From: Flavobacterium undicola
GTDB taxonomy: Bacteria > Bacteroidota > Bacteroidia > Flavobacteriales > Flavobacteriaceae
Assembly: GCF_009909155.2 (NCBI RefSeq)
Contig: NZ_JAAAPM020000007.1
Span: 1-64,000, forward strand
Direction: 5' to 3'
Length of the DNA: 64,000 nucleotides
Position numbers and translations under genes: made by a program. The notes under the pieces were generated by a model that ran no database searches, was not told the origin of the DNA, and saw only the letters and a list, made by a program, of their open reading frames with translations. How positions within the stretch are numbered: position 1 is the stretch's first letter; the number at the start of each line of letters is the position of its first letter. This document shows positions 1-64,000 of the stretch, in pieces.

Positions 1-13
1 AGTAACAACGACC

Positions 14-123
14 TTAAGGTGGTTATTGCGGCGGGGCTCACCTCTTCCCATCCCGAACAGAGTAGTTAAGCCCGCCTGCGCAGATGGTACTGCAGTTTTG
101 TGGGAGAGTATGTCGTCGCCTTT
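14..123 (+). rRNA. rrf: 5S ribosomal RNA
   Basis: The stretch has the expected length (about 110 nt) and the conserved 5S core, including CCCATCCCGAACAG and GTTAAGCCCGCC. Its ends can pair (AAGGTG near 14-20 with CGCCTT near 117-122), giving helix I. It is probably the last gene of an rRNA operon whose 16S and 23S genes lie left of the window. Exact ends are uncertain by a few bases. Confidence 0.93.
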
Positions 124-150
124 CTTTAATCTGAAGTTATTTCAGATTCT

Positions 151-182
151 AAAACCCTGTTTCTAACGAAACGGGGTTTTTT
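151..182 (+). terminator. Terminator of the rRNA operon
   Basis: A 13-bp stem (151-163 with 168-180, one G-U pair, loop TAAC) is followed by a T-run. A smaller perfect hairpin (128-135 with 141-148) lies between it and the 5S gene and may help 3' processing. Confidence 0.85.
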
Positions 183-241
183 GTTTTATATCCTTATTTT
201 TATTGTATTATTTTTGTAGTTGACTAATTATTTAGCGTAAA

Positions 242-1579
242 ATGGATAAAGAAAAGCTTGTAAATATGACTCGTGGACCTATTGTGCCACAAATTATTCA
301 TTTTACTCTACCATTAATAATTGGTAATTTTTTTGTATTGACCTATAATGCAGCTGATTCTATTATTGTAGGGCGTTTTGTAGGTGCAAATGCTTTAGCT
401 GCTTTAGGAGCAGCGAGTCCTGTTATGAATGTTCTTCTTTTTTTGATTATTGGAATTTGTTTAGGAATGTCCGTATTGATGGGGCGTTTTTTTGGAGAAG
501 GAAACTTGGTTCAGCTTAAAAAAGTAATTTCTACTTCTTTAATTTCAGGAGGTGTTTTTACGTTTGTTTTAGTTGTTTTTGGTTTTTTTTCTTCTCGATT
601 GATTCTCTCGCTTTTAAATACACCTCTTGAAATTCTAGATGATGCTACTACTTATCTCCAAATCATTTTTATAGGTTTTATTTTTACATTTATTTATAAT
701 ATTTATGCTTCTACTTTAAGAAGTATGGGGAATTCTAAGGCTTCTCTTTATTTTTTGATGGCTTCTGCGGTGCTTAATATAGTTTTGGATCTTCTTTTTG
801 TAGTAGTATGGAAAAAAGGAGTTGCTGGTGCAGCTTGGTCGACGGTTATTGCTGAAGCTATTGCTGCTTTATTATGTGTTTTTTATGTTAGATTCAATAT
901 TCCTATTTTAAAATTTTGCAGGAAAGATTTTGTGTTTGATCGTGATTTGTTTCGCATAATTTTCAGTTATAGTTCGGTTACGGCTATGCAACAAATTACG
1001 TTACATCTGGGGAAGTTTTTAATTCAAGGAGCAGTAAATCCTTTAGGTGTTATTTCTGTAGCAGCTTTTAATGCAGTAGGCAGAATTGATGATTTTGTGA
1101 TGATTATACAACAGAATATTGCTCATGGAACAACAGGTTTTTTAACCCAGAATAAAGGTAAAGGAAATATTAAACGGATTAGAAAAGGATTTTTGACGGG
1201 AGTTAAAATTGAAGTTATTTATACTTTAACAGTAACCTTAATAATTGTGTTGTTTTCAAGACAATTAGTAACTTTATTTATGGGTAAAGGAGGTTTAGAG
1301 GTAGTTGATAAAGGAGAAGAATATCTTAAAGTAATGGTTTTACTCTATTTGTTACCAGCTATTACTAATGTTATTCAGGGGTATTTTCGTGGATTAGGAA
1401 AGATGAAAATTACACTGAATTCCACTTTTGTTCAAATGTTAGGAAGGGTAATTTCTGCTTATTTTTTGGCTCCTTATTTCGGTGTTAAAGGGATTGCTTT
1501 CGCTTGTTTGGTGGGTTGGATTTGTATGTTATCGTATGAATATCCTTTGTTTTATAAGACTTGGAAAGAAAATAAGTAG
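242..1579 (+). CDS. MATE family efflux transporter
   Basis: The 445-residue protein is a polytopic inner-membrane protein with about 12 hydrophobic segments in two similar halves, the layout of MATE (multidrug and toxic compound extrusion) antiporters. The N-terminal region, with MTRGPIVPQIIHFTLPLIIG followed by an ADSIIVGRFVG motif, is typical of the DinF/NorM-like branch. Such proteins export cationic or amphipathic compounds using Na+ or H+ gradients; the substrate cannot be told from sequence. The ATG at 242 opens the conserved N-terminus, and a TATTTTTG -7-like box lies at 209-216. It stands alone, after the rRNA terminator and before a structured repeat. Confidence 0.9.
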   Translation: MDKEKLVNMTRGPIVPQIIHFTLPLIIGNFFVLTYNAADSIIVGRFVGANALAALGAASPVMNVLLFLIIGICLGMSVLMGRFFGEGNLVQLKKVISTSLISGGVFTFVLVVFGFFSSRLILSLLNTPLEILDDATTYLQIIFIGFIFTFIYNIYASTLRSMGNSKASLYFLMASAVLNIVLDLLFVVVWKKGVAGAAWSTVIAEAIAALLCVFYVRFNIPILKFCRKDFVFDRDLFRIIFSYSSVTAMQQITLHLGKFLIQGAVNPLGVISVAAFNAVGRIDDFVMIIQQNIAHGTTGFLTQNKGKGNIKRIRKGFLTGVKIEVIYTLTVTLIIVLFSRQLVTLFMGKGGLEVVDKGEEYLKVMVLLYLLPAITNVIQGYFRGLGKMKITLNSTFVQMLGRVISAYFLAPYFGVKGIAFACLVGWICMLSYEYPLFYKTWKENK

Positions 1580-1596
1580 TTATTATGTTCTCGTGC

Positions 1597-1741
1597 TTGC
1601 GTTAGGGGGTGAAGCGGATAGCCCACAGTCCCGTCTCGTCTTTTGGGACGAGACGGGACGAGGACTTGTAGCGGAAAACCCGACCTCGTTGCGGAACAAA
1701 ATAGAATATTTTACGGAAAAGTGCTGCAACGAGGTAACGCC
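1597..1741. repeat. Structured intergenic repeat, copy A
   Basis: This 145-base element fills most of the gap between the MATE and GH43 genes. It contains a perfect 13-bp hairpin (1628-1640 with 1647-1659) and a second 10-bp stem (1683-1692 with 1726-1735), and its outer ends GCGTTA (1599-1604) and TAACGC (1735-1740) also pair. Between the hairpins is an AGCGGAAAACCCGACCTC box. The order of boxes and hairpins matches the element at 26.28-26.41 kb read on the other strand, although the stem sequences differ. It is likely a dispersed repeat of Flavobacterium intergenic regions. Small ORFs on both strands here are by-products of the repeat. Confidence 0.7.
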
Positions 1742-1757
1742 ATAATAAATGATATTG

Positions 1758-2729
1758 TTATTTAAATGTGTTTCCAACTCCTAAATCAGTTCGGGTGATT
1801 TTTTGGATAGTACCGTCTTCGTTAAAATATAGGTTTTCAGCACATGTTTTACGTTGCTTTTCTCCGCATTCTGATTTGGTTTCTAACCATCTATGATAAA
1901 ATAAAACCCATTTTCCTTTGAATTCTACAATGGAGTGATGGTTGTTACTAGCGCCCTCTTCGTCCATAATAACGCCTTGGTATTTCCAAGGTCCTTTAGG
2001 AGATTTAGCGGTATAATAAGTTAGAATTCTGTTTTCTTCAGGCATGGTATAATAATAAATTCCGTTTCTCTTGAAAACCCAAGGTCATTCTCTTTTAGGT
2101 TTATAACCACCCATGTCCATTTTATACATATCGCCTTTTACACTGAGTAAATCGTCATTCATTTCGGCAACTAAATAATCGCCACCGCCATTAAAATAGA
2201 TATAACCTTTGCCGTCATCATCTATAAAAAGGCAAGGATCATTGGCATAAGGAGTTGTCCATAAGGGTTTGCCAATAGCATCTTTGAAAGGCCCTGTAGG
2301 AGAATCGCTGACAGCAATACCAATTCCCATCCATTTGGTGCTGTTTTTTGGGTTTACTCGATCTTTGAACCCTTTTCCAACTGGAAAACAGAAATAATAT
2401 TTACCATTTTTATAAGCACAGTCTGGAGCCCAGGCAAAATTGTCTGCCCAACTAAGGTCTTTAACCGAAAAAATGGCTCCGTGGTCAGTCCAATTCACTA
2501 AATCAGTGGATGAAAAGGCGTGCCAGTCTTTCATAAAAAAATCAGTTTGACATTCTTCGTCATGTGAGGTATAAACATACATTTTGCCATCTTTCCATAC
2601 GTGTGCGGAAGGATCGGCAGTGAGTATTTTACTGCCAAAATTAAGTGGATTTTGAGCATGACTATTACTGATGCTTAATATAGAAAAGAGTAGCATTGCT
2701 AAAATTGATAATCCTGTTTTTTTATTCAT
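1758..2729 (-). pseudogene. Glycoside hydrolase family 43 protein, interrupted by in-frame TGA
   Basis: The reading frame starts with a signal peptide (residues 1-25, ending SHAQ) and runs as a GH43 five-bladed propeller: the predicted base is D39 (ADPSAH), the pKa-tuning Asp is D164 (ANDPC) and the general acid is E214. The codon right after E214 is TGA (2085-2087), where the family has Gly in an EGPW motif. The same frame then continues without other lesions through PWVFKRNGIYYYT to a normal stop at 1758. A single GGA-to-TGA change explains it. GH43 enzymes cleave arabinose or xylose side chains of plant polysaccharides. The truncated 214-residue product would lack the last blades, so loss of activity is expected unless the stop is a sequencing error or is read through. 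Confidence 0.88.
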
Positions 2730-2794
2730 GTTTTGAGGTTGGTTTTGGTTTATAGAGTAATTTAGGTAAGTGTAAATATAAAGTATTTATAACC

Positions 2795-2822
2795 AAAAAA
2801 ACCTTGCTTTATTTAAGCAAGG
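2795..2822 (-). terminator. Terminator after the DUF6265 gene
   Basis: An 8-bp stem (2802-2809 with 2815-2822) is followed on the minus strand by seven T residues. It lies 25 bases past the stop codon of the minus-strand gene. Confidence 0.75.
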
Positions 2823-2846
2823 CTTGTAGAATGAACTTATTTTGAT

Positions 2847-3326
2847 TTATTTGATTTTGACCAAAGTATATTTTTCAGAACTAGGTTTTCCAAATTGCAT
2901 TCCTGAAATTTGAGTAACTAAACTAGTATTTGCTGTTTTTTTATAGCTAATCTTTTGAGGATAATCATTTTTTGGGTTTTCAAAAACGAGTTCAGTTTCA
3001 ATGTCTTCTTTTAGTTGAAAACGGATGGGTTTATCCTCGTTTTGTCCCAGTATAGTTGTAGTGTAAGTTAGAGTTTCTCCTTTTTGTTGTAGAATAATAG
3101 ATTCGTTATGAATGGTGTCTTTGTCTTTTATAAAAAGTGATTTGGCTTTAAATGTGCTGTCGTTTACTTTTTCCCAGTTTTCAGAAAGCGTACCAAGATT
3201 GGTTTTGTTTTCCCAATTTCCGATAAGCCAATCCGCTTTTTTAATCAGATCTTTTTCGGCAGTAGCATTTTTTTGACAAGCCGAAGCAATCAAGAGTATT
3301 GATAGTAATGAAGCTATTTTTTGCAT
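2847..3326 (-). CDS. DUF6265 family lipoprotein
   Basis: I place the start at the ATG at 3326, giving 159 residues; the longer frame would begin with TTG at 3353 and put extra residues before the signal peptide. The N-terminus MQKIASLLSILLIASACQKN is a lipoprotein signal with Cys at position 17. The mature part opens with a WLIGNWENK motif and alternates short beta strands, as in the lipocalin-like DUF6265 family, for which no biochemical role is established. It is probably anchored in a periplasm-facing membrane leaflet. It is a single gene with its own terminator. Confidence 0.8.
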   Translation of the reverse strand: MQKIASLLSILLIASACQKNATAEKDLIKKADWLIGNWENKTNLGTLSENWEKVNDSTFKAKSLFIKDKDTIHNESIILQQKGETLTYTTTILGQNEDKPIRFQLKEDIETELVFENPKNDYPQKISYKKTANTSLVTQISGMQFGKPSSEKYTLVKIK

Positions 3327-3476
3327 AATTAAATTGAATTGATTTTGGATCAAATTCAGAGCAAAATTAGTAAAAATACTAATAGATTTTCAAGAATGTT
3401 ATTTAGGGATTTTTAACATTCTTTACCCATTTAAAAGACTTATTTTTGCACTCCAAATTGAAAGGAACACAAATCA

Positions 3477-4637
3477 ATGATTTCAGACTATTTTAATAAT
3501 TTACGTCAATCGCCTAAGGGCTATAGATTAGCAACTACTATATTTTTCTTCATTTCTGGTTTTGGCTATTCGTCATGGGCCTCTCGAATTCCTGCGATTA
3601 AGGCTCAATTGCATTTATCGGAAGCAGAATTCGGAGCTGTTTTATTTGCTTTTCCAATTGGTTTAATATTAACGATGCCTTTTACTGGACGGATTTTAAA
3701 TCTATTTAGCAGCCGTTATTGTATGTTATTAGGAGCTATTTTGTTTAATGTGGTTTTAGCATTACCAGGTTTTGCAGCATTTGTATGGCAGTTGGTTCTT
3801 ATTCTTTTAATTTTTGGTGGTTCACGTAATATTTTGAATTTGTCGATGAATGCACAAGCATTAGAAGTACAACGATTGTATCCCAAATCGATTATGACAA
3901 CTTTTCACGCTATTTGGAGTTTGGCTGGGTTTGGAGGTGCTGGTTTGGGTTATATTATGGTAACACAACATATTGACCCGTCGTATCATTTATTGGGAAT
4001 TAGTGTTGCTATGCTGGCGGTGACAGCTTGTTTTTATCCATTAACGATAGAGACTGAACCTTTAAAAGAGCAAAAGAAGTTTTTTTCGATGCCAGATAAA
4101 ACCTTATTGAAATTTGCTATTATTTGTTTTGTGTCGATGGCTTGCGAGAATACGATGTATGATTGGAGTGGAATTTATTTTCAGAATGTATTACATGCTT
4201 CTCAGAAGATAACAACAGCTGCCTTTGTTTTCTTTATGACTGCGGTTACTTTAGGACGTTTTTGTGGGGATTATGGAGTGATGCGTTTTGGAATTAAAAA
4301 AATATTGTTTTACAGTGCTGTAATGATTAGTGTCGGATTTTTAATTTGTTTTCTTTTACCGTTTATTATTCCAACGATTATAGGTTTTGTATTGATTGGC
4401 ATTGGAGTTTCTTGTACTGTTCCGTTGGTATTTAGTATTGCAGGGAGTTCAAAAAGTTTGAGTAGCGGTTCGGCATTGACTTCCATATCGACTATTGGTT
4501 ATCTTGGTTTTTTAGTAGTTCCACCAATGGTTGGTTTTATTTCGGAAGCTTTGAGTATGAAATGGGCTTTTTTAATTATGGCTCTTTTAGGTGGAATTAT
4601 GATTTATATGGTGAATCAAATTTCGGAAGAGAATTGA
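3477..4637 (+). CDS. MFS transporter (YbjJ-like)
   Basis: The 386-residue protein has about 12 hydrophobic segments and belongs to the major facilitator superfamily. The N-terminal SSWASRIPAIKAQLHLSEAE and the early FAFPIGLILTMPF resemble the YbjJ/fucose-permease-like branch of uncharacterised sugar or drug transporters. It acts in the inner membrane by proton-coupled transport; the substrate is unknown. A TATTTTTG box at 3441-3448 is a plausible -7 promoter element 28 bases before the ATG. A structured repeat follows the gene, separating it from prfA. Confidence 0.85.
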   Translation: MISDYFNNLRQSPKGYRLATTIFFFISGFGYSSWASRIPAIKAQLHLSEAEFGAVLFAFPIGLILTMPFTGRILNLFSSRYCMLLGAILFNVVLALPGFAAFVWQLVLILLIFGGSRNILNLSMNAQALEVQRLYPKSIMTTFHAIWSLAGFGGAGLGYIMVTQHIDPSYHLLGISVAMLAVTACFYPLTIETEPLKEQKKFFSMPDKTLLKFAIICFVSMACENTMYDWSGIYFQNVLHASQKITTAAFVFFMTAVTLGRFCGDYGVMRFGIKKILFYSAVMISVGFLICFLLPFIIPTIIGFVLIGIGVSCTVPLVFSIAGSSKSLSSGSALTSISTIGYLGFLVVPPMVGFISEALSMKWAFLIMALLGGIMIYMVNQISEEN

Positions 4638-4653
4638 TGTAGCCAAAACAGAT

Positions 4654-4745
4654 TCCTAGCCCTGATGGAAGCGGCATCCTTTTTCTTGTCTCGTTCTTAA
4701 AACGAGACAAGAAAAAGATAGAGCAGACAGCGGGAAATAGCTCCT
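4654..4745. repeat. Structured intergenic repeat, copy B
   Basis: A perfect 17-bp hairpin (4679-4695 with 4701-4717, loop CTTAA) is flanked by the boxes CCTGATGGAAGCGGCATCC on the left and AGCAGACAGCGGGAAATAGC on the right. The GAAGCGGCATCC box resembles the GAAGCGGATAGCC box of copy A. The element lies between the MFS gene and the prfA promoter and could also stop transcription, although no clean T-run follows the stem. Confidence 0.65.
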
Positions 4746-4822
4746 AAAAAAATCTGAAATATGGATTCTTAAATGTGCAATCTTTTTTGTATTTTTGCAC
4801 TCCAATTATAAGGACTACAACT

Positions 4823-5899
4823 ATGTTAGACAGACTTCAAATAGTGAAACAACGTTTTGACGAGATTTCGGATTTAATCATCCAACCGGATGTGATTTCG
4901 GATCAAAAGCGTTATGTGCAGTTGAATAAAGAGTATAAAGATCTAAAGGCTTTGGCTGGAAAGAGAGATGAATATGTTCTTTTAATGGCAAATATTGAAG
5001 AGGCAAACGAAATTATTTCGGATGGAAGTGATGCAGATATGACCGAAATGGCGAAGATGCAACTGGATGAAGCGAAACAAAGATTACCAGAACTGGAGGA
5101 AGAAATTAAATTCATGTTGATTCCTAAAGATCCTGAAGATGCTAAGAATGTAATGGTGGAGGTTCGTGCTGGTACTGGTGGTGATGAAGCGAGTATTTTT
5201 GCAGGAGATTTGTTTAGAATGTATACTAAATATTGTGAAAGTCGTGGTTGGAGAACTTCGGTTGTGGATATGAACGAGGGGACTTCAGGAGGATTTAAAG
5301 AGGTAATTTTTGAGGTTACAGGAGAAGATGTTTATGGAACTTTGAAGTTTGAAGCGGGAGTTCACCGTGTACAACGTGTTCCTCAAACAGAAACACAAGG
5401 ACGTGTTCATACATCGGCAGCGACAGTTATGGTTTTGCCAGAAGCAGAGGAGTTTGATGTTCAGATTGATATGAATGATGTGCGTGTGGATTTCTTTTGT
5501 TCGTCAGGACCTGGAGGACAATCGGTAAATACAACGAAATCTGCTGTACGTTTAACACACATTCCTACCGGATTAGTGGCGCAATGTCAAGATCAGAAAT
5601 CGCAACATAAGAATAAAGATAAGGCTTTAGGCGTATTGCGTTCTCGTTTATACGAACAAGAATTAGCTAAAAAAGAAGCAGAAGATGCATCTAAACGTAC
5701 GTCGCAAGTGAGTTCTGGAGACCGTTCGGCAAAAATTAGAACTTATAATTATGCTCAAGGTCGTGTAACTGACCATAGAATTGGATTGACTTTATACGAT
5801 TTAGGAAATATCATGAATGGTGATATTCAGAAAATTGTAGATGAGTTACAGTTAGTTAACAATACAGAAAAACTAAAAGAAGCCAGCGAAGTTTTCTAA
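4823..5899 (+). CDS. prfA: Peptide chain release factor 1
   Basis: RF1 recognises UAA and UAG in the ribosomal A site and triggers hydrolysis of the finished peptide. The 358-residue product matches the family length. It carries the catalytic GGQ motif (residues 231-233, [11 protein letters not shown]), the codon-recognition PxT motif as PQT (187-189) and the RF1 signature [10 protein letters not shown]. The ATG at 4823 is preferred over an in-frame GTG at 4775: it restores the usual N-terminus and is preceded by an AAGGA ribosome-binding site (4810-4814), unusual in this phylum. A TATTTTTG promoter-like box lies at 4790-4797. The gene is monocistronic and ends at a strong terminator. Confidence 0.97.
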
Positions 5900-5960
5900 T
5901 CGTTAATTAAAGGTCATTTGTTAAGAAAAACATAAAGCTTTTAATGATATTAATAAGAAA

Positions 5961-6000
5961 AAGCACTTAATTTGCGTTATCAAATTAAGTGCTTTTTTTT
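5961..6000 (+). terminator. Terminator after prfA
   Basis: A perfect 13-bp stem (5961-5973 with 5982-5994, loop of 8) is followed by a T-run. It lies 62 bases after the prfA stop codon. Confidence 0.9.
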
Positions 6001-6034
6001 TGGCCCCCAATTTATTAACTAAATGATATTAATT

Positions 6035-8188
6035 ATGAAAAAGAGAATTTTTCTTTCGTTGTTTGCTTTTGCAAGTTTTTGCTCGGCAAACGCCCAATCT
6101 TATTTAGGATATATTCCTGATAATTATGCTGGTGTTCAAGGTGTTTTGTATAATCCTGCATCTATAGCTGATTCTCGTTTTAAAGCAGATATTAATTTGT
6201 TCTCCATAAGTTCCTCTGTTGGAAATGATTTGTATGGAGTAAAGATTTTTGATGTTTTTAAAAGCGGATATGATTTTGATTTAGAAGCTAAAAAGAATTT
6301 TAGTAATGCCAATAATGCTGTATTCAATACAGATATAATGGGGCCATCGTTTATGTTTAATATTGCTCCTAAGCATACATTAGCTGTGTATACAAGAGCT
6401 AGAGCAGTACTTAATGTAATTGATGTAAACGGAAAAGTAATTAATGATATAACTAAAGATAACTCTACAAGTTTTCCTTCTGCTACAGTAGGAAGTGCAA
6501 ACGCTGTAGGTAATTCATGGGGTGAGTTAGGTCTTTCGTATGCTGCAGTTTTATACCAAAAAGGGCAACATTTCTTAAAAGGGGGTATTACTGCTAAATA
6601 TTTACAAGGAGTTGCTAATTACCATTTGCAAGCTACTGGAGTTACAATGGCATACAATGAAAATCTAATTTTACCACAAAATAGCACCTATACTACTACT
6701 GGTTCAGTTGTTTATGGTTCAAGTCAGGATTTTGCAGCTAATTCAGATTTAGATATTGATTCAAAATCAAAAGGTTTTGGAGTAGATTTAGGATTAGTTT
6801 ACGAATGGAGACCTGAATATACTGCTGATAGAGCCGATATCAATGATTTAAAAGAAGTAAATAAATACAAACTGCGTTTTGGTTTCTCTGTTACCGATTT
6901 AGGTTCTATGAAATATGATAAAGGTGTGCGAAATAATTATAATTTGAATAAGACAATTACTCAAGCTAATTATGATAGTGCAGACAACTTTGATGAATTT
7001 TTGAAAAACAATTACCCTAATACTGTAGTAAATGGTAATGTAAAATCATATTTACCAACGGCTTTACATGCTGATGTAGACTGGAATATTCATAATAAAT
7101 TCTATTTGAATACCAATGTTGATTTAGGTGTAGTAAGCAAAACAAAATTAAACCAAAACAGTATTGCTAACCGTGTGAGTATAACTCCTCGTTACGAATC
7201 AAAATGGTTTAGCGCTTATGTACCATTCTCTTATATGGATTACAGTAAACAGGCTCAAGTAGGTTTGGGGTTAAGAACAGGAGTGTTTTTTATTGGATCT
7301 GGTTCAATCATTTCAAATTTTGTTTCAAAAAGTTCAAGAGCAGCTGATATTCACTTAGGGATGAAAATTCCAATTTATCAAAAAAAGGCTAAAGATCAAG
7401 ATGGAGACGGAATTTTGGATAAAGATGATGAATGTCCGGAAGTTGCCGGTCCTGTTGAAAATAAAGGATGTCCATGGGGAGATAAAGACAACGATGGTAT
7501 ATTAGATAAAGACGACAAATGTCCAGATGTTGCAGGTCCTGCAGCAAATAATGGATGTCCATGGGGAGACAAAGACAAAGATGGTGTTTTAGACAAGGAT
7601 GATAAATGTCCAGATGTTGCTGGTCCAGCTGAAAATGCAGGTTGTCCATGGGAAGACCAAGATAACGATGGTGTTTTAGATAAAGATGACAAATGTCCTA
7701 CTGTTGCAGGTCCAAAAGAAAACGCAGGTTGTCCTTGGTTAGATACTGATGGCGATGGTGTTTTAGATAAGGATGATAAATGTCCTAAAGTAAAAGGAAC
7801 TCTTGCTAATGAAGGTTGTCCGGAAGTAACTAAAGAAGTAATTAAAAAATTAAATGATTACTCTAAATCTGTTTTATTTGATTCTTCTAAAGCTACAATT
7901 AAAGCAGAATCAAACAGTAAATTAGAAGAAATTGTAAAAGTAATGAACGAATACAATAATGCTAATTTTAAATTAGAAGGACATACTGATAGTACAGGTA
8001 GCGCAGCTAAAAATCTTCAGTTATCAAAAGATAGAGCTGCTGCAGTTAAAAATTATTTGATTGTTAAAGGTATTAGTGCTGACAGACTTTCATCTGAAGG
8101 TTATGGTATTACTAAGCCAATTGCTTCTAATAAAACAGTAGCAGGAAGAGCTGAAAACCGTAGAGTAGAAATTATTCTAGTAAAATAA
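6035..8188 (+). CDS. DUF5723 / TSP3-repeat / OmpA-family outer membrane protein
   Basis: With the ATG at 6035 the product is 717 residues: a signal peptide (1-21, ending ANAQ), a beta-rich barrel-like region of the DUF5723 type (to about 450), five calcium-binding thrombospondin type-3 repeats (about 454-598) and a C-terminal OmpA-like peptidoglycan-binding domain with the EGHTDSTGS motif. It probably sits in the outer membrane and ties it to the cell wall. An upstream in-frame ATG at 6023 is less likely because it would put four residues before the MKKRIF signal start. Terminators on both sides make it monocistronic. Antisense ORFs over the repeats are composition artefacts. Confidence 0.9.
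7394..7828 (+). repeat. Five tandem 87-bp TSP3-coding repeats
   Basis: Five in-frame units of 29 codons each encode a D-x-D-x-D-G-[IV]-L-D-K-D-D core followed by a CP pair and a GCPW block. Units differ mostly by synonymous or conservative changes, as expected of an old tandem duplication. Unit number may vary between strains by recombination. Confidence 0.9.
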
Positions 8189-8208
8189 TTCAGTTATTTG
8201 AGATAAAA

Positions 8209-8236
8209 AAAATGAGACTTTCGGGTCTCATTTTTT
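8209..8236 (+). terminator. Terminator after the OmpA-family gene
   Basis: A 10-bp stem (8209-8218 with 8225-8234, loop TTTCGG) ends in a T-run just past the stop codon at 8188. Confidence 0.85.
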
Positions 8237-8254
8237 GTTTAAAGTAATATTTAG

Positions 8255-8295
8255 AAAAAAGCTTCCTCTTTCAAATGAAGAGAGGAAGCTTTTTT
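8255..8295 (-). terminator. Terminator of the lmo0937-YtxH-barrel operon
   Basis: A 15-bp perfect stem (8255-8269 with 8281-8295) with A- and T-rich ends can stop transcription in either direction. It lies just past the minus-strand stop at 8302 and faces the terminator at 8209-8236. Confidence 0.8.
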
Positions 8296-8301
8296 GTTGT
8301 T

Positions 8302-8838
8302 TTAAAGTTTAAATCCGTAAGCAAGTCGCAAAGCAATTTGACCTAATCCGTTATCGGGAGTGTTGTTTTTCAATGTTGGGAAATCAGGCAGGTATTCATA
8401 GCGTACGCTTACATCTATGTATTTTGTGGCATAACCAATACTAGGGCTTAATAACAAAGAGGTTTTGTTGTAACTATTAGTTACTGGAAAAGCAGCACCA
8501 GCTTCTCCCATCAAATAGAATTTGTCTTTTAAAACAAAAGCTTTAAAACCTAGTTTGGCAGGGATATATCCTAAATCGTTATCGTCTCCAGTCACAAAAA
8601 GGTTATTAAATCCAGTGGTTGCGGTAAGAGAATATCTTTTTGATAAATCATATTGTAAACGAACATCGCCTCCTACATTTAAATTATAAGGGTCTTCAAA
8701 AGGATATCCAACTGATGCACCAATTCCCAGTTTAAATTTTTGTTCGTAGGTATTACTAGAGATATCTTGAGCCGTAACTTTTGTTGTACCTAAAATTACT
8801 AAAGCCAGTATTGCTAAAATCTTGATTGCATTTTTCAT
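8302..8838 (-). CDS. Outer membrane beta-barrel protein
   Basis: The 178-residue product has a signal peptide (residues 1-23, ending VTAQ) and a mature part of alternating amphipathic strands ending in an aromatic/hydrophobic strand (ALRLAYGFKL), the mark of small OmpX/OmpW-like barrels. The molecular role cannot be assigned. It is the last gene of a minus-strand set with YtxH and lmo0937 proteins, which suggests an envelope or stress function. Confidence 0.75.
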   Translation of the reverse strand: MKNAIKILAILALVILGTTKVTAQDISSNTYEQKFKLGIGASVGYPFEDPYNLNVGGDVRLQYDLSKRYSLTATTGFNNLFVTGDDNDLGYIPAKLGFKAFVLKDKFYLMGEAGAAFPVTNSYNKTSLLLSPSIGYATKYIDVSVRYEYLPDFPTLKNNTPDNGLGQIALRLAYGFKL

Positions 8839-8900
8839 AATTATCGTATTTTGGGGTCTACTTTTTTTTTGAAAATGATTACCGTTTAGAATGAAATAAC

Positions 8901-9167
8901 CTAATTTCTCGTAGTTATTTCATTTTCTATTTTTGATTTTCCATTGTAAAGAAATTCATGAGCATTATGAGAAACCGATTCGTATTTCTTATCTATTTTT
9001 TGAATCAGCTTGTCAAAGTCTTCTTTCATGTGGTCTTTGAATTCTCTTGATTTGTCTTTAATTTTTCTTCTGGTTTTTCTTCCACTTTGAGGTGCAAATA
9101 AAATGCCTAAGGCGGCTCCTGTTACTAATCCACCAATTAATCCTAATACTACTTTGTTCGTTTTCAT
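8901..9167 (-). CDS. YtxH domain-containing protein
   Basis: The 88-residue protein starts with a glycine-rich transmembrane segment (VLGLIGGLVTGAALGILFAP, residues 7-26) followed at once by SGRKTRRKIKDK and a charged helical tail likely to form a coiled coil. This is the YtxH (gas-vesicle-protein-like) layout seen in general-stress proteins of Bacillus and in many Bacteroidota. It is anchored in the inner membrane with the charged part probably in the cytoplasm. It lies between the lmo0937 and barrel genes on the same strand. Confidence 0.88.
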   Translation of the reverse strand: MKTNKVVLGLIGGLVTGAALGILFAPQSGRKTRRKIKDKSREFKDHMKEDFDKLIQKIDKKYESVSHNAHEFLYNGKSKIENEITTRN

Positions 9168-9193
9168 GATTGTATTTATTTAAAGGTTATTAA

Positions 9194-9346
9194 TTAAAGT
9201 TGTTTTCCACTAATAATTCGCATGATTACAGCAATGATTGCAATTATCAATAAGATGTGTATCAGGCTTCCAATGCTGTAAATGAAAAATCCTAAAGCCC
9301 AAAATATTACTAATAATATGGCCGCTAGATAGAGTATATTTCCCAT
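9194..9346 (-). CDS. lmo0937 family small membrane protein
   Basis: This 50-residue ORF begins MGNILYLAAILLVIFWALGF and continues with a second hydrophobic helix ending MRIISGKQL. Two transmembrane helices in about 50 residues and the opening motif fit the lmo0937 (DUF5670) family, which has no known function but is often found with YtxH and stress proteins. It lies 26 bases upstream of the YtxH gene on the same strand, so they are likely co-transcribed. A longer ORF in another frame (9210-9497) has no family features and is a shadow. Confidence 0.85.
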   Translation of the reverse strand: MGNILYLAAILLVIFWALGFFIYSIGSLIHILLIIAIIAVIMRIISGKQL

Positions 9347-9487
9347 GATTATATTTTTTAGAGTTTGAAATCAATGGATTTGGGAGTAGTTTTGATGCTA
9401 CATTACAAAGTTGCAACATATTTATATTAAATGTGTTACATGATATTTTGATACTTTTATACAATTTCCATTTTAGTTTATGGATAC

Positions 9488-9514
9488 AAAAAAACACCTT
9501 GAGAAAGGTGTTTT
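9488..9514 (-). terminator. Terminator after the 9.5 kb lipoprotein gene
   Basis: A perfect 10-bp stem (9491-9500 with 9505-9514, loop GAGA) is followed on the minus strand by T residues. It separates the kinase/lipoprotein set from the lmo0937 operon. Confidence 0.8.
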
Positions 9515-9545
9515 GTTAATTTTTAAGTTATATGTAAAAGAAAGT

Positions 9546-10076
9546 TTATTCTTGTAATTTTAGTTCTGTTTGAATAACGGATATGTTATTTTGAATGTTT
9601 GTAATGCTTTCTGTGGCTAATACTTTCAAAGCAATATTTTGATTAGTTGTAACTATATTTTTGTAATATTCTAATTCGGCAAGGAGTAAATCAGTGGTTT
9701 TTTTTAAATACAAATAGGTATTGGCTTCACTTATAAAAATTTTTAAAGGCTTAGTATCGTATAGCGTATTGGGAATGATGATGAAGTTATCTTTTGCAAT
9801 TTTTTTGATTTTGTTTTTTAGTTCTATATGATCGTTTTCGATTTTTTGAAAAACAGTACTACTACTGTTTTCCATTTCTCTTTCTCTTGCTTTTTGCGTA
9901 ATGGCAACTACCTTAAGATTCGATTCGGCAATTTCAATCAGGACTTGTGCATCTATTTTAGTGTTTGTAATACTTTTTTCTGTCTTAATTTTTTTCTCAC
10001 AGGATGTCACAGTCAAGCAACTGATGGAAAACAGTATAAAGAATAAAATAGCTTTATTACTTTTTATAGTGCTCAT
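9546..10076 (-). CDS. Putative lipoprotein, helical, function unknown
   Basis: I place the start at the ATG at 10076 (176 residues), which begins a lipoprotein signal ending LTVTSC with Cys near position 26; the upstream in-frame start would add 12 residues. The mature part is mostly alpha-helical and charged, with two regions suggesting a helical bundle loosely like DUF4142 proteins, but I see no diagnostic motif. It lies 83 bases downstream of the CHASE3 kinase gene and may be its output or periplasmic partner; that is inference from position only. Confidence 0.6.
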   Translation of the reverse strand: MSTIKSNKAILFFILFSISCLTVTSCEKKIKTEKSITNTKIDAQVLIEIAESNLKVVAITQKAREREMENSSSTVFQKIENDHIELKNKIKKIAKDNFIIIPNTLYDTKPLKIFISEANTYLYLKKTTDLLLAELEYYKNIVTTNQNIALKVLATESITNIQNNISVIQTELKLQE

Positions 10077-10159
10077 TAGGTTTGTTTTATGCGAAATTAA
10101 ATAAAATAACATCGGTTTTGTTATATGATTTTTTAATAATATTATATAATTGCAATTGG

Positions 10160-11926
10160 TTAAACGGGTAAATAAATTTCAAATACAGCTCCTTCATTGG
10201 GTTTTCCTTTTGCAAAAATGTAGCCTTTATGGTTTTCGACAATTTTTTTGCAAATAGCCAGTCCAACTCCAGTTCCAGGATATTCCTTTTTGCCGTGTAA
10301 TCTGTTGAATAGCAGGAATATTTTTTCCGCATATTCCTGTTCAAATCCAAGTCCGTTGTCTTTGAAACTAATTTTCACATATTCTTTTTTCGAATCGTCT
10401 TTTAATTTAGGTACTTTAAATGCTTTTACTTTTTTAGAAGTAATGTTGACAATTGCCGTTTCATCGGTTTTTGAATATTTTAATGAATTGCTTATGATAT
10501 TAATAAAGAGTTGCTCTAGTTGAAACTGGATTCCCTGAACGTGATGCAATTTTTCAAAATTAATAACTGCTTTTTTCTCGGCTATATTTTCCGAAAGTTC
10601 ACTTATAGCGTTTGTGACAACATGGTTTAAATCGATATTTTCGAATGTTTTTTCAGAACGATTGGTTCTGGAATATTGCAACAAATCATCAATTAAAATG
10701 CGCATTCGGTTAGAGGCTTCCTGAATTTTTTCGAAATAGCCTTTAGCTGATTCAGATAAGCAATCTTTCTCTTTGTCTTCAATGCGGGAGATAAAAGTTT
10801 GAATTTTTCTAAGTGGTTCTTGTAAATCATGACTGGCTACATGATTGAACTCCATCAATTCTTTATTATTTTGTTCTAATTCTTTGTTTCGCAGTTCAAT
10901 TAACTGGGTTTTATTGTAATCTTCGGTAATATCCTGAGTGGTACCAATCATGTTTTTATTCCCCAGTTTATCTATAAAAATTTTAGCAGTAGTCCTAAAA
11001 TGGCGAATTTCGAGCGTGTTTTTTTTAATTATTCGATAACGAATCAGTGGAAAGCTTTCTTTTTCTCCTATTTGCTGAAAAGCATCGATAAGAATTTCTT
11101 TGTCGTCAGGGTGAATGTTATCTAATAAATTTTCTAAAGTAGGATGGAATGATTGCGGTTTGCAGCCCAGTAAACGAAATTTATTGTCAGAATAACTAAA
11201 GGTTTTGTCTTTGATATTTAATAGCCAACTACCGTATTTTCCAAGTATTTCGGCCTGTTTACTCGATTCGTCAAATATTTTTAATCTGATATTTTGATTG
11301 ATCAGATCGTTGTAGTTTTTAATAATTCGCGTGTAGCCTAAGCCTAAAATCAAAATTGAAATTAAGAAGGTTGAAAATACAATTAAGGGTGTATTTGAAT
11401 TATTGTATTTATAGAGTTTGTCTTTTGAACTCAATAATTTGTTTTCGGTACTGAGCATGTTATTGACCTGAGTTCTTAAGGAATCCATGATAATTTTTCC
11501 ATTTCTAAAATCATCATTAAATTCTTTTTTGCTGGAGAAATTGTTTTTAAAATATGAAAAACGTTTGTCTACTAAATCATAAACTTTTTTTAGCTGTTCC
11601 TGTTTTATGGAGTCCGATTTTATGGTAGTATTTAATATCTGAAAAGTGTTGTTTACGTTTTTTCGCGCGTTGATAAAAGGCTCTAAATAAAGCGAATCAT
11701 TTGTAATAACGTAACCACGATGACCGGTTTCGGCATCTTTTATGTATGAAATGAGCTGACCTAATTCGATAGAAATTTCATAGGTGTTCATTATCGAATC
11801 ACTTATTTCATCTAATTCCTTGATGTGTCTGTAGGTTATAGACGCTAAAAAAATTAAGATAAAAAAAGCGATAAGAAAGACAGATCTTATAAATCCTATT
11901 GAATCGAATAACTTAGATTTAAACAT
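10160..11926 (-). CDS. CHASE3-PAS sensor histidine kinase
   Basis: The 588-residue kinase has, in order: a transmembrane helix (12-32), an extracytoplasmic CHASE3 domain (about 35-178, with the AETGHRGYVIT motif), a second transmembrane helix (180-198), a PAS domain (about 225-336), a HisKA dimerisation domain with phospho-acceptor H366 in NHVASHDLQEPLRK, and a HATPase_c domain (N-box NIISNSLKYSK, DNGLGF and GTGVGLAICKKI). The architecture resembles cyanobacterial-phytochrome-type kinases that pair with small regulators such as Rcp1. Its gene starts 2 bases after the stop of a single-domain response regulator, so the two are almost certainly partners. The signal is unknown. Confidence 0.92.
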   Translation of the reverse strand: MFKSKLFDSIGFIRSVFLIAFFILIFLASITYRHIKELDEISDSIMNTYEISIELGQLISYIKDAETGHRGYVITNDSLYLEPFINARKNVNNTFQILNTTIKSDSIKQEQLKKVYDLVDKRFSYFKNNFSSKKEFNDDFRNGKIIMDSLRTQVNNMLSTENKLLSSKDKLYKYNNSNTPLIVFSTFLISILILGLGYTRIIKNYNDLINQNIRLKIFDESSKQAEILGKYGSWLLNIKDKTFSYSDNKFRLLGCKPQSFHPTLENLLDNIHPDDKEILIDAFQQIGEKESFPLIRYRIIKKNTLEIRHFRTTAKIFIDKLGNKNMIGTTQDITEDYNKTQLIELRNKELEQNNKELMEFNHVASHDLQEPLRKIQTFISRIEDKEKDCLSESAKGYFEKIQEASNRMRILIDDLLQYSRTNRSEKTFENIDLNHVVTNAISELSENIAEKKAVINFEKLHHVQGIQFQLEQLFINIISNSLKYSKTDETAIVNITSKKVKAFKVPKLKDDSKKEYVKISFKDNGLGFEQEYAEKIFLLFNRLHGKKEYPGTGVGLAICKKIVENHKGYIFAKGKPNEGAVFEIYLPV

Positions 11927-11928
11927 AA

Positions 11929-12375
11929 TTACATGCGTAATAAAAAATTATCTTTATTCAGTCCTGAAGTGATATACTGCCAGTTTAGAGTCACCACTTC
12001 GGATAAAATTTCTTTTAGTTTCCCAAAATTATTTGGCTTTTTAATATAAATATTAGCTCCTAAAACAAAGGTGTTTTCGATATCTTCCTCGGAAGAAGAA
12101 GTGGAATAAATTGCAATTACAATATCTTTAAACTTAGAATCGGCTTTGATTTCTTTTAAACATTCTATACCCGATTTTAGAGGCATATTTAAATCTAAGA
12201 AAATAATATTAGGCAAAACAGTTTCGGATGCATTAAGAAAATTCATCAGGGCAACACCATCATTTACGGTATTGACAACCGTGTTAATTTTTAATTCCTC
12301 AAAAGCATCGGTAAAAAACATTCTGTCGTCTTCGTCATCATCTGCAAGGGTAATTAAGATGAAATCTTTTTGCAT
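11929..12375 (-). CDS. Single-domain response regulator (Rcp1-like)
   Basis: The 148-residue protein is a lone receiver domain. It has the acidic pocket (DDDEDD, 12-17), phospho-acceptor D61 in FLDLNMP and the conserved lysine K113 in IKKP. There is no output domain, so it probably relays phosphate or acts by protein binding, like Rcp1 with phytochrome kinases. It sits between the AraC-type gene and the CHASE3 kinase with 2-15 base gaps, which implies co-transcription. The C-terminal tail of about 20 residues beyond the receiver is specific to this branch. Confidence 0.92.
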   Translation of the reverse strand: MQKDFILITLADDDEDDRMFFTDAFEELKINTVVNTVNDGVALMNFLNASETVLPNIIFLDLNMPLKSGIECLKEIKADSKFKDIVIAIYSTSSSEEDIENTFVLGANIYIKKPNNFGKLKEILSEVVTLNWQYITSGLNKDNFLLRM

Positions 12376-12390
12376 AGTTGTTTCTTGAAT

Positions 12391-12954
12391 TTAGTTTATA
12401 TTTTGATTCGCAATCTCGTTGCGTTTTTTTAGTATTCTTTGAAAGGCTGAAGGCGTAATTCCCGTTATGTTTTTAAATTGGGAACTCAAATGTGCCACAC
12501 TCGAGTAATTGAGTTTAAAAGCAATTTCGGTTAAGGTTAAATTATGATGGGTGATGAGTTTTTTTACGTATTCTATTTTTTGAATAATGATAAAATTTTC
12601 AATTGAAGTATAGGTTACTTCAGAAAACAGATTGGAAAGATAACCATAACTAAGATCCAGTTTTTCGGCTAAATAAACCGAACTTTTAACCGAAGGAACT
12701 TCGTCATTAAAAACCATTTCTATGATAGTTTCTTTGATTTTCTCGACGATGATGTTCTTTTGATTTTCGATAATCTCAAATCCATATTCGTTTAAGATAG
12801 AAGTTATTTTTTGATAAGTATCGGCATCAATATTTTCTAAGAATAGAATTTCATTCGTATTAATTAGATTGTATTTGATGTTGAATGCATCTAATTTCTC
12901 TTCTAAAATTTTTTTAGCAAGAAAGAGACTGTCTGTTTTTAAAAATAATTTCAA
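12391..12954 (-). CDS. AraC family transcriptional regulator
   Basis: The 187-residue protein ends with a two-helix-turn-helix AraC domain (about 80-178), including LAEKLDLSYGYLSNLFSE for the first helix-turn-helix and the LTEIAFKLNYSSVAHLSSQF-type signature for the second, then KNITGITPSAF. The first 70 residues are not a cupin but a short alpha/beta region of a kind common before AraC domains in Bacteroidota. It is the first gene of a minus-strand set with a receiver protein and a histidine kinase and may be the set's transcriptional arm. It diverges from pyrF across a 175-base gap. Confidence 0.88.
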   Translation of the reverse strand: MKLFLKTDSLFLAKKILEEKLDAFNIKYNLINTNEILFLENIDADTYQKITSILNEYGFEIIENQKNIIVEKIKETIIEMVFNDEVPSVKSSVYLAEKLDLSYGYLSNLFSEVTYTSIENFIIIQKIEYVKKLITHHNLTLTEIAFKLNYSSVAHLSSQFKNITGITPSAFQRILKKRNEIANQNIN

Positions 12955-13129
12955 GGTGACTATTTTTAGGGTTTTAGTAAAAGTAATAAATAGCTTTATT
13001 AATTGTAATAAATTTTAAAGTTAGTTTGTTTTAATGCGCGCTCTATTATAGAATTTTCAGAGAAACTTATACAATTCTTATATTAATTACAATTGGCTTT
13101 GTAACTTTGCGCTTTATAAATAAAAATAA

Positions 13130-13948
13130 ATGACTACACAGCAGTTAATTGAACAAATCAAGATTAAAAAATCCTTCTTATGTGTGGGATTAGATGTCGA
13201 TTTAGATAAAATTCCAACGCACTTTTTAGAACAGGAAGATCCTATTTTTGAATTCAATAAGGCAATAATCGATGCAACTCACGATTTGGCTGTCGCTTAT
13301 AAACCCAATACCGCTTTTTTTGAGGCTTATGGTATTAAAGGATGGATTTCTTTGCAAAAAACAATTAACTATATTAACGAAAATTATCCTGCCATTTTCA
13401 CGATTGCCGATGCTAAACGTGGCGATATTGGGAATACTTCTTCGATGTATGCCAAAGCATTTTTTGAAGATTTGAACTTTGATAGTATCACTGTTGCACC
13501 TTATATGGGGAAAGATTCTGTAGAGCCTTTTTTAGCTTTCGAAGACAAGCATACTATTATGTTGGCACTTACATCTAACGAAGGTGCTTTTGATTTTCAA
13601 ACGCTTGATGTTGACGGAAAAGAATTGTACAAACGCGTTTTAGAAATTTCTAAAACATGGAAGAATTCAGAAAATCTAATGTATGTTGTAGGAGCTACAA
13701 AAGCGGAGTATTTTACTGAAATTAGAAAAATTGTTCCTGATAGTTTCTTGTTAGTTCCCGGTGTTGGTGCGCAAGGAGGAAGTTTATCTGAAGTTTGTAA
13801 ATACGGAATGAATGACAATGTAGGATTGTTAATTAATTCTTCAAGAGGAATTATTTATGCATCAAAAGAAGCTGATTTCGCCGAAAAAGCTAGAGCTGAG
13901 GCTTTGAAAATGCAGCAGGAAATGGCAGCAATACTGCAATCTAAATAA
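13130..13948 (+). CDS. pyrF: Orotidine 5'-phosphate decarboxylase
   Basis: The enzyme converts OMP to UMP, the last step of de novo pyrimidine synthesis. The 272-residue length and the [11 protein letters not shown] motif (94-104), whose Asp-Lys-Asp residues are catalytic, fit the longer type 2 PyrF found in Bacteroidota, Mycobacterium and Myxococcus. Substrate phosphate-binding features appear late ([11 protein letters not shown] and [10 protein letters not shown]). A TAACTTTG -7-like box lies at 13102-13109, 20 bases before the ATG. The gene is monocistronic and ends at a hairpin-bearing repeat. Confidence 0.96.
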
Positions 13949-13964
13949 TAAATTAGTTTATTGG

Positions 13965-14053
13965 AACACAGACAAAACTGATTTAACAAATTATCGCAGA
14001 TTAAATTTAAATAATCCGTTGTTATCCGTTAAATCTTGGTTGTCTGTGTTTTT
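13965..14053 (+). repeat. Imperfect repeat element closed by an 11-bp stem
   Basis: AACACAGACAA (13965-13975) pairs with TTGTCTGTGTT (14040-14050), which is followed by a T-run. The 64 bases between hold degenerate copies of GATTTAAC / ATCCGTTAAAT. This looks like a known style of Flavobacterium intergenic filler and probably also serves as the pyrF terminator. Confidence 0.55.
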
Positions 14054-14085
14054 TTATTTCTAAAATCTAAAGTCAAAAATCTAAA

Positions 14086-14892
14086 TTGAAACAGTACTCA
14101 TTAATCGACGACATAGGAACTTTGCATACTTTTGATAAAGTGCCACAAAGGATTATTTCTTTGGTGCCTTCGCAAACGGAATTGTTAGTCGATTTAGGAT
14201 TAGAATCTAACATTGTTGGAATTACTAAATTCTGTGTGCATCCAAAGGATTTACGATCTAAAAAGCAAATTGTTGGTGGAACAAAAAAGGTAGATTATGA
14301 TAAGATTAAATCATTAAAGCCCGATATTGTTATTTGTAATAAAGAAGAAAACACCTTAGAAATAGTAGAAATACTTCGTACAATATGCCCAGTTTGGGTA
14401 ACTGATATTGTTACAGTAGAAGATAATTTTAAGATGGTAAACGATTTTGGGAATCTATTTGATTGTGTTGCTGAAGCCGAAAATTGGAATAGAAAACTGG
14501 CTTTAGCTTTGAGCGATTTTAAAAATTTTATCCAAAATAAGTCCGTAAAAAAAGTAACTTATTTTATTTGGAAAAACCCTTACATGGTGATGGTGGCTGG
14601 TTCAGGTAATTTTATAAATGAATTGTTGCAATTAAATCATTTTGAAAATGTTTTTGCAAACCAACAAAGATATCCTGAGATTGAACTTCAAAACCTAAAT
14701 GTAAATAACGATTTAGACTTTGTATTTCTGTCTTCAGAGCCTTATCCTTTTAAAGAAAAAGATGCTTTAGAAATGACATGTTTTACTAATTCCGCAAAAT
14801 GTGTTTTAGTAGATGGTGAAATGTTTTCCTGGTATGGTAGCCGATTGTTAAAGGCTTTCGATTATTTTAAAGAATTACATCAAAAGTTATAA
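14086..14892 (+). CDS. Helical-backbone metal receptor / BtuF-like ABC substrate-binding protein
   Basis: The 268-residue protein has the two-lobed periplasmic binding fold of the BtuF/FepB class: PQRIISLVPSQTELLVDLGL (about 21-40), the VGITKFCVHP loop and the KPDIVICNKEEN motif. This group binds cobalamin, haem or iron-siderophore for ABC import. The only start joined to the conserved N-terminus is TTG at 14086, because an in-frame stop lies just upstream. No signal peptide is visible, common in this Bacteroidota subgroup, so a cytoplasmic or non-classical role is possible. No permease is adjacent; an orphan FecE-type ATPase lies at 38.4 kb. Confidence 0.82.
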   Translation: MKQYSLIDDIGTLHTFDKVPQRIISLVPSQTELLVDLGLESNIVGITKFCVHPKDLRSKKQIVGGTKKVDYDKIKSLKPDIVICNKEENTLEIVEILRTICPVWVTDIVTVEDNFKMVNDFGNLFDCVAEAENWNRKLALALSDFKNFIQNKSVKKVTYFIWKNPYMVMVAGSGNFINELLQLNHFENVFANQQRYPEIELQNLNVNNDLDFVFLSSEPYPFKEKDALEMTCFTNSAKCVLVDGEMFSWYGSRLLKAFDYFKELHQKL

Positions 14893-15027
14893 TTCACATT
14901 CTTCTAAAACTAACTCTTCTTCTTGATTTTTAGTTGAAGCTGTTTTGTTTTGTTTTATGTCAGTAAGAATTTTAAATTCTTCTTGTAGTTTTTCAATTTC
15001 ACTCGTCTCTTTCAAAAGTCCTTTCAT
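14887..15027 (-). CDS. Small charged protein, unknown
   Basis: This 46-residue ORF starts at ATG 15027 (MKGLLKETSEIEKLQEEFKI) and is strongly helical and acidic. The N-terminus weakly resembles small Bacteroidota proteins of the Lacal_2735 type, but the C-terminal half does not, so I leave it unassigned. Its end overlaps the convergent gene at 14892 by 6 bases. Codon use looks coding (no rare stretches), yet a chance ORF cannot be excluded. Confidence 0.5.
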   Translation of the reverse strand: MKGLLKETSEIEKLQEEFKILTDIKQNKTASTKNQEEELVLEECEL

Positions 15028-15258
15028 AGCAGTAAATTTTTCGCAAAGTTACATTAACAGAACATTAAATTCCTAGTTTTTTATGTTAAGTTTAATATTT
15101 TGCCTGCCAATATAGTCCGTAATTTAAAAGAATAATAGCTGAAATACATCAGTAAAATTGCTGGTTTTAGGAGGTTTAGGCCATTTTTTTAGAGGTTATT
15201 AAAAAAGCTTTTACTTTTATTGCTCAATAAATAAAAATAAGAAAGCCCTTAAATAAAG

Positions 15259-15289
15259 AAGTGCTAGTATTCAAAAAATACTAGCACTT
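15259..15289 (-). terminator. Hairpin downstream of purU
   Basis: A perfect 13-bp stem (15259-15271 with 15277-15289, loop CAAAA) lies in the 414-base gap between the small ORF and purU. It is 153 bases past the purU stop, and on the minus strand it is followed only by a weak CTTTATTT tract. A terminator is the simplest reading. The rest of 15028-15441 shows no ORF, tRNA or other clear signal. Confidence 0.5.
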
Positions 15290-15441
15290 GTTTAACTAAC
15301 CAAAACCAAATATAATAAATAACCAGTTTATTACACTGCAAAGATGCTACATAACAAAGGAAATTGTTGTTAAGGTTTTGTTATTACTTTGTTGGTTATA
15401 AGTTAAGTTTTAAACGCTTGTTTAACAAAGTTAACAGCCGT

Positions 15442-16296
15442 TTAAGAGAAAATAACTGTTTTGTTATTGTAAACCATAGTTTTACGTTCAGCATGCAGTT
15501 TTATGGCTCTTGCCAATACGCTGCGCTCTAAGTCACGCCCTTTTACAATAAAATCCTCTATCGAATGACTATGCGAAACTCTGGTGATATCTTGTTCAAT
15601 AATTGGCCCTTCATCTAATTCTTCGGTTACATAATGACTTGTTGCGCCAATAATTTTTACTCCACGTGCAAAAGCCGAATGATAGGGTTTTGCTCCTGGA
15701 AATGCCGGTAAAAACGAATGGTGGATATTGATGATTTTGTTTTTATACAGTTCAATTAGTTTTGGAGTAATAATTTGCATGTATCGGGCCAAAACAATGA
15801 AATTAATATTGTGTTCTTTCAATAAAGCAATTTGTTGTTTTTCTCCTTCTTCTTTGATGTTTTTATTAAAAGGAATATGGAAAAATGGAATCGAAAAACG
15901 TTCGGCTACACCTTTTAAGTCTTCATGATTACTAATGATTAAAGGAATTTCCAAAGGCAATTCTCCCGCACTATAGCGTCCTAAAATATCATACAAACAG
16001 TGGTCGTATTTAGAAATAAAAAGTGCCATTCTAGGTTTGTATTCCTGGGTGTAAATTTCCCAGGACATATTGAATTTATCAGCCAGATTCGTTTGGAAAT
16101 CTTTTTTTATCAATTCTAAATCCCAGTTTTGAGTACTAAATTCACATTCTAAGCGCATGAAAAACACATTTTCATTAGCATCAACGTGCTGATCCAGATA
16201 GATAATGTTTCCTTCGATAGAAGCAATATAATTAGTTACCGAGGCGATAATTCCTTTTTGATCCTCACAATGGATAAGTATCGTTATTTTTTGCAT
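15442..16296 (-). CDS. purU: Formyltetrahydrofolate deformylase
   Basis: PurU hydrolyses 10-formyl-THF to THF and formate, balancing one-carbon pools and feeding formate to PurT. The 284-residue length is typical. An ACT domain (1-80, ITILIHCEDQKGIIASVTNY) precedes a formyltransferase fold with the INIHHSFLPAFPGAKPYH motif and GATSHYVTEELDEGPIIEQD, which supply the catalytic Asn-His-Asp set. The ACT domain suggests control by methionine or glycine, as known in E. coli. The gene stands alone on the minus strand. Confidence 0.95.
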   Translation of the reverse strand: MQKITILIHCEDQKGIIASVTNYIASIEGNIIYLDQHVDANENVFFMRLECEFSTQNWDLELIKKDFQTNLADKFNMSWEIYTQEYKPRMALFISKYDHCLYDILGRYSAGELPLEIPLIISNHEDLKGVAERFSIPFFHIPFNKNIKEEGEKQQIALLKEHNINFIVLARYMQIITPKLIELYKNKIINIHHSFLPAFPGAKPYHSAFARGVKIIGATSHYVTEELDEGPIIEQDITRVSHSHSIEDFIVKGRDLERSVLARAIKLHAERKTMVYNNKTVIFS

Positions 16297-16463
16297 TTTA
16301 TAATTATTTCATGTTTTCAATTATTTGCTAATGTTTTTTAATTGTATTACGCAAAGTGTATTGAAATCAATTTTTTATTGTAGTTGTTAAGGATTCAAAA
16401 CTAAACTTATTTTTTAATAAAACAAATGCTATTTAGCTTGTTTGTTCAGGTACTTAACGCTTT

Positions 16464-17171
16464 TTATTTTTTGTCTTGTAAAGCAAAAACTTTTAGTAAC
16501 AATGGAGATGTTCTGGCGCTGATATTAGTTCGAATATTTTTTTCTTCAACGGCTACCATTTTAAAAACACCCTTCAAGGCTTGATTAGTAACATAGTCAG
16601 TCAAGTCAGGATTTACCTTGCTTACTAACGGGATGCTATTGTATTTAGTGATGATATTTTGCCATACTTTGTCGGCGCCAACTTTAGAAAAAGAGCTTTT
16701 TATAACAGGATTAAATTTCCCGTATAAAGAAGTAGTTGTGCTGTTTTGCAGGTAGGTTGTTGCCGAACTTTCGTTGCCTAACAAAATTCCCCTTGCGTCA
16801 CTAAAGGACATGTTTCTTACAGCATCTACAAAAATAGGAGTGGCTTCTTTTACCGCATCTTCAGCAGCGCGATTCAATACTTTTAATCCTTCATCGGCTA
16901 GTGAACTTAGTCCAACTCTTCTCAATCCGGTATCAACCTTTCTTAATTCTTCTGGTAATAAGATTTTTACAGCTTCGTTTTTATAAAAACCATCTGTAGC
17001 AGTTAATTTGCTTACTTGTTTTGAAATTCCATTATTCAAGGCTTCTTTTAATCCTCCCGAAATGTCAATCATACCAGTAGTTCCGGTTTGAGGCATTTGA
17101 CTTAAAACCTGTTGCATTTCGGCACAACTAAATAGGCAGAAGCAGATAAAGAATAATACGATTTTTTTCAT
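16464..17171 (-). CDS. DUF4197 domain-containing lipoprotein
   Basis: From the ATG at 17171 the product is 235 residues, starting MKKIVLFFICFCLFSCAEM, a lipoprotein signal with Cys at 16. The upstream frame to 17240 adds 23 residues with no signal character and is rejected. The mature region matches DUF4197: GLKEALNNGISKQVSKL near the start, a FVDAVRNMSFSDARGIL block and a late NPDLTDYVTNQALKGVF motif. The family is widespread in Proteobacteria and Bacteroidota with no known activity. It is predominantly helical and periplasm-facing. Confidence 0.85.
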   Translation of the reverse strand: MKKIVLFFICFCLFSCAEMQQVLSQMPQTGTTGMIDISGGLKEALNNGISKQVSKLTATDGFYKNEAVKILLPEELRKVDTGLRRVGLSSLADEGLKVLNRAAEDAVKEATPIFVDAVRNMSFSDARGILLGNESSATTYLQNSTTTSLYGKFNPVIKSSFSKVGADKVWQNIITKYNSIPLVSKVNPDLTDYVTNQALKGVFKMVAVEEKNIRTNISARTSPLLLKVFALQDKK

Positions 17172-17304
17172 AACTTTATGTGTATTTGATTTTTGACCAA
17201 AGATACACAAACATAGTTTTGTTTTGGAAAAATGGAACAATCCTTAAATGGCTACTGCGGAAGTTCTAAATTGTATTGATAATTTGTGATTCATAGTAGA
17301 AAAA

Positions 17305-17958
17305 ATGAAAATAATAGCACTTGAATTATTAACTGCCAATCTCGAAGAGACCGCTGCTTTTTATCATAAAAAAATGGGGTTAGCTGTTCTTTCGTTCAAT
17401 AAGTCAACTGTTTCATTTGCCGCAGGTTCGACCAAACTCACTTTCAGATATTCAAAAAATACCAAGGCAGTTTATCATTTTGCTTTTGATATCCCTAATA
17501 ATAAGCTTTTTGAAGCATTTGATTGGATGGAAAAAGAAGTAGAAATATTAGATGTAATTCCTCAGGAAAAAATTGCCGATTTTTATAATTGGGACGCCAA
17601 GTCTTTTTATTTCTATGATAATAATGGAAATGTTGTAGAGTTCATTGCGCGTTATTGTTTGGATAACACATCAGATGCAGCATTTGACGGTGCTTCGATA
17701 GTCTCGGTAAGCGAAATAGGTTTTGTAGCTAAAGATGTTTCGGCTTTCAGTGAGGAATTGTTTGCAAAGTATACTCTTTCGGTATTTTCGAAACAACCCA
17801 AACTCGAGAAGTTTATTGTTTTAGGAACTGATACAGGACTTTTTATTCTTTCAGCCGAAAACCGTAATTGGTATCCTACTGATACAAAATGCCAATCGTT
17901 CGGGACAAAAGTAGTTTTTGAACACAATGGAATAATTAACGAAATGGAAGTAAAATAA
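17305..17958 (+). CDS. VOC family protein
   Basis: The 217-residue protein has a glyoxalase/bleomycin-resistance (vicinal oxygen chelate) module in its first 115 residues ([19 protein letters not shown] opening, [13 protein letters not shown] closing) and a weaker second module after it ([14 protein letters not shown]). VOC enzymes use a metal to act on vicinal oxygens; the substrate here is unknown. It starts 12 bases upstream of the icmF gene, so the two are very likely co-transcribed; an epimerase or detoxifying role linked to acyl-CoA metabolism is speculative. Confidence 0.82.
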
Positions 17959-17969
17959 CATTTGTACCA

Positions 17970-20900
17970 ATGAAAGTCTATCGTCCTAAAAATAAGATAA
18001 GAATTGTAACAGCTGCGGCTCTTTTTGACGGTCATGATGTAGCAATCAATATCATGCGTAGAATTATGCAGGCCAGCGGCGTTGAAGTAATTCATTTGGG
18101 ACATAATAGAAGTGCAGCCGAAATAGTAAATACGGCCATTCAGGAAGATGTTAATGCCATTGCAATTACCTCTTATCAAGGAGGACATAATGAGTTTTTT
18201 AAATACATTTTTGATTTGCTTCAGCAAAAAGGAGCAACTCACATTAAGATATTTGGCGGTGGCGGTGGTGTTATTTTGCCTTCGGAAATTGCCGAATTAC
18301 AAGCTTATGGAATTACAGCAATTTATTCTCCTGATGATGGTAGAAAGATGGGATTGCAAGGAATGATTAATGATTTATTGCAACGTTGCGATGTTGTCCC
18401 CCCAGCCTCCGAAGGGGGAGTTTTACATATTACGGATAGACTATTAGAAAAAGATGTAAATACAATAGCTAGATTAATTTCGTTAGCAGAAAATAATCCT
18501 GATGAATTTCACAAAGGATTTCCTCAATCGTTGATAGCTCCCCCTTCGGGGGGTGGGGGGATTCCTGTTCTTGGAATTACAGGTACAGGAGGTGCCGGAA
18601 AATCTTCTTTGCTGGATGAGTTTGTTCGTCGTTTTTTGATTGACTTTCCAGATAAAACCATAGGAATAATTTCCGTTGATCCATCCAAACGTAAAACAGG
18701 TGGTGCCTTACTTGGCGATAGAATCCGGATGAATGCTATTGATAATTCCAGAGTTTATATGCGATCATTGGCTACCCGTGAATCTAATAGGACTTTGTCA
18801 AAATCGATTCAGGATGCTATTCAGGTTTTAAAAGCGGCACAATATGATATTATTATTGTTGAAACTTCAGGAATTGGTCAGTCTGACACTGAGATTGTAG
18901 ATTATGCCGATGTGACTTTGTATGTGATGACACCGGAATTTGGAGCTGCTACCCAACTTGAAAAAATCGATATGCTTGATTTTGCCGATGTAGTGGCTAT
19001 TAATAAATTTGACAAACGCGGAGCACTCGACGCATTGCGGGATGTGAAGAAACAATTCCAACGCAACCACAATCTTTGGGATGCTAATGTAGATAATCTT
19101 CCTGTTTTTGGTGTAATCGCATCGCAGTTTAACGACTCGGGAATGAATAGATTGTATCAGGCGGTTATGCGTACAATAGCCGAAAAAACTAAAGCCAATT
19201 TACATTCGACTTTTGAAACCAAATCTGAGATGAGTGAGAAAGTGTATGTGATTCCATCTCAAAGGACGCGTTATCTGTCTGAAATTGTCGAAACGATTCG
19301 GAATTATGATGAAAATGCAAAAAGCCAACAAGAAATTGCTCAAAAACTATATGGGATTTTTAAAACGTTGGAATCCTTGTCAGGGCAAAAGCCTGTTATC
19401 AGTAAAACTGGAATTGATGTTGAAACATTGCTTTCGAATGCGGTTGTTGAAAATAAGGACAATAGTATTTTTATCAATCTTTTATTGAATCAATTTGAGA
19501 AGCTAAAAAAGGATTTAGAAACACATCATTGGGAAATTATTTCAGGCTGGAATGAAAAAGTAAATAAATACAAAAATCCACTATATACTTTTAAGGTTAG
19601 AGGTAAAGAAATAAGCAGGGAAACCCACACAGAATCCTTGTCTCATATTCAAATTCCAAAAGTTATACTGCCTAAATATGAGGCTTGGGGAGATGTTTTA
19701 AAATGGTCTTTACAGGAAAACGTACCGGGAGAATTTCCCTTTACAGCGGGATTGTATCCTTTTAAAAGAGAAGGTGAAGATCCGTCCCGAATGTTTGCTG
19801 GAGAAGGTGGGCCTGAGAGAACGAATAGGCGGTTTCATTATTTGAGTTTGGGTCTTTCAGCCAAACGCTTGTCTACTGCTTTTGATAGTGTGACTTTATA
19901 TGGTAATGATCCTGACATACGTCCCGATATTTATGGAAAAATAGGCAATGCAGGAGTGGCAGTTTGCTGTTTAGACGATGCTAAAAAATTATATTCCGGT
20001 TTTGATTTGCTTAACCCCATGACTTCTGTAAGCATGACTATTAATGGTCCTGCATCCATTGTATTAGGTTTTTTTATGAATGCAGCAATCGATCAACAAT
20101 GCGAAATTTATATTAAAGCCAATAAGTTAGAGGAAGAGGTCGAAGAAAAAATCAATCGCATTTTTGAACAACAAGGGATTGAAAGCCCCCGTTATCAGGG
20201 TGGTTTGCCGGAAGGAAATAATGGCTTGGGATTAATGCTTCTAGGGGTAACGGGAGATGCTGTTTTACCTTGGGAGGTATATAATGAAATAAAAGCAAGG
20301 ACTTTGTTGCAGCTTAGAGGAACTGTTCAGGCTGATATTTTGAAAGAAGATCAGGCACAAAACACCTGTATTTTTTCCACTGAGTTTGCCTTGCGATTGA
20401 TGGGCGATGTACAAGAGTATTTCATAACTCATGATGTCCGAAATTTTTATTCGGTTTCTATTTCAGGTTACCATATTGCCGAAGCAGGAGCTAATCCAAT
20501 TACACAATTGGCTTTCACCTTAGCTAATGGATTTACCTATGTAGAATATTTCTTGAATCGCGGAATGAATATTAATGATTTTGGTCCTAATTTGTCTTTT
20601 TTCTTTTCCAATGGATTGGATCCTGAATATGCGGTAATTGGCAGGGTAGCGCGCAGAATTTGGGCGAAAGCCATGAAAAATAAATACCACGCCAATGAAC
20701 GTGTACAAATGTTGAAATATCACATCCAAACCTCAGGTCGTTCTCTTCATGCTCAGGAAGTTGATTTTAATGATATCCGAACTACGCTACAGGCTTTATA
20801 TGCCATTTATGATAATTGTAATTCTTTGCATACCAATGCTTACGATGAAGCCATTACGACACCTACCGAAGAATCAGTGCGCAGGGCAATGGCAATACAA

Positions 20901-21416
20901 CTCATTATTAATAAGGAATTTGGATTCACTAAAAATGAAAATCCAATGCAGGGTTCGTTTTTAATCGAAGCATTAACAGATTGGGTAGAAGCAGCTGTTC
21001 TGGAGGAATTCGAGAAAATTTCTGAGCGGGGAGGAGTTTTAGGAGCAATGGAAACCATGTATCAGCGATCTAAAATTCAGGAAGAAAGCCTGTATTATGA
21101 AAATTTAAAACATACTGGAGAACTGCCTATTATGGGAGTAAATACTTTTTTAAACGCTAAAGGTTCACCAACAATTATTCCTGCCGAAGTTATTAGGGCT
21201 ACTGAGGAAGAAAAGCAATACCAAATTAAAATGTTGAGCAATTTACAGCAAGTAAATCAAAATAAAGTAAAAGAACTGCTACAGGCAATTAAACAGGCAG
21301 CCATTAATAATGAGAATTTATTTGGACATTTAATGGAAGCAACTAAAATATGTTCTTTAGGACAAATTACCTCGGCTTTGTTTGAGGTAGGAGGGCAGTA
21401 TAGAAGAAATATGTAA
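17970..21416 (+). CDS. icmF: Fused isobutyryl-CoA mutase (IcmF), B12-dependent
   Basis: The 1148-residue protein has the IcmF fusion order. An N-terminal cobalamin-binding domain (10-135) carries D20-x-H22, where H22 is the lower axial ligand, and a GGGGGVILP turn. A MeaB-like G-protein chaperone follows, with P-loop G205-TGGAG-K211-S212, ISVDPSKR and [11 protein letters not shown]-barrel mutase domain follows ([20 protein letters not shown] near 610-635). It interconverts isobutyryl-CoA and n-butyryl-CoA using adenosylcobalamin, with GTP-driven cofactor loading. The linker between the first two domains contains two proline/glycine patches (about 143-151 and 188-197) encoded by an inverted GC-rich DNA repeat. 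It follows the VOC gene and ends at a terminator. Confidence 0.93.
18397..18561. repeat. Inverted 24-base GC-rich repeat inside icmF
   Basis: The 24-base segment at 18397-18420 and the segment at 18538-18561 are reverse complements at 22 of 24 positions and can pair across 117 bases. Both contain the C-run, TTCGG/CCGAA and G-run pattern seen in Flavobacterium palindromic repeats. They are far richer in GC than the rest of the gene, keep the frame, and encode PPASEGG and APPSGGGG in an interdomain linker. Confidence 0.75.
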
Positions 21417-21432
21417 CTCCAAATAAAATTAT

Positions 21433-21462
21433 AAATCTCCCAAGTTGGAGATTTTTTTTTAG
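21433..21462 (+). terminator. Terminator after icmF
   Basis: An 8-bp stem (21433-21440 with 21447-21454, loop CAAGTT) runs into a T-tract, 17 bases past the stop codon. Confidence 0.88.
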
Positions 21463-21538
21463 GTCTTATATTAAAATACTACTCATTTTTTGAGTGTGTT
21501 TTACTTAAATTTACATTGAAAATTAATCAGAGAATTAA

Positions 21539-22498
21539 ATGGCTTTTTTAAATAAAATCAACTTGCAAGCTGTATTGGATAGGAATACGGGATTTGGAAC
21601 TAATGCAAATAGTTACGGAGGACGTTTTGTAAATAAAAACGGTACTGCAAATGTTGAAAAAAAAGGAATGCACTTTTTACACCGCATTAGTTGGTATCAC
21701 ACCATGATTGATATGCCTGCATGGAAATTCATGATGGTTATCCTTACTTTTTATGTGGGAATAAATTTGGTTTTTGCTATGGCTTATTTCGGAATTGGAA
21801 TAGAACACCTTGATGGTATTCCAATGACAGCTAGTTATTGGGCTAAGTTTGGACAAGCTTATTTTTTTAGTGCGCAAACCTTTACAACCGTGGGTTATGG
21901 CCATATAAGTCCGGTTGGTTTTTTAACGAGTTTATTGGCAGCAGCCGAAGCTTTAATAGGATTGTTGAGTTTTGCAATTGCCACGGGATTGTTTTTTGGA
22001 CGATTTAGTAAGCCTACTGCTTTTTTGAAATTTTCTCATAATGCGCTTATTGCTCCTTATGGAGAAAGTACAGGTTTGATGATTCGTTTGAGTCCTTTTA
22101 AAAATACCAATTTTACTGATGCTGAAGCAAAAATGACTTTAGGGATGAGCATAGAGGAGAACGGTGTGAAAGTGAATAGGTTTTTTTCTTTAAAGTTAGA
22201 ACTCGAAAGAATCAATGCTTTAACGCTAAGTTGGACATTGGTACATCCCATAACCGAAGAAAGTCCTTTGTATGAGTTTGCAAAAGAAGATTTTCTGAAT
22301 GTTACAGGAGAGATTTTTGTGTATATAAAAACATTTGATGATATGTTTTCTAATACTGTAGCCACTCGAACTTCTTATACTTTTGATGAGGTGGTTTATG
22401 GAGCTAAGTTTGTACCAATGTATCAAAGAAGTGACGATAATACTAAAACTATTTTGGATTTGGACAAACTAAATCAATATGAAGAATGTGTTATATAA
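21539..22498 (+). CDS. Inward-rectifier (Kir-type) potassium channel
   Basis: The 319-residue protein has the KirBac layout: a cytoplasmic N-terminus with an amphipathic slide helix (about 45-60), outer helix (62-84), pore helix and selectivity filter T117-V-G-Y-G121 followed by His, inner helix (about 128-152), then a C-terminal immunoglobulin-like Kir domain (about 155-310, beginning FSKPTAFLKFSHNALIAPYG). It should form a tetrameric K+ channel in the inner membrane. The residue after the filter is His rather than the more common Asp or Glu. It lies between icmF and the MerR-B12 regulator with its own gap on both sides. Confidence 0.92.
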   Translation: MAFLNKINLQAVLDRNTGFGTNANSYGGRFVNKNGTANVEKKGMHFLHRISWYHTMIDMPAWKFMMVILTFYVGINLVFAMAYFGIGIEHLDGIPMTASYWAKFGQAYFFSAQTFTTVGYGHISPVGFLTSLLAAAEALIGLLSFAIATGLFFGRFSKPTAFLKFSHNALIAPYGESTGLMIRLSPFKNTNFTDAEAKMTLGMSIEENGVKVNRFFSLKLELERINALTLSWTLVHPITEESPLYEFAKEDFLNVTGEIFVYIKTFDDMFSNTVATRTSYTFDEVVYGAKFVPMYQRSDDNTKTILDLDKLNQYEECVI

Positions 22499-22538
22499 TA
22501 TGTTCTTGATTTCTTAATGGGTTTTTGTTATAAAAACG

Positions 22539-22550
22539 TATATTTGTTTA
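22539..22550 (+). promoter_or_regulatory. Candidate -7 box and shared motif before the MerR-B12 gene
   Basis: TATATTTG (22539-22546) fits the Bacteroidota -7 consensus TAnnTTTG and lies 21 bases before the ATG. It is part of a GTATATTTGTTTAA stretch that is nearly repeated before crtI (GTATATTTGTTAAA), suggesting a common promoter or operator. No -33 TTG at the usual 17-23 base spacing is evident. Confidence 0.45.
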
Positions 22551-22567
22551 ATCATATGTTTGAATAG

Positions 22568-23464
22568 ATGAACAATATAAAAAATGTTTTTAGTATAAAA
22601 GACCTTGAAAATCTTTCAGGAATAAAGGCGCATACCATTCGTATTTGGGAAAAAAGATATCAGGTTCTAGAACCCATGCGTACTGATACTAATATAAGAT
22701 TGTATGATTTAGTTAGTTTGCAAAAATTGTTAAACATTACTTTTTTACATGAGTATGGTTATAAGATTTCTAAAATTGCGACTTATTCAGAGAGTGAAAT
22801 TCAAACACTTGTAAAGCAAATTATATCTTCCAAAAATGCTAAAAATCACGCTATTAACGCTTTTAAAATGGCGATGATGAATTTTGATCAGCAGCTTTTT
22901 TTAAATACTTATAACTGGTTAGCAGAAGAGAAATCATTTAAAGAAATTTTTCATCAGGTGTTCATACCGCTTTTAGATGAAATTGGTTTGTTGTGGCAAA
23001 CTGACACGATTTCGCCAGCTCATGAGCATTTTATCAGTTATTTGCTAAGGCAAAAAATCATTTTAAATTCAGAAAAACTACAGTTTTTACAACCAACAAA
23101 ACTAGATAAGGTTTTTGTGTTGTCACTTCCTTTGAACGAAATTCATGAATTGGGATTAATGTACATGCACTATGAAATACTTTTAAAAGGATATAGAAGT
23201 ATTTATTTAGGAGAAAGTATGCCTATCCATAATTTAAAAGATTTAAAAAAACATTTTAGTTCTATTGTGTATGTTTCTTGTTTCACAGTGAAACCGGATA
23301 GAGATGAAGTCAATGAATATGTTCAGGAAATGGTAAATGAATTGTTAGATGATACTACCGAACTATGGTTGACAGGAAGGTTAGTTCCTCATATTAAAAC
23401 GGAATCACTTTTAAGTAAAGTAGCTGTTTTTAGTTCAATAGCAGAATTAACATCAAGGCTGTAA
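22568..23464 (+). CDS. MerR-type regulator with cobalamin-binding domain (CarH/LitR-like photoreceptor)
   Basis: The 298-residue protein joins an N-terminal MerR winged helix (8-75, LSGIKAHTIRIWEKRYQVLE) to a helical-bundle plus Rossmann B12-binding module. It keeps W143-x9-E153-H154, the CarH signature that caps adenosylcobalamin, and a lower-ligand-type motif E191-x-H193-x-x-G196 (DxHxxG with Glu for Asp). In Thermus and Myxococcus relatives such proteins bind DNA as tetramers in the dark and dissociate when light breaks the Co-C bond, derepressing carotenoid genes. Here it lies 34 bases upstream of crtI, and photolyase follows, so the same role is strongly suggested. Actual light response is inferred, not shown. 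Confidence 0.9.
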   Translation: MNNIKNVFSIKDLENLSGIKAHTIRIWEKRYQVLEPMRTDTNIRLYDLVSLQKLLNITFLHEYGYKISKIATYSESEIQTLVKQIISSKNAKNHAINAFKMAMMNFDQQLFLNTYNWLAEEKSFKEIFHQVFIPLLDEIGLLWQTDTISPAHEHFISYLLRQKIILNSEKLQFLQPTKLDKVFVLSLPLNEIHELGLMYMHYEILLKGYRSIYLGESMPIHNLKDLKKHFSSIVYVSCFTVKPDRDEVNEYVQEMVNELLDDTTELWLTGRLVPHIKTESLLSKVAVFSSIAELTSRL

Positions 23465-23482
23465 TTTTGTTTAGTAATTTTG

Positions 23483-23500
23483 TATATTTGTTAAACAAAT
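23483..23500 (+). promoter_or_regulatory. Candidate promoter/operator overlapping the crtI start
   Basis: TATATTTG (23483-23490) is a -7-type box. Overlapping it, ATTTGTTAAACAAAT (23486-23500) is a perfect 7-bp-arm palindrome that reaches into the crtI start codon. If the box is used, transcription would begin at or next to the ATG, giving a nearly leaderless mRNA, and a dimeric regulator on the palindrome would block it. The MerR-B12 product is the obvious candidate ligand. Confidence 0.45.
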
Positions 23501-24968
23501 GAAAAGAAAAATTACAATCATAGGTTCTGGGTTTTCAGCATTGTCTGCGGCTTGTTATTTGGCAAAAAGCGGACACGACGTTTTGGTTTTTGAGAAAAAC
23601 GAAACCATAGGAGGCAGGGCAAGACAATTCAAAAAAGACGGTTTTACATTCGATATGGGGCCAAGTTGGTATTGGATGCCCGATGTTTTTCAGCGATTTT
23701 TTGCCGATTTTGGAAAGAAAACAAGCGATTATTATGAGCTTATAAAATTGTCACCAGCTTATCGTGTGTATTTTGGAGTGAATGAATTCATTGCTATAGC
23801 AGATAATTTAGACGAAATTGTGTCAACATTTGAAGCTATCGAAAAAGGAAGTGGTAAAGTGCTTAGAGAATTTATAGCCGAAGCCAAAAGTAACTATGAT
23901 ATCGCAATTAAAGATTTAGTGTATCGTCCGGGAGTTTCTCCATTAGAATTAGTGACAGTAGAAACGACTAAAAAGATTGGACAATTTTTTAGCAATATCA
24001 GTCGGGATGTTCGAAAGAAATTCAAGAATGAACGATTAATTCAAATATTAGAATTTCCCGTTTTGTTCCTTGGAGCCAAACCATCTGATACACCTTCGTT
24101 CTATAGTTTTATGAATTATGCCGACTTTGGATTGGGGACCTGGCATCCCAAAACAGGAATGTTTGATGTGGTTCGTGCCATGGAAAGTTTAGCAACAGAA
24201 TTAGGAGTTCAGTTTTTTGTCAATTCGAATATCGAAAAAATAATTGTCGAAAATAAAACTGCCAAAGCCATTGTTGTCAATGGAGAAAGAATTGAATCTG
24301 ATTTGGTTTTAAGTGGTGCCGATTACCATCATTCCGAAACTTTATTGGATAAGGAACACAGAATGTATTCGGAACAATATTGGGAATCTCGTGTTTTTGC
24401 ACCTTCGTCATTGCTGTTTTATGTAGGTTTTAATAAAAAGATTGAAAACATTTCGCATCACGCTTTGTTTTTTGATACTGATTTTTACCAACATGCAAAA
24501 GACATTTATGACGAGCCACAATGGCCTCAAGAGCCTTTGTTTTATGCTAATTTCCCATCACTGACCGATAAAACGGCTGCGCCTGAGGGAATGGAATCGG
24601 GGTTTTTCTTAGTGCCACTAGCGCCTGGAATTAATGACTCCGAAGTATTAAGAGAACAATATTTCAACAAAATAATACAGCGTTTTGAAACCATTACGCA
24701 ACAAAATATTAAAGAACATATTTTATTTAAGCAATCCTTTTGCAAGAACGATTTTGTAGAGAAATACAATTCATATAAAGGAAATGCTTACGGAATGGCA
24801 AATACTTTATTACAAACTGCTTTTTTAAGGCCAAAACTAAAAAGCAAAAAAGTTCGTAATTTATATTTTACAGGACAATTAACTGTCCCGGGACCTGGAG
24901 TTCCTCCTGCATTGATCTCTGGAAAGTTAGTATCCAATTTGATAGACAAACAATTTCTAAAAGTATAG
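23499..24968 (+). CDS. crtI: Phytoene desaturase (CrtI-type)
   Basis: CrtI is a membrane-associated FAD enzyme that desaturates phytoene stepwise to lycopene. The 489-residue product has an N-terminal dinucleotide fold (ITIIGSGFSALSAACYLAKS, about 5-24), the GGRARQFKKDGFTFDMGPSW region and the C-terminal carotenoid-desaturase signature GQLTVPGPGVPPALISGK (about 459-476). It begins right after the candidate operator and is followed 2 bases later by crtB, so they form an operon. Yellow-orange zeaxanthin-type pigment is the usual outcome in flavobacteria; the lycopene cyclase needed is not in this window. Confidence 0.95.
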   Translation: MKRKITIIGSGFSALSAACYLAKSGHDVLVFEKNETIGGRARQFKKDGFTFDMGPSWYWMPDVFQRFFADFGKKTSDYYELIKLSPAYRVYFGVNEFIAIADNLDEIVSTFEAIEKGSGKVLREFIAEAKSNYDIAIKDLVYRPGVSPLELVTVETTKKIGQFFSNISRDVRKKFKNERLIQILEFPVLFLGAKPSDTPSFYSFMNYADFGLGTWHPKTGMFDVVRAMESLATELGVQFFVNSNIEKIIVENKTAKAIVVNGERIESDLVLSGADYHHSETLLDKEHRMYSEQYWESRVFAPSSLLFYVGFNKKIENISHHALFFDTDFYQHAKDIYDEPQWPQEPLFYANFPSLTDKTAAPEGMESGFFLVPLAPGINDSEVLREQYFNKIIQRFETITQQNIKEHILFKQSFCKNDFVEKYNSYKGNAYGMANTLLQTAFLRPKLKSKKVRNLYFTGQLTVPGPGVPPALISGKLVSNLIDKQFLKV

Positions 24969-24970
24969 TT

Positions 24971-25813
24971 ATGAAGCAATTATTTGACGATGTTTCCTTC
25001 AAATGCAGTAAGTTAGTTACTAAGGACTACAGTACTTCATTTTCATTGGCGGTATACATGTTTTCGCCAAGTATCAGGGATGCCATTTACAGCATCTATG
25101 GTTTTGTACGTTTTGCTGACGAAATTGTGGACTCTTTTCATGGTTATGACAAAGAAAATCTAATTAATGATTTCGAAACCGACTATTACAAAGCATACTG
25201 TTCCGGAATAAGTTTGAATCCTATTTTGAATTCGTTTCAGCAAACTGTCAAGAAATATAATATTTCAGATGATTTGATTCAGGCTTTTTTGAAAAGCATG
25301 AAAATGGATTTAATCAAATTAGATTACAATTCTAAAGCCGAATATGAAGAATACATTTATGGTTCTGCAGACGTGGTAGGTTTAATGTGTTTGAAAGTTT
25401 TTGTGGCTGGAAAAGAACATAAATACGAAGCCTTAAAATCTGAAGCCATGCGATTGGGTTCTGCTTTTCAAAAAGTAAATTTCCTTCGCGATTTAAAAGA
25501 CGATAATTTGATTCTGAATCGAAATTATTTTCCCGGAGTCGATTTGAATTCTTTTGATGAAAATACAAAAAAAATGATCATCAACGAAATCAACGAAGAT
25601 TTTAAAATTGCCTACCAAGGAATTGTGAAATTACCTATCGAAGCTAAATTTGGCGTTTACACCGCTTATGTATATTATAAAAAATTGCTTAAAAAATTAG
25701 AAAACACACCTTGCAAAGAGATTGGAAACACCAGAATCCGGGTTTCTAATTATACTAAAGCCATACTTTTAGCCCAATCTTTCGTTACCTATAAGTTGCG
25801 ATTGGTGGAATAA
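24971..25813 (+). CDS. crtB: Phytoene synthase
   Basis: CrtB condenses two geranylgeranyl diphosphates head-to-head to phytoene, the first committed carotenoid step. The 280-residue protein has the two aspartate motifs of trans-isoprenyl synthases: D50-EIV-D54 in VRFADEIVD and D174-LKD-D178 in the FLRDLKDD block. Squalene-synthase-like activity is possible by sequence but the crtI/crtZ context argues for phytoene. It starts 2 bases after the crtI stop and is followed by crtZ after 23 bases. Confidence 0.94.
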   Translation: MKQLFDDVSFKCSKLVTKDYSTSFSLAVYMFSPSIRDAIYSIYGFVRFADEIVDSFHGYDKENLINDFETDYYKAYCSGISLNPILNSFQQTVKKYNISDDLIQAFLKSMKMDLIKLDYNSKAEYEEYIYGSADVVGLMCLKVFVAGKEHKYEALKSEAMRLGSAFQKVNFLRDLKDDNLILNRNYFPGVDLNSFDENTKKMIINEINEDFKIAYQGIVKLPIEAKFGVYTAYVYYKKLLKKLENTPCKEIGNTRIRVSNYTKAILLAQSFVTYKLRLVE

Positions 25814-25836
25814 ACAACCGAATTAAACCCTAAAAA

Positions 25837-26277
25837 ATGATTTCATTTTTAATTACAATAGCTGTTTTTCTTTTTATGGAATGTGTTACCTGGTTAACGC
25901 ACAAATACGTGATGCACGGCTTAATGTGGTACTTTCACGCCGATCATCACCAACCTAAATACGAGCATGTTTTTGAGCGCAATGACATCTTTTTTGTCAT
26001 TTTTGCCATTCCCAGCATCGTTCTGTTTTATTATGGAACTGAGGGCGGAATCAATTATTTGTTTTTCATTGGATTAGGAATCACCATTTATGGTTTTTGT
26101 TATTTCATGATTCATGATGTCTTGATTCATCAACGTTTCAAGTGGTTCAAGAACACCAAAAATAAATACCTGATAGGTTTACGCAAAGCGCATAAAGTAC
26201 ACCACAAACATCTGGGAAAAGAAGAAGGCGAATGTTTCGGGATGCTTTTTGTGCCATTTAAATATTATAAAATGTAG
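25837..26277 (+). CDS. crtZ: Beta-carotene hydroxylase (CrtZ-type)
   Basis: The 146-residue membrane protein has four short hydrophobic segments and the histidine boxes of non-haem diiron hydroxylases: HKYVMH, FHADHH, HDVLIH and HKVHHKH. CrtZ adds 3-hydroxyl groups to beta-carotene rings, making zeaxanthin. The position after crtB and the short length support CrtZ rather than a sterol desaturase. It ends the crt operon; a structured repeat follows. Confidence 0.9.
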   Translation: MISFLITIAVFLFMECVTWLTHKYVMHGLMWYFHADHHQPKYEHVFERNDIFFVIFAIPSIVLFYYGTEGGINYLFFIGLGITIYGFCYFMIHDVLIHQRFKWFKNTKNKYLIGLRKAHKVHHKHLGKEEGECFGMLFVPFKYYKM

Positions 26278-26282
26278 TATGA

Positions 26283-26408
26283 TTTGGGCGTGACCTCTTT
26301 GAAAAAACAAGAAAAATGTTTTTCAAAGAGGTCGGGCTTTTCACTCCCGCTTTTATAAACTAGACGAAAAGTCTAGTTTATAAAGAGCTCTGTTACAATC
26401 CCTCACGC
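26283..26408. repeat. Structured intergenic repeat, copy C
   Basis: Two perfect hairpins are present: 26292-26306 with 26319-26333 (15 bp) and 26352-26365 with 26371-26384 (14 bp, loop GAAAA). Read on the minus strand, the order is GCGTGAGGGATTG, hairpin, AGCGGGAGTGAAAAGCCCGA, hairpin, GAGGTCACGCCC, the same as copy A at 1.6 kb but with unrelated stem sequences. It separates the crt genes from the SRPBCC-photolyase genes. Confidence 0.72.
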
Positions 26409-26436
26409 AAACACACTTTGTCTAAAAAACAAAATC

Positions 26437-26898
26437 ATGAAAGTCTATAAAAAAGAAACCGTTCAACATATTAATGCCAGTATCGAGGAATGTTGGGCTT
26501 TTTTCTCCAGTCCACGCAATTTGCAAAAAATAACTCCCCAAACGATGGGATTTCAAATCACCGATTTTGATGGTAAAAACATGTATGCCGGACAGATTAT
26601 TCAGTACAAAGTATCTCCTTTTTTGGGAATCAAATTACCCTGGGTTACTGAGATTACTATGGTAAAGGAGCAATCTTATTTTGTAGACATACAGCTTTTT
26701 GGACCTTATGCCTTATGGCATCACAAACATTTTTTCGAACCAACAGAAAATGGCGTAAAAATGACAGATTTAGTGCATTATGCGTTACCATTGGGGTTTA
26801 TTGGACGCATTGTGAATGCCTTAATTGTGAAAAACAAACTCAAAGGAATATTTGAATACAGAGTGAAAAAAGTAAACGAAATTTTTAATTCAAAGTAA
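26437..26898 (+). CDS. SRPBCC family protein
   Basis: The 153-residue protein has the START/SRPBCC hydrophobic-pocket fold: INASIEECWAFFSSPRNLQK at the N-terminus, a PWVTEITMVKE strand, an LWHHKHFFEP turn and a long C-terminal helix. Such proteins bind small hydrophobic ligands. Its stop codon overlaps the photolyase start by one base (TAATG), so the two are translationally coupled. In Actinobacteria the same fold is fused to TIGR01777 oxidoreductases, and such a protein is encoded just beyond the photolyase here, suggesting that the two work together. Confidence 0.88.
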   Translation: MKVYKKETVQHINASIEECWAFFSSPRNLQKITPQTMGFQITDFDGKNMYAGQIIQYKVSPFLGIKLPWVTEITMVKEQSYFVDIQLFGPYALWHHKHFFEPTENGVKMTDLVHYALPLGFIGRIVNALIVKNKLKGIFEYRVKKVNEIFNSK

Positions 26899-28193
26899 TG
26901 ACTAAAACAGCGGTTTCTTTTTTTTGGTTTAGACGTGATTTACGACTCGAAGATAATGTGGGTTTATACTATGCTTTAAAATCAGATTATCCCGTAATTC
27001 CATTATTTATTTTTGACGAAGCCATTCTGGATAGTTTACCTAAAGAGGATGCCAGAGTCACATTTATATACGAATCTTTAGCAAAAATAAATACCCAATT
27101 AAATGGAATTGGCAGTTCTTTATTAATTAAAAAGGGACAAACATTGGAAGTTTGGAAAAACCTTATTGCCGAATTTGATGTTAAAGAAGTCTTTTTCAAT
27201 AAGGATTACGAACCTTTTGCAATCCAACGCGACGAAGCCATTTGTCAATTATTAGAAACCAATAAAAGCATTACGTATTCTTTTAAAGATCAAGTTCTAT
27301 TCGAAGAAAACGAAATTACAAAATCCGATGGTTTGCCATATACAGTTTATACTCCTTATAAAAATAAGTGGCTTGAAAAGTACTATCAAAATCTACCAAT
27401 TCTAGAATTTGATGCGTCTGAATTATATTTTAATTTTTATAAAAGTCAGTTTGCTTTTCTTTTATTGGAACAAATTGGTTTTGTCAAAAGTAGTATAAAA
27501 GTGAAACCCTACACCTTTGATGCTTTGTCAAATTATCATGATACCCGCGATTTTCCTGCCGTTGATTCCACTTCCTATCTTTCGCCTCATTTGCGTTTTG
27601 GGACAGTAAGTATTCGCAAAATGATTCATTTTGCAGCAAAAACCAATGCGGTTTTTTTGAGTGAATTGATTTGGAGAGAGTTTTTTATGCAAATTCTTTA
27701 TCATTTTCCTAAAGTGGTGACACAGAATTTCAAATCAGCTTATGATGTAATCCAGTGGCGCAATAACGAAGAAGATTTTAAACGCTGGTGCAATGGAACT
27801 ACAGGTTACCCTATGGTTGATGCGGGAATGCGCCAACTCAATGAAACAGGTTATATGCACAACCGTGTCCGAATGGTTGTAGCTAGTTTTTTGTGTAAGC
27901 ATTTATTAATTCAATGGCAATGGGGCGAAGCTTATTTTGCCGAGAAATTATTGGATTATGATTTGTCAGCCAATGTAGGCAACTGGCAATGGGCAGCAGG
28001 AACAGGCTGTGACGCCGCACCTTATTTCCGTGTTTTCAATCCCGATATTCAATTGAAAAAATTTGACGAAAAAGGAATTTATATCCGTAAATGGATTCCG
28101 GAATTTGATTTGGGTTATGGAGAACCAATGGTCGATCATGCTATGGCCAGAGATAGAGCAGTTGCGACTTACAAAGCTGGAATTTTGAAGTGA
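26898..28193 (+). CDS. phr: Deoxyribodipyrimidine photolyase / cryptochrome
   Basis: The 431-residue protein has an N-terminal alpha/beta antenna domain (FFWFRRDLRLEDNVGLYYAL, 4-23) and a helical FAD domain (about 200-425) with the WREFFMQIL, TGYPMVDAGMRQL, MHNRVRMVVASFL and GNWQWAAGTGCDAAPYFRVF motifs. This pattern fits class I CPD photolyases, which repair UV-induced cyclobutane dimers using blue light. It is coupled to the SRPBCC gene by a one-base overlap. Its place in a B12-photoreceptor/carotenoid neighbourhood matches photoprotection gene clusters known in other bacteria. Confidence 0.94.
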   Translation: MTKTAVSFFWFRRDLRLEDNVGLYYALKSDYPVIPLFIFDEAILDSLPKEDARVTFIYESLAKINTQLNGIGSSLLIKKGQTLEVWKNLIAEFDVKEVFFNKDYEPFAIQRDEAICQLLETNKSITYSFKDQVLFEENEITKSDGLPYTVYTPYKNKWLEKYYQNLPILEFDASELYFNFYKSQFAFLLLEQIGFVKSSIKVKPYTFDALSNYHDTRDFPAVDSTSYLSPHLRFGTVSIRKMIHFAAKTNAVFLSELIWREFFMQILYHFPKVVTQNFKSAYDVIQWRNNEEDFKRWCNGTTGYPMVDAGMRQLNETGYMHNRVRMVVASFLCKHLLIQWQWGEAYFAEKLLDYDLSANVGNWQWAAGTGCDAAPYFRVFNPDIQLKKFDEKGIYIRKWIPEFDLGYGEPMVDHAMARDRAVATYKAGILK

Positions 28194-28243
28194 TTTTTGC
28201 TTTTGCAAAAGAAGAAATAAATTAGCAAATAAATTAAATACTC

Positions 28244-29161
28244 ATGAAAAAAAATGTTTTGATAACGGGAGGAACGGGATTTGTGGGAAGGCATCTAACA
28301 GATTTGTTGGTGGCAAATGGTTTTTCGGTTTCTATTTTGAGCAGAAGTAAAAGAGCTAATACTGAAAATATCTTTTATTACACTTGGGATGTAGAAAAGC
28401 AGTTTATTGAGGAAGAAGCCATTCAAAAGGCCGATTATGTGATTCATTTGGCTGGAGCTAATATTGGTGAAAAACGTTGGACTAATAAACGCAAAGAAGA
28501 AATAGTATCCAGTAGGGAACTCTCTGCACAATTGATTTATAATTCATTAGTAAAATACAATAAGAATTTAGAAGCTTTTGTTTCGGCTTCCGCTGTGGGG
28601 ATTTATGGAGCTATGAACGGTCGGGCAATTTGCAATGAAGAAATGCAGCCTGCGAATGATTTTTTAGGACTGACTTGTCAAAAATGGGAAGCGGCAGCAA
28701 ATCAATTTGAAAAACAGGGAATCCGCACGGTTAAAATTCGTACTGGTCTGGTTTTAGGGAAAGAGGATGGTTTTTTGAAAAAATTAGTTCCAATTTTCAA
28801 ATTAAGACTTGGTTCTGCTTTGGGTACGGGAAAACAATACATGCCTTGGATTCATATTGATGATTTGTGTCGAATTTATCTGGAAGCCTTGAAAAATCCT
28901 TTGATGAAGGGTGCTTACAATGCTGCGATTACTGATGATACAACTAATGAGTTATTTTCTAAAACATTAGCTAAGCTGTATGGTTACGCTATGTGGTTGC
29001 CTAATGTGCCTTCGTTTCTGATAAAAATAGCATTGGGTGAAATGGCAAAGTTAGCACTAACAGGTAGAAGGGTTTCTTCCAAAAAAATAACAAAGCTTGG
29101 TTTTCGATTTCAATTTCAAAAATTAGAAGAAGCGCTTAAATATTGTATTTCAGATGAATAA
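28244..29161 (+). CDS. TIGR01777 family oxidoreductase (SDR39U1-like)
   Basis: The 305-residue protein is an extended short-chain dehydrogenase-like NAD(P) binder: the Rossmann motif VLITGGTGFVGRHL (5-18), IHLAGANIGEKRW, the SASAVGIYG segment and a C-terminal DUF1731 block (LPNVPSFLIKIALGEMAKL). Members have no firmly established substrate. It follows the photolyase by 50 bases on the same strand and ends 7 bases before a convergent YceI gene, so it completes the plus-strand light-island transcript. Confidence 0.92.
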   Translation: MKKNVLITGGTGFVGRHLTDLLVANGFSVSILSRSKRANTENIFYYTWDVEKQFIEEEAIQKADYVIHLAGANIGEKRWTNKRKEEIVSSRELSAQLIYNSLVKYNKNLEAFVSASAVGIYGAMNGRAICNEEMQPANDFLGLTCQKWEAAANQFEKQGIRTVKIRTGLVLGKEDGFLKKLVPIFKLRLGSALGTGKQYMPWIHIDDLCRIYLEALKNPLMKGAYNAAITDDTTNELFSKTLAKLYGYAMWLPNVPSFLIKIALGEMAKLALTGRRVSSKKITKLGFRFQFQKLEEALKYCISDE

Positions 29162-29168
29162 CGCTTTT

Positions 29169-29714
29169 TTATTTCAATAAAAATGTTGCTTTTACATGAA
29201 CGGTTTCAGCAATTTTTTGACGGATTATTTTAGGAATTTGGATATTGAAATCAGCTGGTGTAAGATCGAAATCAGAAACTAATTCAATGTCTTCTCCGCT
29301 TTTTTTAACAATTGCAAAAATGGATATGTCTTTTGAAACTCCGTGTAATTCCAGTTTTCCATTTAGCTCTAGTTTTGTGCCGTTTTTATTGATGCTGTTT
29401 AAATTGAAATTCTTTACAATCCCTTTAAAAATGGCTTTCGGGTATTTACTGCTTTCAATGTAATTTTCATTGAAATGCTCTTCCATTAGTGCCACTTTAA
29501 ATCTGAATCCTTTTATCAGCGCCAGACTGGCAATTTCTCCAGTTTTAATATTTAATATACAACTGACCGATTCATTGACAGCTTTTACTTCTTCAAAGGA
29601 AGGAACTGAAGCTTCAAAAACGATTTGTCCTGTTTTAGTGATTTTTTTGTCTTGTGAAAAAACAATTGTTTTTCCTAAAAAAAAGACTGCGGTAAAAAGG
29701 AATAAAAGTCTCAT
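29169..29714 (-). CDS. YceI family protein, copy 1
   Basis: The 181-residue protein has a signal peptide (1-20, ending VFSQ) and a YceI lipocalin-like barrel that in known structures holds a polyisoprenoid chain. Landmarks are EEHFNENYIESSKYPKAIF in mid-protein and a LTPADFNIQIPKI strand. It lies 5 bases downstream of a cytochrome-like lipoprotein gene, so they form a pair on the minus strand. It is a clear paralogue of the 31.5 kb YceI protein. A role in isoprenoid-quinone handling is inference. Confidence 0.9.
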   Translation of the reverse strand: MRLLFLFTAVFFLGKTIVFSQDKKITKTGQIVFEASVPSFEEVKAVNESVSCILNIKTGEIASLALIKGFRFKVALMEEHFNENYIESSKYPKAIFKGIVKNFNLNSINKNGTKLELNGKLELHGVSKDISIFAIVKKSGEDIELVSDFDLTPADFNIQIPKIIRQKIAETVHVKATFLLK

Positions 29715-29719
29715 TTGTA

Positions 29720-30112
29720 TTACTCTATATAACCATTATTTTGCCAGGTGGTAAATTTATCAATAGTAGCTTGTGGCAATCGGGTTCCATCTTTAGGCAT
29801 CATACCAGAAGTACCTTGAGCTTGTGAAATCCTGCTGATTAACCCATTGTTTTGTACAGCGGCTTTTACTTTGGCATAGGTGTCTAATGAAATTGTTGCG
29901 TTGTTAGTTGGAGTGCTGCCGTGGCAAGAAATACAATTGTTTGATATTACAGAACTAATTGTATTGGCATAAGTTATTGTTGTTGGATTCGGGTTTGGAT
30001 TCGGATTCGGATTCGGGTTTGGATTCGGATTGCTGTCAGAATCGCCCCCACTGGAACAACTGTTCATGAACAATGCTAAAGATATTAGAGAGAAAAAGCG
30101 TAGTGTTTTCAT
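29720..30112 (-). CDS. Lipoprotein with a single c-type haem motif and Asn-Pro linker
   Basis: From the ATG at 30112 the product is 130 residues, with a lipoprotein signal (Cys at 19, LFMNSC), an eightfold Asn-Pro run (28-43) and a small domain with C60-IS-C63-H64. A Met pair at 104-105 (GMMPKDG) could give the distal haem ligand. It looks like a membrane-tethered mono-haem cytochrome on a flexible stalk. The 139-residue frame to 30139 adds 9 residues before the signal and is not preferred. It is divergent from the OB-fold gene and co-oriented with YceI. Confidence 0.82.
   Translation of the reverse strand: MKTLRFFSLISLALFMNSCSSGGDSDSNPNPNPNPNPNPNPNPTTITYANTISSVISNNCISCHGSTPTNNATISLDTYAKVKAAVQNNGLISRISQAQGTSGMMPKDGTRLPQATIDKFTTWQNNGYIE
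29985..30032 (-). repeat. Hexanucleotide Asn-Pro coding microsatellite
   Basis: Eight tandem 6-base units (AATCCG, AATCCA or AACCCG on the coding strand) encode the Asn-Pro linker. A change of unit number keeps the reading frame, so linker length may vary between strains. Confidence 0.85.
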
Positions 30113-30206
30113 TTTGTCTTGAATTAAAAAATTACGCATAAATTTACGAAATAATAAAATAAATATGTTAAATTTAGATGAAATTTCTCTATAAATACGT
30201 TTTATT

Positions 30207-30590
30207 ATGAAAAAAATAATTTTGGTAGTTTTGTTTTTACTGCTTCTTGTTGGAGGTTATTTTTATATTTATAAAGAACATAGGGATATCGCAAAAGAAG
30301 AAGTGAGTTATAATATCGCTGTGCCGACTTTATTTTCAGAATACCAATCCAATGAATCGGCAGCCAATACAAAATATCTGGATAAGACCATTGAGGTTAG
30401 CGGCAAAGTGAGTTCCTTAAATATGGAAACCAAATCAATAGTGCTGGATGAAAAACTATTTGCTACATTTTTGGATAAAATACCAAGTACAATAAAACCC
30501 AATTCCCAGATGAAAATAAAAGGACGTCTTATAGGCTATGATTCCCTTTTGGAAGAAATAAAAATGGATCAATGTATAATACTAAATTAA
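30207..30590 (+). CDS. Putative OB-fold (tRNA_anti-like) exported protein
   Basis: The 127-residue protein starts with a signal anchor (MKKIILVVLFLLLLVGGYFY) and has a compact beta-rich domain: TIEVSGKVSSLNME, MKIKGRLIGYDSLLEEIKMD and a final strand CIILN. The pattern of GKV and GRL turns fits tRNA_anti-like OB domains of exported Bacteroidota proteins. No biochemical role is known. It lies 6 bases before the DUF5777 gene on the same strand. Confidence 0.78.
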   Translation: MKKIILVVLFLLLLVGGYFYIYKEHRDIAKEEVSYNIAVPTLFSEYQSNESAANTKYLDKTIEVSGKVSSLNMETKSIVLDEKLFATFLDKIPSTIKPNSQMKIKGRLIGYDSLLEEIKMDQCIILN

Positions 30591-30596
30591 TTTACT

Positions 30597-31478
30597 ATGA
30601 GTATAAACAAACTATTTATTGCTTTATTTTTTCCGTTGTGCATTTTTGCGCAAGATGATTTGTTGAAAGAAATTGATGCTAAAAAAACGGATGGAGAGGT
30701 TTTAGCCGCTTTCAAGTCCATCAAAATTGTGAATTTTGAATCTACCAAGTTAGTTGGTAAAAGAGATTTATATTTCATAGTCTCCCATCGATTTGACTAT
30801 ATAAAAAATGGCTTTGATGATTTTTTTGGAATGGACGATGCGGTTACCCAAATTAAGTTTGCTTACGGACTGAGTGATAGAATTACTGTTCAGGCGGCAA
30901 GAAGCGGTTTTCAGAAGACTTATGATGTGGGGGTGAAATACTTGTTTATCAATCAAAAGACAGATGGTTTTCCTGTAACAGTAGTAGGATTTGGTAGTGT
31001 TGCCATAAATTCCGAGATGAAAAAAGTAAATTTTCCATCGTTGCAATTTGCTGACCGTTTGAGTTTTGTAACCCAATTGCTGATTTCAAGGAAAGTCAGT
31101 GACAGATTATCCTTAGAACTGATGCCTACTTTTTTTCATGAAAATACAGTTAGCGATATATTGGATGAAAATAATGTTGCTATTGTGCCTAATCCGCAAG
31201 ATAAAAGCCAGTTTGCAATTGGAGTAGGTGGAAGGTATAAATTAGGCAAAAGATGGTCTTTAAATATGGATTATGGAGCTCATCTCAATAGAGCCAATCA
31301 GTCCATTTATAAAAATCCGTTATCAATAGGATTCGATATAGAAACAGGCGGACATGTATTTCAATTGCATTTTACAAATGCAAAGGCAATGCATGAATCC
31401 GGCTTTTTGGGACAAACTACGGGCGATTGGGGGAAAAGTGAAATATCCTTTGGATTCAATCTGGTGCGTGTGTTTTAG
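30597..31478 (+). CDS. DUF5777 family beta-barrel protein
   Basis: The 293-residue protein has a signal peptide (1-18, ending IFAQ) and alternating amphipathic strands up to a terminal aromatic strand (ISFGFNLVRVF), a likely outer-membrane barrel. FESTKLVGKRDLYFIVSHRF and GLSDRITVQAARS are the DUF5777-type landmarks. The function is unknown. It forms a pair with the OB-fold gene and faces a convergent YceI gene 47 bases away. Confidence 0.85.
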   Translation: MSINKLFIALFFPLCIFAQDDLLKEIDAKKTDGEVLAAFKSIKIVNFESTKLVGKRDLYFIVSHRFDYIKNGFDDFFGMDDAVTQIKFAYGLSDRITVQAARSGFQKTYDVGVKYLFINQKTDGFPVTVVGFGSVAINSEMKKVNFPSLQFADRLSFVTQLLISRKVSDRLSLELMPTFFHENTVSDILDENNVAIVPNPQDKSQFAIGVGGRYKLGKRWSLNMDYGAHLNRANQSIYKNPLSIGFDIETGGHVFQLHFTNAKAMHESGFLGQTTGDWGKSEISFGFNLVRVF

Positions 31479-31524
31479 AATTGTTTATTGTGAAATTGAC
31501 AGAATCGTGTTTGTCTCAATAAAT

Positions 31525-32067
31525 TTATTGAAGTAAAGCCTCCAATTTTACATTGACATTTTTAGATATTTTACTGCGGACTATATAAGGAATATCAATT
31601 TTAAAATCATCAGTATCCAGGGAAAAATCAGATTGGATTGCAATTGCATCTGTTGTAGTTTTAGACAGTGTTGCAAGCACCCGGATGTTTTTAGTTACTC
31701 CATGAATATTCATTTTTCCTTTGATATAAAATTCGCTAGGAACAGAATTGATTTTTTTCATAGAAAATTTTTCAATTACACCTTTGAATGTTGCTTTTGG
31801 ATATTTTTTGCTTTCCATGTAGTTGGCATTAAAATGATCCTCCATTAAACTTCTTTCAAAATGAAAATCCTTGATTTGAATTGTAAAAATGATCTGGCTT
31901 TTTTTTATGTTTAATAATGAAAAAACTTGAGTGTTTTTAGCTTCAACAGCTTCATAGAAAGGTACTGAAGCTTCAAAATTTATAATGCCATTAGCGGTCA
32001 TTTTTTTCTCTTGGGCAACTACTATATTACTAATAAGAAATAAAAATATGAGTAGTATTTTTTTCAT
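31525..32067 (-). CDS. YceI family protein, copy 2
   Basis: The 180-residue protein has a signal peptide (1-18) and a YceI domain with MEDHFNANYMESKKYPKATF, closely matching the same block of the 29.2 kb copy. The paralogues differ in the loops before and after this block, so they may bind different lipids. It is transcribed toward the DUF5777 gene and has no visible terminator in the short gap. Confidence 0.9.
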   Translation of the reverse strand: MKKILLIFLFLISNIVVAQEKKMTANGIINFEASVPFYEAVEAKNTQVFSLLNIKKSQIIFTIQIKDFHFERSLMEDHFNANYMESKKYPKATFKGVIEKFSMKKINSVPSEFYIKGKMNIHGVTKNIRVLATLSKTTTDAIAIQSDFSLDTDDFKIDIPYIVRSKISKNVNVKLEALLQ

Positions 32068-32230
32068 GATTTCTTAAAATTTCCTACTTAAAGTTAGAGA
32101 AAAAAGTAAAAAAATCCTAATAAAAAAGGGGGTAAGATTAGGTAGAATAACGGTTTTTTAATGCTTTTTATCTAGGATAAAAGGTTTTAGTTTAGAAATC
32201 GATTTTATAACTGAAAAAAAATAAAATAAA

Positions 32231-32268
32231 AGCCGTTTCCATAATTAATGATGTAATGAAAAACGGCT
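32231..32268 (-). terminator. Terminator of rmuC
   Basis: An 8-bp stem (32231-32238 with 32261-32268) is followed by a T-rich tract on the minus strand, 6 bases past the rmuC stop. Confidence 0.65.
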
Positions 32269-32274
32269 GTTGAT

Positions 32275-33648
32275 TTAATCTATTAGGTGGTTGTCGTCTT
32301 TTTTAGCAGCACGGGCTATAATACTTTCAGGAAGTGCTTTTTTTGCTTTGGCGCCCATCTTTTTTAGTTTTTCAACTCTGGTAATCAGGTTTCCACTTCC
32401 GTCTACCAGTTTATTCATGGCGCCGCTGTATTCTATTTTAGTTTCATCAATTTTCTTTCCTATTCTAATTAAATCACCTACAAAACCTTCAAATTTGTCA
32501 TACAAGGCTCCTGCCTGACGCGCAATTTCAAAAGCATTTTCTTGTTGCTTTTGGTTAGTCCACATACTGTCAATAGTTCGCAAAGTGGCTAATAAGGTTG
32601 CCGGAGTTACAATAACGATATTTTTTTCGAATGCTTTGTTATACAATCCGGTATCTTCGTTTAGTGCTATTGCAAATGCGGGTTCGATAGGGATAAAAAG
32701 CAACACAAAATCAGGGCTTTCAATTTGGTATAAATCCTGATAATTTTTACTTCCTAATTGCTCCACATGACGTCTGATAGAATTAACATGCTCTTTTAAA
32801 TAACTGTTTTTTAAATCATCCTCGTCTTCATTGATGTATTTTTCATAAGCGGTCAAAGAAACTTTAGAATCGACAATCATCTTTTTTCCGTCAGGTAAAT
32901 TAATGACAACGTCTGGGAAAACACGATTTCCTTCTTCGGTAGAGAAACTTTGCTGTACTTCGTATTCGCGTCCTTTTTCTAATCCCGATTTTTCTAAAAC
33001 GCGTTCCAATACTAATTCGCCCCAGTTCCCTTGCATTTTGCTATCTCCTTTTAAAGCTTTAGTCAAGTTTAGTGTTTCCTTACTCATTTGGATATTCATT
33101 TCGCGTAAGCCCAGAATTTGTTGGCGCAAAGCCGCATGATAATCGATACTTTCTTTATGGGTGTCTTCGACTTTCTTTTCGAATAACTGAATTTTATCTT
33201 GTAAAGGAGACAAGATGTTTTTCATGTTTTCCTTATTCTGTTCTGTGAATTTACTCGATTTTTCGTCTAATATTTTATTGGCTAAGTTTTCGAATTCTTT
33301 AGTGAATTTTTCCTGTAATTTCTCCACTTCGTCTTTTTGTTCTTTGTTGCGTTCCCAAAGATTTTCAAAATCGACTTCTTTTTTCGAAAGCTGGATTGCC
33401 AGACTGTCTTTTTCGTTTCGGATGGATTCCTTTTCCTGATTACTGTTCTCTAATTGTTTTTCGAATTGCATTTTATCATTCGAAAATTGTTCTTTCAATT
33501 GATTGGTTTGCGAAGTAAGTGCAATTAATTTTTCTTCTAAACTTGCTTTTTCGGACTGAAAACGAGCAGAAAAAATCAATTTTCCAATGAAAATACCAAT
33601 GGCGAGTGCAATAATAAAGGACAATAAAAAAGGAAACAAATCTGACAT
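32275..33648 (-). CDS. rmuC: DNA recombination protein RmuC
   Basis: The 457-residue protein has one N-terminal transmembrane helix (5-26), a long coiled coil (about 30-200) and the RmuC nuclease-like domain (about 200-410: GNWGELVLERVLEKSGL, FPDVVINLPDGK, DSKVSLTAYEKY). RmuC limits sequence inversions between repeats in E. coli and contributes to phage defence in some settings. It is a monocistronic minus-strand gene. Confidence 0.94.
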   Translation of the reverse strand: MSDLFPFLLSFIIALAIGIFIGKLIFSARFQSEKASLEEKLIALTSQTNQLKEQFSNDKMQFEKQLENSNQEKESIRNEKDSLAIQLSKKEVDFENLWERNKEQKDEVEKLQEKFTKEFENLANKILDEKSSKFTEQNKENMKNILSPLQDKIQLFEKKVEDTHKESIDYHAALRQQILGLREMNIQMSKETLNLTKALKGDSKMQGNWGELVLERVLEKSGLEKGREYEVQQSFSTEEGNRVFPDVVINLPDGKKMIVDSKVSLTAYEKYINEDEDDLKNSYLKEHVNSIRRHVEQLGSKNYQDLYQIESPDFVLLFIPIEPAFAIALNEDTGLYNKAFEKNIVIVTPATLLATLRTIDSMWTNQKQQENAFEIARQAGALYDKFEGFVGDLIRIGKKIDETKIEYSGAMNKLVDGSGNLITRVEKLKKMGAKAKKALPESIIARAAKKDDNHLID

Positions 33649-33793
33649 AGCTAAAGTTTATAAGTAGAGTAAGCAAAAATAGAGATTAATGCCGATTTTA
33701 AGTGTTTTTTATTCGAACGGAATTACTTTTTTTAGTTTCTCACGCAACCTTTTCCCGAATGACTGCTCTAGTTACTATTAAGCAAGTAGTATT

Positions 33794-34204
33794 ATGGGAA
33801 AAGTTAAGATTCTTTTTATTGGCGTTGTTGTACTCTTTCTTACTTTCTGTTCTTTGACAAATGACGGAAAGAATACTCAAAATGTGGAGGCTATTGTTGG
33901 TACTTGGAATTGGCAACAATCCATTGGCGGAATTACCGGAAAGGATATTGTAACTCCCGAAAGTACAGGAGTTGAAAAAAAATTAGTTTTTAATGCCGAT
34001 AAAAAAGTCATCGTTTTTACGAATGGATTAGAAACAGGAAGTTATACTTATAAAATAACATTTGGAAACAGTATTTTTGATGATAAAGAGCATTATTTAT
34101 TGACTTTCAATGAGATGTGCTATGTGATTCAGTATATAGACAACCAGCATTTGAGCATTCAGGATAATTTTCCTGACGGCTATGTTTTGACTTATACAAA
34201 GTAA
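33794..34204 (+). CDS. Small lipocalin-like lipoprotein
   Basis: The 136-residue protein starts with a lipoprotein signal (MGKVKILFIGVVVLFLTFCS, Cys at 19) and continues with an AIVGTWNWQQSIGG motif, the start of many lipocalin-like/DUF5004-type domains of Bacteroidota lipoproteins. The rest is beta strands with no catalytic motif. It is followed, 56 bases on, by a sigma-factor gene and may report on the envelope for that system, which is only a positional guess. Confidence 0.7.
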   Translation: MGKVKILFIGVVVLFLTFCSLTNDGKNTQNVEAIVGTWNWQQSIGGITGKDIVTPESTGVEKKLVFNADKKVIVFTNGLETGSYTYKITFGNSIFDDKEHYLLTFNEMCYVIQYIDNQHLSIQDNFPDGYVLTYTK

Positions 34205-34260
34205 TTTTAAGTTGTGAATGTTTAAATTTGTTAACGTTAAACTGTTTTAAGAGTTATTTT

Positions 34261-34812
34261 TTGAAAGAACCAATAGACCATTACATTCAGAAGTGTATCG
34301 AAAATGATAGAGGAGGACAACAGCATATTTATCAGTTGTTTGCTCCTGTATTGTATGGTCTGTGCATTAAATACATGAAGAATGAAGCCGATGCTCAAGA
34401 TGTTTTTCAGGAAGCTTTTGTAATTGCTTTTCAAAAAATGAGTCAGTATCGCTTTGAAGGCAGTTTTGAAGGCTGGTTGAAACGTATTTTTATTAATAAG
34501 TTGATAGAAACATTGAATAAAAGAAAAAGGGAAACTCCTTTTTTAGATGTACTTTATCAGGAAGATTTTGTTGACGAAGACCAGGAAATAGATTCTTTTT
34601 CACTACCCCAGGAAAAATTATTAGAATGTATCCAGCAATTACCGGATCAATACCGACTGGTTTTTAACTTGTATTTTTTCGAAAAAATGAAACACAAAGA
34701 AATTGCCGGTTTGTTGAATATTTCAGAAGGTACTTCTAAGTCTAATTTGAATAGAGCAAAAAGTAATTTACAAAAGAAGATATTGGCATTAATGGCTTCA
34801 AAGGATGTTTAA
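34261..34812 (+). CDS. ECF-type RNA polymerase sigma factor
   Basis: The 183-residue protein has sigma region 2 (LYGLCIKYMKNEADAQDVFQ) and region 4 (LPDQYRLVFNLYFFEKMKHK followed by EIAGLLNISEGTSKSNLNRA) without regions 1 or 3, typical of ECF factors. No ATG is available before region 2. I choose TTG at 34261, which has AAGAG about 9 bases upstream, over an in-frame TTG at 34228. It ends 9 bases before a membrane protein gene likely to encode its anti-sigma factor. Target genes are unknown. Confidence 0.86.
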   Translation: MKEPIDHYIQKCIENDRGGQQHIYQLFAPVLYGLCIKYMKNEADAQDVFQEAFVIAFQKMSQYRFEGSFEGWLKRIFINKLIETLNKRKRETPFLDVLYQEDFVDEDQEIDSFSLPQEKLLECIQQLPDQYRLVFNLYFFEKMKHKEIAGLLNISEGTSKSNLNRAKSNLQKKILALMASKDV

Positions 34813-34821
34813 AAAGAGACT

Positions 34822-36228
34822 ATGAAAAAAGATGATATAGAAAAATTAATTTCTTCTTTGGAAGATTTTTCTAAAACCCCTCCAGATGATTTATGGAAAG
34901 GGATTGAAGAAAAATTGGATAATCCGAAAAGCAAAAAGGGATTCCTTTTTTGGTGGGCTATTGCAGCAAGTTTCGTTGTTGGATTAGGACTTTTGGCTAC
35001 TTTTTATTCTAATCCGGATAATAATTCGATAGCAGTTCCTGTGGAGCATGAAAACGGATTGGTTAATCAATCAAGATCCATCGATAGTATAGAAAAAGAA
35101 GCTGTCAAAAGTAAAATTGGAACAGCAAAGAAAGTTTTAGATACTAGACTTTCAAATTCAAATGCGTCCGATGAAACTCAAAAACAAGATAATAATTCAA
35201 CAACAACAACAACAACAACAAAACCAACTATTTTTAATTCGAATAATCAAAAAGTATTTCATTCTAAAAATGAAGCTATAGTAGCAAATGCAAACCAGTA
35301 TAATTCTTTTTTAGTTACTAAAAATGAAAGTTCGGTAGCATCAAAAGAAATTAAAAAGGAAGAAAAAGAAGTTTTTTCAAAAGAAAATTCAACTAGAGAA
35401 CAGAATAAAATCGTACCAGAAAAAACTGTTGTTGAGGATAAAGTAAAAGAAAATCCGGCTGCAACTGATTTGAAAGAAAATGCTCTGGCTGCTATAGAAA
35501 AAGAACAGCTGAAGAAAGATAAAATAGCTTTAGTTGAAGACAAATGGTCGATGCAGGTTTTTGCAGGAATAAACAATTCGCAGAATTTAAAAAAGCAAAA
35601 AAGCTTGGGGAATACTATTGAATCTCAAAAAGGATATAATTATGGTGTAAAAGCAAATTATAAACTCAATCGTCGATGGGCGGTGAGCACTGGTTTTAAA
35701 ATAAGTGAATTAGGTCAGCAAGTAGCGAATGTTTCTTATATTAATTCGGCTAAAACTTTGGTTAATATCTCTAAATTTTCTTCGGCTCAACCTCAGGAAA
35801 AGGGAGCAATAACTACTAATTCTAATTATTTATTTATTCCTAATAGTAGAGAGATGAATATGATTGCGAGTACTTTTTACGAAAAAGGAAATTTGTCTCA
35901 AAAAGTACAGTATTTAGAAATGCCTATGGAGATTTCTTATGTTGTTTTAAATAAAGGAAAAGCACGCATTAACATGAATACTGGAGGATTTGTGGGTAAA
36001 GCAATTTCGAATAAAGTTTTGCTTAATGACAGCTCGATAGGGAAAAATCAAGAGGTGAATGATGTGGTTTTTGGAACGGTATTGAGCAGCACTTTACAAT
36101 ACGAATTGTTTAAAAAAACGAAGGTTTTTGTTGAACCGGGAATGAATTACTACACACAGCCTGTTCAAAATCAAAATTTCAATCAATTTCAGTTGATTTT
36201 TAATTTTGGCTTGAATGTGTCTTTTTAA
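34822..36228 (+). CDS. Single-pass membrane protein with anti-sigma-like N-terminus and barrel-like C-terminus
   Basis: The 468-residue protein has a short cytoplasmic segment (1-38), one transmembrane helix (40-62), a long charged, Ser/Thr-rich linker (65-240) with a run of seven Thr (127-133), and a C-terminal part (241-468) of alternating strands like an outer-membrane barrel. Following the sigma-factor gene by 9 bases, it is probably its membrane-bound regulator. An inner-membrane anchor joined to a barrel could bridge both membranes, if both calls are right. The Thr run is encoded by an ACA trinucleotide repeat near 35200-35220. Confidence 0.75.
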   Translation: MKKDDIEKLISSLEDFSKTPPDDLWKGIEEKLDNPKSKKGFLFWWAIAASFVVGLGLLATFYSNPDNNSIAVPVEHENGLVNQSRSIDSIEKEAVKSKIGTAKKVLDTRLSNSNASDETQKQDNNSTTTTTTTKPTIFNSNNQKVFHSKNEAIVANANQYNSFLVTKNESSVASKEIKKEEKEVFSKENSTREQNKIVPEKTVVEDKVKENPAATDLKENALAAIEKEQLKKDKIALVEDKWSMQVFAGINNSQNLKKQKSLGNTIESQKGYNYGVKANYKLNRRWAVSTGFKISELGQQVANVSYINSAKTLVNISKFSSAQPQEKGAITTNSNYLFIPNSREMNMIASTFYEKGNLSQKVQYLEMPMEISYVVLNKGKARINMNTGGFVGKAISNKVLLNDSSIGKNQEVNDVVFGTVLSSTLQYELFKKTKVFVEPGMNYYTQPVQNQNFNQFQLIFNFGLNVSF

Positions 36229-36293
36229 TTCGGTTGCAAATGCTTTAATACAGCTTCTATTTGTGTATTTTTGCGCAAATTTCACTTCAAACC

Positions 36294-36899
36294 ATGTCGC
36301 ATCAGCATTTTATTCTTCATAAACCCTATGGTTATTTGAGTCAATTTATTTACGAATTGAAACGAAAAAAGAAACTGTTGGGGGAATTGCATCATTTTCC
36401 GGAAGGAACAATGGCTATCGGGCGATTAGATGAAGATTCAGAAGGTTTATTGTTACTTACCACCGATGGGAAAGTGAGTGAACAAATTCGTTCCAGAAAA
36501 GTCGACAAAGAATATTATGTTCAAGTGGATGGAGTTATTACTCAAGAAGCCATTGACAACATAAAAAAAGGAGTTGAAATAGGTTTTAATGGAACTAAAT
36601 ACATTACCAAACCTTGTGAAGCCCGTTTGATTATAGAAGTTCCTAACTTTGGGGCAAGGGGAAAAAAAATCCGGGACGAACGCCATGGGCCAACTTCCTG
36701 GGCTTCGATAACAGTCAATGAAGGAAAGTTTCGCCAAGTGCGAAAAATGACCGCAGCTGTTGGATTTCCTACTTTACGTTTAGTGCGTGTTCGAATAGGA
36801 AATGTACATTTGAATGATTTACAATCAGGAGAAGTAATTGAAGTTGAAGATTTCGAGGGAAATAGCAATATCAATGACAATAATCAAATAACCAAATAA
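36294..36899 (+). CDS. rluE: 23S rRNA pseudouridine synthase (RluE-like)
   Basis: The 201-residue protein belongs to the RsuA/RluE branch of pseudouridine synthases; the catalytic Asp is in GRLDEDSEGLLLLTTDG and the second motif is FRQVRKMTAAVGFPTLRLVR. It lacks an N-terminal S4 domain, as RluE does; RluE modifies U2457 of 23S rRNA. The ATG at 36294 opens the conserved SHQHFILHKPYGY block; the longer frame adds 11 residues. It lies 7 bases before trmL, so the two RNA-modification genes are co-transcribed. Confidence 0.9.
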   Translation: MSHQHFILHKPYGYLSQFIYELKRKKKLLGELHHFPEGTMAIGRLDEDSEGLLLLTTDGKVSEQIRSRKVDKEYYVQVDGVITQEAIDNIKKGVEIGFNGTKYITKPCEARLIIEVPNFGARGKKIRDERHGPTSWASITVNEGKFRQVRKMTAAVGFPTLRLVRVRIGNVHLNDLQSGEVIEVEDFEGNSNINDNNQITK

Positions 36900-36906
36900 A
36901 TTAAGA

Positions 36907-37374
36907 ATGTTAAACATCGTTTTAGTAGAACCTGAAATTCCTAATAATACTGGAAATATTGGTCGTTTGTGCGTAGGAACCGAAAGCCGTTTGCACCTGA
37001 TTCATCCGTTTGGGTTTGTTATCAACGATAAAAATTTGAAACGTTCCGGTTTGGATTATTGGATACACCTTGATGTAACCGAATATCAAAATGTAGCCGA
37101 ATGGATGGCTCAAATTCCAGATCAATCCCGTGTTTTTCTGATGAGTTCCCATGCTGAAAGATCTTATTTGGAAAACGAATTTCAGGATGGAGATTGGTTG
37201 GTTTTTGGAAAAGAAAGTGTTGGATTGAGTTCAGAATTTCTGGAGTTATTCGATAAAAAGAATCAATTAACAATTCCTATGTCGTCTTTAATCAGAAGTT
37301 TTAATATCGCTAATTCAGTGGCTTTTGTGGTAGGTGAAGCTAAGAGACAGATTGCAATTGGAAGTTTACAGTAA
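36907..37374 (+). CDS. trmL: tRNA (cytidine/uridine-34-2'-O)-methyltransferase
   Basis: TrmL methylates the 2'-hydroxyl at the wobble position of tRNA-Leu isoacceptors. The 155-residue length and SPOUT-type motifs fit: EPEIPNNTGNIGRLC (8-22), LVFGKESVGLS, and IPMSSLIRSFNIANSVAFV, which forms the trefoil-knot cofactor site. It is the second gene of a two-gene unit with rluE. Confidence 0.92.
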   Translation: MLNIVLVEPEIPNNTGNIGRLCVGTESRLHLIHPFGFVINDKNLKRSGLDYWIHLDVTEYQNVAEWMAQIPDQSRVFLMSSHAERSYLENEFQDGDWLVFGKESVGLSSEFLELFDKKNQLTIPMSSLIRSFNIANSVAFVVGEAKRQIAIGSLQ

Positions 37375-37419
37375 GCAGTTTTTAGTGATCAGTTAAGTAG
37401 ATTTTAGAAAGCAGAATAC

Positions 37420-37461
37420 AGAAAATAGAATACAGATTTTAGAAAATAGAATTTAGATTTT
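37420..37461. repeat. Tandem 21-base repeat
   Basis: AGAAAATAGAATACAGATTTT (37420-37440, 21 bases written as two halves AGAAAATAGAA and TACAGATTTT) is repeated at 37441-37461 with two changes. It is followed by CTTAGTGAACTTAGCG-type degenerate filler. The 175-base gap 37375-37549 has no other feature. Confidence 0.6.
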
Positions 37462-37549
37462 CTTAGTGAACTTAGCGAAAAACTTTGTGCTCTTTGTGGT
37501 TAAATACAAAGATTTTTTAATTCAAATTAATTAGACATTGATAGAAATT

Positions 37550-38362
37550 ATGAGAGAAAATATATCTGTTGAGCAAGCTTTACGAAGAGGTAGATGGCAA
37601 TTAAAATACTTGCCGATGATAGCAACTTTCGGGTGTATTACAGGAAGTTTTTTTATTTCGAATCAAACTACAACAGGTGGTTGGGTTATTCCAATTGGGT
37701 TTATTTCAGGTTTTTCAATTGGTTGGCTTGTATGGAGTTATTTTGTTATGGAATGGAAAATTTGGGCTTATGAAAATGTTAGAAATATTCACGAATTACA
37801 ACGAAAAGCTGTTGACGAAAAATTAATTTGGGAAAGTGGGAGTTGGTTTGAAAAAACAGAATTTAAAAATTATCAGCAAAAACTGAAATTAAAGCAATTA
37901 GAGGAAAAATTTCTTGAAAAAGATATTTTCAAAGATGATATTTCTGTTCCAAGAGAAACTATAATTTTTTATTCAAGAATTACAATTTTAGTATTATTGA
38001 TTCTATTTTTGGGAGTTAGCTTTTTGGGAACTTATTTATTAGTTGAAAAAGAATATTTTGGGTTGATATTATTGATTTTTGGACTGTTTCTATCATTTAA
38101 TCAAATTAAAAAATTAAAAGACAAAGCACCTCAAATTATTCTAAATGATAAAGGGATTAAATTAAAAAATGAAAATTTAATTCCATGGAGTAAAATTTAT
38201 AATGATAGAGTTTTTAGTCAAAGTAATGGTAAAAGTTCAACTAATTATCTTGCTTTTAATGATGAAAAAATAGTAATAGATGAGTTGTCAATAAAATTCA
38301 ATGAATTAGAAAATTTACTACATGTTTATAGAGTTCGCTACGAAAATAATAACCCTAACTAA
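37550..38362 (+). CDS. Membrane protein of unknown function
   Basis: The 270-residue protein (ATG at 37550; a TTG at 37538 would add four residues) has two N-terminal transmembrane helices (about 20-65), a charged cytoplasmic region (70-140) and two more helices (about 145-190), then a soluble C-terminus with strands (QIILNDKGIKLKNENLIPWS) resembling the PH-like ends of several bacterial membrane proteins. I do not recognise the family with certainty. Its last 8 bases overlap the convergent ABC ATPase gene. Confidence 0.6.
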   Translation: MRENISVEQALRRGRWQLKYLPMIATFGCITGSFFISNQTTTGGWVIPIGFISGFSIGWLVWSYFVMEWKIWAYENVRNIHELQRKAVDEKLIWESGSWFEKTEFKNYQQKLKLKQLEEKFLEKDIFKDDISVPRETIIFYSRITILVLLILFLGVSFLGTYLLVEKEYFGLILLIFGLFLSFNQIKKLKDKAPQIILNDKGIKLKNENLIPWSKIYNDRVFSQSNGKSSTNYLAFNDEKIVIDELSIKFNELENLLHVYRVRYENNNPN

Positions 38363-39140
38363 TTACAAACTTTCCTTTTGTAGCATCAAAAACAATATGT
38401 TCGTCTTTGAACAAGGTATTGAAACTGCCTTTTGAAATAAAATTACAAGGTTCATCTTGAACTACGGTTTCAGGAGTCATGATAATCATTTCGTCACTCA
38501 ATTGAATAGCCATATCGATATCGTGGGTAGAAAACAGAATGCATTTTTGAGTTTCCTGAGTGAGTTTTTTCAAGAGTTTAAATAATGCCACTTTATGCAG
38601 TAAATCCAAATGCGTCGTAGGTTCGTCCAAAATAATGAGTGGCGTATCCTGTGCCAAAGCTCGTGCTACCAATACTTTTTGTAATTGTCCATCGCTGATT
38701 TCATAATGTCTTTTGGAAGCCAAATGTTCAATTTGCGTAAGCGCTAAGGCGTGGTTTACTTTTTCGATATCTTCATCAGCTAAGGTGCCAATCCAGTTGG
38801 TATACGGTTGTCTGCCTAAGGCGACCAATTCAAAAACCGTTAGATTACTTGGGGGTAATTTTTCGGTTAAGACTACACTTAAATTTTTGGCTAAAGCCAA
38901 AGAATTCATTTCATGGATGTTTTTTCCGTTCAATAAAACAGTCCCGGAAACCGTTTTTTGAATTCCGGTAATGGTGCGCAATAAAGTCGATTTTCCAATA
39001 CCATTAGCACCAACTAAAGCAATTAGTTTTCCTTTTTCTAAGGTCAAATCAATATTAGCAGCAACAACAGTTTGCTCTTTTTTATGAGTATAGCCGATGC
39101 TTATTTTAGATGCTTGTAAGATGGTTTCAGTATTGTTCAT
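38355..39140 (-). CDS. FecE/BtuD-type ABC importer ATPase
   Basis: The 261-residue ATPase has Walker A (GANGIGKSTLL, about 43-53), a signature helix ISDGQLQKVLVARAL, Walker B (LIILDEPTTHLD) and the switch histidine (LFSTHDID). This subgroup powers iron-siderophore or cobalamin import with BtuC/FecCD-type permeases. No permease lies beside it, so partners must be elsewhere; the BtuF-like binding protein at 14.1 kb is one possible partner. It lies 6 bases downstream of the ABC exporter gene. Confidence 0.88.
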   Translation of the reverse strand: MNNTETILQASKISIGYTHKKEQTVVAANIDLTLEKGKLIALVGANGIGKSTLLRTITGIQKTVSGTVLLNGKNIHEMNSLALAKNLSVVLTEKLPPSNLTVFELVALGRQPYTNWIGTLADEDIEKVNHALALTQIEHLASKRHYEISDGQLQKVLVARALAQDTPLIILDEPTTHLDLLHKVALFKLLKKLTQETQKCILFSTHDIDMAIQLSDEMIIMTPETVVQDEPCNFISKGSFNTLFKDEHIVFDATKGKFVIS

Positions 39141-39146
39141 TTTTTA

Positions 39147-40901
39147 CTATTCAGCTAATGAAAATTGAGAATCGTATAAGTTTTTATAGTAACCGGATTC
39201 TTTATTAATCAATTCTTGATGTGTTCCTTCTTCAACAACGAGTCCTTTGTCCATAACTACAATTTTATCAGCATTGACAATAGTTGCCAGTCGGTGGGCA
39301 ATAACAATAGAAGTTCTTCCTTTAGTAATGGTTTCGGTGGCACGCTGAATCAATTCTTCAGAATAGGTATCAATTGATGAGGTCGCTTCGTCCAAAATTA
39401 AAATACTTGGATTACTCACATAAGCTCTCAAAAAAGCAATCAGTTGGCGTTGTCCCGAAGACAACATCACGCCGCGTTCTTTTACGTCAAAATCATAATT
39501 ATCTGGTAAACTCATAATAAAATTATGAACCCCTATTTTTTTGGCGGCAGCATACACATCTTTACGGGTAATTGCAGGATTGTTGAGTGTGATATTATTG
39601 TAAATGGTATCGGCAAATAAGAATACATCTTGCAATACAATTGCAATTTGTTTTCTAAGCGAACTCAAAGTGTAGTTTTCTATGTTCTCGTTATCAATAC
39701 AAATGGTACCACTTTTTATTTCGTAAAAACGATTCAATAAGTTGATAATAGTTGATTTTCCTGCTCCGGTTGAACCTACAATGGCTATTGTTTCGCCTGA
39801 ATTCACGCTTAAGTCAATGCCTTTAATTACTTCTTCATTTTCGATATAACTGAAACGAACGTCTTTAAAAGTGATGTTTCCATCAAAAATAGGCGCTTCA
39901 ATTTTTCCGGTATCTTGGATTTGATCTTGTGTGTCAATAATCTCAAAAACACGATTGGCAGCAATCATTCCCAGTTGCATCTCGTTGAATTTATCCGCAA
40001 TTTGGCGCAAAGGGTTGAATAACATTCCAATAAACATGGTGTACGAAAACAAATCTCCAAAAGTGGTGAAATTATCGCCATTTAGGATCTTAATTCCGCC
40101 GTACAAAACAATAAATCCAAGTGTCAGCGACGAAATAATATCGGCAATAGGAAAGAAGATGGAGTTATAAAGAATAGTTTTTATCCAGGCATTTTGGTGT
40201 TTTTCGTTGATATCTTTAAATTTCTCCGATTCAATTTCTTCGCGGTTGAACAATTGAACAATCTTCATTCCGGTAACGCGTTCCTGTACAAAGGTATTCA
40301 TGTTAGCAATTTGCGTACGCACTTCTTCAAAGGCAACCTGCATTTTGCGTTGGAAAATTCGAGTAATAAAAACTAAAATTGGCATGGCAACAATCACAAT
40401 CCAAGTCAGTTTCCAGTTCATGTAAAACATAAAAAGAAGCACCACAACCATTTTCATCAAGTCACTGATAATCATGAACAAACCTTGGCTGAAAATACGT
40501 GCAATCGACTCAATGTCAGATACTGAACGGGTTACGAGTTGTCCCACAGGAACCAGATCAAAATATTTCATTCGGAAACTTAAAATGTGTTTGAACAATT
40601 TAATCCGAATGTCTTTTACAATATCCTGCCCCAGCCAGTTTGCCCAATACACAAAGTAAAATTGTGAAAAAACCTCCAGTAAAAGCACAATTCCCATTAA
40701 ACTGATGTAAAATAAAAGTCCTTGAGCATCATGGGTTTTAATGTAACCGTCCACCGTTTGTTTCAATAAATACGGACGTAAAGCTGCAAAAATAGATAAG
40801 GAAATGGCAAAAATCACTACGCCATTAAAGCGCCATTGGTACGGCTTTGTGTATTGTAATATTCGTTTGAATAATCGGGTATCAAATGCTTTTGCTTTCA
40901 T
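39147..40901 (-). CDS. ABC exporter half-transporter (permease-ATPase fusion)
   Basis: The 584-residue protein has six transmembrane helices (about 20-310) followed by an ATPase with Walker A (GSTGAGKSTIINLLNRF), signature LSSGQRQLIAFLRAY, Walker B (ILILDEATSSID) and H-loop (VIAHRLATI). Homodimeric MsbA/multidrug-type exporters have this form. The substrate is unknown; lipids, peptides or drugs are all seen in the family. It lies between truA and the importer-type ATPase on the minus strand. Confidence 0.92.
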   Translation of the reverse strand: MKAKAFDTRLFKRILQYTKPYQWRFNGVVIFAISLSIFAALRPYLLKQTVDGYIKTHDAQGLLFYISLMGIVLLLEVFSQFYFVYWANWLGQDIVKDIRIKLFKHILSFRMKYFDLVPVGQLVTRSVSDIESIARIFSQGLFMIISDLMKMVVVLLFMFYMNWKLTWIVIVAMPILVFITRIFQRKMQVAFEEVRTQIANMNTFVQERVTGMKIVQLFNREEIESEKFKDINEKHQNAWIKTILYNSIFFPIADIISSLTLGFIVLYGGIKILNGDNFTTFGDLFSYTMFIGMLFNPLRQIADKFNEMQLGMIAANRVFEIIDTQDQIQDTGKIEAPIFDGNITFKDVRFSYIENEEVIKGIDLSVNSGETIAIVGSTGAGKSTIINLLNRFYEIKSGTICIDNENIENYTLSSLRKQIAIVLQDVFLFADTIYNNITLNNPAITRKDVYAAAKKIGVHNFIMSLPDNYDFDVKERGVMLSSGQRQLIAFLRAYVSNPSILILDEATSSIDTYSEELIQRATETITKGRTSIVIAHRLATIVNADKIVVMDKGLVVEEGTHQELINKESGYYKNLYDSQFSLAE

Positions 40902-40964
40902 TTTTTTTAAGCTGAATTAATTTCAGTTTTAGTACTTAGTTTTCTTTGTCTTTAGTTCCAAGTA

Positions 40965-41735
40965 CTAATCTTCTAAATAAGGATATTCAATTTTAGTCAA
41001 ATACAATCCGTGTGCCGGAACCGAAAAACCTGCTTTGTCTCTACTTTTACTTTCGATAATAGTGTTAAAATCGGCTAATGTTATTTTGCCTAAACCAATG
41101 TTTACCAGTGTTCCTACAATAGAACGCACCATATTCCTCAAAAAACGATTGGCTGAAATGGTAAAAATCAGTTTGTTTTCTTCCTGTTTAGCTCCGCTCT
41201 GTTCGGCTCCGCCTCGAGTCCAATACGCTTCAAAAATAGTACAATCAAATGTGTTTACATCGGTATTGACCTTAGAGAAACATTGAAAATCAGTGTGGTT
41301 GAATAATAGTTTTGCAGCTTCATTCATTAAATCCACATCTAAATTTTGATGGAAATACCAACTTTGCTCCTGTAAAAATGCATCTTTAAAGATATTGATA
41401 TGGTATTCATAAGTTCTTTTAGTCGCATCAAAACGAGTGTGTGCTTCGCTGTCAACTGGAAAAATCGCATAAATAACAATATCTTTAGGAAGATAGGAAT
41501 TGAGTTTGTGTACTAATTTTGGAATATCAAACTGATTTTCGAAATCAAAATGAGCATACATTTCCTTTGCATGAACTCCAGTGTCAGTACGTCCTGCGCC
41601 CATTAAGTTTATATCAGAATTCAATAAAACCGAGAAGGCTTTATTCAGCGTTTCCTGTACCGAAGCTGCATTAGGCTGAATTTGCCAACCATGATATGGA
41701 GTTCCGTTGTAAGCTAATTTTATAAAATATCTCAA
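40965..41735 (-). CDS. truA: tRNA pseudouridine(38-40) synthase
   Basis: TruA modifies U38-U40 in tRNA anticodon stems. The 256-residue length is typical; the catalytic Asp is D51 in MGAGRTDTGVHA, and RYFIKLAYNGTPYHGWQIQP opens the protein. The C-terminal AHGLYLTKIEYPY is also conserved. It is the first gene of the truA-exporter-ATPase run, 63 bases before the exporter. Confidence 0.95.
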   Translation of the reverse strand: MRYFIKLAYNGTPYHGWQIQPNAASVQETLNKAFSVLLNSDINLMGAGRTDTGVHAKEMYAHFDFENQFDIPKLVHKLNSYLPKDIVIYAIFPVDSEAHTRFDATKRTYEYHINIFKDAFLQEQSWYFHQNLDVDLMNEAAKLLFNHTDFQCFSKVNTDVNTFDCTIFEAYWTRGGAEQSGAKQEENKLIFTISANRFLRNMVRSIVGTLVNIGLGKITLADFNTIIESKSRDKAGFSVPAHGLYLTKIEYPYLED

Positions 41736-41968
41736 GTTTTTAATCTCAAAGTTTCAGAATTTCAAAGGTACAAAAAAGAACCTAAGGTACTGAGTCGCTA
41801 AGATACTAAGTTTTTGTTAAGAGATGCCTTAACGCATTTAATACATATTGCAAATAAAAGAGATTTCGATGTTGATTTTTTACAGAAAAAACTTTGAAAT
41901 TATCTTTGTTTGAACCTTACAAAAACGGTAGTACCTTAGCATCCTGGAATCTTAGACTCTAAAAAAAA
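41736..41968. other. Divergent intergenic region with decayed inverted repeats
   Basis: This 233-base gap holds CTAAGGTAC (41782-41790) and its reverse complement GTACCTTAG (41931-41939), plus several ACTTAGC/CTAAG-like half-repeats. I see no ORF, tRNA or clear promoter box. It resembles degenerate Flavobacterium intergenic repeats rather than a regulatory site. Confidence 0.4.
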
Positions 41969-42466
41969 ATGAAAAAAATCCTTTTACTTTCGGATACACA
42001 CAGCCATATTGACGATGCTATTTTAAAATATGTAAAACAAGCCGATGAGGTTTGGCATGCGGGAGATATTGGCGATTTGGAAGTGACAGATACCATTAAA
42101 AAAATAAAACCTTTGCGTGCTGTTTACGGCAATATCGATGATGCTCAGGCGCGTTTAGAATTTCCGTTGCACAATCGGTTTATGTGCGAAGAGGTTCCGG
42201 TTTGGATTACCCATATTGGCGGTTATCCCGGAAAATACAATCCTAATATAAAAGCCGAAATGACGGCTAATCCTCCAAAATTATTCATTTGTGGGCATTC
42301 GCATATTTTAAAAGTCATGTTTGATAAAAAGCATAATCTTTTACACATGAATCCTGGTGCTTGCGGAAAAAGTGGTTTTCATCAAGTACGCACCATGCTG
42401 CGATTTGTAATTGAAGGCGATAAAATTAAAGATCTGGAAATTATAGAAATTGAAAAAAGAGTTTGA
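41969..42466 (+). CDS. YfcE/MJ0936-type metallophosphoesterase
   Basis: The 165-residue protein has the five calcineurin-like metal-binding blocks: LLLSDTHSHIDD (5-16), HAGDIGD, YGNIDDA, ITHIGG and CGHSHIL, which bind two divalent metals. YfcE-type enzymes hydrolyse phosphodiesters in vitro; the physiological substrate is unknown. Its stop codon abuts the stop of the convergent TPR-kinase gene with no base between. Confidence 0.92.
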   Translation: MKKILLLSDTHSHIDDAILKYVKQADEVWHAGDIGDLEVTDTIKKIKPLRAVYGNIDDAQARLEFPLHNRFMCEEVPVWITHIGGYPGKYNPNIKAEMTANPPKLFICGHSHILKVMFDKKHNLLHMNPGACGKSGFHQVRTMLRFVIEGDKIKDLEIIEIEKRV

Positions 42467-44164
42467 TTAAACTATTGATTTTGCTTTGTATTCAATAGGA
42501 GCTATTATTTCAATAGTTGTTCCCTCACCAGGTTTCGAAATAATTTTTATTTTCCCATCCATTGTATTAATTCGGGCTTTGATTTGGTTCAAACCAAATC
42601 CTTCAATGGTTTGATATTGTTTGATTTCAAAACCTTTTCCATTGTCTTTTACCTGAATGTGTAGTTTAGATTTTATTTCTTTTAGAGTGAGTTTAGCTTT
42701 ACTGGCTTCACTATGTTTCATAATGTTGTTTAATAATTCGCTAATTATATAATACATTCTCGTTTCATAATCTTCATTGTAGCGAGTATCATCGGAAACA
42801 TTGCTATGGTAATTGAAATGAATGGTAGAATTAGAATTCATTTCGCATAAATCTTTAAGAGCGTAAAATAATCCAAAACGAGTCAATAATGAAGGTGTAA
42901 GTTGATGTGATAAATCGCGTATTTTATAATGTGTTTGAATTAGAATAGCTTTAGTTTTTGTTATTTCTTCGCTATTATTTTTATTTTTTGAAGAAAAAAT
43001 AGTTAGATGTAAAGCTGCAGCTGAGAGTAAGGCACTGATGTTATCATGCAAAAAGGCTGCGATTTTTTTTCGTTCTATTTCTTGTCCATCTATAGAAGCC
43101 GTAATTATTTTTTCCTGAATTTTACTCTCAATATCTTTGAGTTTATTGGTTTGTTTTAATTGGCTATTTTGAAAATACAGATACGAAAACACAATAATTA
43201 GGAGTAGTATCGATATAATACTAATGCTAATAAGCTTGTTTTTAGATTGTTTTTCTAATAAGAGTTGGTGATTAGTTTTGATGTTATCAATTTCTCTTTT
43301 GTATTCATCAATTTCAAGGTTGATACCTGCAACGTTAATTTTTTTTAATTTTTCTTCGGTATTGAGTTCGTTTGCAATTTCATTGTAGGCTTTTAGATTT
43401 AGATATGCTTTTTCGAAGTTTTTTGTTTTGAATAAAAAATTAGCATACTCTTGATAGGTAAAGGATAAGTCGGATTTTTCATTGCCTTGCTGACCTAATT
43501 GAATTGCTTGTTCGAAATAAAAATTGGCCTTTTTAGGGTTGTTTACATGAGAATAATACATGCCGTTCAACATGTTTAATGCCACAATAGTGGATTTGTC
43601 TCCATGTTTTTTATGGTATTTGTTGATGTAATCTAAATAGGGTAGCCCCAAATTAAATTTACCAATGTCAAAATAAGCCCAGGTAATATTGAGTTTTGTT
43701 AAAATAATTTCAGACGAATCGGCAATTTTTGTGCTGTATTTGAGTGATTTTTTATAATAATAAATTCCTTTAGCATATTCTTTTTTGTCAAAACAATAGA
43801 TGTTACCAAGGTTGTTGTTTATCCAGTTTTTAAGATGATGATTATTTGTTCTGTTAGCGTAAATAATTCCTTTTTTGTAGTAAAACAACGCTTTTTCATA
43901 TTCGGCTAATTGATCAAAATTGGCAGCAATGGTATTGTAAGAAGCCGCAATAAGATTGTCGTCTTTTATTGCAATGGCTTTACTTAAGGTTTTACGAGAT
44001 AATATTAATGATTTTTCAAATTTTTCAGCTCGCATCAATCGAGTCGATTCTTTTAACAAAGCAGCTGTTTCTTCTTTTGCCGTTTTTTTTGTGTGCGAAA
44101 ATGAGAAGTTACTATAACTAATTAAGAGTACGAATAACAATCTGAAAATGCATTTGTAAATCAT
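42467..44164 (-). CDS. TPR sensor histidine kinase (HisKA_3)
   Basis: The 565-residue protein has a signal peptide (1-23), a series of tetratricopeptide-like repeats in the periplasm (about 30-270), one transmembrane helix (311-331), a HisKA_3 dimerisation domain with H373 in AAFLHDNISALLS and a HATPase_c domain (NNIMKHSEASKAKL, KDNGKGFE, GFGLNQIKARI). It phosphorylates LuxR/NarL-type regulators; such a regulator is encoded 26 bases upstream. The TPR part likely senses protein or peptide ligands. Confidence 0.92.
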   Translation of the reverse strand: MIYKCIFRLLFVLLISYSNFSFSHTKKTAKEETAALLKESTRLMRAEKFEKSLILSRKTLSKAIAIKDDNLIAASYNTIAANFDQLAEYEKALFYYKKGIIYANRTNNHHLKNWINNNLGNIYCFDKKEYAKGIYYYKKSLKYSTKIADSSEIILTKLNITWAYFDIGKFNLGLPYLDYINKYHKKHGDKSTIVALNMLNGMYYSHVNNPKKANFYFEQAIQLGQQGNEKSDLSFTYQEYANFLFKTKNFEKAYLNLKAYNEIANELNTEEKLKKINVAGINLEIDEYKREIDNIKTNHQLLLEKQSKNKLISISIISILLLIIVFSYLYFQNSQLKQTNKLKDIESKIQEKIITASIDGQEIERKKIAAFLHDNISALLSAAALHLTIFSSKNKNNSEEITKTKAILIQTHYKIRDLSHQLTPSLLTRFGLFYALKDLCEMNSNSTIHFNYHSNVSDDTRYNEDYETRMYYIISELLNNIMKHSEASKAKLTLKEIKSKLHIQVKDNGKGFEIKQYQTIEGFGLNQIKARINTMDGKIKIISKPGEGTTIEIIAPIEYKAKSIV

Positions 44165-44190
44165 AAATGAAAAAGTTGAAATGATTAAGC

Positions 44191-44853
44191 TTAGGACTTA
44201 ATCAAATTGTTTTTTAAGGCAAACTTCACCAAGCTAATGGTGTTTTTGGCTTGTAATTTTTTCATGATGTTCTTTCGGTGCGTTTCGACTGTATTAGCGC
44301 TTATAAATAGCTTTTCAGAAATTTCTTTTCCGCTGAATTCCAAAGCAATCAAAGTAATGATTTCAATTTCACGGGACGTTAATTGATAATCAGGATTGAT
44401 TTTGCTTTTATTTAATTTTGAATTGTTTTTTGTAGCTGTAGAGAATATTTTTTCTCGTACCTGACTACAAAAATATTCTTCTCCTTGGTTTACTACTTGT
44501 ATGGCTTCGACAATGTTTTCTCCAGCGCATTGTTTGGTTAAATAACCACTAGCCCCCAGTTTCATGACTTCTTGGATTATTTTTAAATCATCATAGGTGG
44601 AAAGTACAATTACTTTGCAAGGAAAACCTTTTTTAGAAAATTCCTTCAATACTTCAATGCCATCCTTTTCGGGCATACTGATGTCTAAAACTAAAATGTC
44701 CGTGGAATTGTTACTTACATCTTCATAGAGAGTTGTTCCTTTTAAAGAAAATCCAACCACTTTAAAATTAGAAATAGAATTTAATAAAGTACGCATACCA
44801 TCAATAAGTACTTGATGATCGTCCGCTAAATGAATTCGTGTAGGGGTTTCCAT
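44191..44853 (-). CDS. LuxR/NarL-type response regulator
   Basis: The 220-residue protein has a receiver domain (1-125, acidic pair D11-D12, phospho-acceptor D57 in VLDISMPEKDG) and a C-terminal LuxR helix-turn-helix (about 155-215, LTSREIEIITLIALEFSGKE, then SANTVETHRKNIMKKL). It is the partner of the adjoining TPR kinase. A TACATTTG -7-type box lies at 44874-44881 on the minus strand, 20 bases before its ATG. Confidence 0.94.
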   Translation of the reverse strand: METPTRIHLADDHQVLIDGMRTLLNSISNFKVVGFSLKGTTLYEDVSNNSTDILVLDISMPEKDGIEVLKEFSKKGFPCKVIVLSTYDDLKIIQEVMKLGASGYLTKQCAGENIVEAIQVVNQGEEYFCSQVREKIFSTATKNNSKLNKSKINPDYQLTSREIEIITLIALEFSGKEISEKLFISANTVETHRKNIMKKLQAKNTISLVKFALKNNLIKS

Positions 44854-44898
44854 GAGGTGTTTCTAATTACATTCAAATGTATAAAAAAAACCACAAAA

Positions 44899-44923
44899 AA
44901 ACCCGAATTTTACATTCGGGTTT
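44899..44923 (-). terminator. Terminator of the DUF4293 gene
   Basis: A perfect 10-bp stem (44899-44908 with 44914-44923, loop TTTAC) is followed on the minus strand by a T-run, 31 bases past the stop at 44955. It also isolates the LuxR promoter. Confidence 0.85.
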
Positions 44924-44954
44924 CCTTCGCACTAATAAATTAAAATTTATAGGT

Positions 44955-45368
44955 TTACCTCAATCTGTCCACAGATTTTACAAGATCTTCATCCTTTTTG
45001 ATCGCTTTATTAGCTAAAACTAATGCTGCGATAGCAATAATAGGCAGAAACATCCCAATACCTTTCTCAGAAACGCCAGGCATTTCTCCAGATAAATTTA
45101 GTGAACGATATAAAAACAATCCTAATAAAATCAAATTTAATATGATATTCAATCTGCCAATAACAAATTGATTTTGTCTTTTCTTATAGGATAAAATACT
45201 CAGTACCGAAAGAGTTGTGCTTAATCCAAACAAAATAACATAGACTTGACTTTGCATAAACAAGAACGATTTGCCATCACTCATAGTCCATAAAGGGAAA
45301 ATAAAAGGCAAAACACCTGTGATGATAAAGGCTATAAGTAAATAGATTGTTTGAATTCGTTGTATCAT
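44955..45368 (-). CDS. DUF4293 family membrane protein
   Basis: From ATG 45368 the product is 137 residues with four transmembrane helices, starting MIQRIQTIYLLIAFIITGVL, the DUF4293 opening. The upstream frame to 45473 adds 35 residues of basic sequence and is rejected. The family is confined to Bacteroidota, has no known function and is regularly found divergent from rho, as here. A TATTTTTG -7-type box lies at 45388-45395 on the minus strand. Confidence 0.9.
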   Translation of the reverse strand: MIQRIQTIYLLIAFIITGVLPFIFPLWTMSDGKSFLFMQSQVYVILFGLSTTLSVLSILSYKKRQNQFVIGRLNIILNLILLGLFLYRSLNLSGEMPGVSEKGIGMFLPIIAIAALVLANKAIKKDEDLVKSVDRLR

Positions 45369-45549
45369 TACTATCGATATTGTTCTACAAAAATATATTT
45401 TCTTTTTATAAAATACTATTGTATGATTAAATTTTATTCGTATTATTGCAATACAATACCGTAAGCACTTCATACTGCGGTGAATTCAAAATAAAAAAAC
45501 TACCTATCTTTTTTAAGGATCCCCAATTAATTAAATTCATAGAACATTC

Positions 45550-47340
45550 ATGTTTGATATTTCTGCATTAAAAGAAATGAAGCTTTCTGAGCTTCAACAA
45601 ATAGCTAAAGCTGCTAAAACAATAAAAATTAACGGTGTGAAAAAAGATGCCTTAATCACAAGTATTTTGGATTATCAAAATACTTTGGCAGCTACTGAAG
45701 TTAATCCGGTAAAATCGGAGGATGCTGACGATAAACCTAAAAGAGTGCGTATTGCTCCTGTAAAAAAGCAAGCTGCTCCTAAAAATGTAGCGCAAATTTC
45801 TTCAAAAAGCCAAGAACAATCAACCGAAAATAATTCAGAAAAGCTTGATTTTCCTGTTGAAACAGTTGTAGAACAAGATACAAAAGAGCAAAAAGGGGAG
45901 ACCGAACAAGAAGTTGTTGCTGCTGAAAAGGCTAAGGTGGTGAAATTTAATAAAGCGACTTACGAAAAGAAAATTGCTTTAAAAAAAGATAAAGAAAACA
46001 AGGATGTTGTAAAAGACGCTCCTGTTGTTGAGGAAGTAAAACAAGAAGATTCCGCTAAGCAAGAAGATTCAGTTACTGAAACAGAAGCTGTTGCTCCTGC
46101 TGCTCCTCAAAAGAAAATAAATCCGAATCAAAATAAGCAAAATCCAAACCAAAATCCAAACCAACAAAACCAGAATCCTAATTTTAAAAACAAGAAAAAT
46201 AATTTTAGAGACTCTGATTTTGAATTTGACGGAATCATAGAAAGTGAAGGTGTTCTTGAAATGATGCCTGATGGTTACGGATTTTTGCGTTCTTCAGATT
46301 ATAATTATTTAGCTTCTCCAGATGATATTTATTTGTCAACATCACAAATTAGATTATTTGGTTTAAAAACAGGAGATACCGTAAAAGGTGTGGTAAGACC
46401 TCCAAAAGAAGGAGAGAAGTTCTTCCCTTTAGTTCGTGTGCTAAAAATTAACGGACACGACCCACAGGTTGTTAGAGATCGAATTTCATTTGAGCATTTA
46501 ACACCAGTATTTCCATCAGAAAAATTCAAATTAGCCGAAAGAGAAAGTACGATTTCAACTCGAATTATCGATTTGTTTTCTCCAATAGGAAAAGGACAAC
46601 GTGGTATGATTGTAGCCCAGCCAAAAACGGGTAAAACCATGTTGTTGAAAGAAATAGCAAACGCCATTGCAGCGAATCATCCCGAAGTTTATCTTATTGT
46701 TTTATTGATTGACGAACGTCCGGAAGAGGTTACTGATATGCAACGTTCTGTACGTGGTGAAGTAATTGCATCAACATTTGACAGAGAGCCGCAAGAGCAT
46801 GTTAAAATTGCTAATATTGTTCTAGAAAAATCAAAACGTTTAGTAGAATGTGGTCATGATGTAGTAATTTTGTTAGATTCTATTACGCGTTTGGCAAGAG
46901 CTTACAATACAGTACAACCTGCGTCAGGAAAAGTATTGAGTGGAGGTGTAGATGCCAATGCTTTACAAAAACCAAAACGCTTTTTTGGAGCCGCTCGTAA
47001 TGTAGAAAAAGGAGGTTCTTTGAGTATTATTGCTACAGCCTTGACTGAAACCGGTTCAAAAATGGATGAGGTAATTTTCGAAGAGTTTAAAGGAACAGGA
47101 AATATGGAATTGCAATTAGATAGAAAAATTGCTAACAAACGTATCTTCCCAGCTATCGATTTAACTTCGTCAAGCACCAGAAGAGATGATATGCTTCTTG
47201 ATAAAGATACATTGCAAAGAATGTGGATTATGAGAAAATACCTTTCTGATATGAACCCAGTTGAAGCGATGGAATTTATCAATGATAGATTTAGAAAAAC
47301 TAGAAATAATGAGGAGTTCTTGATTTCAATGAACGACTAA
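45550..47340 (+). CDS. rho: Transcription termination factor Rho
   Basis: Rho is the hexameric RNA helicase that ends transcription of untranslated RNA. The 596-residue protein has a Rho_N SAP-like domain (about 6-45), a 170-residue low-complexity insert rich in Lys, Glu, Asn and Gln (about 50-220), an RNA-binding OB domain (about 230-300) and the ATPase core with P-loop [11 protein letters not shown] (near 356-366) and Walker [18 protein letters not shown]. coli Rho is 419 residues; such an insert is usual in Bacteroidota and may drive phase separation or RNA binding. A strong terminator follows. Confidence 0.97.
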
Positions 47341-47375
47341 AATCAATGTCAATTTCAATGACAAAATTCAATAAT

Positions 47376-47413
47376 AAAAAACTCCAATTTCGAATGTGAA
47401 ATTGGAGTTTTTT
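47376..47413 (+). terminator. Terminator after rho
   Basis: A perfect 16-bp stem (47376-47391 with 47398-47413, loop GAATGT), with an A-run on its left arm and a T-run on its right, lies 36 bases past the rho stop. The A/T flanks let it serve the convergent RsmB-type gene too. Confidence 0.9.
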
Positions 47414-47458
47414 ATTATGCAATTCATTGCTTTTTGATATTGCTATTGTTTTTGAAAT

Positions 47459-48673
47459 TTAAGATTTTCGTTCCATCAAAGCCATATAAAATCCATCAAA
47501 ACCAGACTCCGAAGCCAGAATTTTATGGTCTTTTATAAAGGTGAATTGTTTTCCAATATCAGTAGTTAAAAAACGCTCTACTTGTTCTTGATTTTCAGAA
47601 GGAAGAATAGAACAGGTAGCATATACTAATTTTCCACCTGGTTTTACAATTTTAGAATAGCTTTCTAATACTTCTGATTGAACTTTTCGAATATTGTCAA
47701 TAAACTCAGGTCTCAATTTCCACTTAGCATCAGGGTTTCTTTTCAAAACTCCTAAACCACTACAAGGAGCATCAATCAATACGCGGTCTGCTTTTTCATG
47801 TAGTTTTTTGATCACTTTTGTTGTGTCAATAATGCGGTATTCAATATTGAAAGCACCATCGCGTTTGGCTCTTAATTTTAACTGCTTCAATTTACTTTCG
47901 TATAAATCCATTGCAATTAATTGTCCTTTATTTTCCATTAAGGCTGCAATATGCAAGGTTTTTCCACCAGCACCAGCACAAGTATCAACTACACGCATTC
48001 CTGGTTTCACATCAAGGAAAGCTGCAACTAATTGTGAATTGGCATCCTGAACTTCAAAAAAACCTTGTTTAAAAGCGTCAGTCATGAAAACATTCGCGCG
48101 TTCTTTTAAAACCAAAGCATCTGGCTGGTCTTTTAGATATTCGGTTTCGATATCTAAATCCATCAAAATGGCTCTTAAAGCTTCTTTAGTTGTTTTTAGT
48201 GTATTGGTTCTAAGGATTACTTTGGCAGGTTGATTTTGAGCTGTAATTTCTTTTGCCCAAACTTTTTCGCCTAATTCTTTCACTCCTAATTCGTCCATCC
48301 AGTCTGGGATAGATTCTTTAAGCGGTCTAATTTTTGAAAGTTCATCAAAACGTCCTTTGATTTTTCTTTCAGGAGTTCCTTCCAGTTGGCGCCAATCAGG
48401 AATTGGATATCCTCTTAAAACAGCCCAAACAGAAAACATTCTCCAAAGATTATCTCTGTCAAAAGGTTCTTTTACTTCGGCAATTTCTGAATATAATCTT
48501 TTCCAACGAACAATTTCGTATATGGTTTCAGCGACAAATTTCCTGTCAGAACTTCCCCAACGCTTGTCTTTTTTTAGTGCTCTTGCAACTACTTTATCTG
48601 CGTATTCTCCTTCGTTAAATATTGCATTTAGAGAATCGATAGTAGTATATACTAAGTTTCTGTGTAATCTCAT
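47459..48673 (-). CDS. RsmB/NOP-type rRNA methyltransferase
   Basis: The 404-residue protein has an N-terminal NusB-like part and a C-terminal class I methyltransferase fold: SAM-binding VVDTCAGAGGKTLHIAALM, the DAPCSGLGVLKRNPDAKW motif and YATCSILPSENQEQVERFL, whose two Cys form and resolve the enzyme-cytosine adduct. It makes 5-methylcytosine in rRNA (C967 if RsmB) or another RNA. The exact target base cannot be read from sequence. It is transcribed alone. Confidence 0.92.
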   Translation of the reverse strand: MRLHRNLVYTTIDSLNAIFNEGEYADKVVARALKKDKRWGSSDRKFVAETIYEIVRWKRLYSEIAEVKEPFDRDNLWRMFSVWAVLRGYPIPDWRQLEGTPERKIKGRFDELSKIRPLKESIPDWMDELGVKELGEKVWAKEITAQNQPAKVILRTNTLKTTKEALRAILMDLDIETEYLKDQPDALVLKERANVFMTDAFKQGFFEVQDANSQLVAAFLDVKPGMRVVDTCAGAGGKTLHIAALMENKGQLIAMDLYESKLKQLKLRAKRDGAFNIEYRIIDTTKVIKKLHEKADRVLIDAPCSGLGVLKRNPDAKWKLRPEFIDNIRKVQSEVLESYSKIVKPGGKLVYATCSILPSENQEQVERFLTTDIGKQFTFIKDHKILASESGFDGFYMALMERKS

Positions 48674-48849
48674 TTTTATTATTTGAACTGCAAAGGTACT
48701 ATTAAATGATTTGAAAGTTAAATTATACCGTTTGTTATTTCAAAATAGTCCAATAAAAATTGTCCTAAATGAAATATACAACGGCATTATACCATAATGA
48801 TTGAGCTATATTGTATTTGGTATTAAAATTTCAATTCTGTTATTTCGTA

Positions 48850-49737
48850 TTATTTTAATTTCTCCTTGAAAAAGTCAATCGTTCTTGTCCAGGCTAAAGT
48901 AGCTGCTTTTTCATCATAGCGTGGCGTGGTATTATTATGAAATCCGTGATTAACATTTGGATAAATATAGACTGTATTTGGAACTTTGTTTTGGTTTAAA
49001 ATGGCTTCAAAGGCTGGCCATCCTTCGTTTACTCTCGTATCTAAACCTGCGTATTGTAATAGCAAAGGCGTTTTAATTTGAGCGGCTTCTTCGGCTGTGG
49101 GTTGTCCACCATAAAAAGGAACGGCAGCGTTTAATGTTGGGATTTTAACCGCCATCAAATTAGCAATCCAGCCGCCAAAACAAAAACCAACCACTCCAAT
49201 GTGACCGTTGCAATCAGGATGATGTTTTAAATAGTGGTAAGCCGCAATGAAATCTTCCAACATTTCGTATCGGTCTCTTTTTTTCTGCATTTCTCTGCCT
49301 TCGTCATCATTTCCAGGATAACCGCCTAATGGAGTCAAAGCATCTGGCGCCAAGCTAATAAATCCTTCAATAGCAGTTCTGCGTCCCACATCTTCAATAT
49401 ATGGATTCAAACCACGGTTTTCGTGTACAACGATTACTCCTGGTAATTTTTTATTGCTTTTGCTAGGTTTAGAAAGCAAACCTTTGATTTTTCCTCCTCC
49501 TTTTGGAGAATCATAAGTAATATAATCCGAAAAGATTCTTGGGTCATCGGATTTTATGAGTGTCGTATTTACATAATCGGGAGTAATAAAACTCAATAAG
49601 GAAGGCAATGTGAGTGCTCCAACGGCAAATACTGAAAGTTTTTCGATAAACTGTCTTCTTTCAATTTTGTTATGAGCATAATCATCGTATAAGTCAAATA
49701 TTTCCTGACTAATGTCTTCTTTGGTTATTTTTTTCAT
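48850..49737 (-). CDS. Dienelactone hydrolase family protein
   Basis: The 295-residue protein (ATG 49737; TTG at 49749 would add four residues) has an N-terminal hydrophobic segment (VFAVGALTLPSLLSFI, about 30-45) after ERRQFIEK, a Tat-like or anchor sequence, then an alpha/beta hydrolase fold. The nucleophile is Cys in VGFCFGGW, with D in YAGLDTRVN and H in NHGFHNN completing the triad. Family enzymes open dienelactones or hydrolyse other esters; many Bacteroidota homologues have unknown substrates. It follows the TonB receptor gene by way of a terminator. Confidence 0.9.
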   Translation of the reverse strand: MKKITKEDISQEIFDLYDDYAHNKIERRQFIEKLSVFAVGALTLPSLLSFITPDYVNTTLIKSDDPRIFSDYITYDSPKGGGKIKGLLSKPSKSNKKLPGVIVVHENRGLNPYIEDVGRRTAIEGFISLAPDALTPLGGYPGNDDEGREMQKKRDRYEMLEDFIAAYHYLKHHPDCNGHIGVVGFCFGGWIANLMAVKIPTLNAAVPFYGGQPTAEEAAQIKTPLLLQYAGLDTRVNEGWPAFEAILNQNKVPNTVYIYPNVNHGFHNNTTPRYDEKAATLAWTRTIDFFKEKLK

Positions 49738-49802
49738 GGTTGGAATCAATTGGTTTTCAAGATAGCTTAAATATAATTATTTTTTGAAAGTTTTAAAACA
49801 AA

Positions 49803-49826
49803 AAAAGCTCCCAAATAGGAGCTTTT
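49803..49826 (-). terminator. Terminator of the TonB receptor gene
   Basis: A 9-bp stem (49803-49811 with 49818-49826, loop CAAATA) is followed on the minus strand by a T-run, 20 bases past the receptor stop. Confidence 0.85.
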
Positions 49827-49846
49827 AGAGAAAACCGGAAAGGTTC

Positions 49847-52177
49847 TTATAATTTGTATTTTAAGCTTGCCATTACTTGACGAGGAGCAATTGGGTTCAC
49901 ACTGTAATTTTCGTGTACTGTGTAATTCAACTCGTTAGTAATATTTGATACTTTACATAAGATTGAGAATTTCTTCCATTCGTAACCCACAGAAGCATCA
50001 ACTGTAGTGTAACCTTCTAATGGAATATCGCGGTCTCTGATACTTACTGTGTAAGCAGGGTTTGGATTTGGGTTAGTAACTGTTGGTGTAACAGCTGTCC
50101 ATAAATAATCGTCATTCCAACCTCCTGTACGGTCACCTACATAATTTGCGATTGCTCCAAAACGAAGTCCTTTTAACGCTCCACTAGGTAATTTGTAGAA
50201 AAAGCTTAAATTGGCAGTATGTTTCGGTGTTCTTGCTAAAATATCTCCCACAATAAGGCTACCATTTGTACCTGAAGATTTAGAAACCTTCGTTTCATTA
50301 AAGCTATATCCTGCATTGATATTTAAACCTTCAGTTGGTTTAGCTGTAATATCTATCTCTATTCCTTTTCCTTTTGTGGATCCTACTAATTCTTTTAAAG
50401 TAGTAGTAGCATTTTGTGTAACACCATCAGCTAAAAATTGAGCTGTTTGTGCCAGATTATTGTTTTTAATTATATAGGCTGTTACGTTAGTACTCAAAAT
50501 CCCTCTCCAGAAATCTTTTTTGATACCTACTTCGTATTGGTCAATTATCGAAGGATCTAAAGGTTTTAAGTCAACTGTCGTTCCTGTATTAGGTGTAAAC
50601 GAGTTAGAGTAACTGGCAAACAAAGATGTTTCTTTATCCGGTTGGATAACTAATCCTGCTTTTGGAGAAAAAGCTCTGTTTAAGGATTTAGCTCCTGTTG
50701 TAGGTTTTGCATTTTCATAAGCTGTTGTGATAGTGTTCTTCCCAGCAATTTTTTCGATTACTTCTTTGGTTGTAGTAACTTCGCTTTCTTGCCAAGACCA
50801 ACGAATACCTCCTAAAATTTTGATATATTCATTGATTGAAATTAAATCTTGAGCATAAGCTCCAAAACGTTGCGTATCGGTAGTTGCTAATTGTGTTATT
50901 CTACTGCTAAATGGTACATCACGACTTTCAGTGGCGTAATTATAGTTGAATAAATTAATAGCTTTAGCTTCTGTAGTTATAAGATCTGCTGGGGTTGCTG
51001 CGGCATAAAAACCAAATGTATAACTTGGTGCCATTGAATTTTCATAATCAACACCAGTAAATATTTGATGTTTGATACTTCCTGTATTGAAAGTTCCTTG
51101 TAAACTCAATTGGTCTCCAAATATATTTTCGGCAGCGTCAGATTTTGTTAATCCACGTTTCCAGTCACCATTGGCGACAATTGTATTTAATTGTGCAGTA
51201 GATGTTTGTGTTCTTCTATAGGATTGAAAAGAAGAATTGAAAGCTAATTTCCAGTTTTTATTAAAATCATGGTTAAATAAAATAGATGCACTAGCTGATT
51301 TTGTATTTCCGTTAGACCAAAGGGCTCCAAAATAAGTATTGCGAGGAATATCTAAAATAGTTTTATCAACGATTCCAGTTCCAAAATCAGGAGTCCAATC
51401 GGCACTTAAATAATCTCCTTGTACTGTAATTTGAGTTTTATCAGTTACATTAAATAGGAATGAAGGGTTGATATAGACACGTTCGTTTTTTACATAATCT
51501 CTAAAACTTTTTGAGTTTTCATAAGAACCAGTAAAACGGAATGCAATAGATTTGTTCAAAGGGCCATAGAAATCTACTGATGGCTTGTAGTAATCATAAC
51601 TTCCAGCCTGCATTGTAATTTCTCCACCTTTAGTGAATTTTGGAGTTTTTGTAACCAAATTCAAAATTCCTCCTGGAGTAACATTCCCGTACAATAAGGC
51701 TGATCCTCCTTTTAAGAATTCTACTTTTTCTAAACCAGAAACCTCTGGAATTGAACCTGCATTGTAACGGAATCCATTTTTAAACATATTATTAGCAGAC
51801 ATATCATATCCTCTTGACCATAATGTTTCAGAAGCACCACCACGAGCCGAACCTACATAAACACCATTTGCATTTTTGATAACTTCACTTAAGCGGATGG
51901 CTTGTTGTTGGCTTATAATTTCATTATCTATGACTTGAACACTCTGTGGTAAATCCATCAGTTTAATACCCGATCTTGATGCCGAAACAGGTCTTTGAGG
52001 TTTGTTTCCAGTAATAACAATTTCTCTAAGAATTTGTCCTTTTTTGTTTTTGATAGTGTCAAAAGGATTTTCGTTGATTTCTTTGGAACTATTATGATCT
52101 AATGCCGAAGCCATTTCTTGGGCTTGAGTAGCTAGAGAAAATAATAATGCTATTGATGGAAGTAAGATTCGTTTCAT
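49847..52177 (-). CDS. TonB-dependent siderophore receptor
   Basis: The 776-residue protein has a signal peptide (1-19, ending ATQAQ), a plug domain (about 65-175: SRSGIKLMDLPQSVQVID, LLYGNVTPGGILNLVTKTP) and a 22-strand barrel ending in the terminal strand APRQVMASLKYKL. It resembles the FhuA/FhuE/FepA siderophore branch; no starch-utilisation (SusC) features or N-terminal carboxypeptidase-like domain are seen. It imports ferric siderophores using TonB energy from the inner membrane. A canonical promoter is visible upstream, but no clear Fur box. Confidence 0.92.
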   Translation of the reverse strand: MKRILLPSIALLFSLATQAQEMASALDHNSSKEINENPFDTIKNKKGQILREIVITGNKPQRPVSASRSGIKLMDLPQSVQVIDNEIISQQQAIRLSEVIKNANGVYVGSARGGASETLWSRGYDMSANNMFKNGFRYNAGSIPEVSGLEKVEFLKGGSALLYGNVTPGGILNLVTKTPKFTKGGEITMQAGSYDYYKPSVDFYGPLNKSIAFRFTGSYENSKSFRDYVKNERVYINPSFLFNVTDKTQITVQGDYLSADWTPDFGTGIVDKTILDIPRNTYFGALWSNGNTKSASASILFNHDFNKNWKLAFNSSFQSYRRTQTSTAQLNTIVANGDWKRGLTKSDAAENIFGDQLSLQGTFNTGSIKHQIFTGVDYENSMAPSYTFGFYAAATPADLITTEAKAINLFNYNYATESRDVPFSSRITQLATTDTQRFGAYAQDLISINEYIKILGGIRWSWQESEVTTTKEVIEKIAGKNTITTAYENAKPTTGAKSLNRAFSPKAGLVIQPDKETSLFASYSNSFTPNTGTTVDLKPLDPSIIDQYEVGIKKDFWRGILSTNVTAYIIKNNNLAQTAQFLADGVTQNATTTLKELVGSTKGKGIEIDITAKPTEGLNINAGYSFNETKVSKSSGTNGSLIVGDILARTPKHTANLSFFYKLPSGALKGLRFGAIANYVGDRTGGWNDDYLWTAVTPTVTNPNPNPAYTVSIRDRDIPLEGYTTVDASVGYEWKKFSILCKVSNITNELNYTVHENYSVNPIAPRQVMASLKYKL

Positions 52178-52213
52178 TCTATATCTTATTTGGATTTATT
52201 TAAAATAACGATG

Positions 52214-52245
52214 CAAATGTATAACCTGAAATTGGTTTTTCAAAG
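52214..52245 (-). promoter_or_regulatory. Promoter of the TonB siderophore receptor
   Basis: On the minus strand a TTTG -33 box (near 52241-52244) lies 19 bases before a TACATTTG -7 box (52214-52221), an excellent fit to the Bacteroidota TTG-N17-23-TAnnTTTG promoter. The expected start is about 30 bases before the receptor ATG. The rest of the 370-base gap 52178-52547 is G/T-rich and contains nothing else I can support. Confidence 0.65.
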
Positions 52246-52547
52246 GGTTATTTGGAATAAATAAAAATAAAAATCAACAAAAGGCTTGTAAGTTGTTTGT
52301 TATTTATTTAACAGAATTTTTGTAGTTTGAAAAAAGCTGTTTTTTGTTTGTGTTTTTTCGTTGTAATTGTTTGATTAGTAGCGGTTTTTTGTTTCTTGTT
52401 CCGAAAAAGTTAGTTTTGTTGTACTTGTTGGAGAGATAAAATAGCGAATCACTTTAGTTAGTGAACTAGAAATAATTTTGCCGATAAAAATGTCTTTTGG
52501 AGCGGTTCACAGTAATAATTTCACTGATTTTAAGTGAAACTATCTTT

Positions 52548-53948
52548 TTATTTGATGATTTTTGGAGGATTGAGGTAGTTTTTAAAGAAGCTATAAAGTG
52601 TATTTAAGCTGGAAGCTGTTTGTGGAATAGCATGTCCTTTCCCATAATTCACCAAAGTAGATGTTGGAATACCTAAATGGTCTAATTTGGCTTTAAAATG
52701 TGTAATTTGATCTTGATAATAAGGATCGTCGTCTGTATTATAGAAAAATAGAGTAGGAGCTGTTGTTTTGGTTTCAACCAAATAAGAAGAACCCATTGAT
52801 TCCCATAATTTTCTATTTTCTTCTAATGAATCCCAAGCCCAAGGACATCTCAATTCTAAATTTTTGTCTCCATCATCAGCAGTGTTGTAAATAAGAGTAT
52901 AATCAAAAACACCTGGTCCTAGTGTTGCAGCTTGTACATCATCAGAAACTCCGATATGGAAACCAGCGTTTTCTAGTTCAGTAATTTTTTTATCTCCAAT
53001 AGCCATAGAGCCTGCGGTAGAGCCTCTTGAAAATCCAAAAACACCTATTTTACCCGAAAGCCCCATTTGTTTACCCAAAGCACGCAAGGTTCGAATAGCC
53101 GATTTTACTTTTTGTGCTGCATCTGGATTGGTTTCATAAGATTTGTAAGTATCATTAGCACCGTTAACGGGTTTCCCTTTACCCCATGGACAATATTTAG
53201 GATGGTCCGCTATTGCCCAAGCCATTCCGTTAGCAGGAGCACCCTCGAGAAAGGAATCATTAAAGCCCGCAAAAGAATAGGCAAGGTTAAGTCTTTGGTC
53301 TTTATAGGCATCATTTAGTGTGCCTTTAACTTGATCGTAATTTGCATAGCTGTTGCTATAAGAAAAAGATAGAATTACAGGCACTTTAACCTTAGGATTA
53401 GCAGGATAAATAATATCCATGTGCAAAGAATCGCCAACGGTATATTGTTCCGGTGTATTGTAGACTTTAGGATTATCGATAAAATAGCTGACATCTCTTG
53501 CTATACGATAGCCTTCAAATAAAACATAGGATTTGTATTGAGAGCAGTTTTTATAACCGCAAAAATTTCCAGCTGCTATAGAATCGTTGATGGCTATGAT
53601 GTCTTCGTTTATTTTTAGCGCTTTGGCATTGCTATTTTTAGCATAATTAAGTTCAATTACGCGATAGCCTTGGGATAGCAACCAATTCACATCTTTTTTG
53701 ACGCTGTTTCGGCCAATTTTTTTAATAGCAAGATTTTTTAAATACACTACCGTTGGATAATTGCCAGCGTAATCTTTTATAGGCTTTTTTGATTCGGTTG
53801 ATTTGTATTCTATAGTAGAGCCTGTAGTTTTGCTAGTCCATTTTCCGGAAGCTGCCCATGAACTTAAAGTTACCGATAGGATAAGTAAAAGGACAAAAAA
53901 ATATTTTTTTGATGAGAAAGTTAAAAAAGAGATCGAATTGTATTTCAT
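52548..53948 (-). CDS. Exported alpha/beta hydrolase, acetyl-xylan-esterase-like
   Basis: From ATG 53948 the product is 466 residues with a signal peptide (about 1-36, ending SSWAA). It is an alpha/beta hydrolase: an IYPANPKVKVPVILSFSYS entry to the fold, nucleophile Ser in GVFGFSRGSTAG, an acidic residue in FFYNTDDDPYYQD and a late His in GKGHAIPQT. The family is close to esterases and lipases acting on carbohydrates or lipids, but the substrate is unknown. The upstream extension to 54041 adds 31 residues and a second hydrophobic stretch and is not preferred. Confidence 0.8.
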   Translation of the reverse strand: MKYNSISFLTFSSKKYFFVLLLILSVTLSSWAASGKWTSKTTGSTIEYKSTESKKPIKDYAGNYPTVVYLKNLAIKKIGRNSVKKDVNWLLSQGYRVIELNYAKNSNAKALKINEDIIAINDSIAAGNFCGYKNCSQYKSYVLFEGYRIARDVSYFIDNPKVYNTPEQYTVGDSLHMDIIYPANPKVKVPVILSFSYSNSYANYDQVKGTLNDAYKDQRLNLAYSFAGFNDSFLEGAPANGMAWAIADHPKYCPWGKGKPVNGANDTYKSYETNPDAAQKVKSAIRTLRALGKQMGLSGKIGVFGFSRGSTAGSMAIGDKKITELENAGFHIGVSDDVQAATLGPGVFDYTLIYNTADDGDKNLELRCPWAWDSLEENRKLWESMGSSYLVETKTTAPTLFFYNTDDDPYYQDQITHFKAKLDHLGIPTSTLVNYGKGHAIPQTASSLNTLYSFFKNYLNPPKIIK

Positions 53949-54165
53949 TATATTCTTGTTTCGAACAAAGATTTCTAATAGTAGGCTAATTGTAAAAGTA
54001 CAAATACAAAAGTAACTTTTTAAACTTTGATTTGAAATCAAGATTTTCAGTATTTCTTTCTAATGCTAGAAGTTGTTTATGGTTTGTTTTCTGTTCTTAG
54101 ATGATAATTTCCTGATGTAGACTCTGTGTTTAATTTGTATTTTTGTTTTCTATACCTAAATTATT

Positions 54166-55779
54166 ATGAAAAAAATATTTTTACTATTTACTACAATTGC
54201 AATTTTTAATGCTAATGCACAACAAAGACCGAAGTTGGTAGTGGGGATTGTTGTTGACCAAATGAAGATGGAATACCTCTATCGTTTTTCGGATGATTTT
54301 TCGGCAAATGGTTTTCGTCGACTGATGAATGATGGTTATGTTTTTCATAATACACATTATAATTATATGCCTACTTATACGGCACCGGGTCACGCATCAA
54401 TTTATACAGGAACTACACCTGCTATTCATGGAATTGTGGGGAATAGCTGGTTTGATAAGACTATTGGTAAATCTAGGTATTGTACAGATGATGCTTCGGT
54501 TTCTATTTTAGGAACGGGCGATTCAGACGAAGGACAAATGTCTCCACTTAATTTGGAAAGCACCACAATTACTGACGAATTGCGTATGGCAACAAATTTT
54601 AAAGGAAAAGTTATTGGTATTAGTGCTAAGGACAGAGGAGCTATACTTCCAGCTGGGCATTTTGCTAATTGGGCATTTTGGTTGAGTGATTCCGGAAATT
54701 TTATATCCAGTACTTTTTATGGAAAGCAATTGCCTAATTGGGTTTCTGAATTTAATTCTAAGAAAAATTACGAAACCTATTTGAATAAAGATTGGACTTT
54801 GCTTAAGCCGGAATCCGTTTATGATAAAAGTTTAGCCGATGATAATCCGTATGAAGGGCTTTTGTATGGAAGTAAAAAACCGGTTTTTCCATATAATTTA
54901 AAAGAAATGTATGCTAAAAAAGGAGTAAAGGTGATAAAGTCAACTCCTTTTGGAAATGATTTTTTAGCTGATTTTGCTAAAGAAGCTATCGCCAATGAGA
55001 GTTTGGGAGAAGATAGTATTACCGATTTTTTAGCAGTCAGTTTTTCTTCAACGGATTATGTGGGACATTTAACAGGACCGCGTTCGAGAGAAATTCAGGA
55101 TACTTATTTGCGTTTGGACAATACAATTGCTGATTTTCTGGCTTATTTAGATAAAAAAGTGGGTAAGGGTAATTACTTGTTGTTTTTAACTGCTGATCAT
55201 GCTGCTGCTGAAAATGTGAGTTTTTTAAAGGATAATAAGTATGCAGTTGATGCTGTAGGTTATAAAGAATTGACTACTCAGTTGCATGAATTTTCTAAAA
55301 CTAATTTTGGAACTGACCTGGTATTGAATTACTCTAATTACAACGTGTTTTTCGATAAGAAACAAATTCAGGAAAAAGGGCTTTCTTTGGATAAGGTAAA
55401 ATTAGCCTTTAAGGATTTCTTGATGAAATTACCACAAGTAAAACGAGTTTATACGGAGGAAGAAATTTTGGCAGGAACAACAGCAGATTATTTTTTGACT
55501 TATATTACTAAAGGTTATGATCCAAAGCAAAATGGTGAATTGGTAATTCTTGATAAAGCGGGTTATATTGAGCATGAAGGTACAGGAACTTCGCATGGAA
55601 CTCCTTATAGTTATGATACACATGTGCCATTGTTGTTTTATGGCTGGAATATTAAAAAAGGAGAATCTTTTGATAAAAAAGTAATTACTCAAATAGCGCC
55701 AACCATTGCTCAAAAAATCAAAGTTACTTTTCCGAATGGTACTGATGCCAATGTGCTGACAGAAATATTAGAAAAGTAA
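54166..55779 (+). CDS. pafA: PafA-type alkaline phosphatase
   Basis: PafA is a periplasmic phosphomonoesterase of Bacteroidota that is made regardless of phosphate supply in studied species. The 537-residue protein has a signal peptide (1-19, ending NANAQ) and all residues known from Elizabethkingia PafA, shifted by about 7: nucleophile T72 (YTAPGHA), N93 (GIVGNSWFD), K155 and R157 (SAKDRGAI), and metal ligands D31, D297, H301, D344, H345 and a His near 478 (GTSHGTP). A TATTTTTG -7-type box lies at 54138-54145. A bidirectional terminator separates it from lysA. Confidence 0.95.
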   Translation: MKKIFLLFTTIAIFNANAQQRPKLVVGIVVDQMKMEYLYRFSDDFSANGFRRLMNDGYVFHNTHYNYMPTYTAPGHASIYTGTTPAIHGIVGNSWFDKTIGKSRYCTDDASVSILGTGDSDEGQMSPLNLESTTITDELRMATNFKGKVIGISAKDRGAILPAGHFANWAFWLSDSGNFISSTFYGKQLPNWVSEFNSKKNYETYLNKDWTLLKPESVYDKSLADDNPYEGLLYGSKKPVFPYNLKEMYAKKGVKVIKSTPFGNDFLADFAKEAIANESLGEDSITDFLAVSFSSTDYVGHLTGPRSREIQDTYLRLDNTIADFLAYLDKKVGKGNYLLFLTADHAAAENVSFLKDNKYAVDAVGYKELTTQLHEFSKTNFGTDLVLNYSNYNVFFDKKQIQEKGLSLDKVKLAFKDFLMKLPQVKRVYTEEEILAGTTADYFLTYITKGYDPKQNGELVILDKAGYIEHEGTGTSHGTPYSYDTHVPLLFYGWNIKKGESFDKKVITQIAPTIAQKIKVTFPNGTDANVLTEILEK

Positions 55780-55786
55780 AAGCATA

Positions 55787-55817
55787 AAAAAAGGGACTTT
55801 AAATAAGTCCCTTTTTT
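55787..55817. terminator. Bidirectional terminator between pafA and lysA
   Basis: A perfect 13-bp stem (55787-55799 with 55805-55817, loop TAAAT) has A-runs on one side and T-runs on the other and lies between two convergent genes. Confidence 0.9.
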
Positions 55818-55831
55818 ATAGTTTGATTTTA

Positions 55832-57055
55832 TTATTTTCCTATTGCTGCAGTTGCAGGTAATGGAATTTGATTTTTTAATAAATCTTCAAATGTTTCGTG
55901 AGCTCTAATTAAGTGCCCTTCTCCATTAATCCACAATACTTCAGCTGGTTTGTATCTTGAATTGTAGTTAGAAGACATAGAATAGCAATACGCTCCTGCG
56001 TTTCTGAAACAAAGGATGTCACCTTCGGCAATTTCCTGAATTCTACGGTTGCTGGCAAAAGTATCTGTTTCGCAAATATATCCTACTACAGAGTAAAAAC
56101 GCTCTTTTCCTTTTACATTCGAGATGTTTTCAATGTGGTGTGATGAACCGTAAAACATTGGACGAATCAAATGATTGAAACCAGAATCAATTCCTGCAAA
56201 AACAGTAGAAGTAGTTTGTTTTACTACGTTTACTTTTGCTAAGAAGAAACCTGCTTCGCTCACTAAGAATTTTCCTGGTTCGAAAATTAAAGTCAGTTCT
56301 TTACCATATTCATCACAGAAAGCATTGAATCTTTTAGATAATTTTTTACCTAATTCTTCAATATCCGTTTCGATATCGTCTTTTTTGTAAGGAACTTTAA
56401 ATCCGCTACCAAAATCTAAGAATTCAAGATTTTTGAAATTTCTAGCTGCATCAAATAAGATTTCAGCAGCATATAAGAATACTTCAATATCTAAAATATC
56501 AGAACCTGTGTGCATGTGAATACCTACAATGTTCATATTAGTGTTTTCAACAATACGCACTAAATGTGGCAATTGGTGAACTGAAATACCAAATTTACTA
56601 TCAATATGGCCTACTGAAATGTTTTCGTTTCCACCAGCCATAACGTGAGGGTTGATACGAATACATACAGGAACAGTTGGATGTTTTGCTCCAAATTGTT
56701 CTAATATAGATAAATTGTCAATGTTTATTTGAACTCCTAAAGCGTGTACTTCTTCAATTTCTTCAAGAGAAACACCGTTTGGAGTAAAAAATATTTGATC
56801 AGGAGAATATCCAGCGTGAAGTCCTAGTTGTACTTCTTGAATAGAAACAGCATCTAAACAAGATCCCAAATCTCTCAATAATTGAAGAATGGCAACGTTA
56901 GACAACGCCTTCATAGCATAATTGATACGTAATTTTTCTACTTTAGAAAAAGCTTTAGTTAATCTGTCGTATTGTGATTTTATTTTGTCGGCATCATATA
57001 TATATAAAGGACTGCCAAATTGATCTGCTAATTGAAGTAAGTCTTTTGATTGCAT
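55832..57055 (-). CDS. lysA: Diaminopimelate decarboxylase
   Basis: LysA makes L-lysine from meso-diaminopimelate, the last step of the pathway. The 407-residue PLP enzyme has K49 in NYAMKALSN as the Schiff-base lysine, the GGNENISVGHIDSKFGI region, GIHMHTGSD for the phosphate, FEPGKFLVSEAG, and the C-terminal substrate Cys in YICETDTF. Its own promoter is visible at 57073-57101 and a terminator lies on either side, so it is monocistronic. Confidence 0.95.
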   Translation of the reverse strand: MQSKDLLQLADQFGSPLYIYDADKIKSQYDRLTKAFSKVEKLRINYAMKALSNVAILQLLRDLGSCLDAVSIQEVQLGLHAGYSPDQIFFTPNGVSLEEIEEVHALGVQINIDNLSILEQFGAKHPTVPVCIRINPHVMAGGNENISVGHIDSKFGISVHQLPHLVRIVENTNMNIVGIHMHTGSDILDIEVFLYAAEILFDAARNFKNLEFLDFGSGFKVPYKKDDIETDIEELGKKLSKRFNAFCDEYGKELTLIFEPGKFLVSEAGFFLAKVNVVKQTTSTVFAGIDSGFNHLIRPMFYGSSHHIENISNVKGKERFYSVVGYICETDTFASNRRIQEIAEGDILCFRNAGAYCYSMSSNYNSRYKPAEVLWINGEGHLIRAHETFEDLLKNQIPLPATAAIGK

Positions 57056-57072
57056 TGCTATTATTTTTACAC

Positions 57073-57101
57073 AAATTTATTATTCTTTATCGATACTACA
57101 A
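57073..57101 (-). promoter_or_regulatory. Promoter of lysA
   Basis: On the minus strand, TTG (57099-57101) lies 18 bases before TAAATTTG (57073-57080), matching the Bacteroidota promoter consensus, 18 bases upstream of the lysA ATG. Confidence 0.6.
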
Positions 57102-57212
57102 TAGATAAATATAAAACTAACAAATTCTAACAATAAGTTATATAATGAACCTTATGTGAGTTTTTTAACGTTTTTTATCACATTGTGTTTATAAAGTAAA
57201 ATGCTTGAAAAC

Positions 57213-57250
57213 AAAAAAAGCTATCTGAAATTTCTTTCGGATAGCCTTTT
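57213..57250 (-). terminator. Terminator of the gltBD operon
   Basis: A 10-bp stem with one G-U pair (57221-57230 with 57235-57244, loop TTTC) is followed on the minus strand by a T-run, 24 bases past the gltD stop. Confidence 0.88.
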
Positions 57251-57267
57251 TTTAGTTTTATTGAGTT

Positions 57268-58722
57268 TTACAATGGAGGTAAATCTCCACCTTCTTTAGT
57301 AGGAAGGTTTGTAGTTCCCATTAAGTATAAATCTACTTCTCTGGCAGCCTCACGACCTTCAGAGATTGCCCAAACAATTAATGATTGTCCTCTTCTCATA
57401 TCTCCCGCAGTAAATACGTTTGGAACATTTGTTTGGTAATTGTTTGCTTTGTAATTACTTCTGAAATCAGTTTCAAGACCTAATTGTTCTGCTAAAGTTT
57501 TCTCTGGACCTGTAAATCCTAAAGCTAATAAAGCTAAGTCACATGGCCAGATTTTTTCAGAACCTTCAATCTCGATTAATTGAGGAGCTTGTCCTGGAAC
57601 CATTTTCCATTCTACATTTACAGTTTTAAGAGCTGTTAATTTACCATTAGCATCTTTGATGAATTCTTTGGTATTGATTAACCAGTTTCTGTCACATCCT
57701 TCTTTGTGAGAAGAAGATGTTTTTAACTGTAACGGCCAGAAAGGCCAAGGAGTTGATTCGCTTCTTCCAACAGATGGTTTAGGCATAATCTCAAAGTTAG
57801 TCACTGATTTTGCACCGTGACGGTTTGATGTACCCACACAGTCAGAACCTGTATCTCCACCTCCAATTACGATTACATCTTTTCCAGTTGCTAAAACTTG
57901 ATTTTCAATTTTTTCTCCAAAAACAACTTTAGTTTGTTGAGTTAAGAAATCCATTGCTTGAACTACACCATCAGCATCAGCACCTGGAGTTGGTAAGCTT
58001 CTTCTTTGAGTAGCACCACCACAAAGTACGATAGAATCAAATGCTTTTAAATCTTTGATATCGTAGTTTATTCCAACATTAGTATTTACTTTGAAAGTAA
58101 TTCCTTCTGCTTCAAGGATAGCAACACGTCTGTCGATAATTTCTTTTTCTAATTTGAAATTAGGAATTCCGTAACGCAATAATCCACCGATTGCATTGTC
58201 TCTTTCAAAAACAGTAACAGTATGTCCTGCTCTGTTTAATTGTTGTGCAGCTGCTAAACCAGCAGGTCCTGAACCAACAACAGCAACAGCTTTGCCAGAT
58301 CTTACTTTTGGTGGTTGAGGTTTAATCCATCCCTCAGCAAAGGCACGCTCCACAATATTTTTTTCTATATTTTCAATAGAGATTGGCTCATTAATAATTC
58401 CCAATACACATGCTTTTTCGCATGGAGCAGGACATAAACGTCCTGTGAATTCAGGGAAGTTATTTGTTGAATGTAATATCCAAGAGGCTTTTTGCCATTC
58501 ACCTTGGTGTACCATGTGGTTGAAATCAGGGATTAAATTCCCTAATGGACATCCACTGTGGCAAAATGGAATACCACAATCCATACAACGTGATCCTTGT
58601 TTTGTAATTTCAGCTTCACTCAAAGGAACTGTAAATTCTTTATAATGTCCTACACGCTCTTGTACTGCTGTGTATGATTCATCTTTTCTTTCGAATTCTT
58701 TAAAACCTGTTACTTTTCCCAT
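57268..58722 (-). CDS. gltD: Glutamate synthase small subunit
   Basis: GltD passes electrons from NADPH through FAD and iron-sulfur clusters to GltB. The 484-residue protein has an N-terminal cluster region (CMDCGIPFCHSGCPLGN and CPAPCEKACVLG, about 47-110), an FAD-binding fold (VAVVGSGPAGLAAAQQLNRA near 145-165) and an NADPH fold (VIVIGGGDTGSDCVG). It starts 4 bases after the gltB stop, so the two form an operon with gltB first. Confidence 0.96.
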   Translation of the reverse strand: MGKVTGFKEFERKDESYTAVQERVGHYKEFTVPLSEAEITKQGSRCMDCGIPFCHSGCPLGNLIPDFNHMVHQGEWQKASWILHSTNNFPEFTGRLCPAPCEKACVLGIINEPISIENIEKNIVERAFAEGWIKPQPPKVRSGKAVAVVGSGPAGLAAAQQLNRAGHTVTVFERDNAIGGLLRYGIPNFKLEKEIIDRRVAILEAEGITFKVNTNVGINYDIKDLKAFDSIVLCGGATQRRSLPTPGADADGVVQAMDFLTQQTKVVFGEKIENQVLATGKDVIVIGGGDTGSDCVGTSNRHGAKSVTNFEIMPKPSVGRSESTPWPFWPLQLKTSSSHKEGCDRNWLINTKEFIKDANGKLTALKTVNVEWKMVPGQAPQLIEIEGSEKIWPCDLALLALGFTGPEKTLAEQLGLETDFRSNYKANNYQTNVPNVFTAGDMRRGQSLIVWAISEGREAAREVDLYLMGTTNLPTKEGGDLPPL

Positions 58723-58726
58723 TGTA

Positions 58727-61700
58727 TTATGCTGTTAATTCTTCTACCATTTGTACCTCAGTTTCCAAACGCTTTAATGCTTTTTTGTATTCTGTAGGCA
58801 TTACTTTTACAAAATTTTCTAAGCTTGTATTCCAATCACTTAATAATTCGATACCTTTTGTACTATTAGTGTACTGTACGTGTCTTTCAATTAAGTTTTT
58901 CAATTCGTCAGCTTCGTTTCCTTCAATTGTTTCAAATTCGATGGTTTCAGTATTACATAAACCATTTTTGAATTTGTGTTCAGGATCGTAAATATAAGCG
59001 ATACCACCACTCATACCTGCTGCAAAGTTTCTTCCGGTTTTACCTAGAACAACTACTTTTCCACCAGTCATGTACTCACAACCGTGATCTCCTACACCTT
59101 CTACAACTGCTGTTGCACCCGAGTTACGAACTGCAAAACGCTCTCCAGCAATACCGTTGATGTAAGCTTCTCCTTCGATTGCACCAAATAAACAAACGTT
59201 ACCTACGATAATGTTTTCAGAGGCAATAAAAGTGGCGCGAGCTGGTTTCTTGATGATTAATTTAGCTCCAGATAATCCTTTTCCTAAATAGTCATTTGTA
59301 TTTCCTTCAACAGTAAAAGTTAATCCGTGTGCACTAAATGCTCCTAAACTTTGTCCTGCAGAACCTGTGAAATTGATATTTAAAGTGTCTTCCGGTAGGC
59401 CTAAGTGTCCGTATATTTTAGAAATCTCGTTACTAACAATAGCTCCCACTGAACGGTCGGTATTCTTAATAGGATATTCTAAAGTCATTTTTTCTTTTCT
59501 GTATAAAGCACGGTGAGAGTCTTTCAAGATTTGGAAATCCATAACATTCTCTAATCCGTGATCTTGTTTTTCAGTATTACGAACCGTCAAGTATTTGTAT
59601 TGATCTGGTCTGTGTAAGATAGAAGATAAATCTAATCCTCTTGCTTTATAATGTGTAATGGCTTTGTTAGAATTGATTTTGTGTGTTTGACCAATCATTT
59701 CTTCTAAAGTTCTGAATCCAAGTTGTGCCATGATACCTCTTAACTCTTCTGCAACATAGTAGAAGAAGTTAATTACATGCTCAGGAGTTCCTTTGAAATT
59801 TTTACGCAATTCTTTATCTTGAGTAGCAATACCTACTGGACAAGTATTCAAGTGACATTTACGCATCATGATACATCCGGAAGCAACAAGTGGAGCAGTA
59901 GCAAAACCAAATTCTTCAGCTCCTAATAAAGCAGCGATAGCTACGTCACGTCCTGTTTTTAACTGTCCATCACATTCTACAACGATACGGCTTCTTAGGT
60001 TGTTTAGTACTAAAGTTTGTTGTGCTTCAGCCAATCCAAGTTCCCAAGGAAGACCTGCGTGTTTCAATGAAGTTAATGGAGAAGCTCCAGTACCACCATC
60101 ATAACCAGCAATTAATACAACGTCAGCTTTTGCTTTAGCAACACCAGCAGCAATTGTTCCAACACCAACTTCAGAAACTAATTTCACGTTGATACGTGCT
60201 TCTCTGTTAGCATTTTTCAAGTCGAAGATTAATTGTGCTAAATCCTCAATTGAGTAAATATCGTGGTGAGGCGGTGGTGAAATCAATCCTACGAAAGGAG
60301 TTGAGTTACGAGCCGATGCAATCCAAGGCAATACTTTTTCACCTGGTAATTGTCCACCTTCTCCAGGTTTTGCACCTTGAGCCATTTTAATTTGAATCTC
60401 TTTTGCACTAGATAAGTAGTGAGAAGTTACTCCAAAACGTCCAGAAGCTACTTGCTTGATAGCCGAGTTACGACTGTCACCGTTTACATCCGGTTGGAAA
60501 CGAGTTCTGTCTTCTCCACCTTCACCTGAATTAGATTTTCCTCCAATACGGTTCATAGCGATAGCCAAGTTCTCGTGTGCTTCTCTGGAAATAGATCCGT
60601 AAGACATTGCTCCAGTTTTGAAACGTTTTACGATATCAGTCCATGGTTCTACTTCGTCTAATGGAATTGGATCTAAGTTGTCAAATTCGAATAAACCACG
60701 GATGGTCATTAAATTCTTAGCCTGATCGTTTACAGTTTTTGCATAAACATCATAACTGTCTTGATCGCTTAAACGTACTGCTTGTTGCAATTTAGCAATA
60801 GTAGTAGGGTTGAACATGTGTCTTTCCCCGTTACGTCTCCATCTGTATTCACCTCCAATGTTTAATCCTAAACGGTTTGGAACTAATACATCAGGATAAG
60901 CATATTGGTATCTTTCGTTGATTTCTTTTTCAATTTCATACAATCCAATACCTTCAATTCTTGAAGCAGTGTAAGGGAAGTATTTTTGAACAAATTTAGA
61001 GCTGAAACCAACAATTTCGAAAATTTGAGAACCTCTGTATGAATGTAAAGTCGAGATTCCAATTTTGTTCATGATTTTTAAAATACCTGAACCAATTGCT
61101 TTGTTAAAGTTATCAACTGCTTTTTGTTCGCTAATTCCAGTGATGAATCCTTCTTGTACTTGTACGCGAATGATTTCGTTAACCATGTATGGGTTAATTG
61201 CACTTGCTCCGTAACCAAATAATGTTGCAAAATGGTGTGGTTCACGTGGTTCGGCTGATTCGATAATAATATCAAAGTAAGAACGCTTACGCAAACGGTT
61301 CATTTGGTGGTGAACATAAGAACAAGCTAATAAAGCAGGAATTGGGGCAAACTCTTTATTTACACCTCTATCAGATAAGATAATGATGTTAGTTCCTCTA
61401 TCAACTGCTTTGCTGATTTGATTGATAATGTCTTCTAAAGCATTTTCTAAACCATTTAAACCTTTATCTTTTGTATATAAAATTTCAATAGTTTCTGCTT
61501 TGAAATTATCGATATCAATATTTCTGATTTTTTCTAAGTCATCGTTAGAAATAACAGGATTTTGAATTCTTAATTTTCTACATTGTTTGCTGGAAATATC
61601 AAAGATGTTTCTGTCTTGTCCTAATGCTAAACTAATATCAGTTACAATTTCTTCACGGATACCATCCAAAGGTGGATTAGTTACCTGAGCAAATAATTGT

Positions 61701-63241
61701 TTGAAATAGTTAGGAATTAATTGTGGTCTATCAGATAAAACAGCAAGAGGTGTATCGATACCCATTGAACCCAAAGCTTCTTTTCCAGCTTGAGCCATTG
61801 GCGTAATCATATCTTGGATGTCCTCTAAAGTATAGTTGAATAAACGCTCTCTAGTTTTTAAATCGATAGTTTCGATTGGACAAACTTTAGTTGTAGCAGG
61901 AACGTCTTTCAGGTTCAAACGGTATTGTTTCAACCATTCCTGATAAGGTCTTTCAGAAACAATTTTGCTTTTGATTTCCTCATCATTGATGATACGTCCT
62001 TTGTTCATGTCTACCAAGAACATTTTTCCTGGCTCTAATCTACCGTGGCTTTCTACATCTTCCGGATCAACAGTTACAACACCAATTTCTGATGCCATAA
62101 TCAGTTTACCACTTTTAGTTACAGTATAACGAGAAGGTCTTAAACCATTACGGTCTAATAAAGCTCCTACATAATCTCCATCAGAGAAAGGTACTGAAGC
62201 TGGTCCATCCCATGGCTCCATGATACAAGCATTGTACTCGTAGAATGCTTTTCTTTCGTCAGACATGGTTTTGTGTTTTTCCCATGCTTCAGGAATCATC
62301 ATCATCATTACTTCAGGTAATGATCTTCCAGTATGTGTCAATAATTCAACTACCATATCCATAGAAGCAGAATCTGATTTTCCAGGTAAGATGATAGGGA
62401 ATAATTTTTCGATTTGTGGTCCAAAGACATCACTTTTCATGATTTCTTCACGTACACGCATTCTACTTACGTTACCTCTTAAAGTATTAATCTCACCATT
62501 TTGACACATGTATCTAAAAGGTTGAGATAATTCCCAAGTAGGCATTGTATTAGTAGAGAAACGTTGGTGTACTAAAGCCAAACGAGTTACTAAATCCGTT
62601 TGTTGTAAGTCAGTATAATATGGCCCAATATCCTCAGGCATAATGATACCTTTATATATTAAGGTAGTAGTAGATAAACTTGGTACATAAAAATAAGAAC
62701 TTTGCGATATTTTAGAATTCGCAATAGCATGTTCTGTGATTTTACGAGCAGCATATAGCTTAGCTTTAAAAGTAGCTTCGTCAATAACTTCGCTTTGACC
62801 AACAAAAACTTGTTCGATAGTAGGTTCAGAAGCTGATGCAATTTCACCTAGTTGTGTAGAGTCTACAGGAACTTCTCTCCATCCTAGAACAGTAAGTCCT
62901 TGTGCTTTAATTTCTTTTTCAAATATGTCTTTACAAAAAACGTATTGATTTTGGATTTTAGGTAAAAATACCATTCCAACAGCATATTCACGTGCAGCAG
63001 GTAATTTGAAATCACAAACTCTATTGAAATATTCGTGTGGAATGTCAATCAAAAGTCCAGCTCCATCTCCCGTTTTTCCGTCAGCACTTACACCACCACG
63101 GTGCTCTAGTTTTACTAGAATCTCTAATGCGTCGTGTATAATTTGATTCGTTTTCTCACCTTTAAGGTTGCAAATAAAACCAGCTCCACAGTTTTCATGC
63201 TCGAATTCTGGCAAATAAAGGCCTTGTTCTTTAAGTTTCAT
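58727..63241 (-). CDS. gltB: Glutamate synthase large subunit
   Basis: GltB makes two glutamates from glutamine and 2-oxoglutarate and is the main ammonia-assimilation outlet with glutamine synthetase. The 1504-residue protein has a short propeptide before the catalytic CGAGFICN (Cys at 18), a class II glutaminase domain (to about 430), a central domain, the FMN-binding synthase domain (about 800-1180) with the 3Fe-4S motif CIMMRKCHLNTCPVG, and a C-terminal GxGxG repeat domain (after about 1230). A TATTTTTG box at 63260-63267 (minus strand) is a likely -7 element 18 bases before the ATG. Confidence 0.97.
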   Translation of the reverse strand: MKLKEQGLYLPEFEHENCGAGFICNLKGEKTNQIIHDALEILVKLEHRGGVSADGKTGDGAGLLIDIPHEYFNRVCDFKLPAAREYAVGMVFLPKIQNQYVFCKDIFEKEIKAQGLTVLGWREVPVDSTQLGEIASASEPTIEQVFVGQSEVIDEATFKAKLYAARKITEHAIANSKISQSSYFYVPSLSTTTLIYKGIIMPEDIGPYYTDLQQTDLVTRLALVHQRFSTNTMPTWELSQPFRYMCQNGEINTLRGNVSRMRVREEIMKSDVFGPQIEKLFPIILPGKSDSASMDMVVELLTHTGRSLPEVMMMMIPEAWEKHKTMSDERKAFYEYNACIMEPWDGPASVPFSDGDYVGALLDRNGLRPSRYTVTKSGKLIMASEIGVVTVDPEDVESHGRLEPGKMFLVDMNKGRIINDEEIKSKIVSERPYQEWLKQYRLNLKDVPATTKVCPIETIDLKTRERLFNYTLEDIQDMITPMAQAGKEALGSMGIDTPLAVLSDRPQLIPNYFKQLFAQVTNPPLDGIREEIVTDISLALGQDRNIFDISSKQCRKLRIQNPVISNDDLEKIRNIDIDNFKAETIEILYTKDKGLNGLENALEDIINQISKAVDRGTNIIILSDRGVNKEFAPIPALLACSYVHHQMNRLRKRSYFDIIIESAEPREPHHFATLFGYGASAINPYMVNEIIRVQVQEGFITGISEQKAVDNFNKAIGSGILKIMNKIGISTLHSYRGSQIFEIVGFSSKFVQKYFPYTASRIEGIGLYEIEKEINERYQYAYPDVLVPNRLGLNIGGEYRWRRNGERHMFNPTTIAKLQQAVRLSDQDSYDVYAKTVNDQAKNLMTIRGLFEFDNLDPIPLDEVEPWTDIVKRFKTGAMSYGSISREAHENLAIAMNRIGGKSNSGEGGEDRTRFQPDVNGDSRNSAIKQVASGRFGVTSHYLSSAKEIQIKMAQGAKPGEGGQLPGEKVLPWIASARNSTPFVGLISPPPHHDIYSIEDLAQLIFDLKNANREARINVKLVSEVGVGTIAAGVAKAKADVVLIAGYDGGTGASPLTSLKHAGLPWELGLAEAQQTLVLNNLRSRIVVECDGQLKTGRDVAIAALLGAEEFGFATAPLVASGCIMMRKCHLNTCPVGIATQDKELRKNFKGTPEHVINFFYYVAEELRGIMAQLGFRTLEEMIGQTHKINSNKAITHYKARGLDLSSILHRPDQYKYLTVRNTEKQDHGLENVMDFQILKDSHRALYRKEKMTLEYPIKNTDRSVGAIVSNEISKIYGHLGLPEDTLNINFTGSAGQSLGAFSAHGLTFTVEGNTNDYLGKGLSGAKLIIKKPARATFIASENIIVGNVCLFGAIEGEAYINGIAGERFAVRNSGATAVVEGVGDHGCEYMTGGKVVVLGKTGRNFAAGMSGGIAYIYDPEHKFKNGLCNTETIEFETIEGNEADELKNLIERHVQYTNSTKGIELLSDWNTSLENFVKVMPTEYKKALKRLETEVQMVEELTA

Positions 63242-63663
63242 GCTTGATAATTTTTTCTACAAAAATAGATATTTCATTAAATATAATCCATCGATTTGGA
63301 GTATTATAAGCCACTTTTACAGGAATAATAGAAAAATGTGTAATTAATAATAATAATTGCATTATTTGTGCTATGTATTAACAAATCGTTAATTAAGCTT
63401 TGTTTTTAGGGTGTTATTTTGACAATTATTTCTGATTTTTTTAAATTCAATATTGAAAAATTCAATGCAAAAACGTCTGTTCGTCCTTTTTTTAGCTAAA
63501 AAACCTTTTTTTGGTTGAAAAAAAACTGCAAAAGCATCTTTTTTTAACTTTATTTATAAGATATTTTAAATCACTAAAAAGATTGTTGATTGTAAGTTCG
63601 TTTTTGCTACTTTTGTCGGACTTATTTTCTGAAATAAAATCAGATTCAGATAAAATCTATATT
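63242..63663. other. Divergent promoter region between gltB and sucC
   Basis: This 422-base AT-rich gap holds a gltB -7-like box (63260-63267, minus strand) and the sucC promoter (63586-63615). A perfect TTTTTTAGCTAAAAAA palindrome (63488-63503) lies near its centre with further A- and T-runs. No ORF longer than about 17 codons and no RNA gene is seen. The palindrome could be a binding site or simply AT-rich DNA. Confidence 0.5.
63586..63615 (+). promoter_or_regulatory. Promoter of sucC
   Basis: TTG (63586-63588) lies 19 bases before TACTTTTG (63608-63615), a good match to the Bacteroidota promoter consensus, with about 48 bases from the -7 box to the sucC ATG. Confidence 0.65.
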
Positions 63664-64000
63664 ATGAACATACACGAATATCAAGGAAAAGAGATTTTAG
63701 CTAGCTACGGAGTACGCGTTCAACGCGGAATCGTTGCTAATAATGCGGTTGAAGCTGTTGCTGCTGCAAAACAATTAACTACCGAAACTGGAACAAGTTG
63801 GTATGTTGTAAAAGCACAAGTTCACGCAGGTGGACGTGGTAAAGGAGGCGGGGTTAAACTTGCTAAAGGAATTGACAAAGTGGAAGGAATTGCAAGCGAA
63901 ATTATCGGAATGCAATTAGTGACTCCTCAAACATCTGCTGAGGGAAAAAAAGTACACAAAGTTTTAATTGCTGAAGATGTTTACTATCCTGGTGAATCTG
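63664..64000 (+). CDS. sucC: Succinyl-CoA synthetase beta subunit (partial)
   Basis: Only the first 112 codons are in the window. The sequence starts [20 protein letters not shown] and includes the ATP-grasp segment [20 protein letters not shown], both typical of SucC. With SucD it converts succinyl-CoA to succinate in the TCA cycle with ATP formation. It runs off the right edge. Confidence 0.96.

Follow-up and report, generated by a model that had tools for sequence, protein, structure and literature searches.

The window analysed here, a stretch of 64,000 nucleotides (64 kb) from Flavobacterium undicola, contains three copies of a structured repeat, referred to as A, B and C (Table 1). Copy A is located between a MATE gene (Pfam MatE) and an open reading frame at position 1758, and the neighbours of copy C are a crtZ-like and an SRPBCC-like gene, both named by eye with weak Pfam matches. 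A preliminary description of this DNA had proposed that copies A and C share boxes and layout but not the sequence of their stems. The common layout, which consists of GCGTKAGGG, a perfect hairpin, AGCGG, CCCGACCTC, a second hairpin and GAGGTNACGCC, can be read directly in both. On the 5' arm, AGCGG is absent from copy C, which reads TAACAGAGCTC there, and a second AGCGG is present in copy A. The apical stems are indeed perfect yet unrelated, with GTCCCGTCTCGTC/GACGAGACGGGAC (13 bp) in copy A and TTTATAAACTAGAC/GTCTAGTTTATAAA (14 bp) in copy C. In the window, copies A and C are the sole sites of exact CCCGACCTC and GAGGTNACGCC. A single box is found at a frequency that is close to chance, as illustrated by GCGTNAGGG, which with up to one mismatch has 18 matches compared to 11.9 expected, a number that is reached in 2 of 100 shuffles. 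The ordered boxes and the folding of A and C exceed chance, with z-scores of the RNA fold of -5.9 for copy A and -6.6 for copy C, which is not equalled in any of 200 shuffles.

The full unit is a three-way junction composed of an outer stem (P1), an arm (P2) and a second hairpin (P3). This junction is recovered in the RNA minimum-energy folds of copies A and C, most of P1 being absent in the RNA centroid of copy C, and the DNA folds of both copies retain P1, P3 and the apical P2 stem. The predicted fold of copy B contains the apical stem, and the closing pairs typical of its class, described below, are not recovered.

Table 1. Repeat copies in the 64-kb window and element loci sharing a palindrome or a second repeat.
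Feature	Position	Strand	Evidence and remarks
Copy A, class II, whole three-way junction	1599..1741	+	boxes at 1599-1607, 1679-1687 and 1731-1741; RNA fold
Copy A, P1 5' strand GCGTTA	1599..1604	+	partner TAACGC at 1735-1740; sequence
Copy A, P2 apical hairpin, 13 bp	1628..1659	+	loop 1641-1646; sequence and fold
Copy A, P3 hairpin	1683..1735	+	base ACCTCGTTGC/GCAACGAGGT; sequence and fold
Copy B, class I Flavo-1 (TAGCCC...AGCGGGA...GCTCC), 17-bp apical stem	4654..4745	+	RF01705, 71.2 bits over 4654-4741
Copy C, class II	26287..26408	-	RF01705, 43.7 bits over 26427-26326; fold
Copy C, P2 apical hairpin, 14 bp	26352..26384	-	loop 26370-26366; sequence and fold
Copy C, P3 hairpin, GACCTCTTTGAAAAA...TTTTTCAAAGAGGTC	26292..26333	-	sequence and fold; P3 almost unchanged at the orthologous site in G005
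Palindrome-bearing copies of the own genome			L032, L063, L065, L071, L073, L075, L081, L086, L090
Second-repeat loci			L082, L086, L244, L260, L263, L284, L307

The repeats belong to a known motif, the Rfam family Flavo-1 (RF01705). In a covariance-model search of the window, copies B (71.2 bits) and C (43.7 bits) pass the cut-off of 42 bits, and there is no match to copy A at E ≤ 10, whose placement in the family is thus based on its position and its boxes; an element beside the same MATE gene in the relative G005 (L390) scores 47.9 bits. Further copies, a search for which had been suggested in the preliminary description, were found by the dozen in the genome containing the window (the own genome, G000), with at least 61 matches at E ≤ 10 and at least 44 above the cut-off among the 150 of 1191 candidates that were scored. 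Since copies A and C are absent from the listed matches, this count is a lower bound. In light of these dozens of copies, the outcome that the preliminary description had held against its own proposal, a genome devoid of further copies, did not occur. The repeats are also present in related genomes, as four members of the same genus contain 64, 60, 87 and 68 matches (E ≤ 0.01), respectively. In an order-wide sample with up to 15 candidates scored per genome, at least 88 of 296 genomes contain a match at E ≤ 1e-6, and among those listed this is the case for 25 of the 26 genomes of the same genus, the own genome included. A pattern describing one 3' module of the class II elements defined below occurs in at least 119 stretches; among the matches listed, 72 of 80 loci carry Flavobacterium in their title, the remainder being records titled Flavobacteriaceae or Bacteroidetes and a single Spirosoma bin.

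The Rfam model of the Flavo-1 RNA, which was introduced by Weinberg et al. (2010; PMC2864571) and which corresponds to the P2 arm of the present elements, covers 76 positions and one arm, thus leaving P1, P3 and class II, with its inverted closing pairs, outside. Rfam files the family as an sRNA gene, whereas we are inclined to read it as a mobile repeat. The titles and the opening lines of the abstracts of the listed papers on Flavo-1, intergenic repeats and template switching contain nothing on P1 or P3, class II, stem turnover or mobility. While the motif itself is known, its full anatomy, the second class, the turnover of stems and the evidence for mobility are new.

The layout of the two classes is as follows. 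Class I elements consist of TAGCCCYGATNGNAGCGG, the apical stem and AGCGGANAGCRGGA, followed either directly by TAGCTCC or by a further hairpin and GCTCC. Class II elements consist of GCGTKAGGGATNG, AGCGG or AGTGGAGCTC, the apical stem, AGCGGANAGCCC, GACC, P3 and GGTMACGCC, with P1 being formed by GCGTKA and TMACGC. The closing triplet is inverted between the classes, with CCC..GGG in class I and GGG..CCC in class II, and P2 is the Rfam hairpin, whose internal loops are purine-rich (AGCGG) and whose apical stem is free. Covariation was quantified on those of 218 sequences that could be parsed (83 copies of class I and 98 of class II). Orthologs recur among them, and since related copies are included, the shuffles understate the spread. 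The four tested pairs all covary far beyond the shuffles. Pair X of class I is Watson-Crick in 78 of 83 copies (TA 34, CG 31, AT 10 and GC 3, besides TG 4 and AG 1), compared to a mean of 30.3 and a highest value of 45 in 2000 shuffles. Equivalent results were obtained for pair N of class I (80 of 83 copies; shuffled mean 32.2, highest 46), pair N of class II (93 of 98; mean 33.2, highest 50) and pair K-M of P1 (87 of 96 class II copies; mean 59.6, highest 69).

Several elements depart from this common anatomy. In a class I variant (L077, L079 and L084), GAGCCGA and AAGGCGA replace the AGCGG loop in one or both arms, resulting in a longer G-C helix with GA mismatches, whose layout is the same and whose sequence is different. 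In nine class I copies of the own genome, a short palindrome of the CCTGTCTGCCGACAGGC type occupies an identical position in the 5' arm, being exact in seven and a variant recognised by eye in two. Most of these copies differ in their apical stem, as would result if the histories of the stem and of the body were separate. At seven loci (Table 1), a second repeat with (G)AGTTCAGTGAACTTCGTTTG or, as judged by eye, a closely similar form is found inside one Flavo-1 arm or in its place.

The strong covariation and the junction found in the minimum-energy RNA folds of copies A and C agree with a reading as structured noncoding RNA, either an sRNA or an untranslated-region element, where each copy would be transcribed and work as RNA, which we consider rather unlikely. 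Mismatches in the stems bear on this question from both sides. P2 apical stems were parsed in 141 of 153 elements, with copy A and the four loci L087-L090, the latter probably false matches, among the 12 exceptions, and they contain 1819 Watson-Crick pairs, with 102 stems being perfect. Their mismatches comprise 24 G.T, 8 A.C and 23 others, of which 14 are A.G or G.A. As control, 85 hairpins of intrinsic terminators at the same loci, which were subjected to the same scoring treating G.T and A.C alike, contain 929 pairs, with 48 hairpins being perfect, and 26 G.T, 9 A.C and 9 other mismatches. With orthologs recurring in the counts, the excess of G.T over A.C in all sets of P2 stems (24:8, p 0.007) is like that of the terminators (26:9, p 0.006), which favours the RNA reading. 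It also lends support to selection on the folded strand, one of the two agents that the preliminary description had suggested for the preservation of pairing. However, the excess stems from relatives and not from the own genome, where 44 of 54 parsed stems are perfect and G.T and A.C are balanced (3:3). It is found in G005 (5:0, with 25 of 33 stems perfect), in other best-scoring copies (7:0, with 21 of 28 perfect) and at the copy C locus of relatives (9:5), where 12 of 26 parsed stems are perfect and 14 contain at least one mismatch, compared to 90 perfect stems among 115 elsewhere. In a second set, which retained 62 class II copies after 18 of 80 had been dropped for P2 (23 for P1/P3), the ratio of 7:4 is not significant. 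Moreover, the P2 stems contain fewer G.T per pair than the terminator hairpins do (p 0.01), and a higher share of them is perfect (102 of 141 compared to 48 of 85, p 0.02). In single-stranded DNA, G.T is also the milder mismatch, and its excess can therefore not separate RNA from DNA. Collectively, pairing is kept well, although not absolutely.

In contrast to its pairing, the sequence of the apical stem is nearly free, while the fold is conserved, as is evident at sites shared between genomes. In 23 site pairs of G000 and G005, the P2 stem is identical in 4, altered by one paired change in 2 and by a one-sided G.T in 1, different in 15 and unparsed in 1; this set includes three loci of uncertain orthology in a multicopy region (L010, L063 and L081) and one matched by a single flank (L019). 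The copy C locus was compared at 37 orthologous loci, which are the best-scoring of 165 matching genomes among 398 plus some extra and thus not a random sample. The element is found in the same place and orientation in 30 of them, looks decayed in 2 and is absent in 5. These 30 elements carry 27 different apical stems, 30 P2 arms and 26 P3 hairpins. The different stems in 15 of 23 site pairs and the 27 stems at 30 loci uphold the view expressed in the preliminary description that a process retains pairing while letting the sequence change. Orthologs of copy B in relatives also carry other stems, and at this locus a C.A mismatch in G046 (92% identical) stands against T.A in G066, an example of a one-sided step. 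In stems that can be aligned, two-sided changes are few, with five cases, four of transversion type and three located in the element L008, versus two one-sided changes.

The copy C locus also provides insight into the way by which stems might be replaced. When classified by its stem-adjacent boxes, P2 falls into five types, and the flank-gene tree of the 30 loci requires at least seven changes of type, where four would be the least possible. In a clade of seven members that includes G000 (support 100/99), G000 carries type alpha, four members carry beta and two gamma, with P1 recognisable in all seven and P3 in six. The beta stem-loop of P2 resides at the copy C locus in G046, G066, G005 and G195, and an identical stem-loop recurs at a different locus, on a different contig, in both G000 (L085) and G005 (L163), as an exchange of modules between copies would leave it. 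The P3 loop of G046, ACAAGAAAAATGT, corresponds exactly to the reverse complement of ACATTTTTCTTGT, the loop present in five relatives. This inversion, common to five pairs, is the single event in 595 pairs scanned at the copy C locus, and there was none in 28 pairs of copy B or in 21 G000/G005 pairs. Loop inversion and compensatory change of several pairs, both of which Flavo-1 has in common with the template switching of RNA hairpins, are described as footprints of this process in PMC8794818, which concerns rRNA and microRNA genes, whereas here template switching would act in a repeat of many copies with otherwise free stem sequence. The exchange of modules between loci and the single loop inversion thus argue for a copying mechanism, the second agent that the preliminary description had proposed.

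The surroundings of the elements bear on whether they act in the expression of neighbouring genes. Based on a longest-frame rule instead of a gene caller, and with orthologs of G000 and G005 counted twice, both neighbours were called for 107 copies from G000, G005 and a further set. Those located between co-directional genes comprise 47 antisense and 23 sense copies, and the others separate divergent (27) or convergent genes (10). The orientation between co-directional genes is strongly antisense in the own genome (26 antisense, 5 sense, p 0.0002), a bias that is not common to the relatives, with 13 antisense and 7 sense copies in G005 and 8 and 11, respectively, in the other set. By eye, coordinates of G010 reveal no clear pattern with respect to the replication strand. 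The occurrence in either orientation relative to neighbouring genes speaks against the RNA reading. The same is the case for PMC9723704, in which Flavo-1 matches are sense or antisense to transcripts, with many located outside transcribed regions, and which thus argues against consistent transcription.

A role as transcription terminator or mRNA-stabilising hairpin, whose stems would turn over as those of terminators do, could account for the stem vocabulary (TCTCGT..ACGAGA and CCCGA..TCGGG) that by eye is common to the elements and nearby terminators. However, this role was rejected on account of placement and arm composition and appears very improbable. The positions relative to gene ends, to which the preliminary description had drawn attention, speak against it, with 10 of 107 copies between convergent and 27 of 107 between divergent genes. 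In addition, the P2 stem has a T-rich 5' arm and an A-rich 3' arm, which is the reverse of what an intrinsic terminator would have, and by eye at least three copies (L065, L068 and L082) lie beside a separate terminator-like hairpin. The arrangement of intrinsic terminators, a GC-rich hairpin followed by a T run at the 3' ends of genes, was not found for the elements.

Evidence concerning mobility and REARRANGEMENT comes from a class I element at C10:38114 of G005 (L406), which is missing from the corresponding syntenic position of the window (near 40930) as well as of G066, G357, G335 and G407. The flanks of this site are homologous on both sides in the compared genomes, and RF01705 has no match at the empty places of the window and the relatives. 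On the basis of this comparison, the element would represent a gain in the lineage of G005 or, less simply, several losses elsewhere. It constitutes one case of insertion polymorphism, the kind of difference by which MITEs are recognised, and since the flank is variable, a target duplication cannot be read at the single empty site.

A second kind of change is found at copy A. G005 has the order MATE gene, element and yebC-like gene, the last named by eye, and the flanks in G407 and G195 are homologous to this arrangement on both sides. The order in G066 is tRNA-Phe, tRNA-Leu, element and the ortholog of the region at 1758. In G000, the halves of the two loci are exchanged, with the MATE gene, copy A and the frame at 1758 in the window and tRNA-Phe, tRNA-Leu, an element and yebC on contig C3, where the latter is a remnant of the last 33 residues without other match in the genome. 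This exchange places the junction at or next to the element, with a second break about 180 bp away on the C3 side. P2 and P3 of copy A resemble by eye those of the MATE locus in G407, suggesting a crossover near the 3' end. The regions involved are 1-2729 of the window and C3:132700-133724 (L070), where the MATE/yebC-like locus joins the tRNA-Phe/tRNA-Leu/GH43 locus in the vicinity of an rRNA operon. For such a junction to arise, homologous recombination of the ordinary kind between a pair of 140-bp copies would suffice, and it may also be a misassembly, as contig C3 ends close by and contig C67 begins beside the rRNA operon. A search by both flanks revealed no ortholog of copy A in the 10 genomes that matched among 398, which include the own genome. 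The 42 element loci of G005, to which the copy A case was added after it had been noticed, match element loci of G000 by both flanks in 21 cases, by one flank in 3 and by neither in 18. Of these 21, 19 agree, and the other two are a locus within a multicopy region and the copy A case. Recombination between elements as a frequent process was thus discarded, with one clear case among the 42 loci.

The junction between elements at copy A, together with conserved boxes and free stems, brings to mind recombination sites of the attC kind in integrons, which act as folded single strands whose boxes are conserved and whose stem sequence is free. In attC sites the boxes are inverted, whereas on inspection the AGCGG boxes of the two arms are direct repeats, and we thus regard this relationship as extremely improbable.

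Dispersed intergenic hairpins are a feature that Flavo-1 shares with REP/REPIN elements, which are moved by RAYT transposases of the Y1 (HUH) type. The link to a RAYT-type transposase that had been envisaged in the preliminary description did not find support in a Y1_Tnp search of the own genome and six relatives, in which no mobilising enzyme was identified. G000 contains two Y1 transposase genes, including one for a RAYT-like protein at C6:85250, whose presence would be in line with such an element, as would the motif GTAG within TGTAGCGG, which PMC3733652 describes as the tag of one REP superfamily, with compensated stem variants and G.T pairs also reported for REPs. However, the RAYT-like gene is by eye flanked by other palindromes and not by Flavo-1, and a RAYT gene is not present wherever the repeats are numerous. 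The one contig of G010 contains 60 Flavo-1 matches, and its sole Y1 match is a 156-residue frame of IS200 size; G019 has 68 matches and one weak Y1 match. On these grounds RAYT was rejected as partner. Compared to REP/REPIN, whose palindromes span 20-40 bp, the unit is a larger three-way junction of 120-150 nt with free stem sequence in each copy, and the assignment to this group is improbable. The hairpins of the RAYT-like gene itself (L122, 1200-2030; C6:85250 of the own genome), GGTACTCG..CGAGCACC and GGCGCTCG..CGAGTGCC, differ in sequence and keep their pairing.

Phages and plasmids were also considered as vehicles. Copy B has no match in 72,556 plasmid records, and another class I copy has one weak partial match in 50,697 phage records. 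A Flavo-1 copy of 61.1 bits with an exact 3' module is found on an IMG/VR viral contig (L349, 1827-1913), which may be the host flank of a provirus. With no plasmid match, one weak phage match and one viral contig that is possibly host flank, carriage by either was rejected.

ERIC-type and MITE-type repeats are intergenic, non-coding stretches of about 100-150 bp that are present or absent between relatives. Flavo-1 resembles them in size, intergenic place and presence or absence between relatives, and it differs in that its conserved part consists of internal boxes and pairing, while transposon termini or a target duplication were not identified and no autonomous copy was noticed. The reading that we favour, with some reservation, is that the elements are a dispersed mobile-type repeat without genes of its own, which is kept for its fold and whose modules are exchanged between copies. 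It draws on direct observations of copy number, of fold and covariation, of stem turnover, and of one gain, one rearrangement junction and one loop inversion. In such a repeat, whole P2 modules would be exchanged between copies by recombination or gene conversion through the conserved boxes, with gene conversion being the presumed route, and the arms would be rematched by selection and perhaps also by hairpin-templated DNA synthesis, where template switching might act. The folded strand could be the substrate of a mobilising or binding enzyme. A more far-reaching version of the mobile repeat appears doubtful to us. It holds that pairing and not sequence is inherited and that the folded single strand is moved. 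In each passage or replication, one apical arm could then be rewritten from the other by template switching, or the stem swapped with other hairpins of the genome, including terminators, so that hairpin cassettes would be traded on a fixed three-way-junction chassis.

Flavo-1 has been an unexplained motif since 2010, and a review (PMC9029176) names it in a section devoted to the small RNAs of highest abundance. Should it prove to be a mobile repeat, many of the small RNAs now annotated would probably have to be relabelled. With dozens of copies per genome, shared sites and nearly free stem sequence, Flavo-1 offers many natural replays of stem change, and it would thus allow one to measure whether compensatory change proceeds in two single steps under selection or in one copying event.
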